Source: Pseudobdellovibrionaceae bacterium
Lineage (GTDB): Bacteria; Bdellovibrionota; Bdellovibrionia; Bdellovibrionales; Bdellovibrionaceae
Reading direction: 5' to 3'
Assembly: GCA_021731025.1 (NCBI GenBank)
Contig: JAKFYD010000015.1
Span: forward strand, 1-64,000
DNA: 64,000 nt
Shown here: in pieces, positions 1 to 64,000 of the stretch
Layout: every line of letters begins with the position of its first letter
Position numbering within the stretch: the stretch's first letter is position 1
Program-made: the position numbers and the translations under genes
The notes under the pieces: model-generated
Databases searched by the model: none
The model's input: the letters and a program-made list of their open reading frames with translations, nothing else
Told to the model about the DNA's origin: nothing

Positions 1-104
1 TCGGCCCCCTAAAGACTCCTCGGAGACTACGAGGTTGATAGGCGGAAGGTGTAAGTCTAGTAATAGATTGAGCTGATCCGTACTAATAGGTCGTGAGGCT
101 TTTT
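1..104 (+). rRNA. 23S ribosomal RNA, 3' end (partial)
   Basis: The window opens inside the last helices of 23S rRNA. The conserved 3'-terminal pattern is visible: the GTGTAAG segment, the AGCTGATCCGTACTAATAGG stretch and the closing GTGAGGCTT near position 100. The exact 3' end is set by comparison with the usual bacterial end and could differ by a few bases. The 5' part lies outside the window. The 127-nt spacer to the 5S gene is AT-rich and I see no tRNA in it. Confidence 0.95.
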
Positions 105-231
105 TAATTTCAAATTTTACAGAAAATCAGTTTTTCTAGTTTAACACGAAATTAATGGAATTAACTTTTAGCTAAAAATCAATTAAATCAATCATTCAAA
201 TTTTAAAGAACAATTTAAATTTAAATATTTT

Positions 232-347
232 GCTGGTGTTTATAGCAGCGGAGTCACACCTGATCCCATTTCGAACTCAGAAGTTAAGCCCGCTTGCGGC
301 GATGGTATTGCATGGGCAACCATGTGGGAGAGTAGCACGACGCCAGC
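232..347 (+). rRNA. 5S ribosomal RNA
   Basis: A full-length 5S gene of about 116 nt. The internal hallmarks are present: the CCCATTTCGAACTCAGAAG loop, the GTTAAGCCC segment, and the late GTGGGAGAGTAG block. The 5' GCTGGTG and 3' CGCCAGC ends pair to form helix I. It follows the 23S gene in the usual order and is followed by a strong terminator. Confidence 0.96.
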
Positions 348-358
348 TCTAATTTGAA

Positions 359-389
359 GCCCGGTCAGAAATGATCGGGCTTTTTTTTT
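359..389 (+). terminator. Intrinsic terminator of the rRNA operon
   Basis: A nine-pair GC-rich stem (GCCCGGTCA paired with TGATCGGGC, one G-U pair) closes a GAAA loop and is followed at once by nine T residues. It lies 11 nt past the 5S gene. The T tract runs into the stop codon of the gene on the opposite strand, so the two transcription units meet here. Confidence 0.92.
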
Positions 390-870
390 ATCTTTTTTTC
401 TTCAGTCGATAAACTCGATTCATTTCCCAAACTTTGTCTTTTGATTTGATATCAATCCAATTGAATTGAACCAAAAAGCTTTGGTCTTCATCTGGGAATG
501 GATAGAACTCGGTTGTTAAGATAAATCTGCCATTGGGTTTAAGTTGAAGGAAATTTATGAGGTCCTTTTTTTCAAACTTTAAGTTCTCGGTACGATTTTG
601 AAACTGAATTTGTTTTATATTCAGAAGTGGGTCTGAAAGGAATTTAGACTCTCGGAGTTTTGCGAAATCATATTTTATCAAATTCATTAAAACTGATATG
701 CGAGAAGTGTGGCTCGAGAAGTCCTCTTTAAAGATTTCATTTTCATTGAAAAAGATAAAAGCGGTAAAAAATATTGTGCAGAGAAAAGTTCCAACCAAAA
801 TAGAGCTCAATAACCTTTTGGAAAATGGTTTTAAACGAGAGAAAAATTTTGATGGGCTCCGTTCTTTCAC
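388..870 (-). CDS. Small membrane-anchored protein of unknown function
   Basis: A 160-residue protein starting at GTG. It has a basic N-terminus (about residues 1-19), one hydrophobic segment (about 20-41) and a hydrophilic remainder of about 115 residues that would lie in the periplasm. No upstream in-frame ATG exists before a stop codon, and no clear ribosome binding site is visible, so the start is the least certain part. I recognise no domain. The topology resembles a single-pass anchored periplasmic protein. Its stop codon sits in the T tract of the rRNA terminator, so it converges on the rRNA operon. Confidence 0.6.
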   Translation of the reverse strand: MKERSPSKFFSRLKPFSKRLLSSILVGTFLCTIFFTAFIFFNENEIFKEDFSSHTSRISVLMNLIKYDFAKLRESKFLSDPLLNIKQIQFQNRTENLKFEKKDLINFLQLKPNGRFILTTEFYPFPDEDQSFLVQFNWIDIKSKDKVWEMNRVYRLKKKR

Positions 871-1167
871 TTTTATAGGATATTGTATTCTCGTAGTTCA
901 TGATAATTTCAATTCATCAGGTTTCTGATTCTGGTCTTCGGCCTAATGAGCGCCAATTTTTGGCCTGCCTTAATTTTTAATTTCGGCCTAAGTTGTTAAA
1001 ACTACGCCTATTTTTTGAATTCGCTTCTAGGATGTCTAAGACTTTAACAGGGAATATGTCTCTGTCGGCCTTAAGAAAAGTGACTAATAAGCTCAGTAAT
1101 CTCAATGTCTTATCTTATAAAATGACAATTGGTATGGGCCTTGTAACCCGACAGGGTAGAGGTAGTT
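871..1167 (+). other. Divergent intergenic region with short repeated motif
   Basis: A 297-nt gap between two divergent genes that must hold both promoters. A perfect 9-nt direct repeat TTCGGCCTA lies at 937-945 and 982-990, and a related GTCGGCCTTA occurs near 1064. I see no supported gene and no clear hairpin terminator. The repeats could be protein binding sites or chance. Confidence 0.35.
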
Positions 1168-2367
1168 ATGAAAAACTTTTGGGTCTGGTTAGGGCTCATT
1201 GCATTTGTTGGCACATATACAGCTTGTTCTGGAGTTCGCTTCAGTAAACAAGTTGATGTGAAGCAATTTGGTAATGCCTGCCAACAGCAAAGTGATTCGA
1301 AAGTTTTTTGTGAAGGCACTGAATTTGTTTCAGGTGGTAAGGTTGACGTCCTTATTGTGAATGATAACTCGGCGTCCATGTCTTTTGAGCAAGCTCGCTT
1401 AGCAGATCGATTTAATAAATTTATAAATTTGTTAGATGGTAAATCCATGGATTATCGCATTGCGGTAACTACAACTGATATTTCTTCAAGCACTAATCTT
1501 CCTCGGGCCATCAACCAAAATGGTGCCCTTCAAGATGGAAATCTGATTGCGTTTCCTTTTGGTGGAAAATACGTCACTCAAAAAGATGGCGATTTAAATC
1601 AACGAACAGCTTGGTTTAATACAGTTATTAAACGAAAAGAAACTCTTGATTGTGAAGCCTTCATCGTTGATTGGGTGAACAGTGGAAAAAGTTTAGAGTC
1701 TACAGAGTATACGAGTCAGTATGTGGATAAATGTCCTCCAACGGATGAGCGTGGTATTTATGCGGCAAATACAGTTTTGCAAAAAAATCCTGACTCCTTT
1801 ATTCGACCCGAAGCTGATTTAGCGATTGTATTTTTAGCTGACGAAGATGTTCGAAGCCAACTGTATCATTACAATTATCCTGGCTACGAACTGAGTGAAA
1901 TGGATAAAGCTGCAACTTTAGTGAGTAACATTAAAACTCTTTTTCCTGGGAAGGCTTTCGGCGTTCATGCGATTATCGTGAAGGACGCCTCTTGCTTAAG
2001 TCAACAAAACGCCCAAACTCAAGGAATTGTTAATGGAAGTTATGGTTGGGAATATCACAATGCAGTTCAACAAGCGAAAACAGCAATGAATGCAATGGGT
2101 TTCCCTGCAGACGTGACCTCAAAAATGGTGAGTGGAGATATTTGTGCTGGCGATTACACGGCTCAGCTGAATCAAATTTTTGATAATATCAATGGGCAAG
2201 TCAAAGACAGTATTACTTTAGGCTGTGAGAACCCGACTGAGTTAGTTGTGACCCTGTCGACTTCTGATGCAAGCATTACTCACTCGGTTGTTGGGACAAC
2301 TCTGAAGTTTAATAAAAAACTGCCTGTGGGAACATCTGTCTCATATCGATATTCTTGCCCAATTTGA
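1168..2367 (+). CDS. Lipoprotein with von Willebrand factor A-like domain
   Basis: A 399-residue exported protein. The N-terminal hydrophobic segment ends at Cys20 (sequence YTAC), which fits a lipoprotein signal with a slightly atypical -3 residue. A run of beta-strand character then leads to DNSAS at residues 66-70, matching the DxSxS metal-ion (MIDAS) motif of von Willebrand A domains. A second strand with AIVFLADED lies near residues 215-225. Such domains bind protein or matrix ligands through a divalent metal. A GAGG-like ribosome binding site precedes the ATG. The gene stands alone. The specific partner is unknown. Confidence 0.75.
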   Translation: MKNFWVWLGLIAFVGTYTACSGVRFSKQVDVKQFGNACQQQSDSKVFCEGTEFVSGGKVDVLIVNDNSASMSFEQARLADRFNKFINLLDGKSMDYRIAVTTTDISSSTNLPRAINQNGALQDGNLIAFPFGGKYVTQKDGDLNQRTAWFNTVIKRKETLDCEAFIVDWVNSGKSLESTEYTSQYVDKCPPTDERGIYAANTVLQKNPDSFIRPEADLAIVFLADEDVRSQLYHYNYPGYELSEMDKAATLVSNIKTLFPGKAFGVHAIIVKDASCLSQQNAQTQGIVNGSYGWEYHNAVQQAKTAMNAMGFPADVTSKMVSGDICAGDYTAQLNQIFDNINGQVKDSITLGCENPTELVVTLSTSDASITHSVVGTTLKFNKKLPVGTSVSYRYSCPI

Positions 2368-2459
2368 TTCAAATAAATTCAGTCAAAAAATAAAATAAAC
2401 ATTAAGCTGCCTGTCCATTTAGCAATTTCATTTTTTTTTGAAAGTGCCGAAAAGTAAGT

Positions 2460-3233
2460 ATGGCGATGTTAGACAGATACAAAAAAAAAGGTGGTTTTAT
2501 TCAGCTGCTTTTGCTGATTGAAACCTCGACGAAGCAAAAACAAGAACAGTTTTTAAATTTAATTGCTCAGGAGAATCGGGCTTGGGAAGAGTCCATAAAA
2601 AAGAAAACACTTTCCATTGAAAAAATTTTGCTGTGGGACCCTATTTACCTGGCAGAGATTTTTTCTCGGATGCAACCTTTAACGATTGCAGTTGCTTTGC
2701 GTAGTTTTTCGGAACCCCACTCGGCCAAAGTTCTTAATTGTTTTACGCCAAGTGAACAGCGAAAAATTCAAAATATTATTACAGAAACAAATCCTTCTCC
2801 GAGTGAAATCCTTACTTGCAATATGAAAATTATTGCTGAAGTTCGAGAGCTCATGCGTAAGGGCGTCTTAAAACTAGAGAAAATTGATCCTGAGATGCTT
2901 ATTCCTGAAAATATTGAAGAGCAGCTTCAGCAACAATCGAGTCTGCATGGCGTGCAATCATTATCCATAGCTCCTGCAAGCGCGGAAATTGAAGAGATCC
3001 CTAAGGTGAAGCCCGAAGCAAAAGTTAGTGGAGAACCTAAGCTAGATACAGAAGTTAAGGTAAGTGCAGACTCTAAGACTAGTGCAGATGCCAGAGGAAA
3101 TTACGAAGCTCTTAAGGATGAAGTCGAACTGTTAAAAGTAAAAAATCGACAGTTAATGAATGAAAATCAACTTTTAAAAGAAGAGATGTCGGTTATAAAA
3201 ACCAAGTTAGAACAAATTCGAAAGATCGCTTAA
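2460..3233 (+). CDS. FliG-like protein with C-terminal coiled coil
   Basis: A 257-residue soluble protein. Residues about 10-125 resemble the middle and C-terminal part of the flagellar motor switch protein FliG: a Q-rich helix, an FE-like segment (IEKILLWDP), then the helix pattern ending in RKIQNII. Residues about 130-215 are charged and low in complexity, with repeated Lys/Glu/Val units. The last 40 residues form a heptad-patterned coiled coil. It is shorter than true FliG (about 330 residues), and no flagellar gene is nearby, so a motor role is not shown. The ribosome binding site is weak, and ATG 2460 or 2466 could be used. Confidence 0.55.
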   Translation: MAMLDRYKKKGGFIQLLLLIETSTKQKQEQFLNLIAQENRAWEESIKKKTLSIEKILLWDPIYLAEIFSRMQPLTIAVALRSFSEPHSAKVLNCFTPSEQRKIQNIITETNPSPSEILTCNMKIIAEVRELMRKGVLKLEKIDPEMLIPENIEEQLQQQSSLHGVQSLSIAPASAEIEEIPKVKPEAKVSGEPKLDTEVKVSADSKTSADARGNYEALKDEVELLKVKNRQLMNENQLLKEEMSVIKTKLEQIRKIA

Positions 3234-3292
3234 AAATAGTTTTTTCAAGCTGTGTTCTTGTTGTCTTCGGCTTTTTCGCTTAAGCTTCGTGC

Positions 3293-4363
3293 ATGCCGAG
3301 CTCTCGTTATTTTTCATATTTATTTAAATCAATCTTTATGGCTGTGACTTTGCTTTATTTGACGGCTTGCAGTCATGCTGAGAAAAAAGAAATCATCACT
3401 GATCCTCCCTTAAATAATTTCAGCGAAAATATGCAAGTGGGGGAGATTACGACCAATACAAATTTAAAAATTAAAGGTGTTAATCTTCGACAAAAACTAT
3501 TCGTAAATGAAAAGCTGGCCTTGGTTTCAAAAGAAAAAGACATAGGAATTTATGGGGTGGGAGTTGTAAAGAAAATCATCTTCAGTGGAGACGGTCGTTT
3601 TGACTTTGAGTTCGAGATTTTGGCTCTGCAGCCAAAGTATACGGTTCGTTTGGGAGACCGGGTCGTTCGGCTTAATTTGAGCACGACCAATGAGGAATAC
3701 ATGGGGCGAACCTACAGTCTGGTTCATTTGCCTGACAGAAATGTGTCTTCACGATATAAACCTTTGTTTACCCAAGGTTATAGCATTGGGGAAACTGCAG
3801 AGACTTTATGGAAAAATGAATTCTTGTTTACATACTATGGGCAAATCTACTATGGGCTGTATGATTTTCTTTCTGTGGGAACTTTGTTGCCGCTGAACGC
3901 TGTTGGCTCTGCCAATGGTGTTGTTAAGGCTCGGTTGTATCGCTCGGGGGCCAACGTGCTTTCTACGGGTTTGAGCTACACCAAAATTCCTAACAGTCAG
4001 GCTTCAACTTTGAATATCAATTTCATGTGGGATTCAATTTCTAATGAAAGTTCGATCACTCACAGCTTTATCTCTTTGGCTGTTTTTTCTTTTGATAAGG
4101 CCGAGGATGCATCAGCCATCAAATCATTGGGAACTAGCAGTTTACAAACGGGCTACGAATTTATTTTGGATAATTGGAGTCGCCTTCTGGTCGGCCCAAA
4201 CTTTAATTTCGAGAAGAAGAGTGTGGGAGGATACCTTTCCTATTTGAAAATATGGGATAAAACTCATTTGCAGTTCAGTTTAAATTCGACAAATATCAGA
4301 TCGCTTAAATTGTCTCCCACCGATGGGTATTACGCTTTTTTTGATGCTTATTGGAGATACTAA
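3293..4363 (+). CDS. Outer-membrane-type lipoprotein of unknown function
   Basis: A 356-residue protein with a lipoprotein signal: a hydrophobic segment ending LTAC at Cys26. Residues about 55-145 form a beta-rich domain with GVGVV and RLGDRVVRL-like strands. The C-terminal 190 residues show alternating hydrophobic and polar residues and many Tyr, Ser and Asn, and end in YWRY, which suggests a beta-barrel or beta-sandwich. I recognise no named family. It follows the FliG-like gene by 59 nt on the same strand and may be co-transcribed. ATG 3293 lacks a clear ribosome binding site; the Met at residue 16 would also leave a signal sequence. Confidence 0.6.
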   Translation: MPSSRYFSYLFKSIFMAVTLLYLTACSHAEKKEIITDPPLNNFSENMQVGEITTNTNLKIKGVNLRQKLFVNEKLALVSKEKDIGIYGVGVVKKIIFSGDGRFDFEFEILALQPKYTVRLGDRVVRLNLSTTNEEYMGRTYSLVHLPDRNVSSRYKPLFTQGYSIGETAETLWKNEFLFTYYGQIYYGLYDFLSVGTLLPLNAVGSANGVVKARLYRSGANVLSTGLSYTKIPNSQASTLNINFMWDSISNESSITHSFISLAVFSFDKAEDASAIKSLGTSSLQTGYEFILDNWSRLLVGPNFNFEKKSVGGYLSYLKIWDKTHLQFSLNSTNIRSLKLSPTDGYYAFFDAYWRY

Positions 4364-4434
4364 CTTCTATCCCAAAGCCGTGTAAAATTTAGACTTTTAT
4401 TGACTATAAATTGATTCTCGAAGATTTTCATTTC

Positions 4435-6300
4435 ATGAAAAATCACAGCACCTTTTTAATCGTTTTATTGTTAATTCTTTCTTTTTCGGCATTATCTTGG
4501 GCTCAAAAGACCTCAATCCCAAAAACAAAAGCTTCATTTGAGATTTGCCAAGATAATCTTAAAACATTTTCTAAACTTATCGAAAATGAAAAGTTGAAAG
4601 CCATTTTGGATTTGCAGTGGAAGGGCTGGATGGCCGAACACCCCGAGTGGGCCACTTATGTGGGAGTTAATGGCTATAATCATTTATGGACAAATCGCAC
4701 TTTGCCGGCTCGGGAGGCGCGGAAGAAATTAGCACGTTGCCATCAAAAAGGTCTGCTGGGGATTCAGCGGGAAAAATTAAAAAGCGATGACCAACTCACT
4801 TTAGATTTAGCTCTTAAAAAAGTGAAAGAGGATATTGAAGGCGAAAAATTTCTTGGTGATTATTTGATCCTGGATCAAATGTCAGGTTTACACTCCGATT
4901 TACCTGATCTTCTTTTTGCTGCTCCAAAGGAAAAACAAAATGACTTTGCAGATCGAATTAAGCGCTTGCAGGCGGTGCCTCAACTTGTCGAGCAGCACAT
5001 TGGAGTTTTGCGAGAAGGTTTAAAACAAAAGGTGACCCCGGTAAAATTTTTAGTTGAAAAAGTTCCTCAGCAGGTCATGGATATAATGCCAGCGGCCATT
5101 GAGCAAAGTCCCATGTATAAAAGCTTTCTGGAAATGCCGACGAGCTGGCCTGCTGAATTTCGGGATGAAACTTTAAAACAGGCTCGAGATATTATTGAAA
5201 AAGAAGTCTATCCTTCCTTGCAAAAGTTTCAGCAATTTTTAGTGAAAGAATACATTCCGAAATGTCGTAAAGATATTTCGTGGTCAAATATGCCGAAAGG
5301 TGAAGAATGGTATGCCTTTCTAGCTCGGTCACATACAACGACAAAGATGAAACCTTCGGAAATTCATGGTCTGGGCTTGTCTGAAGTTCAACGAATCAAG
5401 AGTGAGATGGAAAAGGTGAGGGAGCAGGTTAAATTTAAAGGGAACACTCAAGACTTTCATGAGTTTTTGAGGACGTCACCGCAGTTCTTTTTCGAGAAAC
5501 CTAAGGATCTAATTTCAGCATATCGAGAAATAGGAAAAAGAATTGATCCCGAGTTGCCACGACTTTTTGGCCGACTGCCCCGGCTGCCCTATGGAATTCG
5601 CGAGATGCCGTCTTATAAGGCGCCTCAAGCTCCTACAGCCTATTACATCGGCGGCAGCGGGCCTGCTGGGCGAGCGGGTTATTTTGAAGCTAATACCTAT
5701 GATTTAAACTCGAGACCGAAATGGGAAATGGAAGTGCTTACTTTGCATGAGGCTGTTCCGGGACATCATTTGCAAATTTCGTTGGCTCAGGAAATGGGTG
5801 AATTGCCAGAGTTTAGAAAGTATGAAGGTTACAACGCTTTTACGGAAGGTTGGGGGCTGTATGCAGAAAGCTTGGGTGTGGAGTTAGGAATGTATACAGA
5901 CCCTTACTCGAAGTACGGGCAACTGAGCTACGAAATGTGGCGAGCCGTTCGATTGGTGGTCGATACGGGAATGCACACGAAGGGGTGGTCTAAAGACAAA
6001 GCTTTAGGCTATTTCATGGAGCATATTCCGAAAAGCCGCCTCCAAGCAGAAAACGAAATTGATCGTTATATCACTTGGCCGGGGCAAGCTCTCTCTTACA
6101 AAATAGGGCAGCTTAAATTTTTAGAATTGAAAAATAAAGCGCAGAAAGTATTAAAAGATAAATTCAGTGTTCGAGAGTTTCATGATGAGGTTCTTCGGCA
6201 TGGTGCTGTGCCGATGGATGTATTGGAAAAACTTTTTGAAGAATGGTTAACGCAGCAGAAACGTAAAGACGATCCTGCTACGCAAATTTCGCAATTTTAG
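4435..6300 (+). CDS. Exported DUF885 family zinc peptidase
   Basis: A 621-residue protein of the DUF885 family. The motif HEAVPGHH near residues 438-445 is the family's signature metal-binding site, followed by EGWGLYAE, where a further Glu can complete the site. A clear signal peptide (about 23 residues, ending SWAQ) shows export, so it would act in the periplasm or outside the cell. DUF885 proteins are carboxypeptidase-like metallopeptidases as a class; the substrate is unknown. I chose ATG 4435 because the signal peptide starts there, while a TTG 24 nt upstream has no better support. Its stop codon overlaps the converging gene's stop by 3 nt. Confidence 0.85.
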   Translation: MKNHSTFLIVLLLILSFSALSWAQKTSIPKTKASFEICQDNLKTFSKLIENEKLKAILDLQWKGWMAEHPEWATYVGVNGYNHLWTNRTLPAREARKKLARCHQKGLLGIQREKLKSDDQLTLDLALKKVKEDIEGEKFLGDYLILDQMSGLHSDLPDLLFAAPKEKQNDFADRIKRLQAVPQLVEQHIGVLREGLKQKVTPVKFLVEKVPQQVMDIMPAAIEQSPMYKSFLEMPTSWPAEFRDETLKQARDIIEKEVYPSLQKFQQFLVKEYIPKCRKDISWSNMPKGEEWYAFLARSHTTTKMKPSEIHGLGLSEVQRIKSEMEKVREQVKFKGNTQDFHEFLRTSPQFFFEKPKDLISAYREIGKRIDPELPRLFGRLPRLPYGIREMPSYKAPQAPTAYYIGGSGPAGRAGYFEANTYDLNSRPKWEMEVLTLHEAVPGHHLQISLAQEMGELPEFRKYEGYNAFTEGWGLYAESLGVELGMYTDPYSKYGQLSYEMWRAVRLVVDTGMHTKGWSKDKALGYFMEHIPKSRLQAENEIDRYITWPGQALSYKIGQLKFLELKNKAQKVLKDKFSVREFHDEVLRHGAVPMDVLEKLFEEWLTQQKRKDDPATQISQF

Positions 6301-6680
6301 TTTTCTTTGGTGCAATTTTTTGCAACTGAGTATTTGTAAATACTTTGGTCAGCGGGCTTGATCGTTCGTAAAAGATGAGTGACGCGATCAGCTGTGATGT
6401 TGAGATCCTTAGAAAGCTCAACGCAGAATGAACTTCCACCTTCCATGCCCCATGATGTTGTGACGTAATGATCAACAACACCTTCAACAATCAGCATAGC
6501 CATTGCCGCTTTTACTGTTTTATAAGCATTTTGATCAAAGCCAGTGATCCCACCAAAAAAACTGATGTTAACGGCTCGGTCTGAATTAGCATCGATGGGT
6601 GGAACTGGGGATGTTGCCTGTGCAACGTGAACCAATGACAGAGAAGCGAATAAAAGGCCTAAATTCTTTAATAGTTTCAT
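6297..6680 (-). CDS. Small exported protein of unknown function
   Basis: A 127-residue protein with a typical signal peptide (about 22 residues, cleavage near AQA-TS). The mature part of about 105 residues has two Cys (in SSFCVE and near the C-terminus, AKNCTKE), which could form a disulfide. No domain is recognised. A good ribosome binding site (AAAGGAAAA) lies 5 nt before the ATG. It lies 69 nt downstream of an exported metalloprotease gene on the same strand and may share its transcript. Confidence 0.75.
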   Translation of the reverse strand: MKLLKNLGLLFASLSLVHVAQATSPVPPIDANSDRAVNISFFGGITGFDQNAYKTVKAAMAMLIVEGVVDHYVTTSWGMEGGSSFCVELSKDLNITADRVTHLLRTIKPADQSIYKYSVAKNCTKEN

Positions 6681-6749
6681 GTGATTTTCCTTTCAAAAAG
6701 TTCGAGCAAAGCCCAAGAGCTTTGCTCGATATAATGTACGGTGAATTTT

Positions 6750-7682
6750 TTAGTTCAGAGATTTAAACCAGCAGTTAGGGCGAACTCCAACTTTGAAGCC
6801 TTCTTTTTGGAAGCATGAGTATTTCATGGCCTCTAATTCAGCTCCAGCTGTGTCTTGCCCTTGAGGGAAGCCTTTCGCAGGGATAACGTTCATATCCCAT
6901 TTTTTTGTGCAAAGTGCGCCTGAAAAATAGGTGTCAAGACGGCATTGAGCGCGAGGATGAGCCGTGTTTGTTTTCTTAACAACAGTTGCATCTGGAGTTT
7001 CAAACTTAGGAGCTGGATCGCCACCAAGTGCAGCTAAAAGATTAGCTAAAGAAGAACCGGCAGCAGCAGCGCGAACACACCAGCCTTGTGCATTTGTGTT
7101 TCCGTTCCATACGGTATCACAAGCCGTTTTTACTGTTGGTGGAACATTTCGAAGTCCACGGAAAGCCATGTTTCTTTGTGATTCCATTCCCCAGATCACT
7201 TTCGCACAAACATTTGTAGCGAAGAAATCGGATTCGCCTTCAGCAGAAGCCCATTCTGCTTTGCCATAGAAAGAGTAACCACCAAAGTGATGGCCAAGTT
7301 CATGACAAACAACAAGTGCAAAGCCGTCTTCAGTCACTTCAGGGCGACGTGCTAAACCGCCGAACATAGCGACTGTCCATGTTTTGCCGCTTTGATTAGC
7401 GTAAGCATTTACAGTTGAATCTTTCCAGTCTTTAGAAGCAACAAGCTCAACACCTTTTGCTTTAGCAATAGGAATCCAATATTTCATGGCATCATCAACA
7501 ATCTGATTGAATTTTTCTTCAGTGATATTAGCTGCTCGGGTGGGGTTATCTTTAAGATGTAAATTGTTTGGAGGGAGGGCCCATTTGCCCTGACGTGCGC
7601 CATAGGCCTGATATCCATATCTATACTGAGCCTGCGCAAAAACCGAAACTAAAGTAACCATAATAATAGCCAATACCTTCAT
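6750..7682 (-). CDS. Exported HExxH metalloprotease
   Basis: A 310-residue protein with a signal peptide (about 18 residues, ending AQA). The motif HELGHH lies near residue 127, and a GESDFF segment about 25 residues later could give the third zinc ligand, an arrangement like M48-type gluzincins. The C-terminal part has several Cys and probably forms disulfides. A strong ribosome binding site (GGAGGGATT) sits directly before ATG 7682, so longer readings are unlikely. The enzyme should be periplasmic or secreted; the substrate is unknown. Confidence 0.75.
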   Translation of the reverse strand: MKVLAIIMVTLVSVFAQAQYRYGYQAYGARQGKWALPPNNLHLKDNPTRAANITEEKFNQIVDDAMKYWIPIAKAKGVELVASKDWKDSTVNAYANQSGKTWTVAMFGGLARRPEVTEDGFALVVCHELGHHFGGYSFYGKAEWASAEGESDFFATNVCAKVIWGMESQRNMAFRGLRNVPPTVKTACDTVWNGNTNAQGWCVRAAAAGSSLANLLAALGGDPAPKFETPDATVVKKTNTAHPRAQCRLDTYFSGALCTKKWDMNVIPAKGFPQGQDTAGAELEAMKYSCFQKEGFKVGVRPNCWFKSLN

Positions 7683-7781
7683 AATCCCTCCTTCGAGATT
7701 TGGATTTAAGTTGAAAAAAAGGCTAGGCGAACATGTTGGCACATACAAGAAAAATACCTAGACCTTTGACCGGGAGTGTAA

Positions 7782-8150
7782 TTAGAAAGGTTTGTTTACA
7801 GCGAAATACGCAGCGAGAAAACCTGCCGTAATTATTAAGAAATAAAGTGTTAGCCCCATTTGAGGTTTTCTTTTAACAAAGATCATAATGAGACCAACAA
7901 AGAGCCAAATCATTATTTTTGCGTAGACCCAACCTGGAAGTCCACCGAATAAACCTAAACGAGCAGCTAATCCAAATCCAGAGACAAGAAGAAACAAGAG
8001 CCCTACTCCGTGTGTGATAGCACCTAAAAGACGGACTGACTTTTTTAATGGAGGATTATTTAAGCCAGCCATCAGAACTCCAGCTAGTCCTGTGAAAGCA
8101 AGTATTAATCCCAACAGATGCATCACTTTATAGAACTCGTAGGGAAACAT
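7782..8150 (-). CDS. Small integral membrane protein
   Basis: A 122-residue protein made almost wholly of four hydrophobic segments (about residues 8-28, 40-60, 72-92 and 97-117). A His pair pattern (HLLG near residue 11 and THGVG near 46) resembles small cytochrome- or copper-associated membrane proteins such as the SirB/CopD-like group, but I cannot assign it. It follows lpxD by 17 nt and is probably co-transcribed with it. A TTAGGAGAAAAAT-type ribosome binding site precedes the ATG. Confidence 0.7.
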   Translation of the reverse strand: MFPYEFYKVMHLLGLILAFTGLAGVLMAGLNNPPLKKSVRLLGAITHGVGLLFLLVSGFGLAARLGLFGGLPGWVYAKIMIWLFVGLIMIFVKRKPQMGLTLYFLIITAGFLAAYFAVNKPF

Positions 8151-8167
8151 ATTTTTCTCCTTAGCTT

Positions 8168-9259
8168 TCAGTTGTCATCATTGAGTTGCAAATGCTTCAT
8201 GATCTTATGAAGATTTTTTCTCATCTGATTGAGAGTGCCTAAATTCGCAATTGTTTTTAAAGCTTCCTTAAGAGGCTGTAGAGGATAGCCTCCATATTGA
8301 CCGGCAGCTGTTATATTATTAGTTACCGCGGAACGACCTGCTAAAATTACCCCGTCAGCTAATTCAACATGAGTGGTAACAGCGACATTTCCTCCGCACA
8401 TAAAGCGGGAGCCAATTTTTGATGAGCCAGCAATAAAAAATCCCGCTGCAAATAAACAATCTTCACCAAGTTCACAATTGTGAGCGACGTGACAGAGATT
8501 GTCGAATTTTGAGCCGGCGCGAATTCGAGTGGCCGTTAAGGTCGCTCGATCGATGGCGCAATTTGCGCCGATTTCAACACGATCTTCGATAATCACTTTG
8601 CCTAATTGTGAAATTTTGTGATGCTTAAAATTTTCGTCAGAAGCAAAACCAAAGCCGTCTGAACCTATCGTCGTGTGAGGATGAATTTCACAGTGACTGC
8701 CGATTTCACAATCGGCGCCGATAAAGACTTGCGGATGAAGAAGAGTTTTTGTTCCGATGCGGGCCCCTTTTTCAACCACTGTTCCTGCGCCAATCACGGA
8801 AAAGTCACCAATGTGGGCCTGTGCCCCTATAATAGCATGAGGTCCAACTTTCACGTTTTTTCCCAAACGGGCTAACGGGTGAATTGTCGCCGATGGATGA
8901 AGATCAATGCCCCAATCGAAGCGAGACATTTTTTGATCGAAAAGGCTGAGAACGCGTGCCATCGACTGAGAAATATTTTTTGTCGTAAACAAAAGAAGGT
9001 GATCAGGAATTTTTGGACGGTCTTTTAAGACCTTATCAAGAGCAATAATAATTTTTGCTTGAGCTTCAAGAGCTTGAGAAAGTTGTTTTTCGTTAGAAAC
9101 AAAAACCAGTCCTTCTGAAATGGCTTTTTCAGGGGGTAGAACACTGTGGACAATGTTCTGTTTGGGGCCACTGACCCAACTGATAAAGTCTCTTCCTGCA
9201 GATTCGATTTGAGTGCCCTGAATGTGGAGTTCGCTGTTCCCTTTGGTGACTTCGTTCAC
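8168..9259 (-). CDS. lpxD: UDP-3-O-acylglucosamine N-acyltransferase (LpxD)
   Basis: A 363-residue protein that would add the N-linked acyl chain in lipid A synthesis, using acyl-ACP in the cytoplasm. Residues 1-110 fit the LpxD N-terminal uridine-binding domain. Residues about 120-320 are left-handed beta-helix hexapeptide repeats (IGAxxxIG-type). GSDGFGFA and the HVAHN segment with the likely catalytic His260 are family marks. Start is GTG with GGGAGCAGGAA upstream. The gene lies apart from lpxA or fabZ, which are not in the window. Some relatives keep several LpxD-like paralogs, so this copy might serve a different sugar. Confidence 0.88.
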
Positions 9260-9389
9260 TTCCTGCTCCCAAATAGTTTTGCTCTGCGTAAGAAAATGGA
9301 AAAAACAGTTGGTCTACGGTTTAGTCTTAGTCTATTTACTCAAGGAGAGCATCACATATTTTTAAAGACCCAAAGGGAGGGTGACATTA

Positions 9390-9896
9390 ATGGCCAAAAA
9401 AGCCGCCCAAAAAGGATCTGCTACGAAAGCGAAAGAAAAAACTAAAACAGCTAAGCCCGAAGCTAAAAAAGCTTCTAAGGCTAGCCCTGCAAAACCGGCA
9501 AAAGTTTCAGCAAAAGAAAAAGCAGTGACTGAAAAAGTGGCTCGGTCTCCTAAAGTTACTTCTGATGTTGATGATCATGAAGAGGTGTCAGAGGTGGCTC
9601 CGGTCCCAGAAAAAGCTGTTAAAGCACCAAAAGTAAAACCAGAACGGATTTCAGCAGCACAAAAAAAGTTGGATCGAGCTGCTGCAGAATCTAATGCTCA
9701 TTGGACAGATCTTCATCAAAAGCATTCTTCCGAGAAGCCGCAAGTTTATGATATGCGCGGGCAGTTTGAAGCCCACAAACCTTTGCAACATAAGGTTTTG
9801 GGTTGGGGTTGGGTCATGTCTGTCGAAAATGATCGACTCGAAGTCATTTTCGAAGATGGAAAAAGAATGTTGATTAGCAATTACAAAGCCCGTTAA
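9390..9896 (+). CDS. Lys/Ala-rich histone H1-like protein with SH3-like C-terminus
   Basis: A 168-residue protein in two parts. Residues 1 to about 95 are a Lys/Ala/Pro/Val-rich tail of the histone-H1 type, with repeated KA and AK units. The last 45 residues (HKVLGWGWVMSVENDRLEV and on) look like a small beta-barrel of the SH3/Tudor type, as found at ends of some helicases. I chose ATG 9390, which has GGGAGGGTGA 6 nt upstream; an in-frame GTG at 9381 would overlap that site. Role is probably nucleic-acid binding, inferred from composition and from its neighbours infA and tex. Confidence 0.65.
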   Translation: MAKKAAQKGSATKAKEKTKTAKPEAKKASKASPAKPAKVSAKEKAVTEKVARSPKVTSDVDDHEEVSEVAPVPEKAVKAPKVKPERISAAQKKLDRAAAESNAHWTDLHQKHSSEKPQVYDMRGQFEAHKPLQHKVLGWGWVMSVENDRLEVIFEDGKRMLISNYKAR

Positions 9897-9934
9897 GCTA
9901 TACACACAGAAAAAAGACAGGAAATAGAAAACGA

Positions 9935-10153
9935 ATGTCAAAAGAAGATTTGGCTCAGCTCGATGGTAAAGTGGTCGATGCCCTTGCAGGAGGGCTCTAT
10001 AAAATTATGCTCGACAATAATGTCGAGATTTCCGCTAAACTGTGTGGAAAAATGCGCAGATTCAACATACGTGTTGTGGTCGGTGATCGTGTGACTGTAG
10101 GTGTATCTCCTTATGATCCTACACACGGCCTGATCATGTACCGTCATAAATAA
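9935..10153 (+). CDS. infA: Translation initiation factor IF-1
   Basis: A 72-residue protein of the usual IF-1 length. It carries the single S1-like OB fold with GKVVDALAGGLYKI, the AKLCGKMRRFNIRV core and the VGDRVTV strand. It binds the 30S A site during initiation. It is the second gene of a block running 9390-12717. A basic start region and AGGAAATAG upstream support the ATG. The family's motif MRR/MRK is intact. Confidence 0.95.
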   Translation: MSKEDLAQLDGKVVDALAGGLYKIMLDNNVEISAKLCGKMRRFNIRVVVGDRVTVGVSPYDPTHGLIMYRHK

Positions 10154-10182
10154 TTACCCAACACATTTATTTTGAGGTTTTC

Positions 10183-12606
10183 ATGGATCAGGCTCTACAG
10201 GGTTATCTCAATCGTATTGTTCCGACTGTTGCTGCAAAATCAGCGCAGGCCGTTATTGAACTTTCGGCTGAAGGCGGCACAGTTCCTTTCATCGCTCGTT
10301 ATCGTAAAGAGAAAACAGGGAACCTGGATGAGGTGCAAATTCGGGCTGTGCTTGAAGCGCACGAAACTTTTAATGAGATCATCAAGCGCAAAACATTTTT
10401 GGTGAAAGAAATCGGCGAGCAGGGGAATTTAACGGCCGAAATTAAAAAACGTATCGACCTGAGCTGGGATCTTGGGGATTTGGAAGAAATCTATCGTCCC
10501 TTCAAGAAAAAGAAAAAAACCAAGGCGACAATAGCTCGCGAAGCTGGTTTAGAGCCTTTAGCCAACTGGATTTGGGAAGTTGGGCATGGTTTGTCTAAAG
10601 AAGATTCGACGATGGAAATTAAGGCGAAATCTTTTATTAATCCTTCTCATAAAATTCAAACTTACGAAGACGCTCTTAAAGGAGCGCAAGATATCATCGT
10701 TGAAAAAATTGCCAATGATCCTGATTTGCGCGCTCAAGTGCAAAAAAATTATATGGAAAAAGGTCGCGTAAGTTCTAAAGCGGCGAAAGGATATAAGCCT
10801 CACTCGAAATACGAAATGTATAAAGAGTTTGAAGAGGCTGTGAAAAGCCTTATTGAAACAAAATCGTCGCACAGATATTTGGCGATGAGGCGAGGTTGGC
10901 AAGAAGAAGAATTGAGTGTTGACGTCAAAGCGGATGATGACGAACTTCTTAAAACTTACGTTAGATTTGCGACGACAACTCCGGATAATTCTGTGGGTGA
11001 ATTTTTATCTAACGCAGCAAAGATGGCTCTAACAGTTTATGTAGTTCCTTCTGTGACCAACGAGGTTCATCGTCTTCTTAAAGATAAAGCGGATGAAGAT
11101 GCGATCAAAGTTTTCGCGGAAAATGTACGACGTCTTTTATTGGCATCGCCCTATGGACCTAAATGTGTTTTAGGTGTTGATCCTGGTTTGCGTACAGGTT
11201 GTAAGGTGGCTTTGGTTGATAAAGGTGGAAATTTTATTTCTCATACAGTTTTGCAAATTTTGGGAGATGGGGCGGACGCTAAAGCGAAAACTTTGTTCGC
11301 TGAAGTGATCAAACAAATTCAAATTGATGCTATCGCGGTTGGAAATGGAACTGCCGGCCGACAAACTGAAATTTTTCTGAGAAAAATATTAAAGGACTTG
11401 GGATCAAATATTCCTGTTATCATGGTTAATGAATCGGGCGCTTCGGTCTATTCGGCTTCTGAAGTCGCACGAGCTGAATTTCCTGATTTGGATGTCACGG
11501 TTAAAGGAGCTATTTCAATTGCGCGACGCCTGCAAGATCCACTGGCGGAGCTGGTGAAAATCGATCCTAAATCAATTGGTGTTGGTCAGTATCAGCATGA
11601 TGTTAATCAAACTCATCTTAAAAAATCTTTGGAAGCTGTCGTTGAAAGTTGTGTGAACAATGTTGGTGTTGATTTGAATACGGCATCGACGGCCTTGCTT
11701 TCCCACGTTGCTGGGATTGGGCCTGCGCTCGCTCTGAATATTGTTGAACATCGTAAGACAAAAGGTTTGTTCACGGATCGCAGTGAGCTCCAAAAAGTTG
11801 CGAAGTTTTCGACGAAAGTTTACGAGCAGGCGGCTGGGTTTTTGCGAATCCCCAATGGAAAAATGGTTTTGGATTCGACGGGTATTCATCCTGAGCGTTA
11901 CCCCGCAGTTCGTGATATGGCCCAGGATTTGGGGATTTCTTTAAGTGATCTTGTTGGCGAAGGAGCAAAAAAACTTTTAGAACACCGCTCGAAGTGGGCC
12001 AAATTAGTCGGTGAATTTACATTTGACGATATCGTCACTGAGCTGGAAAAGCCGGGACGTGATCCTCGGGATGCTTTTAAAATTTTCCAATTTCGCGATG
12101 ATATTTTTGAAGTTAAAGATCTTAAAGAAGGAATGATTTGCCCAGGGCTCGTCACTAACGTGACCAACTTTGGTGCGTTCGTTGATATTGGCGTTCATCA
12201 GGATGGGCTAGTGCATATTTCTGAACTTTCACATAAATTCGTGGAAGATCCCCGAAAGCATGTTAATCCTGGTGATCAAGTAACAATCAAAGTTCTTAAA
12301 GTTGATCAGGATAAGAATCAAATTTCGTTAACGATGAAATTGGACGCAGCTCCAGAGCGACCGGCACCAGAGCAAAGACGTCCACCGAGAGGTGAGCAAC
12401 GACCACGACCCGGTGCGAGTGGTGGGGCGCCTCGTGGCGATCGAAAGCCTGGTTCTGATGGGGGTCGACCTCGAGCGGCTTCGGGTCCACGACAAGAAGG
12501 GCGAGATCATCGTCCACCTTCGCGTGATCAACGCGATCAACGACGACCCTCGCAACCTTTTAACAACCCTTTTGCTGGACTATTGAATACAAACAATAAA
12601 AAATAA
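10183..12606 (+). CDS. tex: RNA-binding transcription accessory protein Tex with basic tail
   Basis: An 807-residue Tex protein. Domains in order are the N-terminal helical region with FIARYRKEKTG near residue 38, a YqgF-like RNase H fold (GVDPGLRTGCKVA), tandem helix-hairpin-helix motifs (ASTALLSHVAGIGPALA) and an S1 RNA-binding domain (about residues 648-720). After the S1 domain come about 85 residues rich in Arg, Pro, Gly and Asp, unlike the short end of most Tex proteins, which probably adds RNA contacts. GAGG lies 8 nt before the ATG. Confidence 0.95.
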   Translation: MDQALQGYLNRIVPTVAAKSAQAVIELSAEGGTVPFIARYRKEKTGNLDEVQIRAVLEAHETFNEIIKRKTFLVKEIGEQGNLTAEIKKRIDLSWDLGDLEEIYRPFKKKKKTKATIAREAGLEPLANWIWEVGHGLSKEDSTMEIKAKSFINPSHKIQTYEDALKGAQDIIVEKIANDPDLRAQVQKNYMEKGRVSSKAAKGYKPHSKYEMYKEFEEAVKSLIETKSSHRYLAMRRGWQEEELSVDVKADDDELLKTYVRFATTTPDNSVGEFLSNAAKMALTVYVVPSVTNEVHRLLKDKADEDAIKVFAENVRRLLLASPYGPKCVLGVDPGLRTGCKVALVDKGGNFISHTVLQILGDGADAKAKTLFAEVIKQIQIDAIAVGNGTAGRQTEIFLRKILKDLGSNIPVIMVNESGASVYSASEVARAEFPDLDVTVKGAISIARRLQDPLAELVKIDPKSIGVGQYQHDVNQTHLKKSLEAVVESCVNNVGVDLNTASTALLSHVAGIGPALALNIVEHRKTKGLFTDRSELQKVAKFSTKVYEQAAGFLRIPNGKMVLDSTGIHPERYPAVRDMAQDLGISLSDLVGEGAKKLLEHRSKWAKLVGEFTFDDIVTELEKPGRDPRDAFKIFQFRDDIFEVKDLKEGMICPGLVTNVTNFGAFVDIGVHQDGLVHISELSHKFVEDPRKHVNPGDQVTIKVLKVDQDKNQISLTMKLDAAPERPAPEQRRPPRGEQRPRPGASGGAPRGDRKPGSDGGRPRAASGPRQEGRDHRPPSRDQRDQRRPSQPFNNPFAGLLNTNNKK

Positions 12607-12627
12607 ATTTAACTAAAAGGAGATACC

Positions 12628-12717
12628 ATGGCGAAAAAAGCTAAAAAAGGCGTGAGAGCAAAAGCAAAGCGAATTCAAAAGAAGAAAAGAATGATTCGCG
12701 CAAAAAAGAAAAGCTAA
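12628..12717 (+). CDS. 29-residue highly basic microprotein
   Basis: A short open frame with one of the best ribosome binding sites in the window (AAAAGGAGATACC before ATG). The product has 29 residues; about two thirds are Lys, Arg or Ala, with no acidic residue, and it ends in KKS. It begins 21 nt after tex and is read in the same direction as infA and tex, which suggests a ribosome- or RNA-associated peptide, like the very short basic ribosomal proteins. No homologue can be named from sequence alone. Its stop lies 2 nt from the stop of the converging HAD gene. Confidence 0.7.
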   Translation: MAKKAKKGVRAKAKRIQKKKRMIRAKKKS

Positions 12718-12719
12718 GC

Positions 12720-13499
12720 TTAGTTTCTCTTTTTTAAAATTTGTTGGGTGATTTGGGAGAAACCAAGTCCACCCCGATGACCGGCGATATAGGCCGGTTT
12801 TTTTTTGATCACGGCCATGAAGTCTTCAATATTTTTGACTCCAAAAGAGTGGGGGAAATGAGCAAACATGGGCTCATCATTCGGAGAATCCCCCACGAAG
12901 GCACAGCGCTCGAGAGCCTCATGTCCTTTGATGTTAAATTCTTTTTCAAGAAATCTTAAGACCATTGAAACCTTGTCATAATCACCAAACCAACCATTCA
13001 CATGAATAGAGCTAACTTTGGCTTGGGCGCCGTGACGCTGAAAGGTCTGAACAATATTTTGAATTTCCTTATCGCCGAGTCGTGGGACGTCCTCGCAGAA
13101 ATCAATCGCTAAATCCATCATTCGGCAGAATTGATCACTGGCTAGGGCAGTACCAGGAATTGAACTCAATATTTCCGACTGAATGATTTCGAGCTTTTTT
13201 CTATTTTCCATCTGAATTATTTCGTCATAATGAAAATGGCGATACATTTTTTGATAATGGTAGCGAAAATAAAATCCTCCATTTTCGCCAATGATAGCTG
13301 TGACCGGCCAAAGGCGCGCAATCATCTCGCACCAACCGGCAGGGCGGCCCGTGACGGGAACTACGAAAATTCCAGCATTCGATAAATCCCACAGAGCTTG
13401 ATAGGCTTCGGGTCCAAGTCGGCCGTGATCAGTTAAAGTGTCATCGATGTCAGTGAAGAGAAAATCAATTTTGTGTTGGAATTCAGAAATATTTTTCAT
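12720..13499 (-). CDS. HAD-IIB family phosphatase
   Basis: A 259-residue soluble protein. The N-terminal motif DIDDTLTD (near residues 16-23) gives the nucleophile and acid/base Asp of HAD hydrolases, VTGRP is motif II, and GDSPNDEPMF near residues 222-231 is motif IV with two Asp. The cap is of the IIB type, as in sucrose- or mannosyl-phosphate phosphatases and Cof-like enzymes. The substrate is probably a sugar or small phosphate ester and cannot be fixed from sequence. It converges on the tex block. Confidence 0.85.
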   Translation of the reverse strand: MKNISEFQHKIDFLFTDIDDTLTDHGRLGPEAYQALWDLSNAGIFVVPVTGRPAGWCEMIARLWPVTAIIGENGGFYFRYHYQKMYRHFHYDEIIQMENRKKLEIIQSEILSSIPGTALASDQFCRMMDLAIDFCEDVPRLGDKEIQNIVQTFQRHGAQAKVSSIHVNGWFGDYDKVSMVLRFLEKEFNIKGHEALERCAFVGDSPNDEPMFAHFPHSFGVKNIEDFMAVIKKKPAYIAGHRGGLGFSQITQQILKKRN

Positions 13500-13529
13500 G
13501 GATCAAGTATAGTCTGTCCTGTGTCTGAA

Positions 13530-13557
13530 GCGCAAAGTCAAAAAAATCGACTTGCGC
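13530..13557 (+). repeat. Imperfect inverted repeat upstream of topA
   Basis: GCGCAAAGTC and GACTTGCGC pair with one bulged A around a loop of nine mainly A residues. The site lies 30 nt upstream of topA and 31 nt from the divergent HAD gene start. It could be an operator or a leader hairpin. No T tract follows, so it is not a terminator. Confidence 0.45.
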
Positions 13558-13586
13558 CTGCGGGGTAAAACCCTCATTTTGAGGTG

Positions 13587-16379
13587 ATGTCCAAAAAAAC
13601 TGATGGTTATAAATTAGTCGTTGTTGAGTCCCCGACCAAAGCCAAGACGATCCGAAAATTTTTAGGTAAGGATTACGTTGTTGAGTCTTGCATGGGGCAT
13701 ATTCGTGATTTACCTAAATCAGCGAAGGACATTCCTGAAAAAGTAAAAAAAGAAAAATGGGCTCAACTGGGTGTTAACGTCGATAAAAATTTTGAGCCCA
13801 TCTATTGCATTCCGCGCGATAAAGAAAAAGTCGTCAAAAATCTTCGCAGTAAAATGAACGATGCCAGCATTCTCTACTTAGCGACGGACGAAGACCGCGA
13901 AGGGGAAAGTATCAGTTGGCACTTGGTGGAAGTGCTTAAGCCAAAAATTCCGATGAAACGAATGGTCTTTCACGAGATCACTAAAGAAGCCATTGATAAA
14001 TCTTTGAGAGATACCCGGGAAATTGATTTTAATTTAGTGAAAGCGCAAGAAGCGCGACGAATTTTAGATCGCTTGGTCGGTTATACAATTTCTCCCCTAA
14101 TCTGGAAAAAAGTCGCTTACGGCTTGTCAGCGGGTCGAGTGCAATCGGTGGCTGTGCGATTGATTGTTGAACGCGAGCACGAGCGCATTCGCTTTAAAAA
14201 ATCAAGTTACTGGGGACTGCTTGCTTATCTTCTTAAAGACAATGTTCATTTTGAAAGCCGATTGCTGACTTATAAAAATCAGCGTGTAGCTACGGGAAAA
14301 GACTTTGACGGAACCACTGGAAAATTGCTTGCGGGCAAAGAAGTTTTTATCCTTGAACAAAAACAGGCTGAAGAGCTGCAAAAAAAACTGAATGCCAGTG
14401 ATTTTGTTGTTCAAGAGGTTGAAGAAAAGCCCGTTCATCGACGGCCAGCAGCTCCCTTTATCACTTCAACTTTACAACAAGAATCAAATCGAAAATTAGG
14501 CTTGAGTTCGCGTGAAACCATGCAGACGGCGCAGAAACTTTACGAACAAGGTTTCATCACTTATATGAGAACGGATTCGAATTCTTTGTCGACCGAAGCT
14601 ATTAATGCGGCTCGAAGTTGTATTCAGAAAAAATTCGGAAAAGATTATTTACCTCCGGCTCCGCGAACTTATGAAGGCAAAAAAGCAAAAGGGGCGCAAG
14701 AAGCCCATGAAGCGATTCGTCCTGCGGGAAATCGATTTGTAGACCCCGATGAAACTGGTTTGAGTGGCAATCAGTTGAGATTGTATGAATTAATTTGGAA
14801 AAGAACTGTGGCTTCACAAATGGTTGATGCTCGCCAAAAACAAGTTTCAGTAAAAATTCAATCAGATGAAGCTTTATTTTCGGCATCGGGAATGACCATC
14901 GAGTTTCCGGGATTTCTTCGCGCTTACGTTGAAGGTAGCGATGATCCTGAAGCTGAACTTTCCGATCGTGAAGTGCGTTTACCTGCTTTAAAAGCTAAAG
15001 AAAAAGTGAATTGTGAAAAATTAGAGCCCACTTCGCACGAGACAAAACCTCCAGCGCGATTCACTGAGGCCAGCCTGGTTCAGACGATGGAAAAAGAGGG
15101 CATTGGCCGACCTTCCACTTACGCTTCAGTTATTGGAACTATTATTGACCGAGGTTACGTGCGACGAATGGCAACGGCCTTAGCTCCAACGTTCACGGCA
15201 ATGGTTGTTTCAAAACTGCTGAGTCAATATCTTCCTGAATATGTCGATTTGGGATTCACTTCGGAGATGGAGCAATCTCTCGATAATATTGCCGACGGAG
15301 ATTTGGACTGGGAAAAATATTTGAAATCCATTTACTTTGGACCGAAGGGTTTGAAGGCTCAGGTTGAAGCTCAAGAAAAAAAGATTGATCCTGAAGAAGC
15401 TCGAACGATTAAATTGGAAGGCCTCGATAAGTATGCTTTTCATGTCGGGCGTTATGGAGCTTACTTGACGGCAAAACGAGATGGTGAGGATGTCAGTGCT
15501 TCATTGCCGGATTCAGAATCACCAGCGGATTTGACCGCGATTGTTGTTGAGAAATTAATTGATCAAAAAATTAACGGTGCGGACAGCATAGGTAAAGATC
15601 CAAAGACGGGTAAACCCATTTATGTTTTGAGCGGTCGTTATGGCCCCTATGTGCAATTGGGTGAAGTGTCTGATGAAAAAGATAAGCCAAAACGAGTTTC
15701 GTTGCCAGCAGGTGTGTTGCCCGAAACTGTTGATCTGAAGATGGCCTTGGATCTTTTGTCTTTACCGAAAGTTTTAGGGGAACATCCTGGAACGGGTAAA
15801 GAAGTAAAGGCCGGCTTAGGACGTTTCGGTCCTTATATCTTTCACGATGGGGACTATCGCTCAATTCCTAAAGGTCAAAGTTTGTTCGAGATTAATTTTC
15901 AGCAAGCCATGGAATTATTGAATCTTCCTAAAAAGGGGAGAGGTCGTGCAGCCCCCTTAAAAGTGCTGGGAAAATTTCCTGGAGCTGAAGACGAACTGCA
16001 GTTGATGAATGGACCTTATGGTCTTTACGTTAAATGTGGAAAGACAAATGCCTCTTTGACCGAAGGAATGACGGCGGAGAATTTGACTGTCGAGCAGGCG
16101 ATTGATCTGATTAAAGATCGAGGCTATGTGGCCTCTGCGCCTGCTAAAGGTGCTGGTAAAAAAAGTAAAACTACAAAAAAACCTGAAAAGAAAATCGAAT
16201 TCGTCAAAGTGAAAGAGGCTTCTGAGGCAGCGCCGAAAGTCATGGCTAAAAAATTGGTATTGACCGAGAAAAAAGTCAAAAATCCTAAATCAGATTTAAA
16301 GTCGGCGAAGACCTCGAAACAAAAAGCTCAAGTGTTGGGTGTTAAAAAAGTTGTAGGTCGGAAGAGTAAACGAGCTTGA
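13587..16379 (+). CDS. topA: DNA topoisomerase I
   Basis: A 930-residue type IA topoisomerase that relaxes negative supercoils. The Toprim fold shows VVESPTKAKT near the N-terminus and ATDEDREGE. The active-site Tyr is Y326 in ITYMRTDSNSLS. GRPSTYA is present near residue 510. The C-terminal third contains repeats of the form GRYGPYV, GRFGPYI and GPYGLYV, each about 80 residues apart, followed by a Lys-rich tail. No Cys4 zinc ribbons are seen, unlike the E. coli enzyme. ATG 13587 follows an in-frame GTG at 13584, and a GAGG at 13581 is unusually close to both. Confidence 0.95.
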   Translation: MSKKTDGYKLVVVESPTKAKTIRKFLGKDYVVESCMGHIRDLPKSAKDIPEKVKKEKWAQLGVNVDKNFEPIYCIPRDKEKVVKNLRSKMNDASILYLATDEDREGESISWHLVEVLKPKIPMKRMVFHEITKEAIDKSLRDTREIDFNLVKAQEARRILDRLVGYTISPLIWKKVAYGLSAGRVQSVAVRLIVEREHERIRFKKSSYWGLLAYLLKDNVHFESRLLTYKNQRVATGKDFDGTTGKLLAGKEVFILEQKQAEELQKKLNASDFVVQEVEEKPVHRRPAAPFITSTLQQESNRKLGLSSRETMQTAQKLYEQGFITYMRTDSNSLSTEAINAARSCIQKKFGKDYLPPAPRTYEGKKAKGAQEAHEAIRPAGNRFVDPDETGLSGNQLRLYELIWKRTVASQMVDARQKQVSVKIQSDEALFSASGMTIEFPGFLRAYVEGSDDPEAELSDREVRLPALKAKEKVNCEKLEPTSHETKPPARFTEASLVQTMEKEGIGRPSTYASVIGTIIDRGYVRRMATALAPTFTAMVVSKLLSQYLPEYVDLGFTSEMEQSLDNIADGDLDWEKYLKSIYFGPKGLKAQVEAQEKKIDPEEARTIKLEGLDKYAFHVGRYGAYLTAKRDGEDVSASLPDSESPADLTAIVVEKLIDQKINGADSIGKDPKTGKPIYVLSGRYGPYVQLGEVSDEKDKPKRVSLPAGVLPETVDLKMALDLLSLPKVLGEHPGTGKEVKAGLGRFGPYIFHDGDYRSIPKGQSLFEINFQQAMELLNLPKKGRGRAAPLKVLGKFPGAEDELQLMNGPYGLYVKCGKTNASLTEGMTAENLTVEQAIDLIKDRGYVASAPAKGAGKKSKTTKKPEKKIEFVKVKEASEAAPKVMAKKLVLTEKKVKNPKSDLKSAKTSKQKAQVLGVKKVVGRKSKRA

Positions 16380-16381
16380 GT

Positions 16382-18115
16382 TTAGAGCTCGAATTGTCTT
16401 TGTAACAACTGATAATAAAGACCTTGAGTATCTTTCACTAAATCTTCATGACGGCCATGTTGAATAATTTGTCCATGATGAAGCACAAAAATCGTGTCGG
16501 CATTTTTAATGGTTGCTAAACGATGGGCGATAATCAAAGTGGTGCGGCCCTTCATTAATCTTTGGAGAGCTTCCTGAACTAAGTGTTCGCTGGCCGCATC
16601 CAAGTTGCTTGTGGCTTCATCGAGAATTAAAATTTTTGGATCTTTCAACAGTGCACGAGCGATGGCTACACGTTGTTTTTGTCCTCCGGAAAGTTGGATT
16701 CCTTTTTCGCCGACTCGGGTTTTGAAAGCTTCGGGAAAACCCATGATAAAGTCATAAGCGTTAGCGGCGCGGGCGGCTTGTATCACATCTTCATCGCTAG
16801 CTCTTGGAAAGCCATAGCGAATATTTTCTTCGATGGTTGTTGAAATTAAAACGGGTTCTTGAGAAACAATACCGATTTGTTCCCTGAGCCAGCTGGGTTT
16901 CATTTTTGTCAGAGAGATTCCATCCAGGAAAATTTCACCGGACTGAGGTTCATAGAATCGAGTGAGTAAACTTGCAATCGTTGTTTTTCCACTTCCCGAA
17001 GATCCTACCAGAGCAACGGCCTGCCCCGGTTGGATTTTGAAATCGATGCTTTTCAAAACTTCGATATCAGTTCGCGTGGGGTAGGAAAAGTGAACTTTAT
17101 GAAACTCGATGCATCCTTCGACTTGGGCGCGAATTTCCCCTTCGTCTTTTTCTTCGGAAGTTCGCTCGATGATTTCAAAGACTCGATGGCTGGCGCCAAC
17201 TCCGGCCATGATGTCTCCCCATAAACTCCCCAAACTGCCAACCCCTATAGCGACAATCATCAGATAAAGCAGAAACTGAGTTAAGTCGCCGATCGACATT
17301 TGTGATAAAATAACTTCGCGACCACCGTACCAAAGCACAAAGGCCACCGCGCCAAAACCAGCCGTCATCGCCATGGTCATAAACTCAGCAATCGCTCGAG
17401 TTCTTGATTTTGCTGAAACGTACGACTGACTGAGAGCTTGTTGATAGCGATGAACTTCCGCTTTTTCTTGCACGAAAGATTTCACCGTGCGTAAACCCGA
17501 AATTGTTTCCTCGGCAACGATGCTGCCTTCAGCCAAAGCATTTTGAAACTCTTTAGAATATTTTCGTATTCGCTTTCCAAAATAAAAAGCGGCTAATGAA
17601 ATTGGTGGCACTAAAAGTAACATCAAGGCAGAAAGCCGCCACGAAGTGTAGAACATAAAAGCAAAGCCACCAATGACTTGGCCTAAATTTCTAAGACCTT
17701 GGGAAACATTAACACTCACTGTGTTTTGCAAAGTGGTGCAGTCGGAAGCTAAACGGCTCATCAGATCGCCGGTTCTTTGAAAGTCAAAAAAAGCCACTTC
17801 CTGAGAGAGGATTCTTTCGTAAAATTTTTGGCGAAGGCGAAGAACGATGCGCTCTCCGGTCAAAGTGAAAATGTAATAGCGAAGACTTCCAAAGACTCCT
17901 TGAACAACAAAAGCAGAAAACAAAAAGCCAACAGCTGGAAGTAGAAGATCATAGCGTTTGGGTTGAAGAACATTATCAACCATCCAGCGAATCAGCTGAG
18001 GATAAATTAAACTGGCGCCGCTAGAGATGACTAAAAATAGTAAACCCAGAAGCAGTGGTTTTTTTTCTGGTTGGATGATGGAACTTAGTCTTCGGAGAGT
18101 TTCATTGCGGGCCAT
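16382..18115 (-). CDS. MsbA-like ABC exporter (fused permease and ATPase)
   Basis: A 577-residue half-transporter. Six membrane segments lie in about residues 15-305. The ATPase follows, with Walker A GSSGSGKTT, Q-loop VSQEPVLIS, signature LSGGQKQR and Walker B ILILDEATS, then the switch His in AHRLATI. The family moves lipids, lipid A core, peptides or drugs as a homodimer or heterodimer in the inner membrane. I cannot choose between lipid flippase and multidrug pump; no lpxK or kdtA neighbour supports MsbA. It converges on topA with a 2-nt gap. Confidence 0.9.
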   Translation of the reverse strand: MARNETLRRLSSIIQPEKKPLLLGLLFLVISSGASLIYPQLIRWMVDNVLQPKRYDLLLPAVGFLFSAFVVQGVFGSLRYYIFTLTGERIVLRLRQKFYERILSQEVAFFDFQRTGDLMSRLASDCTTLQNTVSVNVSQGLRNLGQVIGGFAFMFYTSWRLSALMLLLVPPISLAAFYFGKRIRKYSKEFQNALAEGSIVAEETISGLRTVKSFVQEKAEVHRYQQALSQSYVSAKSRTRAIAEFMTMAMTAGFGAVAFVLWYGGREVILSQMSIGDLTQFLLYLMIVAIGVGSLGSLWGDIMAGVGASHRVFEIIERTSEEKDEGEIRAQVEGCIEFHKVHFSYPTRTDIEVLKSIDFKIQPGQAVALVGSSGSGKTTIASLLTRFYEPQSGEIFLDGISLTKMKPSWLREQIGIVSQEPVLISTTIEENIRYGFPRASDEDVIQAARAANAYDFIMGFPEAFKTRVGEKGIQLSGGQKQRVAIARALLKDPKILILDEATSNLDAASEHLVQEALQRLMKGRTTLIIAHRLATIKNADTIFVLHHGQIIQHGRHEDLVKDTQGLYYQLLQRQFEL

Positions 18116-18158
18116 AAAAGTTTTTACTCTGATGGCCCTTGTTTATCAATACTTAAAA

Positions 18159-19208
18159 TTATTTACCAGTGCTGGCTTTAACTAACTTGATGAAGCTTCC
18201 CAATTTATCAGCCGCTACTTTTTTGAAGCCAATGACAGTGGTTTCTTGACCCTTGTCGAGATTAAGTTGGGCTTCGACTTGTTCTGCGCCTAAAGTTAGA
18301 ATTGCTTCTTGCTTCGCTGAAGAATCTTTTACTTGCGCCGAAAGAACTTTGATCGAGCTCGCATCAACTTTAAGGGTATAACTTGAAGACTCTGCGCCTG
18401 GGATTTCAACGCCTAAAATTTCAGTGAGCTCGGCTTTTGAAAAAGCCTTTTGTTGAATTCTTTCTGTAATTAAATAGCTTTCAGCTTCAGTGGCAATTGC
18501 AGGATCGATCTCGACGTTTAAACGCTCGTGAGATAGATCGGAAATTTGCACATGGGTGGAAAGTTCCCACTCGGACTTCTTTAGTTTAAGAACCGAAGTT
18601 TCTTCTTTCAGTTCATTTTTGACTTTTTCGACAGAGCCATGAGCAGTCACTTTAAACTTAAACAGAGGAACTAAAGCTAATGATGTTTTGAGATCGTCCG
18701 AAACTTGTTTGGTCGCAGCTTTTGTTTTTACGGAAGCCATGATTTTCGGATTAACTTTTAGTTTTTGTAAAGTGATCTTAGATTTCAAACCTTCTTCAGA
18801 GAGCGCCAATGATTTCTCAACAGGACTGAGATCTTCAATGCGAGCCAGCTTATAGGCAGTTACATGATTGCGATCAACACCGAAGACGACTTGAAGTTCT
18901 TCATTTTTTTTGCCCGTAACTTCTAGGTTTCGAAACAAGAAAAGGAAACGATCAGGAACACCTTGAGTGTCGACCAAAACAGTATTTCGTTCACTTCCTA
19001 GCAATACCTCTTGTTTTACGACAGCTTTTTTCCCTTCTGTGGTTTTAACCTTAAGCTGAACATCTTGAAGCTCAGCCACAGAAAAAGTTCCTGCGACCTG
19101 GTCCTCAGGAAGGCTGGCCTCGCGTTTTTTTGCGCAGCCAAAAGCTAAAGCTCCAGAAATCCCAAATGCCAAGGCAAAAGTAAGTGGAGTTTGCGAAAAT
19201 GTTTTCAT
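18159..19208 (-). CDS. Lipoprotein of unknown function
   Basis: A 349-residue protein with a signal ending AFGC at Cys25, then CAKKREA, fitting a lipoprotein. The mature part is rich in Lys, Glu, Val and Ser and appears beta-rich without a named domain. ATG 19208 has AAAGGATCAGTT upstream; a TTG 15 nt earlier is less likely. It is the last gene of an operon of three exported proteins (20448 to 18159). The context suggests that this lipoprotein and the barrel-like protein before it act together at the outer membrane. Confidence 0.65.
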   Translation of the reverse strand: MKTFSQTPLTFALAFGISGALAFGCAKKREASLPEDQVAGTFSVAELQDVQLKVKTTEGKKAVVKQEVLLGSERNTVLVDTQGVPDRFLFLFRNLEVTGKKNEELQVVFGVDRNHVTAYKLARIEDLSPVEKSLALSEEGLKSKITLQKLKVNPKIMASVKTKAATKQVSDDLKTSLALVPLFKFKVTAHGSVEKVKNELKEETSVLKLKKSEWELSTHVQISDLSHERLNVEIDPAIATEAESYLITERIQQKAFSKAELTEILGVEIPGAESSSYTLKVDASSIKVLSAQVKDSSAKQEAILTLGAEQVEAQLNLDKGQETTVIGFKKVAADKLGSFIKLVKASTGK

Positions 19209-19219
19209 AACTGATCCTT

Positions 19220-20134
19220 TCAAAAATTCACCGTCGTTGATGCATAGACAAGCGAAGAATTTTCGTTAATTAATAAAATATTATTATCTTGCCCATTGGG
19301 TCTTAAGGCTGAGCCGGTATTCGCATGACCTATAGAGATTCCGATCATAGAGTTAAAGTCGTAACCTAAGTCTTGGAAATGGACGAAAGATTCACGCAGT
19401 TGATTCTGGTAGCTCAGAGTATTTATGTGAAGGAAAGCCGTCGAAATACTCATTTTTCCGAAAGTGTAGCCCGCTGAAATCTTTTGTATGGACGAGTAAG
19501 CACTGTTTGGCTTTCCATCCGTCGCATTTTCGAATTTGTGAAGATTTTTTGTCAACGAAAGTGAAAACTTAAAATCAAAGCCTGGAATAAAGGTGCCGGG
19601 AGAAAAGCTAAATCGAGCTACTCCGCCGAGAGCACCTGAAAATTCTTTGTTTATGTTCGAGTCTTTAGACATGGGTAGAATTCCAATGATTCCTGGTGAA
19701 AGTAGAAGTTGTGAAAAAAGCGGGGCTGCTTTTCTGTAAACACCTAAATTGAGATCGTCCCAATCGCCTTCTTGAGTCTTTGTATTTTGACTGTAATAGA
19801 ATAAGGAATCAGTTTTGTAATTTTCTGAAATCTGATAGCTAAATTTGAGACTGCCATCCAGACTGGATTTATAAGATCCATCTTGGCGATCCACTAAACT
19901 TCCATATTGAGCCAAGTTGAATGAACCGCCAAATGCTGGAGGAGGCGCCTTTTCCTGGGATATTTTCTTTTGCAATCGGCGAATTGATTTAGCTTGCGAA
20001 AAAGTGGGGTTTGTTGAAGTGGAAGCTGTATTCACTGTCGGGCTTGTGGCTAAAGCTGTTGAAAAGCCAAATGCCACTCCGAAAGTGGCAATAAGACGAC
20101 CAATGAATAAAGAGGAGCGGTTTAAATCCATCAT
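19220..20134 (-). CDS. Exported, probably outer-membrane beta-barrel protein
   Basis: A 304-residue protein with a signal peptide ending near ALA at about residue 29. After a short Lys/Pro-rich linker the rest has alternating strands with aromatic girdle residues and no Cys, and ends in VNF, a final aromatic that fits a beta-barrel sorting signal. The start codons overlap the stop of the upstream gene in ATGATGA, so translation is probably coupled. Related barrels are transporters or porins; no family is certain here. Confidence 0.6.
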   Translation of the reverse strand: MMDLNRSSLFIGRLIATFGVAFGFSTALATSPTVNTASTSTNPTFSQAKSIRRLQKKISQEKAPPPAFGGSFNLAQYGSLVDRQDGSYKSSLDGSLKFSYQISENYKTDSLFYYSQNTKTQEGDWDDLNLGVYRKAAPLFSQLLLSPGIIGILPMSKDSNINKEFSGALGGVARFSFSPGTFIPGFDFKFSLSLTKNLHKFENATDGKPNSAYSSIQKISAGYTFGKMSISTAFLHINTLSYQNQLRESFVHFQDLGYDFNSMIGISIGHANTGSALRPNGQDNNILLINENSSLVYASTTVNF

Positions 20135-20448
20135 CTTCTCATTCGTAATGCTGATTTCCCTGCAGAAGAGCAGTATGATTTCGCAACGTAAACTTTGCGG
20201 GAATTAACAGCGGCTCGAGGAACTTTAATGAACTGAATTTGGCGGTCAGACATGCGGCTCATTTCTGCCGTCGATTTCCAACCAATTTTTGTCTTTTGAA
20301 CAGTCTCATTGTAGTAGCAATGACCTGTCATTTCTTTATACAGTTGTTGCCCTGATTTGGAACCTAATCCTAGGCTATATTGCTTGCGAGCAGCGAAGGC
20401 AGGAATGGTGAATGCCAGAGCTAATAAAATGCAGATAATGTTTTTCAT
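20131..20448 (-). CDS. Small exported basic protein
   Basis: A 105-residue protein with a clean signal peptide (about 19 residues, ending AFA). The mature 86 residues are basic and contain two Cys (GHCYYN and KSYCSS) that could pair. ATG 20448 has GAGGAAATT directly upstream, so an in-frame start 84 nt earlier is rejected. It opens the operon with the barrel-like protein and lipoprotein genes. No domain recognised. Confidence 0.65.
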   Translation of the reverse strand: MKNIICILLALAFTIPAFAARKQYSLGLGSKSGQQLYKEMTGHCYYNETVQKTKIGWKSTAEMSRMSDRQIQFIKVPRAAVNSRKVYVAKSYCSSAGKSALRMRR

Positions 20449-20597
20449 AATTTCCTCGATGTTATTAGAAGCTTTGAATTTCAATTCTGGGACCAAGAGC
20501 AAAATTCGTTGTCCTGTCAAAAACTTAAACAAGGATAGTTTATCAAATCGTTAAAGGTGAATTTTAGCGGGCTCAATTGTTGCTATTTCGCAATATC

Positions 20598-21521
20598 ATG
20601 AATAGTGCTACTCTTGTCCGAGAAATTTTATTCTGTATTGTTTTCCTTATTGTTTCAGTTAAATCATGGGCTGAATCCAGTATTCCCATTATACCTTCCT
20701 ATTTACCTAACTCTTGTATTGTTGATGCCAATGATCCTTACGAGCCAAATGTTAAGATGGATCATGGCCCACTTAAAGGTCTTTGCGTAATTCCTGTAAG
20801 CCGCCGAAGTGTTAAAATTCTTGAAGTGCAAGAATCCCGACTTTATTTTCCACCGGCAGCAGGAAAAGTCGTTGTCGCTAATTTTAGTCACTTGAACAAA
20901 TTTTGGATTGCGCAAATTCCCGTGCAACAGGTGAAAAATCTTATTTTGCAAATTCAATATTTTCCTGTTCTTTCTTTTCCAAAAATTGATATCGCCCATA
21001 CTCAATTTTTATTTGAGTTTGAAGAAGGTGCGGAAATTTTATTGCTTCCACAGATAAAAAATCCTTCGGCCCCTAGCCCAATTAAACTTAATAGAATGAT
21101 TTTTTCAGTTGAGAATATTGGGCCTTATGGGGAATTGTTCGATGCTTTTAAAGGATTAAAGGGCCATTACAACCTTGCCTATCGAGCCGTATCTCTGTCA
21201 GACAAGTACAAATGGATGGTCGAGGAATTTGGCAACGTGGTTGAACAAAAGCAGGTAAAGTTGCAAGCGGCGCAGGTTCGTTCAGTTTTGTTAGAAAGTT
21301 TACGCCGGGCCACAGAGTGGAGTACTCGTCGAGAATATAATACTTTGAGGGTTAACTGTGTTTCGGAGCAATTTAGCATTTTAGATCAAGTTCTCAATAT
21401 TAAGGGTTTGCCGAAACCTTTTATCCCAAATCTAGCAATTCAGGCTTTATGGGCCAGAGATTTATTGGATATGAAAGTTAAAATTCCTTCGTTAAATGAG
21501 TCTTACGATGGCCAACCTTAA
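20598..21521 (+). CDS. Exported DUF4105 (Lnb-like) protein
   Basis: A 307-residue protein with a signal peptide ending SWA. The order of motifs fits DUF4105: AHTQFLF, then a glycine-rich turn, a GLKGHYNLAYR segment, a helix in the EEFGN region, then an NxLRVNCVSEQF block with the conserved Asn-Cys. DUF4105 includes Lnb, which transfers an acyl chain within lipoproteins using a Cys and a His, and the His and Cys are present. The match is by motif order and not a database search. TTG 20577 is another possible start. The gene overlaps the fatty acid hydroxylase gene by 26 nt. Confidence 0.55.
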   Translation: MNSATLVREILFCIVFLIVSVKSWAESSIPIIPSYLPNSCIVDANDPYEPNVKMDHGPLKGLCVIPVSRRSVKILEVQESRLYFPPAAGKVVVANFSHLNKFWIAQIPVQQVKNLILQIQYFPVLSFPKIDIAHTQFLFEFEEGAEILLLPQIKNPSAPSPIKLNRMIFSVENIGPYGELFDAFKGLKGHYNLAYRAVSLSDKYKWMVEEFGNVVEQKQVKLQAAQVRSVLLESLRRATEWSTRREYNTLRVNCVSEQFSILDQVLNIKGLPKPFIPNLAIQALWARDLLDMKVKIPSLNESYDGQP

Positions 21522-22284
21522 AAAAATAATTTATCCCTTCGTGCTCATGTTTTCGTTTGGATTTTTATTTATACTGCAATCTTTTACGCATTTAGAATTT
21601 AAGTTAATATCTACCATTGCTTTGCTAGCAACAATTGTCCTTGTCGCTCGATTAGAACAGATTTTACCTTACCGCAAAGATTGGAATCAGAGTCCTGGTG
21701 ATCACAGAATGGATTTTTTATTTACAATGATTTTATTTCCACTCATCGTGGGTCTTTGCCAGGGAATAATTCAATTTATGCCTGAAAATTTAAAAGTTCT
21801 CGATTTAACTGTAACGCCCGTGTTAGTTCAGTTTCTCGTGGCTTTAATTGCCGCCGAATTCTTATTTTATTGGTTGCATCGCTTGTTTCATGAAAGTACC
21901 AGTTTGTGGAAAATTCACTATCGACATCATTCGGTACGTCGCGTTTATTGGATGAACGCAGGCACTTTTAATCCCATCGATTTATTTTTAAATTTCTTCC
22001 TGTATTGTTTGCCCTTCGCTTTTTTGAAGACGGAGCCTATAGCCTTCGAATATGTCCTTTATTTTTCGGCTGTGACCGGGTTAATGGAACATGCCAATAT
22101 TGATTTTCGCGCGGGTTTTCTCAATTATATTTTTAATACGGCTGAACTTCATCGATGGCACCATAGTGTCGTCATCAATGAATCCCAAACGAATTATGGG
22201 AAAGCTTTGTCGATCTTCGATGTGTTGTTCGCAACTCTCAAAACTTCAAAGACAGATCATGTCACCAATGTTGGTGTAGAGTGA
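21496..22284 (+). CDS. Fatty acid hydroxylase / sterol desaturase family protein
   Basis: A 262-residue membrane protein with the di-iron histidine clusters of the family: HRLFH, HYRHH, the HAN segment and HRWHH. About four hydrophobic segments place the clusters on the cytoplasmic face. Family members hydroxylate or desaturate lipids or cleave ether bonds. It overlaps the end of the DUF4105 gene by 26 nt, suggesting coupled translation. ATG 21496 or the Met five codons later may be the true start. Confidence 0.88.
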   Translation: MSLTMANLKKIIYPFVLMFSFGFLFILQSFTHLEFKLISTIALLATIVLVARLEQILPYRKDWNQSPGDHRMDFLFTMILFPLIVGLCQGIIQFMPENLKVLDLTVTPVLVQFLVALIAAEFLFYWLHRLFHESTSLWKIHYRHHSVRRVYWMNAGTFNPIDLFLNFFLYCLPFAFLKTEPIAFEYVLYFSAVTGLMEHANIDFRAGFLNYIFNTAELHRWHHSVVINESQTNYGKALSIFDVLFATLKTSKTDHVTNVGVE

Positions 22285-22306
22285 TGTCAACTAACTTGAC
22301 ATCACT
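22280..22306 (+). repeat. Perfect 11-bp inverted repeat at gene end
   Basis: AGTGATGTCAA, loop CTAAC and TTGACATCACT form a perfect hairpin. The left arm contains the stop codon of the hydroxylase gene. The sequence after the right arm (GTATAAAAT) is AT-rich but has no long T run, so it is a weak terminator at best. A dyad binding site for a regulator of the following gene is the alternative. Confidence 0.5.
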
Positions 22307-22362
22307 GTATAAAATACCTCCCCGTAGTGAAGTTAAAAGAATTGTGGTAGAACTAGAAAGTT

Positions 22363-23250
22363 ATGGAAAATAATCCGACGAAAAAAGGGCAACTTGAATT
22401 GGGCTTACAGCGAGCTCGAGAAAAAGATCGTAACCACCACTTGGGTGGTCGCAGTTTTTATTTTTTCGATTTCGATGATAACATTGCTTTTTTGCCAACA
22501 CCCTTAGTGCTATTCCATAAAGAAACAAATAAAGAACTGCATATCACCAGTGGAGAGTGGGCAAGAGCTCATTCCATCATTGGGATTTCAGGAGCTTATC
22601 AAGATTATGAAATCCGCTTCGATGATCGCGCAGGAACATTTCGCTACTTTCGCGATCATGAAATTAATGAATTGCAGCGCTTAGGTCATGATCATCAAAT
22701 CTTTGTTAAACATGTCAAAGATGTGCTTCAGCTTCCTGATTTCGATTGGAAAGGGCCTTCGTGGGAATGCTTTTATCACGCGACCTTTAACCAACGACCA
22801 ATTTCAGTGATCACGGCTCGTGGTCATAGTGCAGAAACTTTGAAGCAAGGCATACGTGCTTTTGTCGAGCATCAGATTTTGCCGCTAGAGCCCAATTACC
22901 TGAGTCTTTTTCCAGTAAGCCATAGTGAAACTCGATTGGAACTGGGAGATCATGATTTAAAAATGAACACTGCAGAGCTGAAACAGCGTGCCATTAGAGC
23001 TTCCGTCGAAAAAGCGATTGAAGTTTACGGTTACAATGACCATCACCGTTTTGGAATGTCTGATGATGATCCTAAAAATCTGCAGCTGATTTATGACGAA
23101 ATGAAACGTCTCAAAAACGATTATCCACAGATGTCATTTTTTCTGATCGAGACGCATAACGGTAATTTTATTAAACACGAGATCACTTTATCGACCACAC
23201 AATCTATTGTGTTGGCGCATCATCAACTGAATCTTTTCGAGACGCTTTAG
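22363..23250 (+). CDS. HAD-like hydrolase
   Basis: A 295-residue soluble protein with HAD elements: FDFDDN near residues 35-40 gives two Asp of motif I, VITARGHS is motif II, and GMSDDDPKN near residue 229 is motif IV. A His-rich stretch lies between. The family is phosphatase-like, but the second motif I residue pattern (DFDDNIAF) differs from the usual DxDxT, so the chemistry is uncertain. It has its own spacing from neighbours and no clear partner. Confidence 0.7.
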   Translation: MENNPTKKGQLELGLQRAREKDRNHHLGGRSFYFFDFDDNIAFLPTPLVLFHKETNKELHITSGEWARAHSIIGISGAYQDYEIRFDDRAGTFRYFRDHEINELQRLGHDHQIFVKHVKDVLQLPDFDWKGPSWECFYHATFNQRPISVITARGHSAETLKQGIRAFVEHQILPLEPNYLSLFPVSHSETRLELGDHDLKMNTAELKQRAIRASVEKAIEVYGYNDHHRFGMSDDDPKNLQLIYDEMKRLKNDYPQMSFFLIETHNGNFIKHEITLSTTQSIVLAHHQLNLFETL

Positions 23251-23327
23251 GCTAAAGTCCAGGCCACTTAAATTTGCAGGACAGCAACCGATGAGTCCTT
23301 TATCCTTATATGATAAAGGTAGGTTCT

Positions 23328-25328
23328 ATGAGACCACGATTATTTGTATTTGTAGCGGGACTTCTATTTCTTTTTCAAACTCAGTTCAGTCAGGCACAGA
23401 ATAAAAGCAACTTAGAGTGCCGCTATCTTCCGATGATAGAGGAAGGTTTTCTTCGAAATCACGTTAAATACAATAAACGAGATAAAGAATTAGAAAATCA
23501 ATTGGTTGATCAATACATCAAACGTTTGGATGGAACCAAAATTTATCTGACTCAAGATGATGTTGCGAAAATAAAAAAGATGATGAACGGGATTTTTGAC
23601 AAAACAAAAAATAATGATTGTTCATTTCTGGAAGAATCACAAAAGATTGTCTTAGAGCGCGTTCGTGATCGAGCTGAATTCGCAAAAAGCTTTTTGGGTA
23701 AGTCTTATAAATTTGATTCGAAAGTCGAATTTTCTTTTGATCCCGATACGAAATCTTTTCCGAAAAATAAAGACGAAGCTAACGATTATCTTAAAAAGTA
23801 CATTCATTTCCAAATTGCGAATTACTTGGCAACAGATATGAAACTGGAAGAAGCGAAATCCAATGTTTTGAAAAGCTATGAGCGTGCCTTAAAACGCATG
23901 CGTGAAACTGACCGAGATGATCTTTATTCAGGGTATCTGGATAGTTTTGCTCGGGCGCTTGATCCTCACTCGAGCTTCTTTTCTCGCGATGTTTTGGAAG
24001 ATTTCGAAATCCAAATGCGACTTTCTTTGGAAGGGATCGGTGCGACTCTTTCTTCCCAGGATGGATTTACCGTGGTTGAACAATTGGTTCCCGGCGGAGC
24101 GGCTGCTCGTTCAAGTTTGATTGAACCTCAAGATAAAATCATTGCTGTTGGTCAAGAAACTGGGCCGATGGAAAATGTGATCGACGAAGATTTAAAAGAT
24201 GTGGTTAAAAAAATTCGCGGGAAAAAAGGAACAAAAGTTCGACTCGCAATCATGCGTAAAGCCGGTGATGGAAAAAAACGTCTTGAAGTCACCTTGGTTC
24301 GTGACAAAGTTAATTTAGAAGACGAAGCCGCACAAATTCATTACATCAACAAAGATGTCAATGGAGTGAAAAAGAAATTAGGGGTTATTAATTTCCCCTC
24401 TTTCTACGCGGATTCTCGACGGGGTGGCCGCTCGAGCGCAACGGATCTGAAAAATTTAATTAAAAATGCAAGAGACAGCAAAGCGGATGGATTGGTCTTA
24501 GACCTTTCTAATAACGGTGGCGGAAGTTTAGAAGACGCTGTTAAAATTGCGGGATTATTCTTTAAAAAAGGAAACGTGGTTAAACAATCGGCACGTGGAG
24601 AAAATAAAGTTGAGCAAACTTTAAACGATGAAGATGCGATGGTGGATTGGTCAGGCCCGTTAGTGGTGCTCACCAGCCGTATCAGTGCCAGTGCTTCCGA
24701 AATCGTCGCGGGAACTTTGCAAGATTATAAGCGTGCGGTGATTGTTGGTGGAGATCACACCTTTGGTAAAGGCAGCGTTCAATCGGTTATGCCAATACCA
24801 AATAATCTTGGTGCTATTAAAGTTACCGTCGGGATGTTTTTTATTCCCGGTGGAAAATCAACTCAACATCAAGGGGTTGAGGCCGACGTGAGCTTGCCTG
24901 GCCCTTACAGCACCGACGAGATTGGTGAAAAATCATTGGACTACAGTTTGCCTCCTAAGACGATCGAGTCTTTTGTTTCGAAGGAAGCCTACGTTCACGA
25001 AGGTGAAGGAGCTTGGCACGAAATCAAACCCGATTGGTTGAAAACCTTAAAAGACAAGTCTGTTGCTCGCGTTGATAAATCGGAAGACTTTAAAAAGGTT
25101 CTCGAAGAAATCAAAAAATCAAAAGAGCGGGGCAAAATCATTAAGGTGAGCGAAGTTCTTAAAGATAAAAACGAAAAAGAGAAAAAAGAAAAAGCGAAGA
25201 AGAAGTTAAGTAAGGATGAAAAAACAAAAGAGTATTTAAAACGGGCTGACATCCAAGAAGCATCAAATGTATTGATGGATCTCATCCAGGTTGAAAATAC
25301 AAAGATGCCTCCTCAAGCCAATAATTAG
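23328..25328 (+). CDS. Carboxy-terminal processing protease (Prc/CtpA, S41)
   Basis: A 666-residue exported protease with a signal peptide ending SQA. A PDZ domain spans about residues 220-310 (with EGIGATL), and the S41 core follows with the oxyanion segment and SASASE, where Ser455 is the likely nucleophile and Lys481 in TFGKG its base. The length is like E. coli Prc (about 680), and a Lys-rich region with the pattern found in Prc follows. It would trim periplasmic or lipid-linked proteins. ATG 23328 has AAAGGTAGG before it. Confidence 0.92.
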   Translation: MRPRLFVFVAGLLFLFQTQFSQAQNKSNLECRYLPMIEEGFLRNHVKYNKRDKELENQLVDQYIKRLDGTKIYLTQDDVAKIKKMMNGIFDKTKNNDCSFLEESQKIVLERVRDRAEFAKSFLGKSYKFDSKVEFSFDPDTKSFPKNKDEANDYLKKYIHFQIANYLATDMKLEEAKSNVLKSYERALKRMRETDRDDLYSGYLDSFARALDPHSSFFSRDVLEDFEIQMRLSLEGIGATLSSQDGFTVVEQLVPGGAAARSSLIEPQDKIIAVGQETGPMENVIDEDLKDVVKKIRGKKGTKVRLAIMRKAGDGKKRLEVTLVRDKVNLEDEAAQIHYINKDVNGVKKKLGVINFPSFYADSRRGGRSSATDLKNLIKNARDSKADGLVLDLSNNGGGSLEDAVKIAGLFFKKGNVVKQSARGENKVEQTLNDEDAMVDWSGPLVVLTSRISASASEIVAGTLQDYKRAVIVGGDHTFGKGSVQSVMPIPNNLGAIKVTVGMFFIPGGKSTQHQGVEADVSLPGPYSTDEIGEKSLDYSLPPKTIESFVSKEAYVHEGEGAWHEIKPDWLKTLKDKSVARVDKSEDFKKVLEEIKKSKERGKIIKVSEVLKDKNEKEKKEKAKKKLSKDEKTKEYLKRADIQEASNVLMDLIQVENTKMPPQANN

Positions 25329-25331
25329 TGA

Positions 25332-25850
25332 ATGGAATTATCTTTTGAATCAGGATCCGCGATCATCGCGGATCTCAATCTGATCGAGAAGATGGCAACC
25401 CGCCAAGAAGAAGAAAATCAAAATTTCATTAGTTTTTTAAAATCCAGAAATCCCCTCGAATTGGATCAATGGGTCAGCGAAATCAGTAAAGATGTTGCGG
25501 CTCAGATCGATTGCAAAAAGTGCGGAAACTGTTGTCGTTCCTTGACAGTGGCTCCTGATTACCAGGACATTTCTCGTTTGGCGAATGCCCTTCAACAGGA
25601 GACCCATGAGTTTAAAAGGAAATACATGCGAAGGGATCATGTTGGGGACATGGTCTTTAAGCAGAGGCCCTGCCCTATGCTTAAAAATGGATTGTGTTCT
25701 GTCTACGAGGATCGCCCTAAAACCTGCCGAACTTATCCTCATCTGGAAAAAAATAATGTGATTTCCCGCTTGGGAAATGTGTTGAGTAATCTTAAAGTTT
25801 GTCCTATTGCTTTTAATACTTTTGAGCTGCTGAAACTTCGTTTTGCCTGA
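25332..25850 (+). CDS. YkgJ-type zinc or iron cysteine cluster protein
   Basis: A 172-residue protein. The Cys pattern CKKCGNCCRS near residues 60-68, then CPML, CSVYEDRPKTCRTYP, and a late CP, matches the YkgJ/Flagellin-N-methylase-like cluster family, which binds a metal cluster. The biochemical role of these proteins is poorly known. It starts 3 nt after the protease stop, and its 3' end reaches the leader of the E1 alpha gene, so the three may be co-transcribed. Confidence 0.85.
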   Translation: MELSFESGSAIIADLNLIEKMATRQEEENQNFISFLKSRNPLELDQWVSEISKDVAAQIDCKKCGNCCRSLTVAPDYQDISRLANALQQETHEFKRKYMRRDHVGDMVFKQRPCPMLKNGLCSVYEDRPKTCRTYPHLEKNNVISRLGNVLSNLKVCPIAFNTFELLKLRFA

Positions 25851-25929
25851 TGCGCCCCAACATTGGAAGGGCGAGCTTAACGGTTTTAACAAGGTCAGCG
25901 GAATTCAGCGGAACAGAGAAGGAGTTCAC

Positions 25930-27030
25930 TTGAAAATTGCGAATAAGTCGGGTGTTAGAGTGGCGCCAAAATCAAAGACTCAACTTTCATCAAAAAAGAC
26001 ACCGAAGTCGTCGAAACCAAGTTCTGCTAAAAATGCATTTGCAGGTTTATCGAAAGATCTTTTGATCCAGATGCACGACCTGATGGTGAAATCGCGCGTT
26101 CTTGAAGAAAGACTTATTAAAATTTATCGTGCTGGCGAATCTTATTTTTGGATCGGTGGACCCGGAGAAGAAGCTTGGGGTGTACCCTTGGGATTGCTCG
26201 CCAATGTCGGCGAAGGATTGAAGCATGATTTCTTTCATTTACATTATCGTTGTACTCCGACACTGATTGCTTTGGGTATGCCCATGATCGATTCGATTCG
26301 TTTGATGATGAATCGTGCGACTGATCCTTCCACGGGGGGGCGAAATTTTTCAAACCACTATTGTTTTCCTCAGTGGAACGTAGCTCCCGTGACTTCTCCG
26401 ATTGAAGTTCAATACTCGATCGCTTGTGGCACGGCTCATGCGCAAAAGCGGGCCGGTTATAAAACACTGTCTATCGTAACCGGTGGGGATGCTGGAACAG
26501 CTGAAGGTGATTTTGCTTCTTGCTTGGTCTGGGCTTCACGCAAAGGGAATGAATTGCCTTTATTGATCACTGTACAAAATAATAAATGGGGAATTTCGAC
26601 AGGCTTCGAGGGAATGCATGGGGAAACCTACATTGCCGATCGGGCAAAAGCTTTCAATATCAGATCTCGAGTCATCAATGGCAATGATCCTGTTCAAACT
26701 TATTTAGCTCTGAAAGAAGAAATGGAATACATTCGCAAAACGGGAAAGCCTTCTTTTATTGAGGCGCAAGTTTCTCGCTTGTACGGCCATTCGTCAGCCA
26801 GTGGCGCCAATCCTGTGAATAACGAAGTGGACTGCGTGAAAGAATTTGAAAAAAAATTAATTCAAAGCGGATACATCACTCAGGATAAGGCTCAAGCTCT
26901 TTGGGATAAGTACGAGGAAGAAGGAGTTCGCGCCGTCGAGCAAGCTCGCAGCGAACCAGTTCCTACCGCGGAAAGCGTTTGGGATCACACTTACGCCAAC
27001 AATGAAAATGCCGATTGGAGGAAATTCTAA
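25930..27030 (+). CDS. 2-oxoacid dehydrogenase E1 component, alpha subunit
   Basis: A 366-residue thiamine-diphosphate enzyme subunit. GGDAGTAEGDF and the later NN of QNNKWGIST fit the TPP-binding motif (GDG...NN). A Lys/Ser-rich N-terminal extension of about 35 residues precedes the domain. The start is TTG 25930, supported by AGAAGGAG 8 nt upstream, and earlier in-frame starts lack this. It pairs with the E1 beta gene at once downstream. The sequence type suits branched-chain 2-oxoacids or a related acid, but E2 and E3 genes are not in the window. Confidence 0.88.
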   Translation: MKIANKSGVRVAPKSKTQLSSKKTPKSSKPSSAKNAFAGLSKDLLIQMHDLMVKSRVLEERLIKIYRAGESYFWIGGPGEEAWGVPLGLLANVGEGLKHDFFHLHYRCTPTLIALGMPMIDSIRLMMNRATDPSTGGRNFSNHYCFPQWNVAPVTSPIEVQYSIACGTAHAQKRAGYKTLSIVTGGDAGTAEGDFASCLVWASRKGNELPLLITVQNNKWGISTGFEGMHGETYIADRAKAFNIRSRVINGNDPVQTYLALKEEMEYIRKTGKPSFIEAQVSRLYGHSSASGANPVNNEVDCVKEFEKKLIQSGYITQDKAQALWDKYEEEGVRAVEQARSEPVPTAESVWDHTYANNENADWRKF

Positions 27031-28085
27031 TGTCGAACATGGCCCAAGCCATTCGCATGGCCCTTCATTACGGAGAAACTCATTTAGGAGTTAAAGATGT
27101 TTTTGGGCAGGACGTAGGCGCCCCTTTGGGTGGAGTTTTTACGGCAACCCAAGGTTTGAAAACCTCTTGGAATACGCCGCTCGACGAGCGTGGAATTATC
27201 GGCATGGCCATGGGAATTGCCATGGCTGGTGATCGCTGCGTGGCTGAAATTCAGTTCTGCGATTATATTTTTAACACCATCGACTTGCTCAAAATTGCTG
27301 GTAACACTTTATGGTGCACGAACGGGCAATACAATTTGCCGATGGTGGTGATGACTCCTGTCGGTGCGGGAATTCGTGGAAGCGTTTACCATTCCCATTC
27401 GCTGGATGCCTGGGCTTCACGATTGGCCGGGTGGAAAGTGGTGATGCCTTCGAATCCTTTAGACTCTTATGGATTGCTTTTGTCAGCCATTGAAGATCCA
27501 AACCCAGTTTTGTTTATGAAACCAAAAGCTTTGATGCGCGTTCGAGGCGAAGAATTGATTCCTGGCGAGCCCACCGATGAGAAACAATTGAAATCAATGA
27601 TTGACGCTCCCATCGGAGATCGCACTCAGTGGAAGCCGAAATGGCCGAAGCTTGAGCCTTATATGATTCCCATCGGTAAGGGCAAAATCACTCGCACCGG
27701 CGAACACATCACCCTTGTGAGTTATGGCCGCACATTATTGATTTGCAATGAAATCGCAGATCAATTGCTACAAGAAAATATTTCTGTCGAGGTGATCGAT
27801 CTGCGTTCGATTTATCCTTACGATTGGACGATGATTAAAGAATCCGTTTCAAAAACGGGGCGGGTGCTTTTTGTTAATGAAGATACCGAAGTCACAAATT
27901 TCGGCGAGCACTTGGCTTACCGGGTTACTCAAGAATTATTTTATCACCTGTTGGCTCGTCCTCGAGTGATGGCTGGTAAGCATCTTCCTGGAATTGGTTT
28001 ACATCCCAATCTGGAAGATAATTCTGTTCCGCAAAAATCTGAAGTTCTTGCCGCTGTCCGAGAAATCGTCGCCGAGGTCCCATAA
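27030..28085 (+). CDS. 2-oxoacid dehydrogenase E1 component, beta subunit
   Basis: A 351-residue partner of the E1 alpha subunit. It has the transketolase-type pyrimidine domain (DVGAPLGGVF, EIQFCDYIF) and the C-terminal transketolase domain with SYGRT and the DLRSIYPYD loop. Start ATG 27030 overlaps the alpha stop codon (TAATG), with GGAGGAAATT ahead, so translation is coupled. The alpha2beta2 enzyme decarboxylates a 2-oxoacid and passes the acyl group to E2 lipoate. The likely substrate class is branched chain. Confidence 0.9.
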   Translation: MSNMAQAIRMALHYGETHLGVKDVFGQDVGAPLGGVFTATQGLKTSWNTPLDERGIIGMAMGIAMAGDRCVAEIQFCDYIFNTIDLLKIAGNTLWCTNGQYNLPMVVMTPVGAGIRGSVYHSHSLDAWASRLAGWKVVMPSNPLDSYGLLLSAIEDPNPVLFMKPKALMRVRGEELIPGEPTDEKQLKSMIDAPIGDRTQWKPKWPKLEPYMIPIGKGKITRTGEHITLVSYGRTLLICNEIADQLLQENISVEVIDLRSIYPYDWTMIKESVSKTGRVLFVNEDTEVTNFGEHLAYRVTQELFYHLLARPRVMAGKHLPGIGLHPNLEDNSVPQKSEVLAAVREIVAEVP

Positions 28086-28087
28086 TT

Positions 28088-28918
28088 ATGGCGAAAAGAA
28101 GGGGACCTTCGCGCAAGCGAGTTCAGAAGAAATCGCAATTCGTTAATTTTGATAAATACGATCTGTACATGAAAGCCGTGCAATCTCCTGACGCCGATGT
28201 TGAATTCCTGCGCGATGCTTATCGCGACTTGAAAAAAAAGAAGGCTACGATTTTGCGGGAAGATTTCTGTGGAACTTTTGCTTTGTCCTGCGAGTGGGTG
28301 AAGTTAAGTCCCAAGAATCAATCTTGGGGAGTAGATTTAGATCCCGAGCCCATTGATTATGGTCGCCGACATGTGCTGAGTCAGCTTAAGCCCGCTCAGC
28401 AAAAGCGAGTGCATTTGGTCGAAGCCAATGTTCTGGAAATTCATTTACCTGAAGCGGATATCTCGATTGCTGTTAACTTTTCTTATTTTATTTTTAAAAC
28501 TCGCGATCTGATGAAAAAATATTTTCAGCAGGTTTTGAAAAGTTTAAAAAAGGACGGATTGTTTTTCGTCGATGTCTTTGGCGGAAGCACTTGCCAAGAT
28601 GAGGCCATCGACAATCACACCTTTAAAGGATTTAGTTACCACTGGGAGCAAACGGGTTTTGACCCCATCACCAATGAAGCTTTATTTTACATTCATTTTA
28701 AAATCGGTCGCAAAAAAATCGAAAAGGTTTTTTCCTATGACTGGCGTTTGTGGACCATCCCTGAATTGCGCGAACTGATGATCGAAGCGGGATTCAAAAA
28801 AACTCACGTTTATTGGGAAGGAACAAATCGCAAGGGCGAAGGCAACGGAGTGTTTACTCGCACGGAAAAAGGCGAGCCCTGTGATAGCTGGATCGCCTAT
28901 ATCGTTGCGGAGAAGTAG
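28088..28918 (+). CDS. Class I SAM-dependent methyltransferase
   Basis: A 276-residue protein. The N-terminal 16 residues are very basic. Motif I is the variant ILREDFCGTFALS (residues about 55-67), followed by the acidic strand-2 end WGVDLDPEP and the FVDVFGG segment. These fit a class I methyltransferase fold, of the group with a fixed REDFCGT motif. The substrate is not known. It lies 2 nt after the E1 beta stop, so it probably shares the operon. Confidence 0.78.
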   Translation: MAKRRGPSRKRVQKKSQFVNFDKYDLYMKAVQSPDADVEFLRDAYRDLKKKKATILREDFCGTFALSCEWVKLSPKNQSWGVDLDPEPIDYGRRHVLSQLKPAQQKRVHLVEANVLEIHLPEADISIAVNFSYFIFKTRDLMKKYFQQVLKSLKKDGLFFVDVFGGSTCQDEAIDNHTFKGFSYHWEQTGFDPITNEALFYIHFKIGRKKIEKVFSYDWRLWTIPELRELMIEAGFKKTHVYWEGTNRKGEGNGVFTRTEKGEPCDSWIAYIVAEK

Positions 28919-28924
28919 GGGCTG

Positions 28925-29845
28925 CTAGCGACTAGCAGGTTTTTCGGTTTCTCGGCGTGGTTGAGCTGGGGCCGTTGGGCTTTTGCTTTCCGGGTAGGGG
29001 TTGTCAGTGCAAGCATCCGGTAAGTTATACCCACATGATGACATTATTGATGAGCAAAGATTTTGCGAAGATATAAATTTATTATTGGTTTCGTTTTTAA
29101 GACCACTGTTTTTGCCATTACCTTCTTGGTAATTTTTCATATCTGAGACACAGTTTCTAAATGAATTTTCTGAATTAATAAATGGAATACGAGCACCTAA
29201 ATGATTGACGGCAAATTTAATTCCATCTTTAGCTAACTCTTTTCTTTTCCCGTCGGGTAGCAAGCGGTAAATTTTAGGTTGATCATCAATCTTTGAATTA
29301 AACAATTCGTCGATAAGAAGGTAGTTCTTACCAGCAATCATCTGTGTAACTGAATCATTATCTAATACTATTGATTCTTCAGGGGGATTTTTAATTTTTA
29401 TTGATGAAAGATTAGTGCCTAGGAAATCTGCCACCAGTTTACTTTCGCCATGTTCAAAGCCATCTACGCCGTTTTTGCCAGCTTCATCGAAACGGCATAC
29501 ACCATAGGTAGAGACATAACGCGCGATTGTATGTAGATAGAGAAAGCGATAATCATAGTTTTCTTCACCGAGAGCATCGAGGGCCTCTTTGGTGTTACCG
29601 ATTTTTACATCAGTTCTAACTTTAAGTGCGATGGCTGCAAGATATTTTGAAGATGGTAAAATACCAGTGGCATTTTCGATTCCTTTGCGAACACATTCTA
29701 GACGCGTTTTTTTATAAAAATAATTGTCTTTATTATTTTCAAGGTTGTCCTCGGCCCAAAGTGAAGGTTTCGGATAGCCGGTAGCAAGCACTTTCGTACT
29801 CACACCAAAAATCATCACGCTTAATAAAAGGATAAATTTAATCAT
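28925..29845 (-). CDS. Exported protein of unknown function
   Basis: A 306-residue protein with a signal peptide ending LAT-GYPK. The mature part has about six Cys in pairs, which could form disulfides in the periplasm, and ends in a Pro/Lys/Arg/Glu-rich low-complexity tail. No domain recognised. It is lower in GC than its neighbours. It lies alone on this strand and converges on the methyltransferase gene. Confidence 0.65.
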   Translation of the reverse strand: MIKFILLLSVMIFGVSTKVLATGYPKPSLWAEDNLENNKDNYFYKKTRLECVRKGIENATGILPSSKYLAAIALKVRTDVKIGNTKEALDALGEENYDYRFLYLHTIARYVSTYGVCRFDEAGKNGVDGFEHGESKLVADFLGTNLSSIKIKNPPEESIVLDNDSVTQMIAGKNYLLIDELFNSKIDDQPKIYRLLPDGKRKELAKDGIKFAVNHLGARIPFINSENSFRNCVSDMKNYQEGNGKNSGLKNETNNKFISSQNLCSSIMSSCGYNLPDACTDNPYPESKSPTAPAQPRRETEKPASR

Positions 29846-29940
29846 ATATTTTCCCCTCGATCTGCTTTAACTATCGGATTGCTTTCTTGATTTCATGATA
29901 GCAAATAGAGGAAAAAATCACATCTAGCCCCATCGAAAGT

Positions 29941-30465
29941 CTAGGAGTGGCGCTTGAGCTCTTCCATTGTAAACAAACTTTTCATGGCCAGACCCGTCTC
30001 TTGAATTTTCGGCTCTGGACTTTGGCCTCGGTGAATCACGCAAACCACATGTTCGATGATTCCGCCGGCCTGGCGCAAGTCCTGGGTACTTAGTAAAACT
30101 TGGCCGCCGGTGGTGATGACATCTTCGATGATGCAAAGGCGACGTCCTTTGAAATCTAGTCCTTCAGCGAATTGGCAAGTGCCATAGTCCTTGGCTTTCT
30201 TGCGGACAAACAACACAGGTAAGCCCGTTTCGAAAGATAAAGCTGTGGCGATAGGGATGCCCCCCATTTCCAATCCGGCAAGAATTTCGGTGTTTGATGG
30301 AATCAGAGGAGCCATATGTTGAGCGATGGCTTTGAGCATTTTTGGTTGGCTTTCAAAGCGATACTTATCGAAATACTCTTGAGAGGTCTGCCCTGAACGC
30401 AATTTAAAATTTCCAGTTAAATGGGAAATGTCATAGATGGCTTTGGCTAATTGATCTCGAGTCAT
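29941..30465 (-). CDS. pyrE: Orotate phosphoribosyltransferase
   Basis: A 174-residue PRTase, slightly shorter than usual (about 180-210). It carries the substrate segments (SGQTSQEYFDKYRF), RKKAKDYG, and the PRPP-binding motif CIIEDVITTGGQ. It makes OMP from orotate and PRPP in pyrimidine synthesis. The N-terminal segment that normally gives the first Lys or Asp contacts is present. The ATG has an AGGAGCCAAA-type ribosome binding site upstream. Confidence 0.92.
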   Translation of the reverse strand: MTRDQLAKAIYDISHLTGNFKLRSGQTSQEYFDKYRFESQPKMLKAIAQHMAPLIPSNTEILAGLEMGGIPIATALSFETGLPVLFVRKKAKDYGTCQFAEGLDFKGRRLCIIEDVITTGGQVLLSTQDLRQAGGIIEHVVCVIHRGQSPEPKIQETGLAMKSLFTMEELKRHS

Positions 30466-30542
30466 TTTGGCTCCTTTGAATTGGCCTAAATTATGCTTTT
30501 CATTTCCCTTTGAGAAGGAATTCTCGTGTGAAGGAAGAATTG

Positions 30543-30680
30543 ATGCAAAACAAAAAAAGACTGGATCTGCAAACTGTAAGTCTTTTCTTCATTTTGGGAG
30601 TGTTAACTCTTCTGGCGGTTTATTTTTTCCAATTGGTGATATTCAGTCCCCACCCCCTAGTCGAAATGGCAACCAAATAG
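30543..30680 (+). CDS. 45-residue single-pass membrane microprotein
   Basis: A short frame with a good ribosome binding site (GAAGGAAG, about 6 nt before the ATG). The product has a basic N-terminus (MQNKKRLDLQ) and a hydrophobic segment (about residues 11-34), then a short polar tail ending MATK. The topology is N-in with a short outer tail. Its stop codon overlaps the left arm of a large hairpin. No family recognised. The gene lies in the 525-nt gap between pyrE and fusA. Confidence 0.55.
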   Translation: MQNKKRLDLQTVSLFFILGVLTLLAVYFFQLVIFSPHPLVEMATK

Positions 30681-30785
30681 AAACTTCCTAATAAGCCTGG
30701 GCCCTTCGTTGCTTAGGCGGTCGGCTTGTGCGGCGTACTTTCGTACGCCTCCGCGCCTCGGTCGCAGGCTTATTAGAAAGTTTCT
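30679..30785 (+). repeat. 107-nt palindromic element with nested hairpin
   Basis: Arms of 21 nt at 30679-30699 and 30765-30785 pair with one mismatch (AGAAACTTCCTAATAAGCCTG to CAGGCTTATTAGAAAGTTTCT). The interior is GC-rich, unlike its flanks, and holds a perfect nested hairpin GGCGTAC TTTC GTACGCC at 30732-30749. The whole unit resembles a REP/MITE-type palindrome or a structured RNA. It overlaps the stop of the 45-residue frame. No second copy is visible in this window. Confidence 0.75.
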
Positions 30786-30879
30786 GTGTTGACATAAATT
30801 CGTGTTTTCTAAAATTGAGACGATCGTATTAAAGTCCTGAAACTTAGAAGCCGATAGGTGAATTTCTGAGGAGATTTTT

Positions 30880-30966
30880 TTGAAAACTGCAAAAGTTGCT
30901 ATTTATGTTTTTGCAATCATGCTGATCGTAGCAATCGGTCTTTATTTTGAAATAGGCGCTCCCTAG
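30880..30966 (+). CDS. 28-residue membrane microprotein
   Basis: A short frame starting TTG, preceded by GAGGAGA. The product is nearly all one hydrophobic segment (residues about 5-22) after a short basic start, ending EIGAP. It would be a very short inner-membrane peptide. It ends beside a 6-bp hairpin (GGCGCT to AGCGCC at 30954-30976) that could end transcripts of this frame and of fusA from the other side. The small size and TTG start make it tentative. Confidence 0.4.
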   Translation: MKTAKVAIYVFAIMLIVAIGLYFEIGAP

Positions 30967-30990
30967 TCGAAAGCGCCTTTATAACCCAAA

Positions 30991-33114
30991 TTATTTCTTT
31001 TGTTCGTCGAGTCGTTTTTGTTGATACTTTTTCGCTAACTCGTCTTGGATAACGCGAGGAGCAGGATTGTACTTCAGGAATTCCATCGAGAATTCTCCTT
31101 TTCCTTTCGTAGCTGAACGCAAATCTGTCGAGTAACCGAACATCTCTGTCAGTGGAACTTCCGCTTCGATAACGACGTTGCCTTCAAATGAAGTTGTGCC
31201 AGTGATAACACCACGTCGTTGATTGATTTGGCCTGTCGCTGGTCCTTGATATTCCTCAGGAACCGTTGTCTCAAGTTTCATAATGGGCTCGAGAACAGTC
31301 GGTTTTGCCTTCATGTAAACTTCACGCATTGCTGCCATCGAACAGATCTTAAAGGCCATGTAGCTCGAATCGACATCATGGTAAGAACCGTCATCTAAGT
31401 AAACTTGAACGCCGACGATAGGGAAACCTATCAAAGGCCCTTTTGCACATTGCTCTTTGAAACCCTCTTCCACGGCAGGAATGAATTCTTTAGGAATACG
31501 TCCCCCAACAACGCGGCTTTCGAAAGCAAATGTGATTTTTTTCTCTTTAATTTCTGGAGTCTCTTCCAAAGGAACGATTTCACCAACAACTTTAGCGAAT
31601 TGTCCCGATCCACCCGTTTGTTTTTTATGAGTGTAATCGTATTTAGCGCCTTGGCCGATCGTTTCTCGGTAGGCCACTTGAGGTTGACCCACAACCACTT
31701 CGCAATTGAATTCTCGCTTCATGCGCTCGACGTAGATTTCTAAGTGAAGTTCACCCATTCCCGAAATAATTGTTTCGGCAGATTCCTCATCACGATGAAC
31801 GCGGAAAGTAGGATCTTCTTTTCTAAACTTTTGCAGAGCTTTCGAGAAGTTGTTTGAACCTTGTTTATCTTTTGGTGCAACAGCCAAACTGATAACGGCA
31901 TCAGGAATGAACATTGATTGCATCGCATAGTTGACCTTGCCATCAGTGAAAGTGTCACCTGAAGCGCAATCAATACCAAAGACCGCAACGATATCCCCTG
32001 ACATTGACGAATCAATTTCATCCATCTTGTCAGAGTGCATTCGCACAAGACGTGGGACTTTCAAAGTTTTCTTATCCGTTGTGTTGGTAATAAAATCGCC
32101 CGTTGAAAGTTTACCTTGGTAAACCCGCATGTAAGTCAATTGACCAAATTGCGTTTGTTGAAGTTTGAAAGCCAAGGCGACCAGGGGTTTGTTGTCATCT
32201 GGGAAAAGCTCAACTTTTTCTTCGTTTTTATCAAGGTCAAGACCATGCTCTTTTTTCTCTAAAGGAGTTGGTAAGTAATAAGTAACTGCGTCGAGTAAAA
32301 CTTGAACCCCTTTATTTTTAAAAGCAGATCCACAAAAGACAGGGCAAAGTTTTAAAGAGATAACGCCTTTACGGATGGCAGCGCGCAACTCCTCAACGGT
32401 TGGCTCTTGTTCCATCAAGAACTTTTCACCAATGTTGTCGTCGATGTCAGCTAATTTACCGATCATTTTTTGACGGTACTCTTTAGCTTGGTCCATCATA
32501 TCCTCAGGGATATCCATTTCTTTAACGGTTTCACCGCTGGCACCTTCATTAATGAAAGCACGCATAGTCACTAGGTCAACGGCGCCTTTATGATGTTCTT
32601 CTAAACCAATCGGGATTTGGACCATAACTGCATTCAAGCGAAGTTTATCAACGAGAGCTTCGCAGACGCGGAAAGGATTTGCTCCTTGGCGATCCAATTT
32701 ATTGACGAAAGCTAAACGGGGAACTCCGTAACGTTTCATTTGTCGGTCAACCGTGATCGATTGAGATTGAACTCCAGCAACACCGCAAAGAACAAGGATG
32801 GCTCCATCCAAAACACGCAATGAACGTTCCACTTCAATCGTGAAATCCACGTGCCCCGGTGTATCGATCAAATTGATGGTATAATCTTTCCAGTAAACTT
32901 GAGTCGCTGCTGACTGGATGGTGATTCCTTTTTCTCTTTCAAGATCCATTGAGTCCATTGTCGCGCCGACACCGTCTTTTCCTTTAACTTCGTGGATTTG
33001 ATGGATCTTACCACCGTAGAAAAGAATACGTTCAGAAAGAGTTGTTTTTCCAGAGTCGATATGTGCGGAAATACCGATGTTTCGAACCTTGGTTATATCC
33101 CATTTTTTTGCCAT
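30991..33114 (-). CDS. fusA: Elongation factor G
   Basis: A 707-residue EF-G, the usual length. The GTPase motifs are [17 protein letters not shown] and NKLDRQGA; the five domains follow, with the ribosome-interacting loop in domain IV and the GTP-hydrolysis effector region near residue 60. It drives translocation. Note that the P-loop reads HIDSGKTT, as in the mitochondrial-type EF-G1 and spdEFG1-like group, so this may be one of two paralogs, with a duplicate elsewhere. The gene is not in a str operon here. Confidence 0.95.
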
Positions 33115-33296
33115 GACTTAGCCCTTGTTCGTTAAGTTGAGGTTGTTAAAAGAACCTTCGTGGTTATCACTAATTGCGCCAGAGGGCAAAAGAAGAAAGC
33201 AGGGGCTTTTACGCGTTGCGTATTTTAAGCTGGACCGGCACCTTTTCCTGCCTTCTGCGGCTTTTCATAGAAGGATGGGTCTGGAATAATTTTAAT

Positions 33297-34757
33297 GTGA
33301 ATTCAGATCAACTTCTTCAACAGCTTCAAGAGCATTTCCCTTACACGAGCTTTCGCGCCGACCAGTCCGTTATTCTTCAGAGGGTCTGGAGCCAAAGCAA
33401 CACCCTGGCCTTGATGCCGACAGGAACGGGGAAAAGCTTGTGTTATCAATATCCCGCAAAGTTACAAAATAAATTGGTCGTCGTTCTTTCGCCCTTAATT
33501 GCACTGATGCAAGATCAGAAAACGAAGGCGGAAGAGTTAGGGATAAGTGCCACCGAAATCCATTCCAACATTAGTGCTGATGATCGCGAAAAACGACAAA
33601 GAAAATTAAAAGAGGGTCATTTCAATTTATTATTTGTAACACCAGAGCGTTTTTCAAAAACAGAATTTCGCGAGTGTTTGCAGAACCGAGAAATTTTTTT
33701 GCTGGCAGTGGACGAGGCCCATTGTGTCTCTTTGTGGGGACATGATTTTCGTCCTGACTACGCAAAAATTCCCGAAATTAGAAAATTTTTAAAGATGCCC
33801 CCAGTCTTGGCTTTGACGGCGACGGCGACTCCTGATGTGCAAAAAGATATTGTTACTAAACTTGGGCTCGACGGGGATTGTGAAATTATTTCTTCGGGGC
33901 TTGAGCGGCCTAACTTAATTTTGAAGGTCCATGAAATTTATGGGCTGAGTGAAAAATTAGAAAAATTTTATGAACTTTACCAACAGTTTAGAAGTGCGGG
34001 GGGCTCAGGCTCGGTTATTCTCTACACGGTGCTTATTCAAACCGTGCAGCAAATATCTCGATTTTTAAATGGGAAGAAAGTGAATCATGAAGTTTATCAT
34101 GGGGATTTGTTGGCTCATCAGCGTCGTCGGGCTTTAAAGCAATTCATGTCTCAAGAAGACAATGTGATGGTGGCGACTCCAGCTTTTGGCTTAGGGATCG
34201 ATAAAAAAAATATTCGACAGATTTTTCATTTTGAAATTCCTTCTTCCTTGGAGGAATACTTTCAGCAAGCGGGACGGGCGGGGCGAGATGGACTTCCTTC
34301 AGAATGTCATTTTTTGTTTGATGAAGAAGACCTTCACATTCAAATGGAGTTTATAAAATGGTCCCATCCCGAAAAGTCCTATATCCAACAAATTTACCAG
34401 CTGATTCGCAAAAACAAAGATCGGTGGCAGCAAGAAGGAAACGATTTTCTACGCGAGCAAATCAGTTTTAAGAATAAAAAAGATTTTCGTGTGGAATCGG
34501 CGATACATATTCTTGAGCGCTGGGGTTGTTTGGAAAAGGCCGACGAGGGCGGAGCTTCATGGATTTTGCATCACGAGCCGACCGAAGACATGTTTCGCAT
34601 GGAGGACTCTCAATTATTAACACGCTCGCAGAATTTGAAATTATTGGAAATGCTGAAGTACGCAAAGGAAAAAGAGCAATGCCGATTGCAAAAAATTTAT
34701 TTGTACTTTGGTCATCAGGGAGCATCTTGTGGACAATGTGATATTTGTCGATCCTAA
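33297..34757 (+). CDS. recQ: RecQ family DNA helicase (short form)
   Basis: A 486-residue SF2 helicase. Walker A is PTGTGKSLC, the box II is AVDEAHC, and motif VI is QAGRAGRDG. The C-terminus holds a winged-helix-like region (about residues 340-440) and then a Cys cluster (C-x16-C-x2-C-x2-C) at the very end. There is no HRDC domain. GTG 33297 is my best start, but its ribosome binding site is weak. It may unwind DNA in recombination or repair. The 3' end overlaps aat. Confidence 0.85.
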   Translation: MNSDQLLQQLQEHFPYTSFRADQSVILQRVWSQSNTLALMPTGTGKSLCYQYPAKLQNKLVVVLSPLIALMQDQKTKAEELGISATEIHSNISADDREKRQRKLKEGHFNLLFVTPERFSKTEFRECLQNREIFLLAVDEAHCVSLWGHDFRPDYAKIPEIRKFLKMPPVLALTATATPDVQKDIVTKLGLDGDCEIISSGLERPNLILKVHEIYGLSEKLEKFYELYQQFRSAGGSGSVILYTVLIQTVQQISRFLNGKKVNHEVYHGDLLAHQRRRALKQFMSQEDNVMVATPAFGLGIDKKNIRQIFHFEIPSSLEEYFQQAGRAGRDGLPSECHFLFDEEDLHIQMEFIKWSHPEKSYIQQIYQLIRKNKDRWQQEGNDFLREQISFKNKKDFRVESAIHILERWGCLEKADEGGASWILHHEPTEDMFRMEDSQLLTRSQNLKLLEMLKYAKEKEQCRLQKIYLYFGHQGASCGQCDICRS

Positions 34758-35415
34758 AGATTACCGGTCAGCTCTGGATTTTGACTTAGCGGAATTTGAT
34801 CTTTCCGAAGGTTTGGTTGCTGTGGGTGGGCGCCTGGATTTAGGAACACTTTTTCAGGCTTATTATCACGGAATTTTTCCTTGGCCGCAGGAGGGCTTGC
34901 CGCTGTTGTGGTTTTCGCCCGACCCTCGGGGAGTTTTGTTTTTCGAAGATTTTCATTTGTCAGAGCGTTTGCAAAAAGAGTGGAAGAAAAAGTCGAAGGA
35001 GTACGATTTCACTTTCAATAAAGCTTTTGAGCGCGTCGTTACCGAGTGCCAAACTCAGTATCGCCCTGGCCAGGAAGGCACGTGGATCCTGCCTAAACTA
35101 AAAAAAGCTTACATTGAATTTCATCGCGCGGGCTTTGCTCATTCTGTCGAATGTTGGCGCGGCGATCAGTTGGTGGGCGGGCTTTATGGAGTTCTGGTCC
35201 AAGGTGTTTTCAGTGGTGAGAGTATGTTTCATAAAGAAAGCAACACTTCGAAGTGGTGTCTGATGCAAACGGTGAATCGACTGCGAGAGTTAGGACTGAG
35301 TTGGATGGACACGCAGATGGTGACGCCGGTCGTGGCTGCTTTGGGAGGAAGGGAAATTCCTCGAGAGGAGTATTTGAAGTTGTTGGGGAGGGCTCATGAG
35401 GATGGGCCGGTTTGA
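34729..35415 (+). CDS. aat: Leucyl/phenylalanyl-tRNA-protein transferase
   Basis: A 228-residue protein, typical length. It has the family segments YYHGIFPWPQ, the WFSPDPRGVL stretch and GGLYGVxxxxVFSGESMFH. It adds Leu or Phe from tRNA to N-terminal Arg or Lys, tagging proteins for ClpAP via ClpS. The start is probably GTG 34729 with AGGGAG 5 nt ahead; GTG 34738 is an alternative. It overlaps recQ by 29 nt. Confidence 0.92.
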   Translation: MDNVIFVDPKDYRSALDFDLAEFDLSEGLVAVGGRLDLGTLFQAYYHGIFPWPQEGLPLLWFSPDPRGVLFFEDFHLSERLQKEWKKKSKEYDFTFNKAFERVVTECQTQYRPGQEGTWILPKLKKAYIEFHRAGFAHSVECWRGDQLVGGLYGVLVQGVFSGESMFHKESNTSKWCLMQTVNRLRELGLSWMDTQMVTPVVAALGGREIPREEYLKLLGRAHEDGPV

Positions 35416-35678
35416 GGAGTCAGTGCCAGGTGGCGGTGGAATTTTATTTATTTAAAATATTTATTTTCTTGACTGAGTTTTTGAATTCGCTGCAGCCGTG
35501 TAATTAGGATTTTGTTTATACGATTCGATCATTCTCGCTTGAATATTTTCATTTCAATGTTGGGCTTTTGTGAGTGTCTGAACTGCGTTTTTTAGTTGGG
35601 TTTGTTTTTTTCTTTTACTTCTAATTTCCCTCTGAAATTGGCTTTTAAAATGCATGTTATAAGTTTTGTGAGGTGAAA
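35416..35678 (+). other. AT-rich intergenic region before HNH gene
   Basis: A 263-nt gap with long T and A runs and no supported frame. It must carry the promoter of the HNH gene. I see no clear hairpin, and no target-site duplication was found by eye around the HNH gene. Confidence 0.4.
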
Positions 35679-36512
35679 ATGATTTCAAAATTAAATAATA
35701 AAGAATTAGATCAAAAGATTAAATCCCTTGCTCGAGCTGAGAATAGACTTTTAGCGTTAGTGATTGAACATATTAAGGAAGCTGACAGAAGAAAGCTTTA
35801 TTTAGATTTTAATTATCCAAATCTCTATGATTATCTAGTTAAAGAATGCGGTTATCCTGGAGGATCAGCGCAAAGAAGAATTGATGCAGCTAAGTTATTA
35901 GCCGTGGAACCAAAGCTTAAAGCTAAAATAGAATCTGGTGAAATTAACTTATCTCAGACGACGCTGTTGCAAAAAGCCTTCAGGGAAAAGAATAAAACTA
36001 CCCTAGAACAAAAGCGAAGCTTAATTGCAAAGATCAGTGATATGACAGTAGCTGATACTCAAGTTCTAATCTCTAAAGAGTTAGATATTAAAATTAAAGA
36101 ACAAACCAAAGTAACCCATCAAAAAGATGGAAGCGTAAGACTTGAAGTGACATTCACACAGGAACAGTGGGAGTCCCTTCAAAAAGCAAAAGATCTAGCC
36201 TCAAATGCCACGCAATCAAATGACTTAGGTACTCTCATTAAGTATTTATCTGATAGATTTATTAAACAAAAAGAAGGATCTGCTGCCACCATGGCAGTAA
36301 AAAAACAAGTTCTGCAAAGAGATCAATGTTGTCAGCACAAAGATCCTTATACTCAAAGACTTTGTGGAAGCAGGTGGAATCTCCACATCGACCACATCAA
36401 ACCCAAATGGGCTGGCGGTACGGATGACCTGGAAAACCTCAGGGTCCTCTGTCAAAAACACAATCATCATATATACCGACAGCAAGCCGGAATAAAGATG
36501 CTGTCGAGCTGA
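35679..36512 (+). CDS. HNH endonuclease with DUF222-like N-terminus
   Basis: A 277-residue protein. The first 150 residues are helical, and include an N-terminal SLARAENRLLALVIEH-type segment and a short HTH-like region as in DUF222-type proteins. The C-terminal HNH finger has the Cys pair CCQHKD and RLCG, then HIDHIKPKWAGGTDDLENL, then LCQKHNHH. It would cut DNA. Codon use and AT content differ from neighbours (many AAA, TTA and ATT codons), suggesting transfer or a mobile origin. No clear mobility partner lies beside it. ATG 35679 has GAGGTG upstream. Confidence 0.85.
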   Translation: MISKLNNKELDQKIKSLARAENRLLALVIEHIKEADRRKLYLDFNYPNLYDYLVKECGYPGGSAQRRIDAAKLLAVEPKLKAKIESGEINLSQTTLLQKAFREKNKTTLEQKRSLIAKISDMTVADTQVLISKELDIKIKEQTKVTHQKDGSVRLEVTFTQEQWESLQKAKDLASNATQSNDLGTLIKYLSDRFIKQKEGSAATMAVKKQVLQRDQCCQHKDPYTQRLCGSRWNLHIDHIKPKWAGGTDDLENLRVLCQKHNHHIYRQQAGIKMLSS

Positions 36513-36530
36513 CTTTGATACTGGGAAAAA

Positions 36531-37061
36531 CTAAAACCAGCGTGCGAAGAGTTGCATGTATCCATGATAGCCAATTTCAATCAGGGATAGCATCAGCCAT
36601 GACCATAGGCTCAGCAAAAGGCTCATCATGAAAATTTGGCTGATAACCTTTAATGAGTGGAGCGTAAATGGATTTTGTTCTTCCAAATTTGCTGATTGAA
36701 ATTTTTGTTTTTGCGAAAGGCCTTGAGCTAAGGCGATCCGGTGAGCCATTTCCAGTTTGTAGAAGTGCACTCCCACCAAAATTTTTTCATTTTTTTCGGG
36801 GTCAAGGCGAGTCACAATCGCGTGACAGGCCATTTGTTTTCCGCCGGGAACAGCGAATTGAACTTTGATGACCTCGCCAAGAAGAGGGCAAAGGTCTTCC
36901 GGAGCCAAAAAACCTAGACCGGTTAAAGAAACATTGCGGATTTCGGTGCCTTCTTCCCAGGGAATTTGTCGGGGTCCTGCAACGCGAATCAATTCATCAT
37001 CCTGGGTGTCCAAAATATATCGGGGGGACCGTGCGTGATAGCGGGCAAGACCTTGAGTCAT
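36531..37061 (-). CDS. PilZ domain protein with C-terminal membrane segment
   Basis: A 176-residue protein. The N-terminal RSPRY, the NVSLTGLGF segment and LVGVHFYKL are the PilZ pattern for c-di-GMP binding, although the RxxxR motif is only approximate. A membrane segment spans about residues 140-163. The order soluble sensor then membrane tail fits a c-di-GMP effector at the inner membrane. The basic residues in the first motif (RYHARSPRY) could bind the ligand. No partner gene is adjacent. Confidence 0.75.
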   Translation of the reverse strand: MTQGLARYHARSPRYILDTQDDELIRVAGPRQIPWEEGTEIRNVSLTGLGFLAPEDLCPLLGEVIKVQFAVPGGKQMACHAIVTRLDPEKNEKILVGVHFYKLEMAHRIALAQGLSQKQKFQSANLEEQNPFTLHSLKVISQIFMMSLLLSLWSWLMLSLIEIGYHGYMQLFARWF

Positions 37062-37253
37062 ACGTTAATGGATCGGAGGAAATTCTTGGGAACCTTAGCT
37101 ACAGACTCTGATCTTTGTGTTAAAATTTTTTCGAATCTGAAAAAGGCAGCGCGAAAGACCCTTAAAACCTTAACGGAAACCTGACTCAAAATGAGAAAGC
37201 GAAACGTGACTTTAAATCGATTTTAAGGTCGAATTGAATGGGGTTATAGATCT

Positions 37254-39401
37254 ATGGAAAAAAAGGGACAAAAAAATCTTAAGAAGCGTCAAAAGAAAAT
37301 TGCTGATCACCCTTTGACGTCAGCGACGGAATTCACCAACCGTGAAATGGGCTGGTTGAATTTTAATCGAAGAGTTTTGAGTGAAGCCCAAGATTCACGA
37401 ACGCCTTTGTTAGAAGCCATTAAATTTTTATCAATTTGTGGTTCTAACATGGATGAATTTTTTATGAAGCGGGTGGGTCGTCTTAAAAGACATTTGGCGG
37501 TCGGTTTAACGCCAAAATCTTCGGATGGTCAAACACCGATCGAGCAGCTGAACATGATTCGTGGCTTTGTAAGACCCATGCTTCAGGAAATGGCGAAATG
37601 TTTCGACCAACTTAAAAGTAAACTCGATCAAGAAAAGATTTTATTGCTGACCTGGCAACAGCTGATTGAAAAAGAAAAAGATCAGATTCGAAAGTATTAC
37701 CTCAAAAATGTTTTTCCGGTTTTAACCCCACTTTCGGTTGATCCGGGCCATCCCTTTCCCTTTATTTCTAATCTTTCAACCTCACTAGGAGTCACACTGA
37801 AACATCCCGAGCGAGAGGAGAAATTCTTTGCTCGAGTTAAAATTCCTAAAGTTCTGCCCCAGTGGATTCGTGTGGAAAACGAGCGTGGCGCCCAGGCTTT
37901 TATCAGTTTGCTCGAAGTTATTCGGGAAAATCTTTCGACGTTGTTTCCCTCCATGCATGTTCTTAACGTTATGCCCTTTCGCTTAACTCGAAATGCCGAT
38001 ATCGATAGAGATGAAGAAGATGCTGAAGATCTACTGGAACTTATCGAAGAAGAATTGCGACAGCGTCGATTTGCTGAAGTCGTTCGCTTGGAGCATGGCC
38101 CTAATCCTGATCCATGGATGTTGAAGTTTTTAATGGAAGAGCTCGAGCTGACGGATGAAGATCTTTATGAACATCCCGGAGAGCTGGATTACACCGGGCT
38201 CAACATTATTGGGGAACTAAATGTTCCTCACTTAAAATATGAAGCTTACGTCGCTGGCGTGCCGGGGCCTTTTGCTGACGAAGCTCAATCTATTTTTTCC
38301 ATTATTGATCAGCAAGATCATCTTTTGCATCATCCTTACGAAAGTTTTCGGTTGACTGTCGAAAGATTTATTCGCGAGGCTTCACTCGATCCCAAAGTCT
38401 TAGCGATTAAGATGACACTGTATCGCACGGGGGATAACAGTCCCTTCGTTAAAGCTCTGATTCGGGCTGCCGAGCAGGGGAAGCAAGTGGTTTGTCTGGT
38501 GGAATTAAAAGCCCGCTTCGATGAAGAGAGAAATATCTATTGGGCCCAGTCTCTGGAAAATGCGGGCGTTCATGTTGTCTATGGAGTTGTCGGTTTAAAG
38601 ACTCACGCAAAGACTTCTTTAGTGGTGCGGCAAGATGCAGAGGGGCTTCGATGTTACGCGCACATTGGCACTGGCAATTACAATGTCGGTACGGCACGTT
38701 TTTATACGGATTTGGGTTTATTCACTTCGAAAAGTGAAATTACGGATGAGATCGTCGAATTTTTTCATTACCTGACAGGAAGATCTCTTAAAAATAATTA
38801 CGAAAAACTTTTAATTGCACCGGTCAATATGTTTCAAAGATTTAAATCGATGATCGAACGTGAAGGGGAAAATGCAAAAAATGGCAAACCTTCGCAGATC
38901 ATTATTAAATGCAACAATATGGAAGAGATTGATATTGGCCTGGCACTTTATGCGGCTTCTCAAAATGGTTGTGAAATTGATATGATTGTCAGAGGGTTTT
39001 GTTGCTTGCGTCCCGGTATGGTTGGACGTTCCGAGCGTTTGCGGGTGATCTCTATCATCGGCCGTTTTCTTGAACACTCGCGGCTTTATTATTTTAGAAA
39101 TGGAGCGGTTGATCCTTTGGACGGCGAATTCTATATGGGTTCAGCCGATATGATGCACCGAAATCTTTATGCGCGAGTCGAGGCCATCGTTCCCATTTTG
39201 GAGCGCAATTTAAAAGAAAAGTGTTGGGAGATGCTGCAGATCTGTCTTAAGGATCAACGTCAAACTTGGGATATGAATTCCGAAGGTCAATTCCAACAAA
39301 GAAAAGGTGCTGATCCGGGTGTTCATCAAACCTTAATGAATCTTTCGAAATCTCGAGTTAAAATCACCGAGGATCATTCGGGGGAGCAAAGAGAATCATG
39401 A
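37254..39401 (+). CDS. ppk1: Polyphosphate kinase 1
   Basis: A 715-residue PPK1, the usual length. N-terminal EMGWLNFNRRVL, the SNMDEFF segment and the catalytic block (GLKTHAKTS, then YAHIGTGNYN) with the phospho-His in HAK and the second His in AHIG are present. It makes polyphosphate from ATP. The stop overlaps sixA by 4 nt (ATGA). Its location with sixA, ppx and phoU/B/R makes a phosphate/polyphosphate block. The RBS (GGGG) is weak. Confidence 0.97.
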   Translation: MEKKGQKNLKKRQKKIADHPLTSATEFTNREMGWLNFNRRVLSEAQDSRTPLLEAIKFLSICGSNMDEFFMKRVGRLKRHLAVGLTPKSSDGQTPIEQLNMIRGFVRPMLQEMAKCFDQLKSKLDQEKILLLTWQQLIEKEKDQIRKYYLKNVFPVLTPLSVDPGHPFPFISNLSTSLGVTLKHPEREEKFFARVKIPKVLPQWIRVENERGAQAFISLLEVIRENLSTLFPSMHVLNVMPFRLTRNADIDRDEEDAEDLLELIEEELRQRRFAEVVRLEHGPNPDPWMLKFLMEELELTDEDLYEHPGELDYTGLNIIGELNVPHLKYEAYVAGVPGPFADEAQSIFSIIDQQDHLLHHPYESFRLTVERFIREASLDPKVLAIKMTLYRTGDNSPFVKALIRAAEQGKQVVCLVELKARFDEERNIYWAQSLENAGVHVVYGVVGLKTHAKTSLVVRQDAEGLRCYAHIGTGNYNVGTARFYTDLGLFTSKSEITDEIVEFFHYLTGRSLKNNYEKLLIAPVNMFQRFKSMIEREGENAKNGKPSQIIIKCNNMEEIDIGLALYAASQNGCEIDMIVRGFCCLRPGMVGRSERLRVISIIGRFLEHSRLYYFRNGAVDPLDGEFYMGSADMMHRNLYARVEAIVPILERNLKEKCWEMLQICLKDQRQTWDMNSEGQFQQRKGADPGVHQTLMNLSKSRVKITEDHSGEQRES

Positions 39402-39901
39402 ATCTTATCCTTGTTCGACATGCCATTGCGGAAGATCGGGAAGATTTTGCGAAAAAAAATCTTGAAGACAGTCTGCGTCCCTTAACGTCTAAGGGACGAA
39501 AAAAAATGATCAAAGTTTTGGATTGGGCGTCTCCTCATTTGGGTGATGTGGATATGATTGTTTCAAGCCCCTATCTGCGCGCCCTGCAAACGGCTGAAAT
39601 TGTGCAAAGCTATTGGACTAAAATTAAAGTTGATGAGGCCGCCGAGTTGGTGCCCCATAGTCCACCGATAGCCTTTATAAAATGGCTGCAAGCTCACGCA
39701 GCTGATAAAAAAAATGTTGTGGCTGTTGGGCATGACCCCCACTTGTCTTTATTCTTAAGTTACCTGTTGTCCAATAAGAACGAATCTTTCATTGAATTGA
39801 AGAAATCCGGAATTGCCGTCGTCGAGCTCAGTTCCTTCGATCAAATGGAGACAACACCGGCTCAGCTTTTATGGCTAGTGCAGCCCAAGCTTATTGAATA
39901 A
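39398..39901 (+). CDS. sixA: SixA-type phosphohistidine phosphatase
   Basis: A 167-residue histidine phosphatase of the RHG superfamily. VRHAIAED (Arg7-His8) starts the fold, DMIVSSPYLRALQTAE follows, and VGHDPHLS gives the second catalytic His. SixA-like enzymes remove phosphate from His of phosphorelay proteins. Its start codon overlaps the ppk1 stop, and the PPK1 intermediate is a phospho-His, so action on a phosphate-system protein is possible but not shown. Confidence 0.9.
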   Translation: MNLILVRHAIAEDREDFAKKNLEDSLRPLTSKGRKKMIKVLDWASPHLGDVDMIVSSPYLRALQTAEIVQSYWTKIKVDEAAELVPHSPPIAFIKWLQAHAADKKNVVAVGHDPHLSLFLSYLLSNKNESFIELKKSGIAVVELSSFDQMETTPAQLLWLVQPKLIE

Positions 39902-39905
39902 TTTT

Positions 39906-40841
39906 TTAGACAAGGCTCCACAGCAATCCATCGCGCAAGCCGACGCAGGGAATGTGAATCTTATTAAGCCCGGATTGGCGCATAATGGTTTTAACTATAA
40001 ATAGAGCTGGAAGAATAACATCAGCTCGATCGGCACGAAGATTTAATTTTTCTATTCGAGTTTGAATATCAATTTCTGAAAGTTTTTGTGAGATGGCTAC
40101 GAGCTCCGCTAAAGTTAAATAGTTGTTAGGTGTTTTTTCCAACAGGTCTAACTTTAAACGAGCCATGCATTCGAGATTGCCACCGGTTCCCACCGCAAAG
40201 TCCATTGGTAGAGCCGAAATATTTTTAGCGATATGTTGAGATAAATCCGAAGTGAGATCGCCAATTAAAACTTTAAGCGACTTTTCCCCAAGACCCCGTT
40301 TTTTAAGATGATCAAGGAGACGCACTGTTCCCAATGGGAAGCTGGCGGTGGATTTAATTTTCGCATTTTGTGTCAAGGTCAGTTCGACGCTGCCGCCACC
40401 GATATCGATCAGCAAAGCATTGCGCTGATGCAAATCGATCTGATTTTTGACGGCCTGAAATATCAGTTCTGCTTCTTCTTTTCCCGAAATAACATCGATT
40501 TGAATGTGAGATTCTTCTAAAATGGATTTTATAAACTCGTTTTTGTTTTTGGCTTCCCGAACGGCACTGGTCGCAACAGTTCGGCCCGCTTCAACTTTGT
40601 ATTTCTGATTGAGATGCGCAAAGTGAGAAAAAGAGTCGACAGCCGCTTCGAGAGTTTTTTCTGAAATTAAACCATTTTCAAAAACGTCATGTCCTAATCT
40701 TACGGGTGAACGGAACTTTTTGATTTCTTTCATACGGCCATCTTCGTAAGATGCAATCATCATCCTGATTGCATTAGATCCCACATCGATAGCTGACAGT
40801 GTCTGTTTCAATCCCCCTCCGACAAACTTCTTTGATGACAT
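39906..40841 (-). CDS. ppx: Ppx/GppA family exopolyphosphatase
   Basis: A 311-residue protein of the ASKHA ATPase fold. AIDVGSNAIRMMIA is phosphate 1 and IDIGGGSVELT is phosphate 2. Length is the short form without the C-terminal HD domain of E. coli Ppx. It would hydrolyse polyphosphate or pppGpp. It converges on ppk1-sixA with 4 nt between stops, so synthesis and breakdown enzymes are paired. Confidence 0.92.
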   Translation of the reverse strand: MSSKKFVGGGLKQTLSAIDVGSNAIRMMIASYEDGRMKEIKKFRSPVRLGHDVFENGLISEKTLEAAVDSFSHFAHLNQKYKVEAGRTVATSAVREAKNKNEFIKSILEESHIQIDVISGKEEAELIFQAVKNQIDLHQRNALLIDIGGGSVELTLTQNAKIKSTASFPLGTVRLLDHLKKRGLGEKSLKVLIGDLTSDLSQHIAKNISALPMDFAVGTGGNLECMARLKLDLLEKTPNNYLTLAELVAISQKLSEIDIQTRIEKLNLRADRADVILPALFIVKTIMRQSGLNKIHIPCVGLRDGLLWSLV

Positions 40842-40890
40842 AGTTTAAGATTGATTGCAAGTTAAGGCCGATTTCGGCAGGATTAAGAAC

Positions 40891-41946
40891 ATGAATAAAA
40901 TTTGTTTCATATTCTTACTGGGTTTTTCTTTACGAACTCATGCTGCTTTGATTGATAATCAATCAAATTTTGAATCGGATCTCGAAGTCGGCATGATCAT
41001 GAACGTGATCTCGCAACCCACTCCGATGAGAGGGGCGACAGCTTTCGAAATCCCCACAGTCAAAGCAAAATTTGAACTGACTCAAGCGGAGGGGAATTCC
41101 TTTCACTTCACGTTTACAGGAACAGACAATCGGGATAGCAACAGTAAAAAATTTCAGCTTGAGGCCGAGAAAGCTTCGGTTGTCTTAAAGTCTTACTTTC
41201 CATCAACCTTTTGGCTTGAGCTCGGCTTAATCGAAAATCCTTGGAATGAGGTCAGTGAAGAGCTTTGGGATTTTCAATTTTGGGGACCTTCCAGCAATCC
41301 CGCTTTGAATCGCTATAAATATTTGCCCACTTCCGAGATGGGATTCAATGCTCATTGGAATCTTAGCGAGCGTTTTGGGACGACTTTATCGGTAATGAAC
41401 GGGGAATCATCTCTGGAGAATGAACAGGGACCAAAAAAGGATGCTCAAATCATTGTGTGGTATGAAGATGAAACTTGGCAGACCTCGTTTGGCTATCTGC
41501 GTGGATCTTATGAAACCGATGAGCCCGCCATTAGTGAAAAGGAAAGGCAACTTTTCCGTTTAGCCTACATTTGGGAACCCCTACGAATTGCTGTAGAATT
41601 GTACAAAACACGGGATCCTTCTCGGGCCATAACAAGCTTAGGATTGGCTGAAGGTTTGAATTTGAATTCCTATGTCAATCAGTCGATCGAGGGGCAAGGT
41701 GGAAGTTTGACTCTGCATTGGAGGCTGAGCGAAGTTTACACCCTGCGCCTGCGAGAAGATCAATTGAACCCGGCGCTCAAGTTCGACGATGTTGCCGTTA
41801 TTTCCCATATTGCCGCTATTTCGTATGAGCCTTCACAGAGCACCAGTTTTTCACTCATTCTTCTGCAAACGACCCATGGTCTAAACCATTCAAATGCATC
41901 GAAAACAGATGAACGTGCACTTCTGGCTCTGGGAATGCATTTTTAA
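40891..41946 (+). CDS. Exported beta-barrel, porin-like protein
   Basis: A 351-residue protein with a signal peptide ending THA. The mature part is strand-rich with many aromatic and charged residues, no Cys, and the C-terminal residue is Phe (LGMHF), as in outer-membrane barrels. I chose ATG 40891 with AGGATTAAG ahead. It lies directly before phoU-phoB-phoR, so a phosphate or anion porin is a reasonable guess, but the sequence alone does not show it. Confidence 0.65.
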   Translation: MNKICFIFLLGFSLRTHAALIDNQSNFESDLEVGMIMNVISQPTPMRGATAFEIPTVKAKFELTQAEGNSFHFTFTGTDNRDSNSKKFQLEAEKASVVLKSYFPSTFWLELGLIENPWNEVSEELWDFQFWGPSSNPALNRYKYLPTSEMGFNAHWNLSERFGTTLSVMNGESSLENEQGPKKDAQIIVWYEDETWQTSFGYLRGSYETDEPAISEKERQLFRLAYIWEPLRIAVELYKTRDPSRAITSLGLAEGLNLNSYVNQSIEGQGGSLTLHWRLSEVYTLRLREDQLNPALKFDDVAVISHIAAISYEPSQSTSFSLILLQTTHGLNHSNASKTDERALLALGMHF

Positions 41947-42014
41947 CAATAATCTGACAAAAGGTGATTTACTTTTTAATTTAACTGCGATTAATTCCAA
42001 CAGGTGAGGTCTAA

Positions 42015-42680
42015 GTGGAAAGATCAATTGATGCGCAGTTGGATGAATTAAAAAGACAAATCCTGGTTATGGGCGGCCATGTCGAAAAGGCGCTTCATGA
42101 GGTTATACTGGCTCTTTTCAAAAAAGAAGATTTCCGCTTCCAAGCTGTGCACAAAATGGAAGACCAAATCAATGAAGATCAAGTTCGTGTTGATAACTTT
42201 TGCATTCAGCTGTTAGCGAAACAAAGTCCTGTGGCTAAGGATTTGCGCATGATTCTTTCAATCATCAAAATCAATACGGATTTAGAGCGAATGGGAGATC
42301 AAGCCACTAATATTGCTTTCACGGCCCAAGATTATCTTAAAAGAAAGCCGGTTCCCCAAGCTCAGGTTTTAGTGAAAATGTCGGAAGTGGTTCGACATAT
42401 GGTCAAAGAGTCTCTGGATTCGTTTGTTCGTGGTGACGTTGTTCTCGCCAGAAAAATTCTTTTAATGGACGATGAAGTTGATGCCACAAAAAATCAGGTC
42501 TTTAAAGATTTAGCTGAACATATGAAGAAGAACTCTGACGACATTGAAGCTTCTTTGGATGTGATTTTAATGGCTCGGAATTTAGAGCGACTTGGTGATC
42601 ACGCAACCAATATTGCTGAAGATGTTATCTACGCTGTTACGGGACAAGATATTCGCCATGGTGGAATTTATGAACGATAG
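42015..42680 (+). CDS. phoU: Phosphate signalling protein PhoU
   Basis: A 221-residue all-helical protein made of two three-helix repeats. The metal-binding patterns appear as EDQINEDQVRVDNFC-type and EVDATKNQVFKDL in the helices. NTDLERMGDQATNIA and NLERLGDHATNIAED are the two classic repeats. It links phosphate transport to the PhoR kinase. Start is GTG with AGGTGAGG ahead. No Pst transporter genes are in the window. Confidence 0.95.
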   Translation: MERSIDAQLDELKRQILVMGGHVEKALHEVILALFKKEDFRFQAVHKMEDQINEDQVRVDNFCIQLLAKQSPVAKDLRMILSIIKINTDLERMGDQATNIAFTAQDYLKRKPVPQAQVLVKMSEVVRHMVKESLDSFVRGDVVLARKILLMDDEVDATKNQVFKDLAEHMKKNSDDIEASLDVILMARNLERLGDHATNIAEDVIYAVTGQDIRHGGIYER

Positions 42681-43362
42681 GCCACAGGTCCTTGTCGTCG
42701 AAGATGAACAAGAAATTCGCGAGCTGATGGCTTTGCATCTTTTAAGACAAGGCTACAGAGTTCATGAAAGCTCGTCGGTCGAGCAGGCACGAAAACAAGT
42801 GAGTGAAAATAAATTTGATCTTCTTGTTTTAGACTGGATGTTACCTGGACTGAGTGGAGTGGATTTTTTAGAACAGATTCGGCATTCTAAAATTCCTTCG
42901 CGAGTTCTTATGGTGACTGCGAAATCTGAACCTCAGGATATTATCGAGGGACTGGAAAAAGGGGCTGACGATTATTTAACAAAACCTTTTAATCCGGATG
43001 TGTTTATGGCTCGAGTGCGGGCCATACTCCGTCGAGCTGTCGATAAGGCCGATGATAACTCTGAGGAGATTGTGATCGATGGATTAAAGGTCAATTTTGC
43101 GACTTACGATGTTCAACTTCAGGGGGAGAAGCTTCATCTCACGCCCTCCGAGTATAAGCTTTTGTCGATCATGCTTCAGAATCAAGGTCGGGTTTTAACC
43201 AGAGACCGCCTGATTGAAAATATTCAGGGTGAAGGCATCAATGTTGTGGGCCGCACGATTGATACCCATGTCTTTGGGCTTAGAAAAAAATTAAAGGAAT
43301 GGGGAGATCACATCGAAACCATTCGTGGAGTTGGATACCGGGTTAAATTGGATTTAGTATGA
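42670..43362 (+). CDS. phoB: Phosphate response regulator, PhoB-type
   Basis: A 230-residue OmpR/PhoB regulator. The receiver has VVEDEQE, the phospho-acceptor Asp55 in LVLDWMLPG and the KPF switch Lys. The DNA-binding winged helix has LTPSEYKLL and RGVGYR. Start is ATG 42670 with GGTGGAA ahead, overlapping phoU by 11 nt. It couples to phoR by ATGA, forming one operon. Sites were not seen as a standard Pho box upstream. Confidence 0.92.
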   Translation: MNDRPQVLVVEDEQEIRELMALHLLRQGYRVHESSSVEQARKQVSENKFDLLVLDWMLPGLSGVDFLEQIRHSKIPSRVLMVTAKSEPQDIIEGLEKGADDYLTKPFNPDVFMARVRAILRRAVDKADDNSEEIVIDGLKVNFATYDVQLQGEKLHLTPSEYKLLSIMLQNQGRVLTRDRLIENIQGEGINVVGRTIDTHVFGLRKKLKEWGDHIETIRGVGYRVKLDLV

Positions 43363-44828
43363 AGGCAGGCCGTTTCCCCTGGAGAATTTTTCTACGATTT
43401 TTCATTGCCCAGTCTGCAGCATTTAATTTTGTTTTGATTTTTATTTTTTTAATTATTACCCCTTTGACCCACGAAAAAAATAAAACCCTTTGGGTTTTAT
43501 TTGGCACATTTCTCGTCGTCAACACTTTGGTTTCTATACTGACCTCCTTTCGCTTTACTTTCCCTCTTCATCGCCTGCTGATTAAAACATTGCAGATCTC
43601 TCGAAAAAAGAAATCCTTGGAATTGACCGAGGAGCAGGAAGAAGAAGATATCTTTGCTCAAGAAGATCTCGAGTTTGCAGATTTCGAACGAGCTTTGCAG
43701 CGGATTTCCCGCAAATTGAAAAAGAAAAAAGAACAGTTGCAGCGAGAGCGGGATGAAACTCAAGCATTTATGTCCTCGGTCCAAGAAGGACTGCTCATGG
43801 TTGGTTTCGACGAGAAAGTCTTTTATTTTAATTCCCAGTTTGCGACTCATTTTTTGAACTCGTCCAATCTTGGTCAGAAAAATCTCACGCTGACTCAGAT
43901 CTTTCGTATTCCTGAAATTTACGAAAGCTTTCGCCAAGTGATTCGCGAGAAGGCAATTCAGCGGGTGTCAGTGAAAATTGTAACTCAGTTGGACCGATTG
44001 CCACGGGACTTTTCTATTTCCTTAGCTCCACTCAGAAAATACAAATCAGCCGAGATTTATGGGGTATTAATTGTTTTCCATGACATCACGGACATTCGCA
44101 AAGCTGAAAAAATTCGTATTGAATTTGTGGCCAATGCCTCTCATGAACTTCGCACGCCTTTGACCTCCATCAAAGGCTACGTCGAGACCGTAAAAAGTGA
44201 TTTACAGCAAGGAAATGCCAAGGAAGCTATTGGCTTTATGGAGATCATCAGTCGAAATGTAAATCGTTTAATTGATTTGGTTAATGATTTGCTCAGCCTT
44301 TCTCTTCTTGAATCACAACCAGAACTTAAAGTCGAGTCCCTGCATCCGCTGCAGATTTCAGAGCAAGTGATTAACGAACTTTCGATGATGGCTCGTGAAA
44401 AAAATCAGATCATTCATGTCAAAGGGGATGTAACACTTTTCCAGGCCGATCCGCGAAAAGTTGAGCAAGTGCTTAGAAATTTAATCACGAACGCGATTAA
44501 GTACATTCCATCGGGAAAAAATATTTATGTGCATTGGGAAGAAAACGATCATCAAGTCATCCTGAGAGTCATTGATGACGGACCGGGTATCCCCGAAGAG
44601 CACCATGGGCGTCTTTTCGAGAGGTTCTACCGAGTCGACCGGGGACGTTCCCGAGATCAAGGCGGAACAGGTTTAGGCTTAGCAATTGTTAAACACATTA
44701 TGCAAAACCACGGTGGCAGTATTAGCGTGAAGAACGGTCGCGAAAAAGGGGCCGAATTTACCTGCCTGTTTCCCAAAAGAAAAGGGCCAGTCTTACTCTC
44801 TTCCGCCGAGGTGGTCGGTGAGCCTTGA
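43359..44828 (+). CDS. phoR: Phosphate sensor histidine kinase, PhoR-type
   Basis: A 489-residue kinase. Two membrane segments at about residues 15-38 and 44-62, a charged coiled-coil linker, a PAS domain (about 135-245), HisKA with His262 in NASHELRTPL, then HATPase_c with NLITNAIKY, DDGPGIP and GTGLGLAIV. It starts 4 nt inside phoB. The lack of a large periplasmic domain fits PhoR, which senses through PhoU and Pst. Overlaps the RsmB gene by 11 nt. Confidence 0.92.
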   Translation: MKAGRFPWRIFLRFFIAQSAAFNFVLIFIFLIITPLTHEKNKTLWVLFGTFLVVNTLVSILTSFRFTFPLHRLLIKTLQISRKKKSLELTEEQEEEDIFAQEDLEFADFERALQRISRKLKKKKEQLQRERDETQAFMSSVQEGLLMVGFDEKVFYFNSQFATHFLNSSNLGQKNLTLTQIFRIPEIYESFRQVIREKAIQRVSVKIVTQLDRLPRDFSISLAPLRKYKSAEIYGVLIVFHDITDIRKAEKIRIEFVANASHELRTPLTSIKGYVETVKSDLQQGNAKEAIGFMEIISRNVNRLIDLVNDLLSLSLLESQPELKVESLHPLQISEQVINELSMMAREKNQIIHVKGDVTLFQADPRKVEQVLRNLITNAIKYIPSGKNIYVHWEENDHQVILRVIDDGPGIPEEHHGRLFERFYRVDRGRSRDQGGTGLGLAIVKHIMQNHGGSISVKNGREKGAEFTCLFPKRKGPVLLSSAEVVGEP

Positions 44829-45732
44829 AGCCTTTCAAGAATTTTACAAAAATATTTACGAGGAACGTTGGGAAACTCTAAATAAATCTTTGTTGACTCC
44901 GGAGAAGCAGATGGCCCGCTGGAACTCTTGGGCCGGCAATGGTGAAACCTTTGTGGAGCAATGCCAGAAGTATAACTTGGATTCGCGGCGAAAACATTTG
45001 TTGGGAGGTCTACTTTTGTCCTCCGAAAAGGTTGTTCCTCAAAAGACAGAGCGGGACGTGTTGGATTTTTACGTCATGGATCCAGCCAGTGTTTATGCCG
45101 CTCGATCTTTACAGATTAAGGATGGCCAGCGAGTTTTGGATATGTGTGCTGCGCCTGGTGGAAAAAGTTTGATCTTAATTGAAGGTCTAAAAACGTCAGG
45201 TGAAATCATTTGCAATGATCTTTCCGCAGATCGCCGTGAACGTTTAAAAAAAGTTATCCAACAGTATATACCACGTGACATTCGAGATCGTGTTTGGGTG
45301 AAGGGTCAAGACGCAGTTCAATTTGGTTTGCGAGAACCAGAAAGCTTCGATGCCATCTTGTTAGATGCGCCTTGTTCGGGGGAGCGCCATGTGCTGGAAG
45401 ATCCGCGAGCTCTTGCCGAGTGGACACCGCGCCGACCTCGAGGACTGCAACAAAGACAATACTCACTGTTAAGTGCAGCCTTTTTAGCTTTAAAGCCCCA
45501 AGGCTATTTGTTGTATTCAACCTGTTCCATCAATCCTGACGAAAATGATGGCGTCGTGGACCGCCTTCTGGAAAAAAGGGGAATACATATTGAATTGGCA
45601 GATCTTGATGAATCCCTTTTAGAGGGCGCCGAGAAAACAAAATTGGGATTGCTCTTTTTGCCAGATCGTTGTGGCTTTGGCCCGCTTTATGTTTCTCGTC
45701 TTTTTAAACGAAATTCTTTTAAGTTGAAGTGA
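44818..45732 (+). CDS. RsmB/NOP2-type RNA m5C methyltransferase
   Basis: A 304-residue protein. The methyltransferase core has motif I LDMCAAPGGK, motif IV DAPCSGERH and motif VI YSTCSINPDEND, with both catalytic Cys of the RsmB/NSun family. About 100 N-terminal residues precede the core; a NusB domain is absent, so it is shorter than RsmB (430). RNA target unknown. Start GTG 44818 lies 11 nt inside phoR. Confidence 0.92.
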   Translation: MSLEAFQEFYKNIYEERWETLNKSLLTPEKQMARWNSWAGNGETFVEQCQKYNLDSRRKHLLGGLLLSSEKVVPQKTERDVLDFYVMDPASVYAARSLQIKDGQRVLDMCAAPGGKSLILIEGLKTSGEIICNDLSADRRERLKKVIQQYIPRDIRDRVWVKGQDAVQFGLREPESFDAILLDAPCSGERHVLEDPRALAEWTPRRPRGLQQRQYSLLSAAFLALKPQGYLLYSTCSINPDENDGVVDRLLEKRGIHIELADLDESLLEGAEKTKLGLLFLPDRCGFGPLYVSRLFKRNSFKLK

Positions 45733-45947
45733 CCGTAAGTTAACTTGCGATAAATATTAACGGCCTCGATTTCGACATCTTCAATAACTTCGTGAACAGC
45801 GAATCCGGGAACAAAACCTGAATCCATAAGTATTTTTAAGTAAGTTTGCACGACTCGATGAACAAGCTCTCCACCGTCCTCGTGAGGGTTGGCCTCCTCG
45901 TCATGAATTGCATTTTTTAATAAAATTAAAAGTTGATCTTGTTCCAC
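45687..45947 (-). CDS. Small acidic protein of unknown function
   Basis: An 86-residue protein. GTG start with AGGAGTGAT 2-6 nt ahead. The product has an Asp/Glu- and His-rich middle (HDEEANPHEDGGE) and a Lys/Arg-rich end. No domain recognised. Its last 46 nt overlap the end of the methyltransferase gene on the other strand. The good ribosome binding site and biased composition support it as a real gene. It is divergent from the NFACT gene. Confidence 0.55.
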   Translation of the reverse strand: MEQDQLLILLKNAIHDEEANPHEDGGELVHRVVQTYLKILMDSGFVPGFAVHEVIEDVEIEAVNIYRKLTYGHFNLKEFRLKRRET

Positions 45948-46025
45948 ATCACTCCTATCGGCGAATCTTGTGGGCGCTTTACGTCAACCATGGTCTTGTG
46001 GATTTTGGTCAGGCAGATTGGTTCA

Positions 46026-47354
46026 ATGAAAAGCCTGCATTTGAGTGAACTTGAAAAATTAACCTCTTGGATTTTTTCCCGGATCGAGGGGGCGCAACTG
46101 CAAGAAGTTTTTGCTCACGAGCGTGGTCTTATCCTAGGCCTTTATCAAAAAGAAACATCCTGGTTGATCTTGGACTTGTCACCCACCGCGCCCTTTCTGG
46201 CGTGGATACCTTCCGAGAAGAGCCCTTGGCCCAAGACAAAACTGACGAAGCCGACGGGACTTTTCCTTAACTCCCATGCTAAGAATCTTTATCTGACTGA
46301 TATTTCTATAAAGAGCGGGCTAGGTCGTGCTGTTCAAATCGTGTTTCAAAATAAAACTCAAAGCTGTGAAATTGAGCTGCAGCTTATACCAAGAAGGCCC
46401 AATCTTAAAGTCAGCGCCGAAGCCAAGACTGTGACGTGGTCCCCCTGGAAAGAGCTGGATCAGACCAAAGATCTGTCCTCGGAAGTGTCCGCAGAGGGCC
46501 GTGAACCAGAACTTTTGATTCAGGAATGGCTGCAGTCTTTAAAAAGCCCGGCCCATCGAGCGCCTGTTCATTCTTTCGGAATTGAAACTCTCCAAAAAGA
46601 TTTACGAAAAAAAACCAAAGCCATTGACGCTATCGAAACGACCATTAAAAAAAATCAAAAGGACTCTGAAGTCTTATATCGACTGGGCGAAGAACTTAAA
46701 CATAAATCCGTTGAGTCCTTTCAAGGAACTGAAAATGAAGTTTTTTTGAACTTAAAGCGATCATCTTCTTGGAATCGGGAACACTGTTTCACTCAAGCCA
46801 AGGCGAATATTAAAAAGGTTCAAGGAGCCCAGTCTCGATTAGAGATTTTGAAAAATGAAATTCACGAACTTGAAGAGAAAATGAAAAAAGTTGAAAGTGG
46901 GGAGTTAAGTTTGTCTTCACTGGAGTCTGATAAAAAGGCTCTTGGGAAACATAAGATTTTGAAAGGCGAAGGAAGTGTTCGTTCCCGAAAAAAAATTCTT
47001 CCTTCGGGACTTGTGGTTTTTTTAGGAAAGTCTGCGAAAGACAACTTGGCCTTGTTGCGTCGAGCGCGAGCTTGGGACTATTGGATGCATCTGCGCGATT
47101 ATCCAGGATCTCACGCCATTGTTCATCGTGAAAAAAATCAAAATTTTTCGATGTCTGAAATGCAAGAGGTAGCCACCTGGCTCGCTGAAGAATCTTTGAG
47201 TGCAAAAACCCTTCAGAATGGAATTCGTTTGGATGTGATCGTGGCAGAAGCTCGCTTCGTTCGTCCTATTAAGGGGGATAAGGCAGGTCAGGTGAATTAT
47301 CATTCAGAAAAAATTTTTCAATTCAAATACGAGAAAAAAATGATCAGCTCTTGA
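46026..47354 (+). CDS. NFACT family protein, short RqcH-like
   Basis: A 442-residue protein. The N-terminal region (about 1-120) fits NFACT-N, a coiled coil lies near residues 190-300, and NFACT-R follows with FLGKSAKDNLALLRRA and the DYPGSHAIVH segment (about 331-375). RqcH/Rqc2 proteins bind obstructed 50S subunits and add C-terminal Ala tails. Typical bacterial RqcH has about 570 residues; this one lacks the extra C-terminal domain. The NDR-type motif used by RqcH for tRNA is not seen at the expected place, so it may not tail proteins. ATG 46026 is chosen because the domain begins there; its ribosome binding site is weak. Confidence 0.75.
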   Translation: MKSLHLSELEKLTSWIFSRIEGAQLQEVFAHERGLILGLYQKETSWLILDLSPTAPFLAWIPSEKSPWPKTKLTKPTGLFLNSHAKNLYLTDISIKSGLGRAVQIVFQNKTQSCEIELQLIPRRPNLKVSAEAKTVTWSPWKELDQTKDLSSEVSAEGREPELLIQEWLQSLKSPAHRAPVHSFGIETLQKDLRKKTKAIDAIETTIKKNQKDSEVLYRLGEELKHKSVESFQGTENEVFLNLKRSSSWNREHCFTQAKANIKKVQGAQSRLEILKNEIHELEEKMKKVESGELSLSSLESDKKALGKHKILKGEGSVRSRKKILPSGLVVFLGKSAKDNLALLRRARAWDYWMHLRDYPGSHAIVHREKNQNFSMSEMQEVATWLAEESLSAKTLQNGIRLDVIVAEARFVRPIKGDKAGQVNYHSEKIFQFKYEKKMISS

Positions 47355-47409
47355 CAAGAAAATCGCTCAAAATGAAGATTTAGAATAATTAAAAATGAGG
47401 AGAGATCAC

Positions 47410-48351
47410 GTGATTGAAGTTCAAGCTTTATGCAAAGATTACGGTCCTTATCGCGCAATCAATAATCTCAACTTTAGCCTGAAGAAAGGCGATGTGGTTG
47501 GCTTTCTAGGACCCAACGGTGCGGGTAAATCGACAACCATGAAAATCATCACCGGCTTTATGGCTCCGACTTCGGGAAAAGCATCGGTGGCGGGCTTTGA
47601 TGTTTTTGAAAATCCCATCGAAGTGAAAAAAAGAATTGGCTACTTGCCTGAGACACCACCAGTTTACACCGACATGTTTGTTAAAGATTACTTGACGTAC
47701 GTTGCCGAATTGAAAGAGGTTAAAAAAGACAAAATTAAAACCTTGGTGGATCGAGCCATAGAAAAAACAAATTTGGGTTCTGTGCAAAATCGTTTAATTG
47801 GTCATCTCTCGAAAGGCTTTCGACAACGAGTGGGAATAGCTCAGGCGATTGTCTCTGATCCTGAGGTGCTGATTTTGGATGAGCCCACCGTTGGACTTGA
47901 TCCTAAGCAGGTTGCAGAGATTCGGGAATTGATCCAAGAATTGCGTGGACAGCACACAATTATCTTATCAACCCACATTCTTTCTGAAGTGCAAGCAGTC
48001 TGTGAAAAAGTGATTATCATCAATAAAGGAAAAATTGTCGCCCAGGACACAATCAGTAATCTATCAAAATTGGAAAAAGGACAAAGTCGGCTTTTTATTC
48101 GTCTGCGTAAAGACATCGCGGATTTACATTCCGTTATTTCGGGCATTGATGGAATTTTGAGTATCGACAGCGGTGCAAGCAATCGAGAGTGGAAAGTGGA
48201 TTTGCAAGGGCAGGATGAAACGATCGAAGCCATCAGTTCACGCATCGTGAGCCAAGGTTTAGGTTTGTTAGAGCTCAGTCCTACTCGTATGGATCTAGAA
48301 GATGTCTTTTTAAAATTGACCTACGGGCAAGATAAAGGAGGCGAATCATGA
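47410..48351 (+). CDS. ABC transporter ATPase, GldA-like
   Basis: A 313-residue ABC ATPase. Walker A GPNGAGKST, signature LSKGFRQR (variant of LSGGQ), Walker B LILDEPTVGLD. About 80 C-terminal residues follow the ATPase as in NosF/GldA-type subunits. Start GTG 47410 has AGGAG 7 nt ahead. It is the first of four coupled genes: ATPase, permease, GldG-like and DUF4340 protein. Substrate unknown; the gliding role known in Bacteroidota need not apply. Confidence 0.9.
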   Translation: MIEVQALCKDYGPYRAINNLNFSLKKGDVVGFLGPNGAGKSTTMKIITGFMAPTSGKASVAGFDVFENPIEVKKRIGYLPETPPVYTDMFVKDYLTYVAELKEVKKDKIKTLVDRAIEKTNLGSVQNRLIGHLSKGFRQRVGIAQAIVSDPEVLILDEPTVGLDPKQVAEIRELIQELRGQHTIILSTHILSEVQAVCEKVIIINKGKIVAQDTISNLSKLEKGQSRLFIRLRKDIADLHSVISGIDGILSIDSGASNREWKVDLQGQDETIEAISSRIVSQGLGLLELSPTRMDLEDVFLKLTYGQDKGGES

Positions 48352-49121
48352 AGGGGACATGGACCATTTGTAAAAAAGAGCTTCGGGGATTTTTAATCAG
48401 CCCAAATTTCTATTTGATCGCATTTCTTTTCACCTTGATGTTCAGTCTGACCTATTCATTAAGCTTGTCCCAGTTTGTTCGCAGTCTCAGTCAAATGGTG
48501 GCCATGCCAGGAGCCCCGGCTCAACAAATGAATATTCACTATGCGGTTTTCTTAAGACTACTTTCTTATTTAAATCTCATGCTGATTTTTGTTGTGCCCG
48601 CCCTAGCGATGAAACTTTTTGCTGAAGAAAAAAAATTGCGCACATTTGATTTGCTCCTGACTTCACCGGTAACTTCTCTGCACATTGTGTTCGGGAAATT
48701 TTTTGCTTTATTGGGTATTGTTTTTGTGCTGGTGTTCCTGGCATTTTTATATCCTTTGGTGACTTCCACATTTGCAACCATTCAGTGGCCGCCGCTCATC
48801 ATTGCTTATTTCGGGATATTTTTAGTGGGAGCTGTTTACGCATCAATGAATTTATTTTGTTCTAGCCTGACGGAAAGTATTTTGATCGCCTATGTGACTT
48901 CCGTTTTGCTGAACATTTCAATTTGGCTGGTGGGCATGGGGGTCGAAGCCGTTGACAGTCAAACCGCCCGACAAGTCTTTGAGCATATTTCTTTGAATAC
49001 GCACTTGGCCAGTTTGGTTGAAGGCACAATTCGATCCAGTGGTTTGATCTTTCTCTTCAGTGTTTGTGCCTTATTTGTTTTTCTTTGTGAACGTGTTGTT
49101 GAATCAAATCGTTGGAGGTAA
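48348..49121 (+). CDS. ABC-2 type permease, GldF-like
   Basis: A 257-residue membrane protein with six hydrophobic segments, in the ABC-2 pattern. It begins in the ATPase stop (ATGA), and a conserved AMKLFAEEKKLRTFDLLLTSPV stretch lies near residues 85-105 (the coupling helix region). It is the permease of the GldA-type exporter. Ends just before the GldG-like gene. Confidence 0.9.
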   Translation: MKGTWTICKKELRGFLISPNFYLIAFLFTLMFSLTYSLSLSQFVRSLSQMVAMPGAPAQQMNIHYAVFLRLLSYLNLMLIFVVPALAMKLFAEEKKLRTFDLLLTSPVTSLHIVFGKFFALLGIVFVLVFLAFLYPLVTSTFATIQWPPLIIAYFGIFLVGAVYASMNLFCSSLTESILIAYVTSVLLNISIWLVGMGVEAVDSQTARQVFEHISLNTHLASLVEGTIRSSGLIFLFSVCALFVFLCERVVESNRWR

Positions 49122-49123
49122 AC

Positions 49124-50677
49124 ATGAGTAAACTTGGTAAGCTTTCGTTTCTATTTTCAGGTTTGTCATTATTGGCCTTCGGTGTGGCCCGGTTTATTTT
49201 AGGAACTTGGGTTCCCTATCTTTGGGTGCTGATTGGTCTGGTGGTTTTATTCTTTGTTGCCGCCATTTTTGTTGATCGCAAATTTTTTAAAGAAATTTTT
49301 TCGATGCGAACAACCAAGCATGGAATGAATGCGGGAATGATGGTTCTAATGTTTGTCTTCTTGATGGCCATCATCAACTTTCTAGGTGTGCGCAATGTGG
49401 TCACCTGGGATTTTTCATCAGCCAAACGTAATACCTTGTCAAATCAGTCCATCAAGTTGGTTAAAAATTTAGACTCTGAACTGAAAGTTTTATTTTTCTA
49501 TAAAAAAGGTCAAGAAGGGGCCGAAGAAAATAAGGCCGCCTTTCGTGAACTGATTAAAAAATATCAAGATCAAACAAGTAAAATCAATTTGGACTTTGTT
49601 GAGGTGAATGAACGGCCTGATTTGGCCAAAGAATTCGGTGTTGATCGGGGTTCAGGAATTGTTTTTTTAACCTACAAGGGCCGAAAAAATCGTATTGATA
49701 AAATTGACGAGCAAGAAATTACATCAGCCCTGGTGAAGGTTTCCCGTGAAAAGGAAAAAACGATTTATTTCACTGTAGGGCACAAAGAACTCAATCTTGA
49801 CGAAGGTAAAGAAGCCAACGGCTTATTCCAGTTAAAGTCCTTGTTAGAGGGAAATAATTATAAAGTAAAAACATGGGCCATTACGACTGAACCTAAGGCT
49901 CCGGCCGATGCTGACATTGTAGTCGTCGCTGGTCCCACGCAAAATTTTTTGGAGGTCGAAGTCAAAGCTCTTCAAGAGTATTTAAAAAATGGCGGAAATT
50001 TAATGCTCGCCTTAGAGAGCACGACGGCAGGACTTGATACTTTGATGAAAACTGTGGGCGTGCAGCCTCAGCAGAACTTTGTATTCAACATTGTGAATTT
50101 GGGTGGGCAGGGCGGTATTGATCCCCGCATTACTTTCGGCAGCGATTTCTCGAAAGAAAATGAAATTACCAAAGTCTTTGCTCAAAATGAAATGACCTTA
50201 TTTCAGCGGCCCATGTCTCTGACGCCAGCCAATCCTATTCCCGCAGGAATGAGCTTAACAGAAATAGTTAAGACAACGGCGAATGCGGCTGCTTTTAAAG
50301 ATTTGGCGATGAAAGGCGAGCCCGCGCGTGGACCTTTCACCTTAGCCATGGTCATTAAAGGAAAACTTTCAGAGGGTGGCGCAGCTCCTGCGGCCCCAGC
50401 AGGAAAAGAATTTCAAATGGTTGTTTTTGGTGACGCCGATTTTTTTAACAATCAATTGCTGATGCAAAATCTCAATCGTGATTTGTTGCTCAATACCTTA
50501 GCTTCTTTGAGCAAAGAAGAAAATTTAATCAGTGTAACGCCAAAAGAACTGGCGCGTACCGAGATCAGTCCTTCCAGCTTCAAGCAAGCGGCCTTCTTTT
50601 TTGGTTTTATTATTCCGCTGCCTTTGTTGATGTTGATTACCAGTGTTGGTTTGTGGTTTAAGCGAAGACATGCCTAA
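49124..50677 (+). CDS. GldG-like ABC auxiliary membrane protein
   Basis: A 517-residue protein. Two N-terminal membrane segments (about residues 8-50), a further one near residues 68-92, a large extracytoplasmic domain (about 95-480) with a GldG/DUF-type fold (SNQSIKLVKNLD, the FTVGHKELNLDEG segment), and a C-terminal segment (about 490-510) with FFGFIIPLPLLML. ATG 49124 has GGAGGTAAAC ahead. The protein is probably the periplasmic part of the transporter complex. Confidence 0.85.
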   Translation: MSKLGKLSFLFSGLSLLAFGVARFILGTWVPYLWVLIGLVVLFFVAAIFVDRKFFKEIFSMRTTKHGMNAGMMVLMFVFLMAIINFLGVRNVVTWDFSSAKRNTLSNQSIKLVKNLDSELKVLFFYKKGQEGAEENKAAFRELIKKYQDQTSKINLDFVEVNERPDLAKEFGVDRGSGIVFLTYKGRKNRIDKIDEQEITSALVKVSREKEKTIYFTVGHKELNLDEGKEANGLFQLKSLLEGNNYKVKTWAITTEPKAPADADIVVVAGPTQNFLEVEVKALQEYLKNGGNLMLALESTTAGLDTLMKTVGVQPQQNFVFNIVNLGGQGGIDPRITFGSDFSKENEITKVFAQNEMTLFQRPMSLTPANPIPAGMSLTEIVKTTANAAAFKDLAMKGEPARGPFTLAMVIKGKLSEGGAAPAAPAGKEFQMVVFGDADFFNNQLLMQNLNRDLLLNTLASLSKEENLISVTPKELARTEISPSSFKQAAFFFGFIIPLPLLMLITSVGLWFKRRHA

Positions 50678-50688
50678 AGGAGATGGAA

Positions 50689-52053
50689 ATGAAAAAAATT
50701 TCGGGCTCGATGTGGCTGTTTATTGTCGTTGTCGTACTCAGTGCTTACACTTATTTTTTTGAATTCTATAAAAAAGACCTTACCGAGAAAAAAAAGGCTG
50801 AAGAGTCAAAGGTCTTTGCTGTGCAAAAAGATCAGGTGAATGAAATTTCCTTTCGTGGACCTGGCGAGAAGTTTTTGTTGAAGCGAACCGTCGATGGCTG
50901 GGAAGTGACCGAACCATTCAGTGATATTGCGGATAACGAAAGTGTTGAGAGCTTTCTTAACCCTTTGTTGGATGAGCGAACAAAAGACTTGGTGAAAGAA
51001 GGCGACGGTTCTGACGATAAGGCCTTTGGTTTCGGAGAGAATTCGGTGTTTATCGGACTGAAATCTTCATCGGGGCAAGCTCAAGAAGCTGAAGTTTCTC
51101 CAGAAAAAAATTTCGAAGGGAATCCCTTTTTAAGAAGGAAGGATGAGAAAAAGATTTTTGTAGTTAACTCGAGTTGGGCGGGCTACACCAATAAAAAAGC
51201 CGCTGATTTTCGGGACAAAAGACTTTTGCGGGCCCGCATTGCTGAAGCGGAAGAGTTTGAGGTTCAAAACTCTGCAGGATCTTTTAAATTAATTTCCAAA
51301 GAGTCCAAATGGCAAAGTCCATCCATGGAATCAGAACTATTAGATCAAAATCGTATACGTGATACTTTGATGGCTATTTCTGAATTGAAGGCTCAGGAAA
51401 TTCTAAGTTCTGATAAAAAATCTTTAAGTCGCCCGATCGTAAAAATCAGAATCAAATTGAAAGTGAAGGGTGAAGACAAAACTTGGGTCGGAGAATTTGA
51501 GCCGGGTCTCGACAAGAATTCAGCCGTGGCTTCAAATTCTTTTCCTGGGCAAATACTTAAGATCGATCGACAAAGTTTTGATCGGTTCAATCAAGTTAAC
51601 TTGCTAGATTTAAGAGATCACCGTTGGCCCTTTGCTTTTGACAAAGCCAAAGTGAAGAAGATCGAGGTGACAACGCCGATGAAAAAATCAAATCTTGTGC
51701 TCAAAGGGAATGATTGGGTTTTAGATCCTGCAGATCCTTCCATTGATGTTCAACAGACAGCGGTCAAAGATTTGGTGGATCGAATTAAAACTTTCGAGGC
51801 AACAAATTTTTTACCTGCGGCGATGTCCAAAGAATTTAAAAAGGAAAATAGTCTTCGCTTCAGCGATGAAGAAAATAAGCTGGTCTTTGAATTTATGTGG
51901 GGCAGCTCGCTGAAGAAAAAGCTTGGTGGCGTTGAAAAAAATATTCGACTGGCAAAAACCTCCCGGTCTGAAGAAGTTTTTGCAATTGAAGAGTCTTTGT
52001 TTGGTCGTCTGAATTTGCAAGGCTTAAGCCTTAAGAAAAAAGAGCAACCTTGA
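50689..52053 (+). CDS. DUF4340 domain protein of the Gld-type cluster
   Basis: A 454-residue protein with one N-terminal membrane segment (about 5-23) and a long periplasmic part of repeated beta-strand units (WEVTEPF, WQSPSME, WVLDPAD). This is the DUF4340 pattern, often beside GldG. RBS AAAGGAG lies 6 nt before ATG 50689. The function is unknown; it likely helps the transporter act on an envelope substrate. Confidence 0.85.
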   Translation: MKKISGSMWLFIVVVVLSAYTYFFEFYKKDLTEKKKAEESKVFAVQKDQVNEISFRGPGEKFLLKRTVDGWEVTEPFSDIADNESVESFLNPLLDERTKDLVKEGDGSDDKAFGFGENSVFIGLKSSSGQAQEAEVSPEKNFEGNPFLRRKDEKKIFVVNSSWAGYTNKKAADFRDKRLLRARIAEAEEFEVQNSAGSFKLISKESKWQSPSMESELLDQNRIRDTLMAISELKAQEILSSDKKSLSRPIVKIRIKLKVKGEDKTWVGEFEPGLDKNSAVASNSFPGQILKIDRQSFDRFNQVNLLDLRDHRWPFAFDKAKVKKIEVTTPMKKSNLVLKGNDWVLDPADPSIDVQQTAVKDLVDRIKTFEATNFLPAAMSKEFKKENSLRFSDEENKLVFEFMWGSSLKKKLGGVEKNIRLAKTSRSEEVFAIEESLFGRLNLQGLSLKKKEQP

Positions 52054-53042
52054 AAAATATAAGTATAAAATCACCGACACGTGTTGATTTGGCTGGAGGA
52101 ACTTTAGATCTTTGGCCGCTGTACAATTTTATCGGGGGTGCGCCCACGGTGAATGTGGCCATCGATGTTTGGACCCAAGTTGATATTGATGCTCGCAGTG
52201 ACCAAGCCATCGAGATTCATTCACTGGATTTGAATTACAAAAAAACTTTTCGCAGTTGTGAAGAGCTGGTGGCCTCTGCAGAGCCTGAAATGACTTTATT
52301 CCGGCCTCTGCTTCGTCATTTTCAACCACGAGGTGGGTTTTCTTTAAAAGCCCAATCGCAAAGCCCTGTTGGGGGAGGCTTGGGCGGAAGCTCGAGCTTG
52401 GTGATCAGCCTTATTAAGGCTTTATCTGCCTGGGGGGGGACGAGGTTAGCGAACAGTCACGAAGTGGTTCATTTCGCACATAATATCGAGGCCGAAGTTT
52501 TAAATACTCCAACAGGAACTCAAGATTATTATCCGGCCTTTTCGGGAGGCCTAAACATTTTAAATTATAGCTTCACGGGAACTCAGCAAGAAATTTTGCC
52601 GGTGAAAGGTTCGCCCCTCGACGAATATTTTTTATTAATTAATACGGGAAGGTCCCATCATTCAGGTCTCAACAATTTTGAAGTGCTTAAATCTGCTGTG
52701 CAAAAAGATAAAAAGACCATGCAGGCTTTGCAGGATCTTAAGTCCGTAGCTATCGAAATGTCGCAAGTCTGCCGGGATCAGAAGTGGGATCGCTTGCCGG
52801 GACTCTTCCAAAAAGAATATAAGCACAGAATACAGTTGTCCGAAGGCTTTAGCAGTCCAGAGATCGAAAAACTTCACAGTCTGGCTTTGAATGCCGGCGC
52901 CGACGCGGTTAAAATATGTGGAGCAGGTGGGGGTGGATGTGTGTTAGTATGGGTTTCACCCAACCATCGACAGAAAGTGATCAGTGAGTGTCAAAAGGCC
53001 GGGTTTCAAACTCTCAACGCACGCCCCGTGAATCCCATCTGA
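52050..53042 (+). CDS. GHMP family sugar kinase
   Basis: A 330-residue kinase. PTRVDLAGGTLD is motif 1, SPVGGGLGGSSSL is the ATP loop, and KICGAGGGGCVLVW is motif 3. The closest match in character is to heptose or galactose-like kinases of the HddA/FKP group. TTG start overlaps the DUF4340 stop (TTGA), so it is coupled to the transporter operon. Its product may be a sugar phosphate for envelope polysaccharide or LPS, but this is inferred. Confidence 0.85.
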   Translation: MKNISIKSPTRVDLAGGTLDLWPLYNFIGGAPTVNVAIDVWTQVDIDARSDQAIEIHSLDLNYKKTFRSCEELVASAEPEMTLFRPLLRHFQPRGGFSLKAQSQSPVGGGLGGSSSLVISLIKALSAWGGTRLANSHEVVHFAHNIEAEVLNTPTGTQDYYPAFSGGLNILNYSFTGTQQEILPVKGSPLDEYFLLINTGRSHHSGLNNFEVLKSAVQKDKKTMQALQDLKSVAIEMSQVCRDQKWDRLPGLFQKEYKHRIQLSEGFSSPEIEKLHSLALNAGADAVKICGAGGGGCVLVWVSPNHRQKVISECQKAGFQTLNARPVNPI

Positions 53043-53050
53043 GCGATGAG

Positions 53051-53872
53051 ATGCATCGCTTTTTGGGTTTGTCCATCGCCGGTGGCAAATCTGACAAAGC
53101 CTGCTTGGCCGTCATTGAATACTTCCCAAAATATAAAAAAGTTTTTCTGACCAAAATATTTGATAAAATTAAATCCGACGAAAATGTTTCGGCTGATTTA
53201 AAATTGCATGAACTGATCCAGCAAGTGCGAGACAAAACAGTGAGTCTAACGATGGATACGCCCTCACGATTACCTCATTGTGTGAGCTGTACTCTCCAAT
53301 GTCCTGGCTATGAAAATTGTAAGGAACCTCACATCGATTGGATGTGGAAGTACTTCCGCGAGAACAGCAAAAAGAAAAAACCAAAAAAGATTTTTACTCC
53401 TTACACTCAACGTGCGGTCGAGATGTATTTCGCCAGCGAGTTGGGTGAGCGCTTTATTTTGCCTCACGCTTTAGGTGCGAACCAAGCTCCTTTATTGGCG
53501 CGAGCTGCTTACATCACGAAACGTTTAGACCTTCCTGTCCTTGAAGCCTTTCCCAAAGCCACTTTGTGGAGGCTGGGGTTGTCTCTGCAGGTCATGAAGT
53601 CTCATTTGCGCCATCATCGTCATTCCGTCGGTGGGCAAGAGTCGCGAAAATTAATTCTTCAAGCTTTGAGTGCAGGTCATGTCGCTTTTGTTTATGAGCA
53701 AGATGTTAAGTTGATGACAGAAAATAATCATGCCTTTGAAGCTTTTTTATGTGCTTTGACAGGCTTCCTAAAGTTTAAGGGCCTCACTGAACCCCGCCCT
53801 AAAAATTTCCCCAAAAAAGAAGATTGGATCGAAGTGCCAGTTGAGAATATCAATTGGCAGAAGGTTGTTTAA
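53051..53872 (+). CDS. DUF429 family protein (predicted RNase H-like nuclease)
   Basis: A 273-residue protein. FLGLSIAGGKSD at the N-terminus and SLTMDTPSRLP give the acidic and strand pattern of DUF429, an RNase H-like fold. A Cys cluster (CVSCTLQCPGYENC, about residues 77-90) could bind a metal and is unusual. ATG 53051 is the likely start (9 nt after the kinase stop). Function uncertain. Confidence 0.65.
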   Translation: MHRFLGLSIAGGKSDKACLAVIEYFPKYKKVFLTKIFDKIKSDENVSADLKLHELIQQVRDKTVSLTMDTPSRLPHCVSCTLQCPGYENCKEPHIDWMWKYFRENSKKKKPKKIFTPYTQRAVEMYFASELGERFILPHALGANQAPLLARAAYITKRLDLPVLEAFPKATLWRLGLSLQVMKSHLRHHRHSVGGQESRKLILQALSAGHVAFVYEQDVKLMTENNHAFEAFLCALTGFLKFKGLTEPRPKNFPKKEDWIEVPVENINWQKVV

Positions 53873-53903
53873 AAAGGATGAACTTAAAAAATACTTTAAG
53901 CCA

Positions 53904-56900
53904 TTATTTTTTAAATACTTTAATACAGCTGTTCGAGCCGTGATGGTTTGTGTAATTGATTCGCTGATTTTCTGGAACTTTAGTTCTTGCAAAACCATGA
54001 TTTAAGAAGAATGCATCCTTAGTCTTTTCATCTAATGTGTCGAATTCATCCTTAGCTGCCGCCATAATTCTCTTAGAGAATTCTTGAATGCCGCCTATAT
54101 CATACATTCCAGCAGTTTCTTCGGCGATTCGTTTCTCGCCAAGGGCAATAACGGCTGAATCAATAGGCTTATTGTTATATTGAGCGGTACCCAATACTTG
54201 TAAAGCGATATCAACACTTCCGTCGGAAAATTCTTTGTCGCGACCATGAAGGCGTTTCTGTACTTTTGACCGCAGTGATTTTATGAAACTAGCAACAGAA
54301 AGTTGTGGATCAGATTGAAAATCATAAAAAATTATCTTTTTTCCAGCTTTTTGAAACATTTCTATTTCCATACCTGTAATTTGCCCTCCAGCCATGGCAA
54401 CTAACTTATCGCTTATGGCGAGGAAAGTTTCTGTGGTGGTTGATCGTTGTCCTGTCTTTGGATCGTAACCGCCGTAAAGGTTGTCCTTAATGACAAAGAT
54501 CTCATCGGCGTATCGTGATTGGCTTGCTGGGTCTCCAGCCTTTTCAGAAACTGTGCCGATAGTCTGAAACCCCATTTTTTTAGCGACTTCATAAACATAG
54601 CCGATGCCAACGGAGCTGCCACCAGCGTTTATTATATATTTTTTTGAATCTAGCTGATTGAGTTCATGCACGATGGCATCATGAAAAGCTTGATGGTCCT
54701 TATATCCTTGGCGTGAAAAACCAGCAAAGGTAACAACTTTTTTATTGTAGGATGAAATGGCTTTGATTGCAGATTCCTTGTCAAGCCAGTGAAATTTTTG
54801 ACGATCTTTCCAGTTTTTAGACCCGTTGTGGGTTTTCATAGCTTCAGGAAGTTGAGATGAAATCATTTGTATGAGTTGATTAGAATCTGCGAAGCTTTTT
54901 TCTGGATACAATGATGTGGCATTATTGGCGGCTCCTGCTGGCCCTTTAGCAAGAGCAAATTTAACATTACTATTTCTTGCCGATTGGATTTCGTCGGCAA
55001 CGATTGCGCCTCCACTCCAATAAATAACTAGACCATTTTGATTCGCTACGAATTTAAGTGTCGTCGCTGATCTCTCAAACCACCAGGGAGCTGCGACGAT
55101 AGCGTCTGTTATAGGACCCAGTTCGTAGAGTGTTCCGCGATTTTCAGAAACCAATGTTCCTAGCATTTTAAACTGTGGTTTACCCTGTTTTTTCAGATCT
55201 TGATTATAACGTTCAATCTCTTGATGTACAATTTTTTCGACGCCATAGTCGGAGCCACCAGTGACGAAATAAACTTTAGCAGGATCTAATGCATGGATCA
55301 TTTCACGAATAGATTTTAAAATGGTTTCCCGATCACGTAAAGAAACTTGTTCATAGCTAAACATGGATGCGCCTGTAATAAGGATAGGCTTCATGCCAGG
55401 CACCGTGGGTAGGAAAGCTTCAAAGCTTTGATGAGCACGGTAGCCCATCGATTTTAAACGAGCCTCAATATTGATTTTCATCTGCTGCTTTCGGTTTTCT
55501 TCGATAGTCCAATCTGAATTCTTAAATTTGGCTTCAGGCAGGTTTGTGGGTATTAATAAATTTGGATTTTTTGCTAATCGAGATTTAAATTCGGTTTCTC
55601 GTCTATTTATATACTTCTTAGAAAATTGGTGAATGTCAGATAAGTCATTTTTTGTGGCACCAGCGTAAATAGCGCCGTACAATTGGGAAGCAGGAGTCTC
55701 TCCATATAACCCATGTCCGTCGGTTCCCAAAGTCACTGGAACTTTGTGAGCTAGATAATCACGGATTGGAATATCTTCAGCATTAACAGCATTATTTAAG
55801 GCTAGATTTGATCCAGTATTAATTTCAACAGAAGAACCTGTTTTGACTAATTCGTTAAGGGTTGCTTGATCAACTCCATATAATCCATGTCCAATTTGGT
55901 TTGAACCAAATTGAACTGCATTCTTAACGTTACTAGGGTAAAACAGATTCTCTCCGGCATGCACGCGAATGATTCCTTCTTTCAGGCCGGCCTCTTCCAA
56001 AATTAATTTAGCGTCACGGACTTCATTTTCGATGGCGTGAGAGGAATTGGTTTCATGTCCCATAAAATCAAACCCTACAATGTAAGGACTAGTTAAAAGC
56101 GCTTTGGTCCTGGCAAAAATATCTTGATTGAATAAAGTTGGAGAGTGTCTCCAGAGAGCAACTAGAAATCGAATTTTGACACCTAACTCTTGTTCCAATT
56201 TAGGTAAAATTTCGTGTGCCTCCCCTAACCAATCGGGCCAGGAAACGTCCGAAAGTGATAGGAGGGCATACTCAACTCCATTTTGTTTATAGTCAATAGC
56301 CAGTGATCTTAAGTATTCTTGGAATGCAGGTCTGAATTTCACGAGAGGTCCCCGAAATTTATACGATACTTCCATTCTTTCCAAGCTAACAACTTCAGTC
56401 TTTGGCAGGTCCATAACATCAATTAATTTTTTTAAACCATCTTCAGAAATATTTTCGTGAGTTATGGGAATAGCTTTTTGATTTTTATACTGATCAGGAT
56501 AAGAAATTTTTAGTTCATCAAGTAAAGCGGTCGGGTAAGGAATTGAAAAATTAAATGCTATTCTCATGATTTCCTCGGACCTTAAAGCGCCTCCAAAGTG
56601 AGTGTGCAGATCCACTGGAGAACGGTACTTCTTAATTTCTTGTTTTGAAAGTGTAGGCGCCATTTTTTGTGCATATGCAGGCCCACTTTTACCTAGCATT
56701 CGAATATCAAAGCTTGTTAGTTTTCCAGAAGGAAGCCATTTAATGTTGCCCGATTGAAGAAATACTATTCTTCCTACATGCCTCTGGAAAATATAGACAT
56801 CTATAGGAGTGTTTGATTTTTTTAAGAAAATACTTTTATTAATGATTTTTTTTTGGATTTGAACTTGCTGCTGAGTAAATAATAAGCCGGAAAAAATAGA

Positions 56901-57089
56901 TTGAGTTGCTTTAACATTACCCGTCCAGTTTTTTTGATCTTTATCAATGATATTAATTTCAATTTCGTCATTTTCAATTTCAATTTTTAATTCATATTTG
57001 GAAATTTCATCAATAGATGTATTTATAGTATTTGCATATAGAAATCCAATTTTGGTAAATGCGAAAAAAAGGAGAAAAAAATGTTTCAT
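53904..57089 (-). CDS. Exported adenosine deaminase-like and double SLOG-like fusion
   Basis: A 1061-residue protein with a signal peptide ending YAN. Residues about 20-150 are beta-rich and unassigned. Residues about 155-510 form an adenosine/AMP deaminase-like barrel: HTH at 162-164, HAGE at 377-380, GHG with His401, and TDG at 456-458. Two Rossmann-like parts follow, about 565-730 (VTGGSDYG, WSGGAIVADE) and 775-930 (NAGGSSVGIG, MAGGQITGME), both of the SLOG/LOG type that binds nucleotides. ADA's second Asp is Gly458. The likely job is purine nucleoside or nucleotide breakdown outside the cytoplasm; the exact reaction is unknown. AGGTG precedes the ATG. Confidence 0.72.
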   Translation of the reverse strand: MKHFFLLFFAFTKIGFLYANTINTSIDEISKYELKIEIENDEIEINIIDKDQKNWTGNVKATQSIFSGLLFTQQQVQIQKKIINKSIFLKKSNTPIDVYIFQRHVGRIVFLQSGNIKWLPSGKLTSFDIRMLGKSGPAYAQKMAPTLSKQEIKKYRSPVDLHTHFGGALRSEEIMRIAFNFSIPYPTALLDELKISYPDQYKNQKAIPITHENISEDGLKKLIDVMDLPKTEVVSLERMEVSYKFRGPLVKFRPAFQEYLRSLAIDYKQNGVEYALLSLSDVSWPDWLGEAHEILPKLEQELGVKIRFLVALWRHSPTLFNQDIFARTKALLTSPYIVGFDFMGHETNSSHAIENEVRDAKLILEEAGLKEGIIRVHAGENLFYPSNVKNAVQFGSNQIGHGLYGVDQATLNELVKTGSSVEINTGSNLALNNAVNAEDIPIRDYLAHKVPVTLGTDGHGLYGETPASQLYGAIYAGATKNDLSDIHQFSKKYINRRETEFKSRLAKNPNLLIPTNLPEAKFKNSDWTIEENRKQQMKINIEARLKSMGYRAHQSFEAFLPTVPGMKPILITGASMFSYEQVSLRDRETILKSIREMIHALDPAKVYFVTGGSDYGVEKIVHQEIERYNQDLKKQGKPQFKMLGTLVSENRGTLYELGPITDAIVAAPWWFERSATTLKFVANQNGLVIYWSGGAIVADEIQSARNSNVKFALAKGPAGAANNATSLYPEKSFADSNQLIQMISSQLPEAMKTHNGSKNWKDRQKFHWLDKESAIKAISSYNKKVVTFAGFSRQGYKDHQAFHDAIVHELNQLDSKKYIINAGGSSVGIGYVYEVAKKMGFQTIGTVSEKAGDPASQSRYADEIFVIKDNLYGGYDPKTGQRSTTTETFLAISDKLVAMAGGQITGMEIEMFQKAGKKIIFYDFQSDPQLSVASFIKSLRSKVQKRLHGRDKEFSDGSVDIALQVLGTAQYNNKPIDSAVIALGEKRIAEETAGMYDIGGIQEFSKRIMAAAKDEFDTLDEKTKDAFFLNHGFARTKVPENQRINYTNHHGSNSCIKVFKK

Positions 57090-57126
57090 AATGATACACC
57101 TATCTTAAATTTAACTTCTCTATCGT

Positions 57127-57162
57127 AATGCAAGCGCGAGGCCATGGTACTGTCCTTGCATT
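57127..57162 (+). promoter_or_regulatory. Inverted repeat in divergent promoter region
   Basis: AATGCAAG at 57127-57134 and CTTGCATT at 57155-57162 are perfect inverted copies separated by 20 nt. They lie between the divergent starts at 57089 and 57187. A dyad this close to both genes is a natural place for a shared operator, though this is inference and no factor is known. Confidence 0.45.
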
Positions 57163-57186
57163 AAAGTCTGTTACAAGGATTTGATT

Positions 57187-59601
57187 ATGCAGAATTTAGT
57201 AAAACTATTGCTCCGTCAGTTACCGAGGACTTTGCTTCTTGGAAGTGTGCTTTTTGGTGGGCCGTTTTATTCATATGCACAAAATAGCTGTAAAGATGTT
57301 TTTGATTTTGCTAAAAATAAAAAAATCGAAAGATTGAACACAGTTCCTGAGGTCCCACGGAGTAGTACTGATAGTTGGGACAAAACTATCGGCGAATTTT
57401 GGTTCGCAACTGTCAAAAAACTAGGCACTCCAAGAACCGGAGTAATCGTAGAAATTGGGCCTGGTGGCCGGGGTAAAGTTGGATATGGGCTTAGTAAATA
57501 TAATTTTGAGGGCATTCTTTATGTCATCGAACTTGATTCGCAAGCACTTCAACAAACTTTATCCATATACAAAACTCTCATGCCTCATGCTGAAATTATC
57601 GGTATTTCAAAACCATTTCAGTTAGCTACGGGCGAAATTAAACAAAGACCTGATGCAATTTTAGCCAATCATTTACTTGATGATTTAATCACCTACGAAG
57701 CGTCGTCAGAAGAAATGCGCAGCCGTATTTTTACTAATTGCTATACGACCTGTAGTCTTAACGCCGCTAAGGAACTTTGGTCTCAACTTAAAAAAACTCC
57801 ATCGCAAATTGAAGATGCTCGAGCAAAAGTCAAACGTGATTTTTTAGATTTTGTGCAAGTAACTGGAGCGCAACACGTTGGGCTGAGCCAATATGACAGT
57901 AAAACTTTTAAAGATCATGGGTTGGTTGATCCGGATCAGCACGCTCAAATATTATTAAAAGAAATTTCTTCATATTTATCGAGTAAATTTGACTTAAGTC
58001 ATTTAACTGAGATTAAAACAATTGGGCTACAGCCAACCACATGGTTGCTGGCTAAGCGTAAGTATATTCCTGAGAATCTTGCCGAGGCAGCTGCCCTACG
58101 AACTAAGGAAGACTCAGAAAGTCGCCTTTACATCGAAATTCAAGGCATTCGTGTTCCAAGGAAATCTGCAAATTCTAAATGGCGTGCGGTTTTTGTGAGA
58201 GAGAATGAGGATCAAATCAGTGAAGATGGTTATAAATCTGGCTGGGTTCGTTTCGGTAATAAAATCAGTGAATGGCTTAAATCCAAATACCGTGACGCTA
58301 AAGGCAGCATAGATTATCGATTTTCCGATGGCAGACAAGTTAAGGTTTCTGCAAAAGTGGCTCGAGCTCTTGAATTCTCGTATTTAGATTCGTTAAATCC
58401 ATACAGTCCAAAGAACAGTATTGTTATTGGTATTCATGATGACCTACCGACCATTATCGAAATGGTTCGACAATCCCAAGCTGAAAAACTTGGTCAGCCA
58501 GGTGGTTATTTTCGAATTGATGAGATTTCAACAGAAGGATTAGAAATAACAAGTTCTGAAGACTTGTATAAAGAGTATGGTCTAAAGAGTCGCGTTTATT
58601 CTCCAAAAGGAGAATGGGTTGTCGACTCGTCAATTCCTGCTGAAAACATCATTTCGACTTTAAAATTTAAACAATTATACGGAAAGACCTCATTGCAAGA
58701 GCTCGCTACAAAAAAACCGGAATATCAATTCAAAGTCGGTGAAGAGGTTTACTACCAAGCAATGAACGGTGAGAAATACGTCGGCGTCGTTGCCAGGGAT
58801 TATATTATTGACGGTTTTTTAATTGTCACTTACCACAATCGCTATGGGCAACTCAGTTATGATCTTGGTCATGTGCAATATGCTAAAAAATCTACTAAAA
58901 TAAATAAGAATTTACCTTTTGATTTTAATTTATCTGCCATTCATCACGAGCTTAATCGTAATCCTGAAAGCCTCGTGCCTTTATTAGAGCTTTTGTCGAG
59001 TGATCCAGATATTGGATTTTTAATTAAGAGCAGTTCTGGAACAGCTAAAAGAGAATCCATTGGTACTCATTCCGCAAAAGTTTATTCTACTTTCAAAGAA
59101 TTTGAAGATAGAAATCCTATTTTACGCTCTTTCAAAACTAAGGGTGGCCTTACACTTTCTAAGTTTTTAGCAATGGTTATAGCTGTTCATGATATTGGTA
59201 AGTCAATAGCAGGAGCACACGCTGGAATTGAAAAACAAAAGGAATACAATACTCCATTGGCGCTGAGAATTCTTTCACAACTATCTATGCAGAAGTCAGA
59301 TCTTGAGCTCGCGAAAGCAATTATTGATCATGATGATTTCGGTCGTCTTTTCAATGCGCGAACACCTCAAGATCAAAAACTCAAGCCTGATCAGCTTATT
59401 GAAATCATCAGCCGTCGTGCGACTGAATTAAGAATTTCACCACGTCTGCTTTATGCACTGAATCTTGTTTTTTATTTAGCAGATGCCGGTTCGTACGACG
59501 TCGTCAGGAATAATTACTTTCATATTGACTCTAGCAATCGGCTAGTCCCAAAGAACCCAGACTTCGAAATTCTGGAAAAAATTGCAGCTAAGTTACCTTA
59601 A
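57187..59601 (+). CDS. Exported SAM-methyltransferase-like, SH3-like and HD domain fusion
   Basis: An 804-residue protein. A signal peptide ends near SYA (about residue 31). Residues about 80-300 have the class I methyltransferase pattern: VEIGPGGRGKVG (motif I) and acidic VIELDSQ after it. A middle part (about 320-500) is unassigned. KVGEEVYYQ to HVQYAKK (about 520-575) looks like an SH3-like barrel. The C-terminal HD domain has His628, HDIGK (His668-Asp669), His715 and Asp766. No SAM is expected in the periplasm, so the methyltransferase part may be a structural or substrate-binding relic, or act after secretion. AAGGA lies 7 nt before ATG. Confidence 0.68.
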   Translation: MQNLVKLLLRQLPRTLLLGSVLFGGPFYSYAQNSCKDVFDFAKNKKIERLNTVPEVPRSSTDSWDKTIGEFWFATVKKLGTPRTGVIVEIGPGGRGKVGYGLSKYNFEGILYVIELDSQALQQTLSIYKTLMPHAEIIGISKPFQLATGEIKQRPDAILANHLLDDLITYEASSEEMRSRIFTNCYTTCSLNAAKELWSQLKKTPSQIEDARAKVKRDFLDFVQVTGAQHVGLSQYDSKTFKDHGLVDPDQHAQILLKEISSYLSSKFDLSHLTEIKTIGLQPTTWLLAKRKYIPENLAEAAALRTKEDSESRLYIEIQGIRVPRKSANSKWRAVFVRENEDQISEDGYKSGWVRFGNKISEWLKSKYRDAKGSIDYRFSDGRQVKVSAKVARALEFSYLDSLNPYSPKNSIVIGIHDDLPTIIEMVRQSQAEKLGQPGGYFRIDEISTEGLEITSSEDLYKEYGLKSRVYSPKGEWVVDSSIPAENIISTLKFKQLYGKTSLQELATKKPEYQFKVGEEVYYQAMNGEKYVGVVARDYIIDGFLIVTYHNRYGQLSYDLGHVQYAKKSTKINKNLPFDFNLSAIHHELNRNPESLVPLLELLSSDPDIGFLIKSSSGTAKRESIGTHSAKVYSTFKEFEDRNPILRSFKTKGGLTLSKFLAMVIAVHDIGKSIAGAHAGIEKQKEYNTPLALRILSQLSMQKSDLELAKAIIDHDDFGRLFNARTPQDQKLKPDQLIEIISRRATELRISPRLLYALNLVFYLADAGSYDVVRNNYFHIDSSNRLVPKNPDFEILEKIAAKLP

Positions 59602-59632
59602 AATAACTGTTTTTATGAATGAATAGAGGAAA

Positions 59633-60193
59633 ATGAAAAAATTGATTTTAGTAGTCTTAATAACTTTTTCAACCTCTGCTCACGCGGTGACAGTTATTTT
59701 TGATATTGATTGGACTCTACTTTATAGAGATCAAGTAAGCCAACAAGCAATCGAATCTGATAGTATTTTGGTTCATGATAAGGATGTGTATCGCATTTCA
59801 GATTACGCAGTTCAGGTCATCGAATTGCTTTTACGGCGAGGTGTAAATGTTCAGTTTTTTAGTGGTGGTAACGCTGATAGAAATGAGTATTTTATTCGAG
59901 TACTCAATGAAAAAATCAATCGTATTGCCAAAGAGCCTAGAGTTTTACCGCAGGCTTTTAGTAAAGAGTCCTTAACCGAAGTCCTAGGTCCCGCATCAGG
60001 ACTGGATTTCTTTGATCGCACTAAAAAAAATTTACTAACCGTAGTTTCTCCCGCCGAGCTTGAAAATACAGTAATTATTGATGATGACAGAAAGTTTCGA
60101 TTTGACAGTCAGCGAGAACATTGGATTCATTTAACTACTTATCAAGATTTTTTAGAATATCCGTCGGCAACCTCACCTCTTCCGATGATTTAA
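59633..60193 (+). CDS. Exported HAD-like phosphatase
   Basis: A 186-residue protein with a signal peptide (about 18 residues, ending AHA). FDIDWTLLY at residues 23-31 is HAD motif I (Asp24, Asp26), FFSGGN is motif II and VIIDDDRKF is motif IV. It follows the methyltransferase-HD gene by 31 nt with AGAGGAAA before the ATG. The exported HAD and HD enzymes could act in series on a phosphate ester. The frame ends soon after motif IV; the sequence after it continues in another frame (see the next entry). Confidence 0.75.
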   Translation: MKKLILVVLITFSTSAHAVTVIFDIDWTLLYRDQVSQQAIESDSILVHDKDVYRISDYAVQVIELLLRRGVNVQFFSGGNADRNEYFIRVLNEKINRIAKEPRVLPQAFSKESLTEVLGPASGLDFFDRTKKNLLTVVSPAELENTVIIDDDRKFRFDSQREHWIHLTTYQDFLEYPSATSPLPMI

Positions 60194-60507
60194 ATCAATG
60201 GCGACCACCGAATCGAACAGCATGGCTTATTGAACGTCATAAACTTCTTGTAGTTGTTGAGGCGATCATTGAAACCCTTGAAGATTCGAACTCTTCAAGA
60301 TCCTTTTTGCAAAAACTAAAAGAAAAATTTAGGGTTGGTGACGGTCAAGAAATGGATTCTTATGGCCCGAGATCAATTGAACTTGCAAAAGCAGGGGTGG
60401 AAAGGCTTAAGCGAGAGAATATACATATTGGGTATGAGCGGGCTCGTTCTATCCTGCCTAATTTGAATCCGATTAAATCTTGCTCGTCTTTCTTTTTGAT
60501 ACATTAA
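60121..60507 (+). pseudogene. Frame-shifted C-terminal continuation of the HAD gene
   Basis: A second open frame of 128 codons overlaps the HAD gene by 73 nt and continues to 60507. It has no ATG or ribosome binding site near its start (TTG only). The part after 60180 (DDLNQWRPPNRTAWLIERHK and the helical region after it) looks like a natural C-terminal tail of the HAD protein. The simplest reading is a one-base indel between about 60150 and 60190, either a real mutation or an assembly error. A separate gene or programmed frameshift are alternatives. Confidence 0.45.
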
Positions 60508-60532
60508 TAATGCCTATTAATTTCATATAGAT

Positions 60533-61666
60533 TTACCCAATTCCTGGCAATGGCCTAAAAAAATCCTTCAAGCCGTCAACTTGCATCGGTGTTTTATCAA
60601 AACTCTGAATCCAAGTCTCTGGAGTTTCCATGCACAAGAAAATATTCCAACGAGGATCATTCGACAAAAATTCCTTGCGAACAAATTGAAACATCTCGTG
60701 GCGAAGACTAGCGTCATAGCGAAGTTTGCTGCCCTCCGATGGAAACATTTCGGCTGAGGTCACCAGGCTGCGTAAACCAAATCGCTCGCGCATCAGGTGA
60801 CGTTGCTCGGGTTGGAACCGCAAGGTTCCCAATGAGATGACGTTCACTTGTTCAACAGAAAATCGTGACGTCAATTCGCGCACTAGGCCCGAATAACTTT
60901 CTTTCCATTCGGGATGCCAAATCATGGGATCAATATGGAAGGCTAAGGAAAATCCCGCTGTCGCACACTTTTCAGCAGCTGCCAAGCGTTCATGAAAGCG
61001 AGCTGTGCCGTGCTCTTCAGAATTAATAACCAAAGGAGGATTGATGGACCAGCTAGTAACAACATTCTTTGCGGGAGCTAAATCCAAAAACTGATCGACA
61101 CGATCTGATTTCGTTTTAAATTCCAAAGTCCAACGAGGATATTTTCTGAAAAAAGAAATGAGCTCACGTGAATACAAAGTGAGCTCATCCAAACTGAGAC
61201 TATCGATGACTTCGCCGGTGCCTACACGGTAGGGAAGGTCAGCGTGCTTAACAGCCATTTCATCAAGCTCCTGCAGAGCCTGATCAATGTTAGTGTAAAT
61301 CTTCATGATCGGGGAATTTAGGTAACTTTGCAGATAACAATAGCTGCAATTCATATTGCATTGGCTTCCTAAATTCAGAACATAATAGTTACAGCAGGTC
61401 AGGGTTTTTTTCTGAGTTGCTCCAGGGCAGCGTTTGAAAAACTGTCCCGCAAATGGTGTTAAGAAAAGATTTTTTTTGCTGCGATCGAATTGCGAGGCGC
61501 TGAGCTCGCCACGATGATCAGTCCAAGGCTGTTCGTCCACCACTTTAATTTTTTCAGGTGGGAAATACTTTATCACCCGTTTAGCAGCGGAAGAGTCCAC
61601 CGACTTCTCATCGATAAAAACTTTTTCGAAATGATCGACTATTGTTCCTGGGACAGGGATTTCCAC
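60533..61666 (-). CDS. Radical SAM protein, spore photoproduct lyase-like
   Basis: A 377-residue protein. CNMNCSYCYLQ gives the CxxxCxxC cluster ligands (Cys103, Cys107, Cys110), and YVLNLGSQ and YLQSYLNSP fit the spore photoproduct lyase family. A further Cys pair lies near residue 91. GTG start with GAAGA ahead. True Spl repairs UV damage in spores; outside spore formers the role is unknown. It overlaps the upstream gene by 28 nt and both may work together. Confidence 0.82.
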   Translation of the reverse strand: MEIPVPGTIVDHFEKVFIDEKSVDSSAAKRVIKYFPPEKIKVVDEQPWTDHRGELSASQFDRSKKNLFLTPFAGQFFKRCPGATQKKTLTCCNYYVLNLGSQCNMNCSYCYLQSYLNSPIMKIYTNIDQALQELDEMAVKHADLPYRVGTGEVIDSLSLDELTLYSRELISFFRKYPRWTLEFKTKSDRVDQFLDLAPAKNVVTSWSINPPLVINSEEHGTARFHERLAAAEKCATAGFSLAFHIDPMIWHPEWKESYSGLVRELTSRFSVEQVNVISLGTLRFQPEQRHLMRERFGLRSLVTSAEMFPSEGSKLRYDASLRHEMFQFVRKEFLSNDPRWNIFLCMETPETWIQSFDKTPMQVDGLKDFFRPLPGIG

Positions 61667-62469
61667 TCTTCAACGACCTTTTCTAAATGGGTAACTGTTT
61701 TTTTCAAATCGGCAGAACTTGCAACAAACATTTGAACATCAAAACCGGCTTTATCTCCCCGGCGTTGGTAACGAGCTTGAATATTTTTTGGCCAGCTTAT
61801 TTTTAATTTTTCTTTGCTTGCAAGATCTCGCTGATGGGTTTGTGGGTAACGTAAGATTTTGAGTTGGATCAATGTTGAATTCGCCGAATCGTCGAAGGCA
61901 GCTAAAATCTGCTCTTCCGAGAGAGACATCAAACAGAGATCGGTAACAAGCTCTAGAATTTGTACGCCTTCGGATTTACTCGGTCTGGCTTGTAAAAACA
62001 CTTTCGCTATAAAATTAATTTTTCCAAGGGGCAAAGTTTTTAAGGGGTTTAAATCCGCAGGTTGCAAATCCTTTTCATGAAGCCAAGCTAGCAGGGCTGC
62101 AGAAAGTGCTGAAACAACGGGCAATAGCTCTTTAAGGCTTTCTTGTTGGCCCTTGCCCCAACGAGAAAAAAAATAATCTTCATCAAAAATTGAAGCAAAC
62201 AGGGGAGACTGGGCTAAAAAACCGAATTGCGCTAAGGTGAATCGGGGATGAATTTCGAAAAAGTAATCCACATGGGATCTACCATCTGCGACTTCAACAC
62301 TTAGGGCTTGAGTCAGCGTTTCACTTTCAAAACTTGAGATCAATTGATCGCCAATAGCCCAGGCCAAAGGAAGAGAGCGGCTTTTAGACGATGACTCTAA
62401 AAATTCGGGAAATTTCAGATCTGATTTCAGATGAGAATAGGGAACTAAAGTCCACTTCATGACATTCAT
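61639..62469 (-). CDS. Protein of unknown function paired with the Spl-like gene
   Basis: A 276-residue protein, mostly soluble, with no recognised domain. A hydrophobic helix lies near residues 117-130 (in VVSALSAALLAWLHE). Met choices at 62469, 62460 and an upstream GTG or ATG leave the start uncertain, and no strong ribosome binding site is visible. It runs 28 nt into the Spl-like gene, so translation is probably coupled, which suggests a partner for that enzyme. Confidence 0.55.
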   Translation of the reverse strand: MNVMKWTLVPYSHLKSDLKFPEFLESSSKSRSLPLAWAIGDQLISSFESETLTQALSVEVADGRSHVDYFFEIHPRFTLAQFGFLAQSPLFASIFDEDYFFSRWGKGQQESLKELLPVVSALSAALLAWLHEKDLQPADLNPLKTLPLGKINFIAKVFLQARPSKSEGVQILELVTDLCLMSLSEEQILAAFDDSANSTLIQLKILRYPQTHQRDLASKEKLKISWPKNIQARYQRRGDKAGFDVQMFVASSADLKKTVTHLEKVVEEWKSLSQEQ

Positions 62470-62525
62470 TGTCAGGGTGTTCTCACAGAGGAGTAACGAA
62501 GTCAATTGTGAGGTGATAAGGCCTT

Positions 62526-63587
62526 GTGTATATTCAAGAGATGTCAGATTGGCGCGAACGAGCTGAAATTGGTGGGGATGTCGTCTTTTTTCGATATGCT
62601 CCCCCGGGGCTGGAAAAAAATTCAGAAGAAGTCTTTGTTTGGGATTTAGATAAAACCTATCTTGATACCTCGATTGATTCCCTAAGTGGTCTTTTGCAAA
62701 CCATTTTGGAAAAAGCCATGACTAAAAAAAATATCCCTGGCACTGACACTCTACTGAGAGCTTTGGCCCAGTACCGAGCTAAAATTAAAGGCCAAAGTTT
62801 TTTCCCAATTTATTTTATCACCGCTTCGCCTCCGCAAATGGAGGAGCGAATTATGGAAAAATTAGAGTTTGATAAAATCAATCCCTTGGGATGTTTTTAT
62901 AAAGATAATTTAAAAAATTTGCGTCCTCGACGGTTTTGGCGTCTGACAAAACAAGTGGGATATAAACTGCAAGCTTTACTTCAGTTGCGGACACGACTTC
63001 ACCCCAACGTCAGGCAGGTTTGTTGGGGAGATGACTCTGAAAGTGATGCGATCATTTACAATTTGTATTCAGATATCTGCTCGCGACGAATCTCACCTAT
63101 GGATTTACGCCATGTTTTAGAAAAACTTTATGTCAGCGGTGATCAGGTCGATACCATTATGCTCTTGCAGTCAGAAATTCCTGAAAATGATCCGGTTGAA
63201 AAAATTTATATCAACTTGGCGACCGATACGGATTCTGATTATTACTTGAAGTTTGGTCGACGAACTTTAGCCACCGAGAATACCTTCCAAGTGGCTCTGG
63301 ATTTATTTCAAGATCAAAAAATTGATCTGGATGGACTTTATTCTGTTGTTAAAGATATGATTGATAACTACAGATACACTCCCGAAGAGCTTATGAAAAC
63401 ATACGACGAGATTATTCGTCGCGGGGTGATCGGGAAGTTGTGTTTTGAAAAAACAAAGGCTTTATTTGTTGAAAAGGGTCTGCTGTATCCTTCTTATGAA
63501 CCTAGCACGCCGCCCATTCAGGAAAATACGATTTTACATGAGCCCTGGGTTCAAGAGCGGATCGATTATCTGCATGATTACCGATAA
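62526..63587 (+). CDS. App1/DUF2183-like HAD phosphatase
   Basis: A 353-residue protein. VWDLDKTYLDT (motif I), FITASPPQ (motif II), and CWGDDSESDAIIYNLY (motif IV) give the App1-like, phosphatidate-phosphatase pattern. Family substrates include phosphatidate or phosphoesters; no membrane segment is seen. GTG 62526 has GAGGTGATAAGG ahead; ATG 62541 is an alternative. The last 14 nt overlap the next gene. Confidence 0.78.
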   Translation: MYIQEMSDWRERAEIGGDVVFFRYAPPGLEKNSEEVFVWDLDKTYLDTSIDSLSGLLQTILEKAMTKKNIPGTDTLLRALAQYRAKIKGQSFFPIYFITASPPQMEERIMEKLEFDKINPLGCFYKDNLKNLRPRRFWRLTKQVGYKLQALLQLRTRLHPNVRQVCWGDDSESDAIIYNLYSDICSRRISPMDLRHVLEKLYVSGDQVDTIMLLQSEIPENDPVEKIYINLATDTDSDYYLKFGRRTLATENTFQVALDLFQDQKIDLDGLYSVVKDMIDNYRYTPEELMKTYDEIIRRGVIGKLCFEKTKALFVEKGLLYPSYEPSTPPIQENTILHEPWVQERIDYLHDYR

Positions 63588-64000
63588 GAAATTTTGGTAT
63601 AAACTTTCGTTAGTTTATAGCCTTTCTGTCCTTTTGTGCAGCTCACTCATTTTTGCGCAGGAAACAAGTCAGCAGCCTGTTAGAAATATGAGACACCTTC
63701 CACCTAAAAAAGCCCCGGAAAGTACTTCTTCGGGAATTCTTGGAACTGAAAAAGTTCAGAAGGTTTTATCCCATCGGGTTGTTAGTTTGGCGAATCAACT
63801 GGATTCTTTTTTCGGAGCGAAGCGGGCTGATGACGAAAAAAATGGAAGCACTTTACGGATAATCCCCTCTTATCGGGTCAGTGAATATCACACCCCCGTC
63901 GGAGAATTTGAAATTCGACTCAACTTAAAATTACTCAATCTCGAAAGAGAAGGAAAAGACCTCGAAGAGCGCATATTTAAAAATCCTGATGAGCCAGAAG
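63574..64000 (+). CDS. Exported protein, 3' end outside window (partial)
   Basis: An open frame of 142 codons with no stop before the window edge. It starts at ATG 63574, inside the end of the HAD gene (14-nt overlap), so it is translationally coupled. A signal peptide ends near IFA-QETS (about residue 28), followed by a Lys/Pro/Ser-rich linker and a beta-strand-rich part. No domain can be named from this fragment. Confidence 0.65.
   Translation, partial: MITDKKFWYKLSLVYSLSVLLCSSLIFAQETSQQPVRNMRHLPPKKAPESTSSGILGTEKVQKVLSHRVVSLANQLDSFFGAKRADDEKNGSTLRIIPSYRVSEYHTPVGEFEIRLNLKLLNLEREGKDLEERIFKNPDEPE

Follow-up and report, generated by a model that had tools for sequence, protein, structure and literature searches.

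A single open reading frame in the window, a 64,000-nt stretch of DNA from a Pseudobdellovibrionaceae bacterium, encodes an adenosine deaminase (ADA)-like barrel followed by two SLOG-like domains. What compound might such a protein act on, and what might the SLOG domains contribute? An earlier note on this DNA had read it as an exported enzyme that processes purine nucleotides in two steps, deamination and then release of the base by a LOG-type reaction. We examined the domains, conserved residues, relatives and genomic partners of this protein with that reading in mind.

A probably exported protein of three recognizable domains

The gene is present in single copy in its source genome; its features are collected in Table 1. 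The N-terminus of the product (MKHFFLLFFAFTKIGFLYA/NT) resembles a signal peptide and, judging from its sequence, the protein probably carries one and is exported. This part of the earlier reading stands as probable; a simple hydrophobicity scan gave the segment a weak score, owing to the lysine at position 13. Signal peptides are clear in L031 and L032, both relatives from Bdellovibrionota. When the N-terminal sequences of most other family members were inspected, no signal peptide was evident.

The divergently oriented neighbor (57181-59601, + strand) encodes 806 residues with a signal-peptide-like start. By eye, the N-terminal part of its product is methyltransferase-like and the C-terminal part HD-like, and no Pfam family scores above cut-off. 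Beyond it, a small, probably exported HAD-type phosphatase-like protein with a weak NIF match is encoded at 59633-60193 (+ strand). Neither gene has relatives at the homologous loci. The window also encodes a spore photoproduct lyase-like radical SAM protein (60533-61666, - strand, PF20903, E = 7.8e-33), here in a Bdellovibrionota genome.

Table 1. Positions of the ADA-SLOG1-SLOG2 gene, its parts and motifs in the window, with PGDYG-like neighbors at homologous loci
Feature	Residues	Position	Strand	Basis
ADA-SLOG1-SLOG2 open reading frame	1061 aa	53904..57089	-	ATG start, zero internal stops
Probable signal peptide, MKHFFLLFFAFTKIGFLYA	1-19	57033..57089	-	Sequence; clearer counterparts in two Bdellovibrionota relatives
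Adenosine-deaminase-type barrel	~146-520	55530..56654	-	PF00962, E = 6.8e-18
HTH, metal ligands	162-164	56598..56606	-	Both His invariant in 28/28
HAGE, metal His and catalytic Glu	377-380	55950..55961	-	His, Glu invariant in 28/28
GHG, catalytic His	400-402	55884..55892	-	His invariant in 28/28
TDG, metal Asp, then family-wide Gly for the canonical second Asp	456-458	55716..55724	-	Asp, Gly invariant in 28/28
SLOG1, TRPM MHR1/2-like	~565-750	54840..55397	-	AlphaFold2 pLDDT 93; Foldseek TRPM, E = 2.5e-8
SLOG1 motif GGSDYGVE	611-618
SLOG1 motif SGGAIVADE	692-700
SLOG2	~770-935	54285..54782	-	AlphaFold2 pLDDT 84; Foldseek TRPM/LOG; hhalign to SLOG1
SLOG2 motif AGGSSVGIG	822-830
SLOG2 motif AGGQITGME	900-908
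C-terminal tail	936-1061	53907..54284	-	No family recognized in Pfam search
PGDYG-like neighbor		L046:7160-7693
PGDYG-like neighbor		L047:4849-5493
PGDYG-like neighbor		L049:7141-7644

The deaminase barrel has an altered substrate-facing motif

The ADA-like barrel is confirmed by a match of the window protein to PF00962 at 65.3 bits (E = 6.8e-18, cut-off 27), and the family profile matches solved ADAs with E values of 1e-16 to 3.2e-20. The score against the NCBIfam equivalog TIGR01430 (57.6 bits) lies below its cut-off of 216.55. The deaminase motifs HTH, HAGE, GHG and TDG follow one another in the order originally described, and the residues H162, H164, H377, E380, H401 and D457 are invariant in all 28 aligned members of the family.

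Position 458, however, is a glycine in every one of these members, giving a [T/S]DG signature where [T/S]DD is retained in 19 of 19 other ADAs checked from the window's phylum. In ADA structures the second aspartate of [T/S]DD contacts the purine N7, and with a glycine in its place the substrate may differ from adenosine; Gly458 may indicate that the substrate contains no normal adenine. Adenosine, the substrate first assumed, need therefore not be the one used. G344 and E380, whose counterparts in ADA face N3 and N1 of adenine, are likewise invariant in the alignment. The source genome also encodes a separate canonical ADA (E = 2.2e-71). A second Bdellovibrionota group of ADAs (L010-L019), mostly about 480-630 aa long, carries the motif TDDE.

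In a tree of the ADA domain, the 28 members form one clade against the 19 other ADAs (SH-aLRT 100), joined by branches that the program warns are long. The Bdellovibrionota members cluster together within it (88), beside a clade whose members bear a NUDIX domain (90).

Both SLOG domains resemble the nucleotide-binding region of TRPM channels

SLOG1 and SLOG2 were modeled separately by AlphaFold2 with family alignments, because fragments consisting of a single SLOG2 slid onto SLOG1 when aligned to the full protein; the models are of single domains and carry no mutual orientation of the two. Compared with the PDB using Foldseek, the SLOG1 model (pLDDT 93, pTM 0.91) most closely matches TRPM8, TRPM5 and TRPM2 (E = 2.5e-8 to 3.5e-7), including TRPM2 with ADP-ribose. 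The best sequence-profile matches of SLOG1 are also to TRPM2, at marginal E values of 0.017 and 0.034, and it is the fold match that carries the likeness. For SLOG2, the fold search was used because searching its profile against the sequences of solved structures returned nothing meaningful; the model (pLDDT 84, pTM 0.83) matches TRPM8, TRPM2 and LOG (E = 2.5e-5 to 7e-5), with TRPM first. The SLOG1 and SLOG2 profiles are homologous to each other (hhalign 97.7%, E = 1.7e-12).

The window protein does not score above cut-off for PF18171 or PF18139, and the homologous SLOG1 of L036 passes PF18171 (LSDAT_prok; 27.0 bits, cut-off 25.4, E = 3.2e-6). Across the family, SLOG1 conserves glycines, an aspartate and a GPxGAS segment. 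In these models, both domains have the SLOG Rossmann-like fold. The earlier note had placed two SLOG-like domains after the barrel and named a structure prediction without the SLOG fold as an outcome that would speak against it; that outcome did not occur.

Might these domains then be LOG phosphoribohydrolases, releasing the base after the barrel of an exported two-step enzyme has deaminated adenosine or AMP? SLOG2 also matches LOG structures and keeps the T and E of the LOG motif (GGQITGME), but a search at E ≤ 1 gave no hit to the Pfam LOG family for either domain, and PGGxGTxxE is preserved neither in SLOG1 (SGGAIVADE) nor in SLOG2 (AGGQITGME), PGGxGT being lost from both. At the position of the catalytic glutamate, moreover, SLOG1 often has Met or Ile across the family, and its nearest folds are TRPM rather than LOG. 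With the motif and the family match missing, a LOG-type reaction is unlikely, and we regard the two-step pathway as improbable. Since SLOG1 finds its nearest structures in the MHR1/2 domains with which TRPM channels bind ADP-ribose, binding or sensing is likelier than base release. In TRPM2, both MHR1/2 and NUDT9-H bind ADP-ribose (PMC6759353).

ADA-SLOG proteins are rare but widely scattered

When the ADA-SLOG1 alignment was run against 84,980 species genomes, it returned 35 loci in at least eight phyla. These include Clostridia, Bacilli, Saccharibacteria, Alphaproteobacteria, Rhodoferax and Archangium, as well as Planctomycetota, Acidobacteria, Actinomycetota, Verrucomicrobia and Melainabacteria. 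ADA and SLOG1 lie within one open reading frame at nearly all of them, with a few contigs ending before SLOG1. Within the window's own phylum (369 genomes), two other proteins combine ADA with at least part of SLOG1 (G069 and G340, both counted again among the 35 loci), and several SLOG proteins occur without ADA.

The family is rare and patchy. It was found in 1 of 199 other genomes of a Clostridia order and 10 of 194 other Myxococcota, in none of 141 other genomes of a gut Alphaproteobacteria order, and in none of 300 other Comamonadaceae. Plasmid and phage collections yielded two partial plasmid matches and no phage match, and no relative was found in viral contigs. Six Myxococcota loci that we compared have no common neighbor beyond the ADA-SLOG gene itself.

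The domain order had been singled out as unusual. The ADA-SLOG fusion recurs in many phyla, as the 35 loci show, but the exported form with two SLOG domains was seen in Bdellovibrionota alone, most family members being cytosolic. We found no description of the fusion in the open-access literature, a scope outside which the main 2015 SLOG survey falls; the family is apparently undescribed.

Partner domains and neighboring genes suggest a possible link to NAD metabolism

Seven scanned members, from a cytosolic sister clade, carry a C-terminal NUDIX domain with an intact Nudix box and a GRDPRDTxxxW motif. Its profile matches the structures of NrtR (E ~1e-11), the TRPM2 chanzyme (2.4e-8), NMNAT/NUDIX (1.9e-7) and a NUDT9-type ADP-ribose pyrophosphatase (2.7e-6), and all seven NUDIX members match the ADPR-responsive NtrR model. 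At five of five Rhodoferax loci, which represent one genus and count as one observation, pncB-nadE-nadM lies divergent to the ADA-SLOG gene; one of these (L061) additionally has NrtR and an isochorismatase.

In Bdellovibrionota, SLOG2 accompanies ADA-SLOG1 in all three members, C-terminally in the window protein, N-terminally in L031 and in a nearby lipoprotein gene in L032. In a further Bdellovibrionota frame near a contig edge (L034:1-1957), a NadD-like adenylyltransferase is flanked by the C-terminal half of SLOG1 on one side and by SLOG2 on the other; the start of this frame looks broken. In L031, the SLOG2-ADA-SLOG1 frame (3437-5947) breaks off in the middle of SLOG1, close to where the contig ends.

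SLOG2 also occurs by itself, in proteins whose signal sequences are lipobox-like (L032:9937-10605 and L038:2374-3066). Exported Bdellovibrionota proteins also contain an uncharacterized domain with an HDxNHxRRM motif (L033:3922-7494, L037:5336-8935, L035:4261-6291, L032:11761-13725), which is fused to SLOG1 and SLOG2 or to SLOG2, or, in L032, belongs to a protein whose gene immediately precedes ADA-SLOG1. The N-terminal domain of L035, a second SLOG partner in other Bdellovibrionota, has no counterpart in the window genome.

In gut bacteria, ADA-SLOG repeatedly occurs with a PGDYG-like module (PF14083, best E = 1e-5). It adjoins the gene in L046, L047, L049 and L054; as a fusion partner it stands at the C-terminus in L057 and L059 and at the N-terminus in L054. 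A literature search found no paper on this module.

A candidate deaminase of NAD-derived nucleotides

The domains, conserved residues, family and partner domains described above were computed; from them we infer a substrate, a ligand, allostery and a biological role. We favor an NAD- or ADP-ribose-derived nucleotide as the ligand and probable substrate class, because the family joins relatives of both TRPM2 modules to a deaminase, and because, in two lineages, these modules are found together with genes or enzymes of NAD metabolism. At roughly even odds, we suggest, the protein is a metal-dependent deaminase of such a nucleotide, gated or fed by its SLOG domains and exported in Bdellovibrionota. 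The ADA-type barrel would hydrolyze the exocyclic amine of an NAD-derived adenine nucleotide (ADP-ribose, AMP or a relative), while SLOG1 and SLOG2 would bind ADP-ribose or a derivative and thereby switch the barrel on or deliver the substrate. The cytosolic relatives carry, within one polypeptide, an ADP-ribose pyrophosphatase-like NUDIX domain as well. NUDIX is absent from the Bdellovibrionota branch, which would have gained SLOG2 and become exported, and so would act on extracellular or prey-derived products of NAD breakdown. Weighing against this reading are the glycine at position 458, an NAD-gene neighborhood confined to one genus, the marginal sequence-level likeness of SLOG1 to TRPM2 and the PGDYG-like partners of other members.

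More tentatively, and with somewhat less confidence, the two ADP-ribose modules of TRPM2 (SLOG and NUDT9-type NUDIX) may regulate, or supply substrate to, a novel class of ADA-fold deaminases whose target is ADP-ribose or some other NAD-derived compound. This would be an unrecognized branch of NAD/ADP-ribose metabolism, with its enzyme exported in Bdellovibrionota. If so, both ligand-binding modules of TRPM2 would be found together in a bacterial enzyme, a tractable system for their channel-free roles, and NAD/ADP-ribose turnover would gain a deaminase branch, secreted in a phylum that includes predators. With TDG invariant, members can be recognized easily, and what they act on is a directly testable question.

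Two alternatives, each unlikely, survive best. The protein could be an immune effector that depletes nucleotides when gated by a ligand, in the manner of Cad1 from CRISPR systems (CARF-ADA, ATP to ITP), with SLOG replacing CARF as the sensor of a second messenger. Cad1 exemplifies a sensor-effector logic (PMC11645235) that is, by analogy, possible for ADA-SLOG; in Thoeris, cADPR variants are the signals that SLOG domains detect (PMC9503650), the distribution is patchy, and among PADLOC models CARF_ADA scores best against the ADA part (E = 1.5e-14). However, that match begins at model position 261, within the ADA part, which alone matches Cad1, and ordinary ADAs are the better match to the family profile (E = 3e-20 versus 1e-10). 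No defence genes were recognized among the neighbors looked at, and an exported form is ill-suited to intracellular defence.

A similarly doubtful alternative is that the target of the barrel is not adenine but another amine, or an amide, of NAD metabolism, as in the deamidation of a nicotinamide moiety. Such a substrate would fit the invariant loss of the N7-contacting aspartate and the nearby pncB and nadE, whose products work on nicotinate forms, but the N3- and N1-facing Gly and Glu are kept, and we know of no ADA-family deamidase that acts on nicotinamide-type amides. Still less probable is a plain exported nucleoside-scavenging deaminase of a predator-like bacterium, with SLOGs as structural or oligomerization modules, which would suit the probable export, the ADA fold and the Bdellovibrionota membership but sits poorly with the retention of SLOG1 and its conserved residues in nearly all members, the family-specific TDG motif and the canonical ADA in the same genome.

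Comparison with known systems

The proposed SLOG-linked deaminase of NAD-derived nucleotides has parts in common with several known proteins. With ADAs such as those of mouse and human, the family shares the barrel, HxH, HAGE, GHG and the metal-binding aspartate; it differs from ADA (PF00962) in its [T/S]DG, its fusion to SLOG and its separate clade. Cad1 likewise pairs a Rossmann-type nucleotide-sensor domain with an ADA barrel, but the window protein has no CARF match, its SLOG domains follow the barrel rather than precede it, and no CRISPR genes were recognized among the listed neighbors of ADA-SLOG genes. The cytokinin phosphoribohydrolase LOG has the SLOG fold in common with the window domains, which are without its catalytic motif and its family match. 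NrtR and the NadM/ADP-ribose pyrophosphatase NUDIX proteins are related to the NUDIX domain of the sister clade, and in Rhodoferax the gene lies beside nadM, whereas the window protein is without NUDIX. Unlike TRPM2, the family is bacterial, has a fused deaminase and no channel, and its window member again lacks NUDIX; yet SLOG1 has the fold of TRPM2 MHR1/2 (an LSDAT SLOG), and its relatives add the same kind of NUDIX partner as NUDT9-H.
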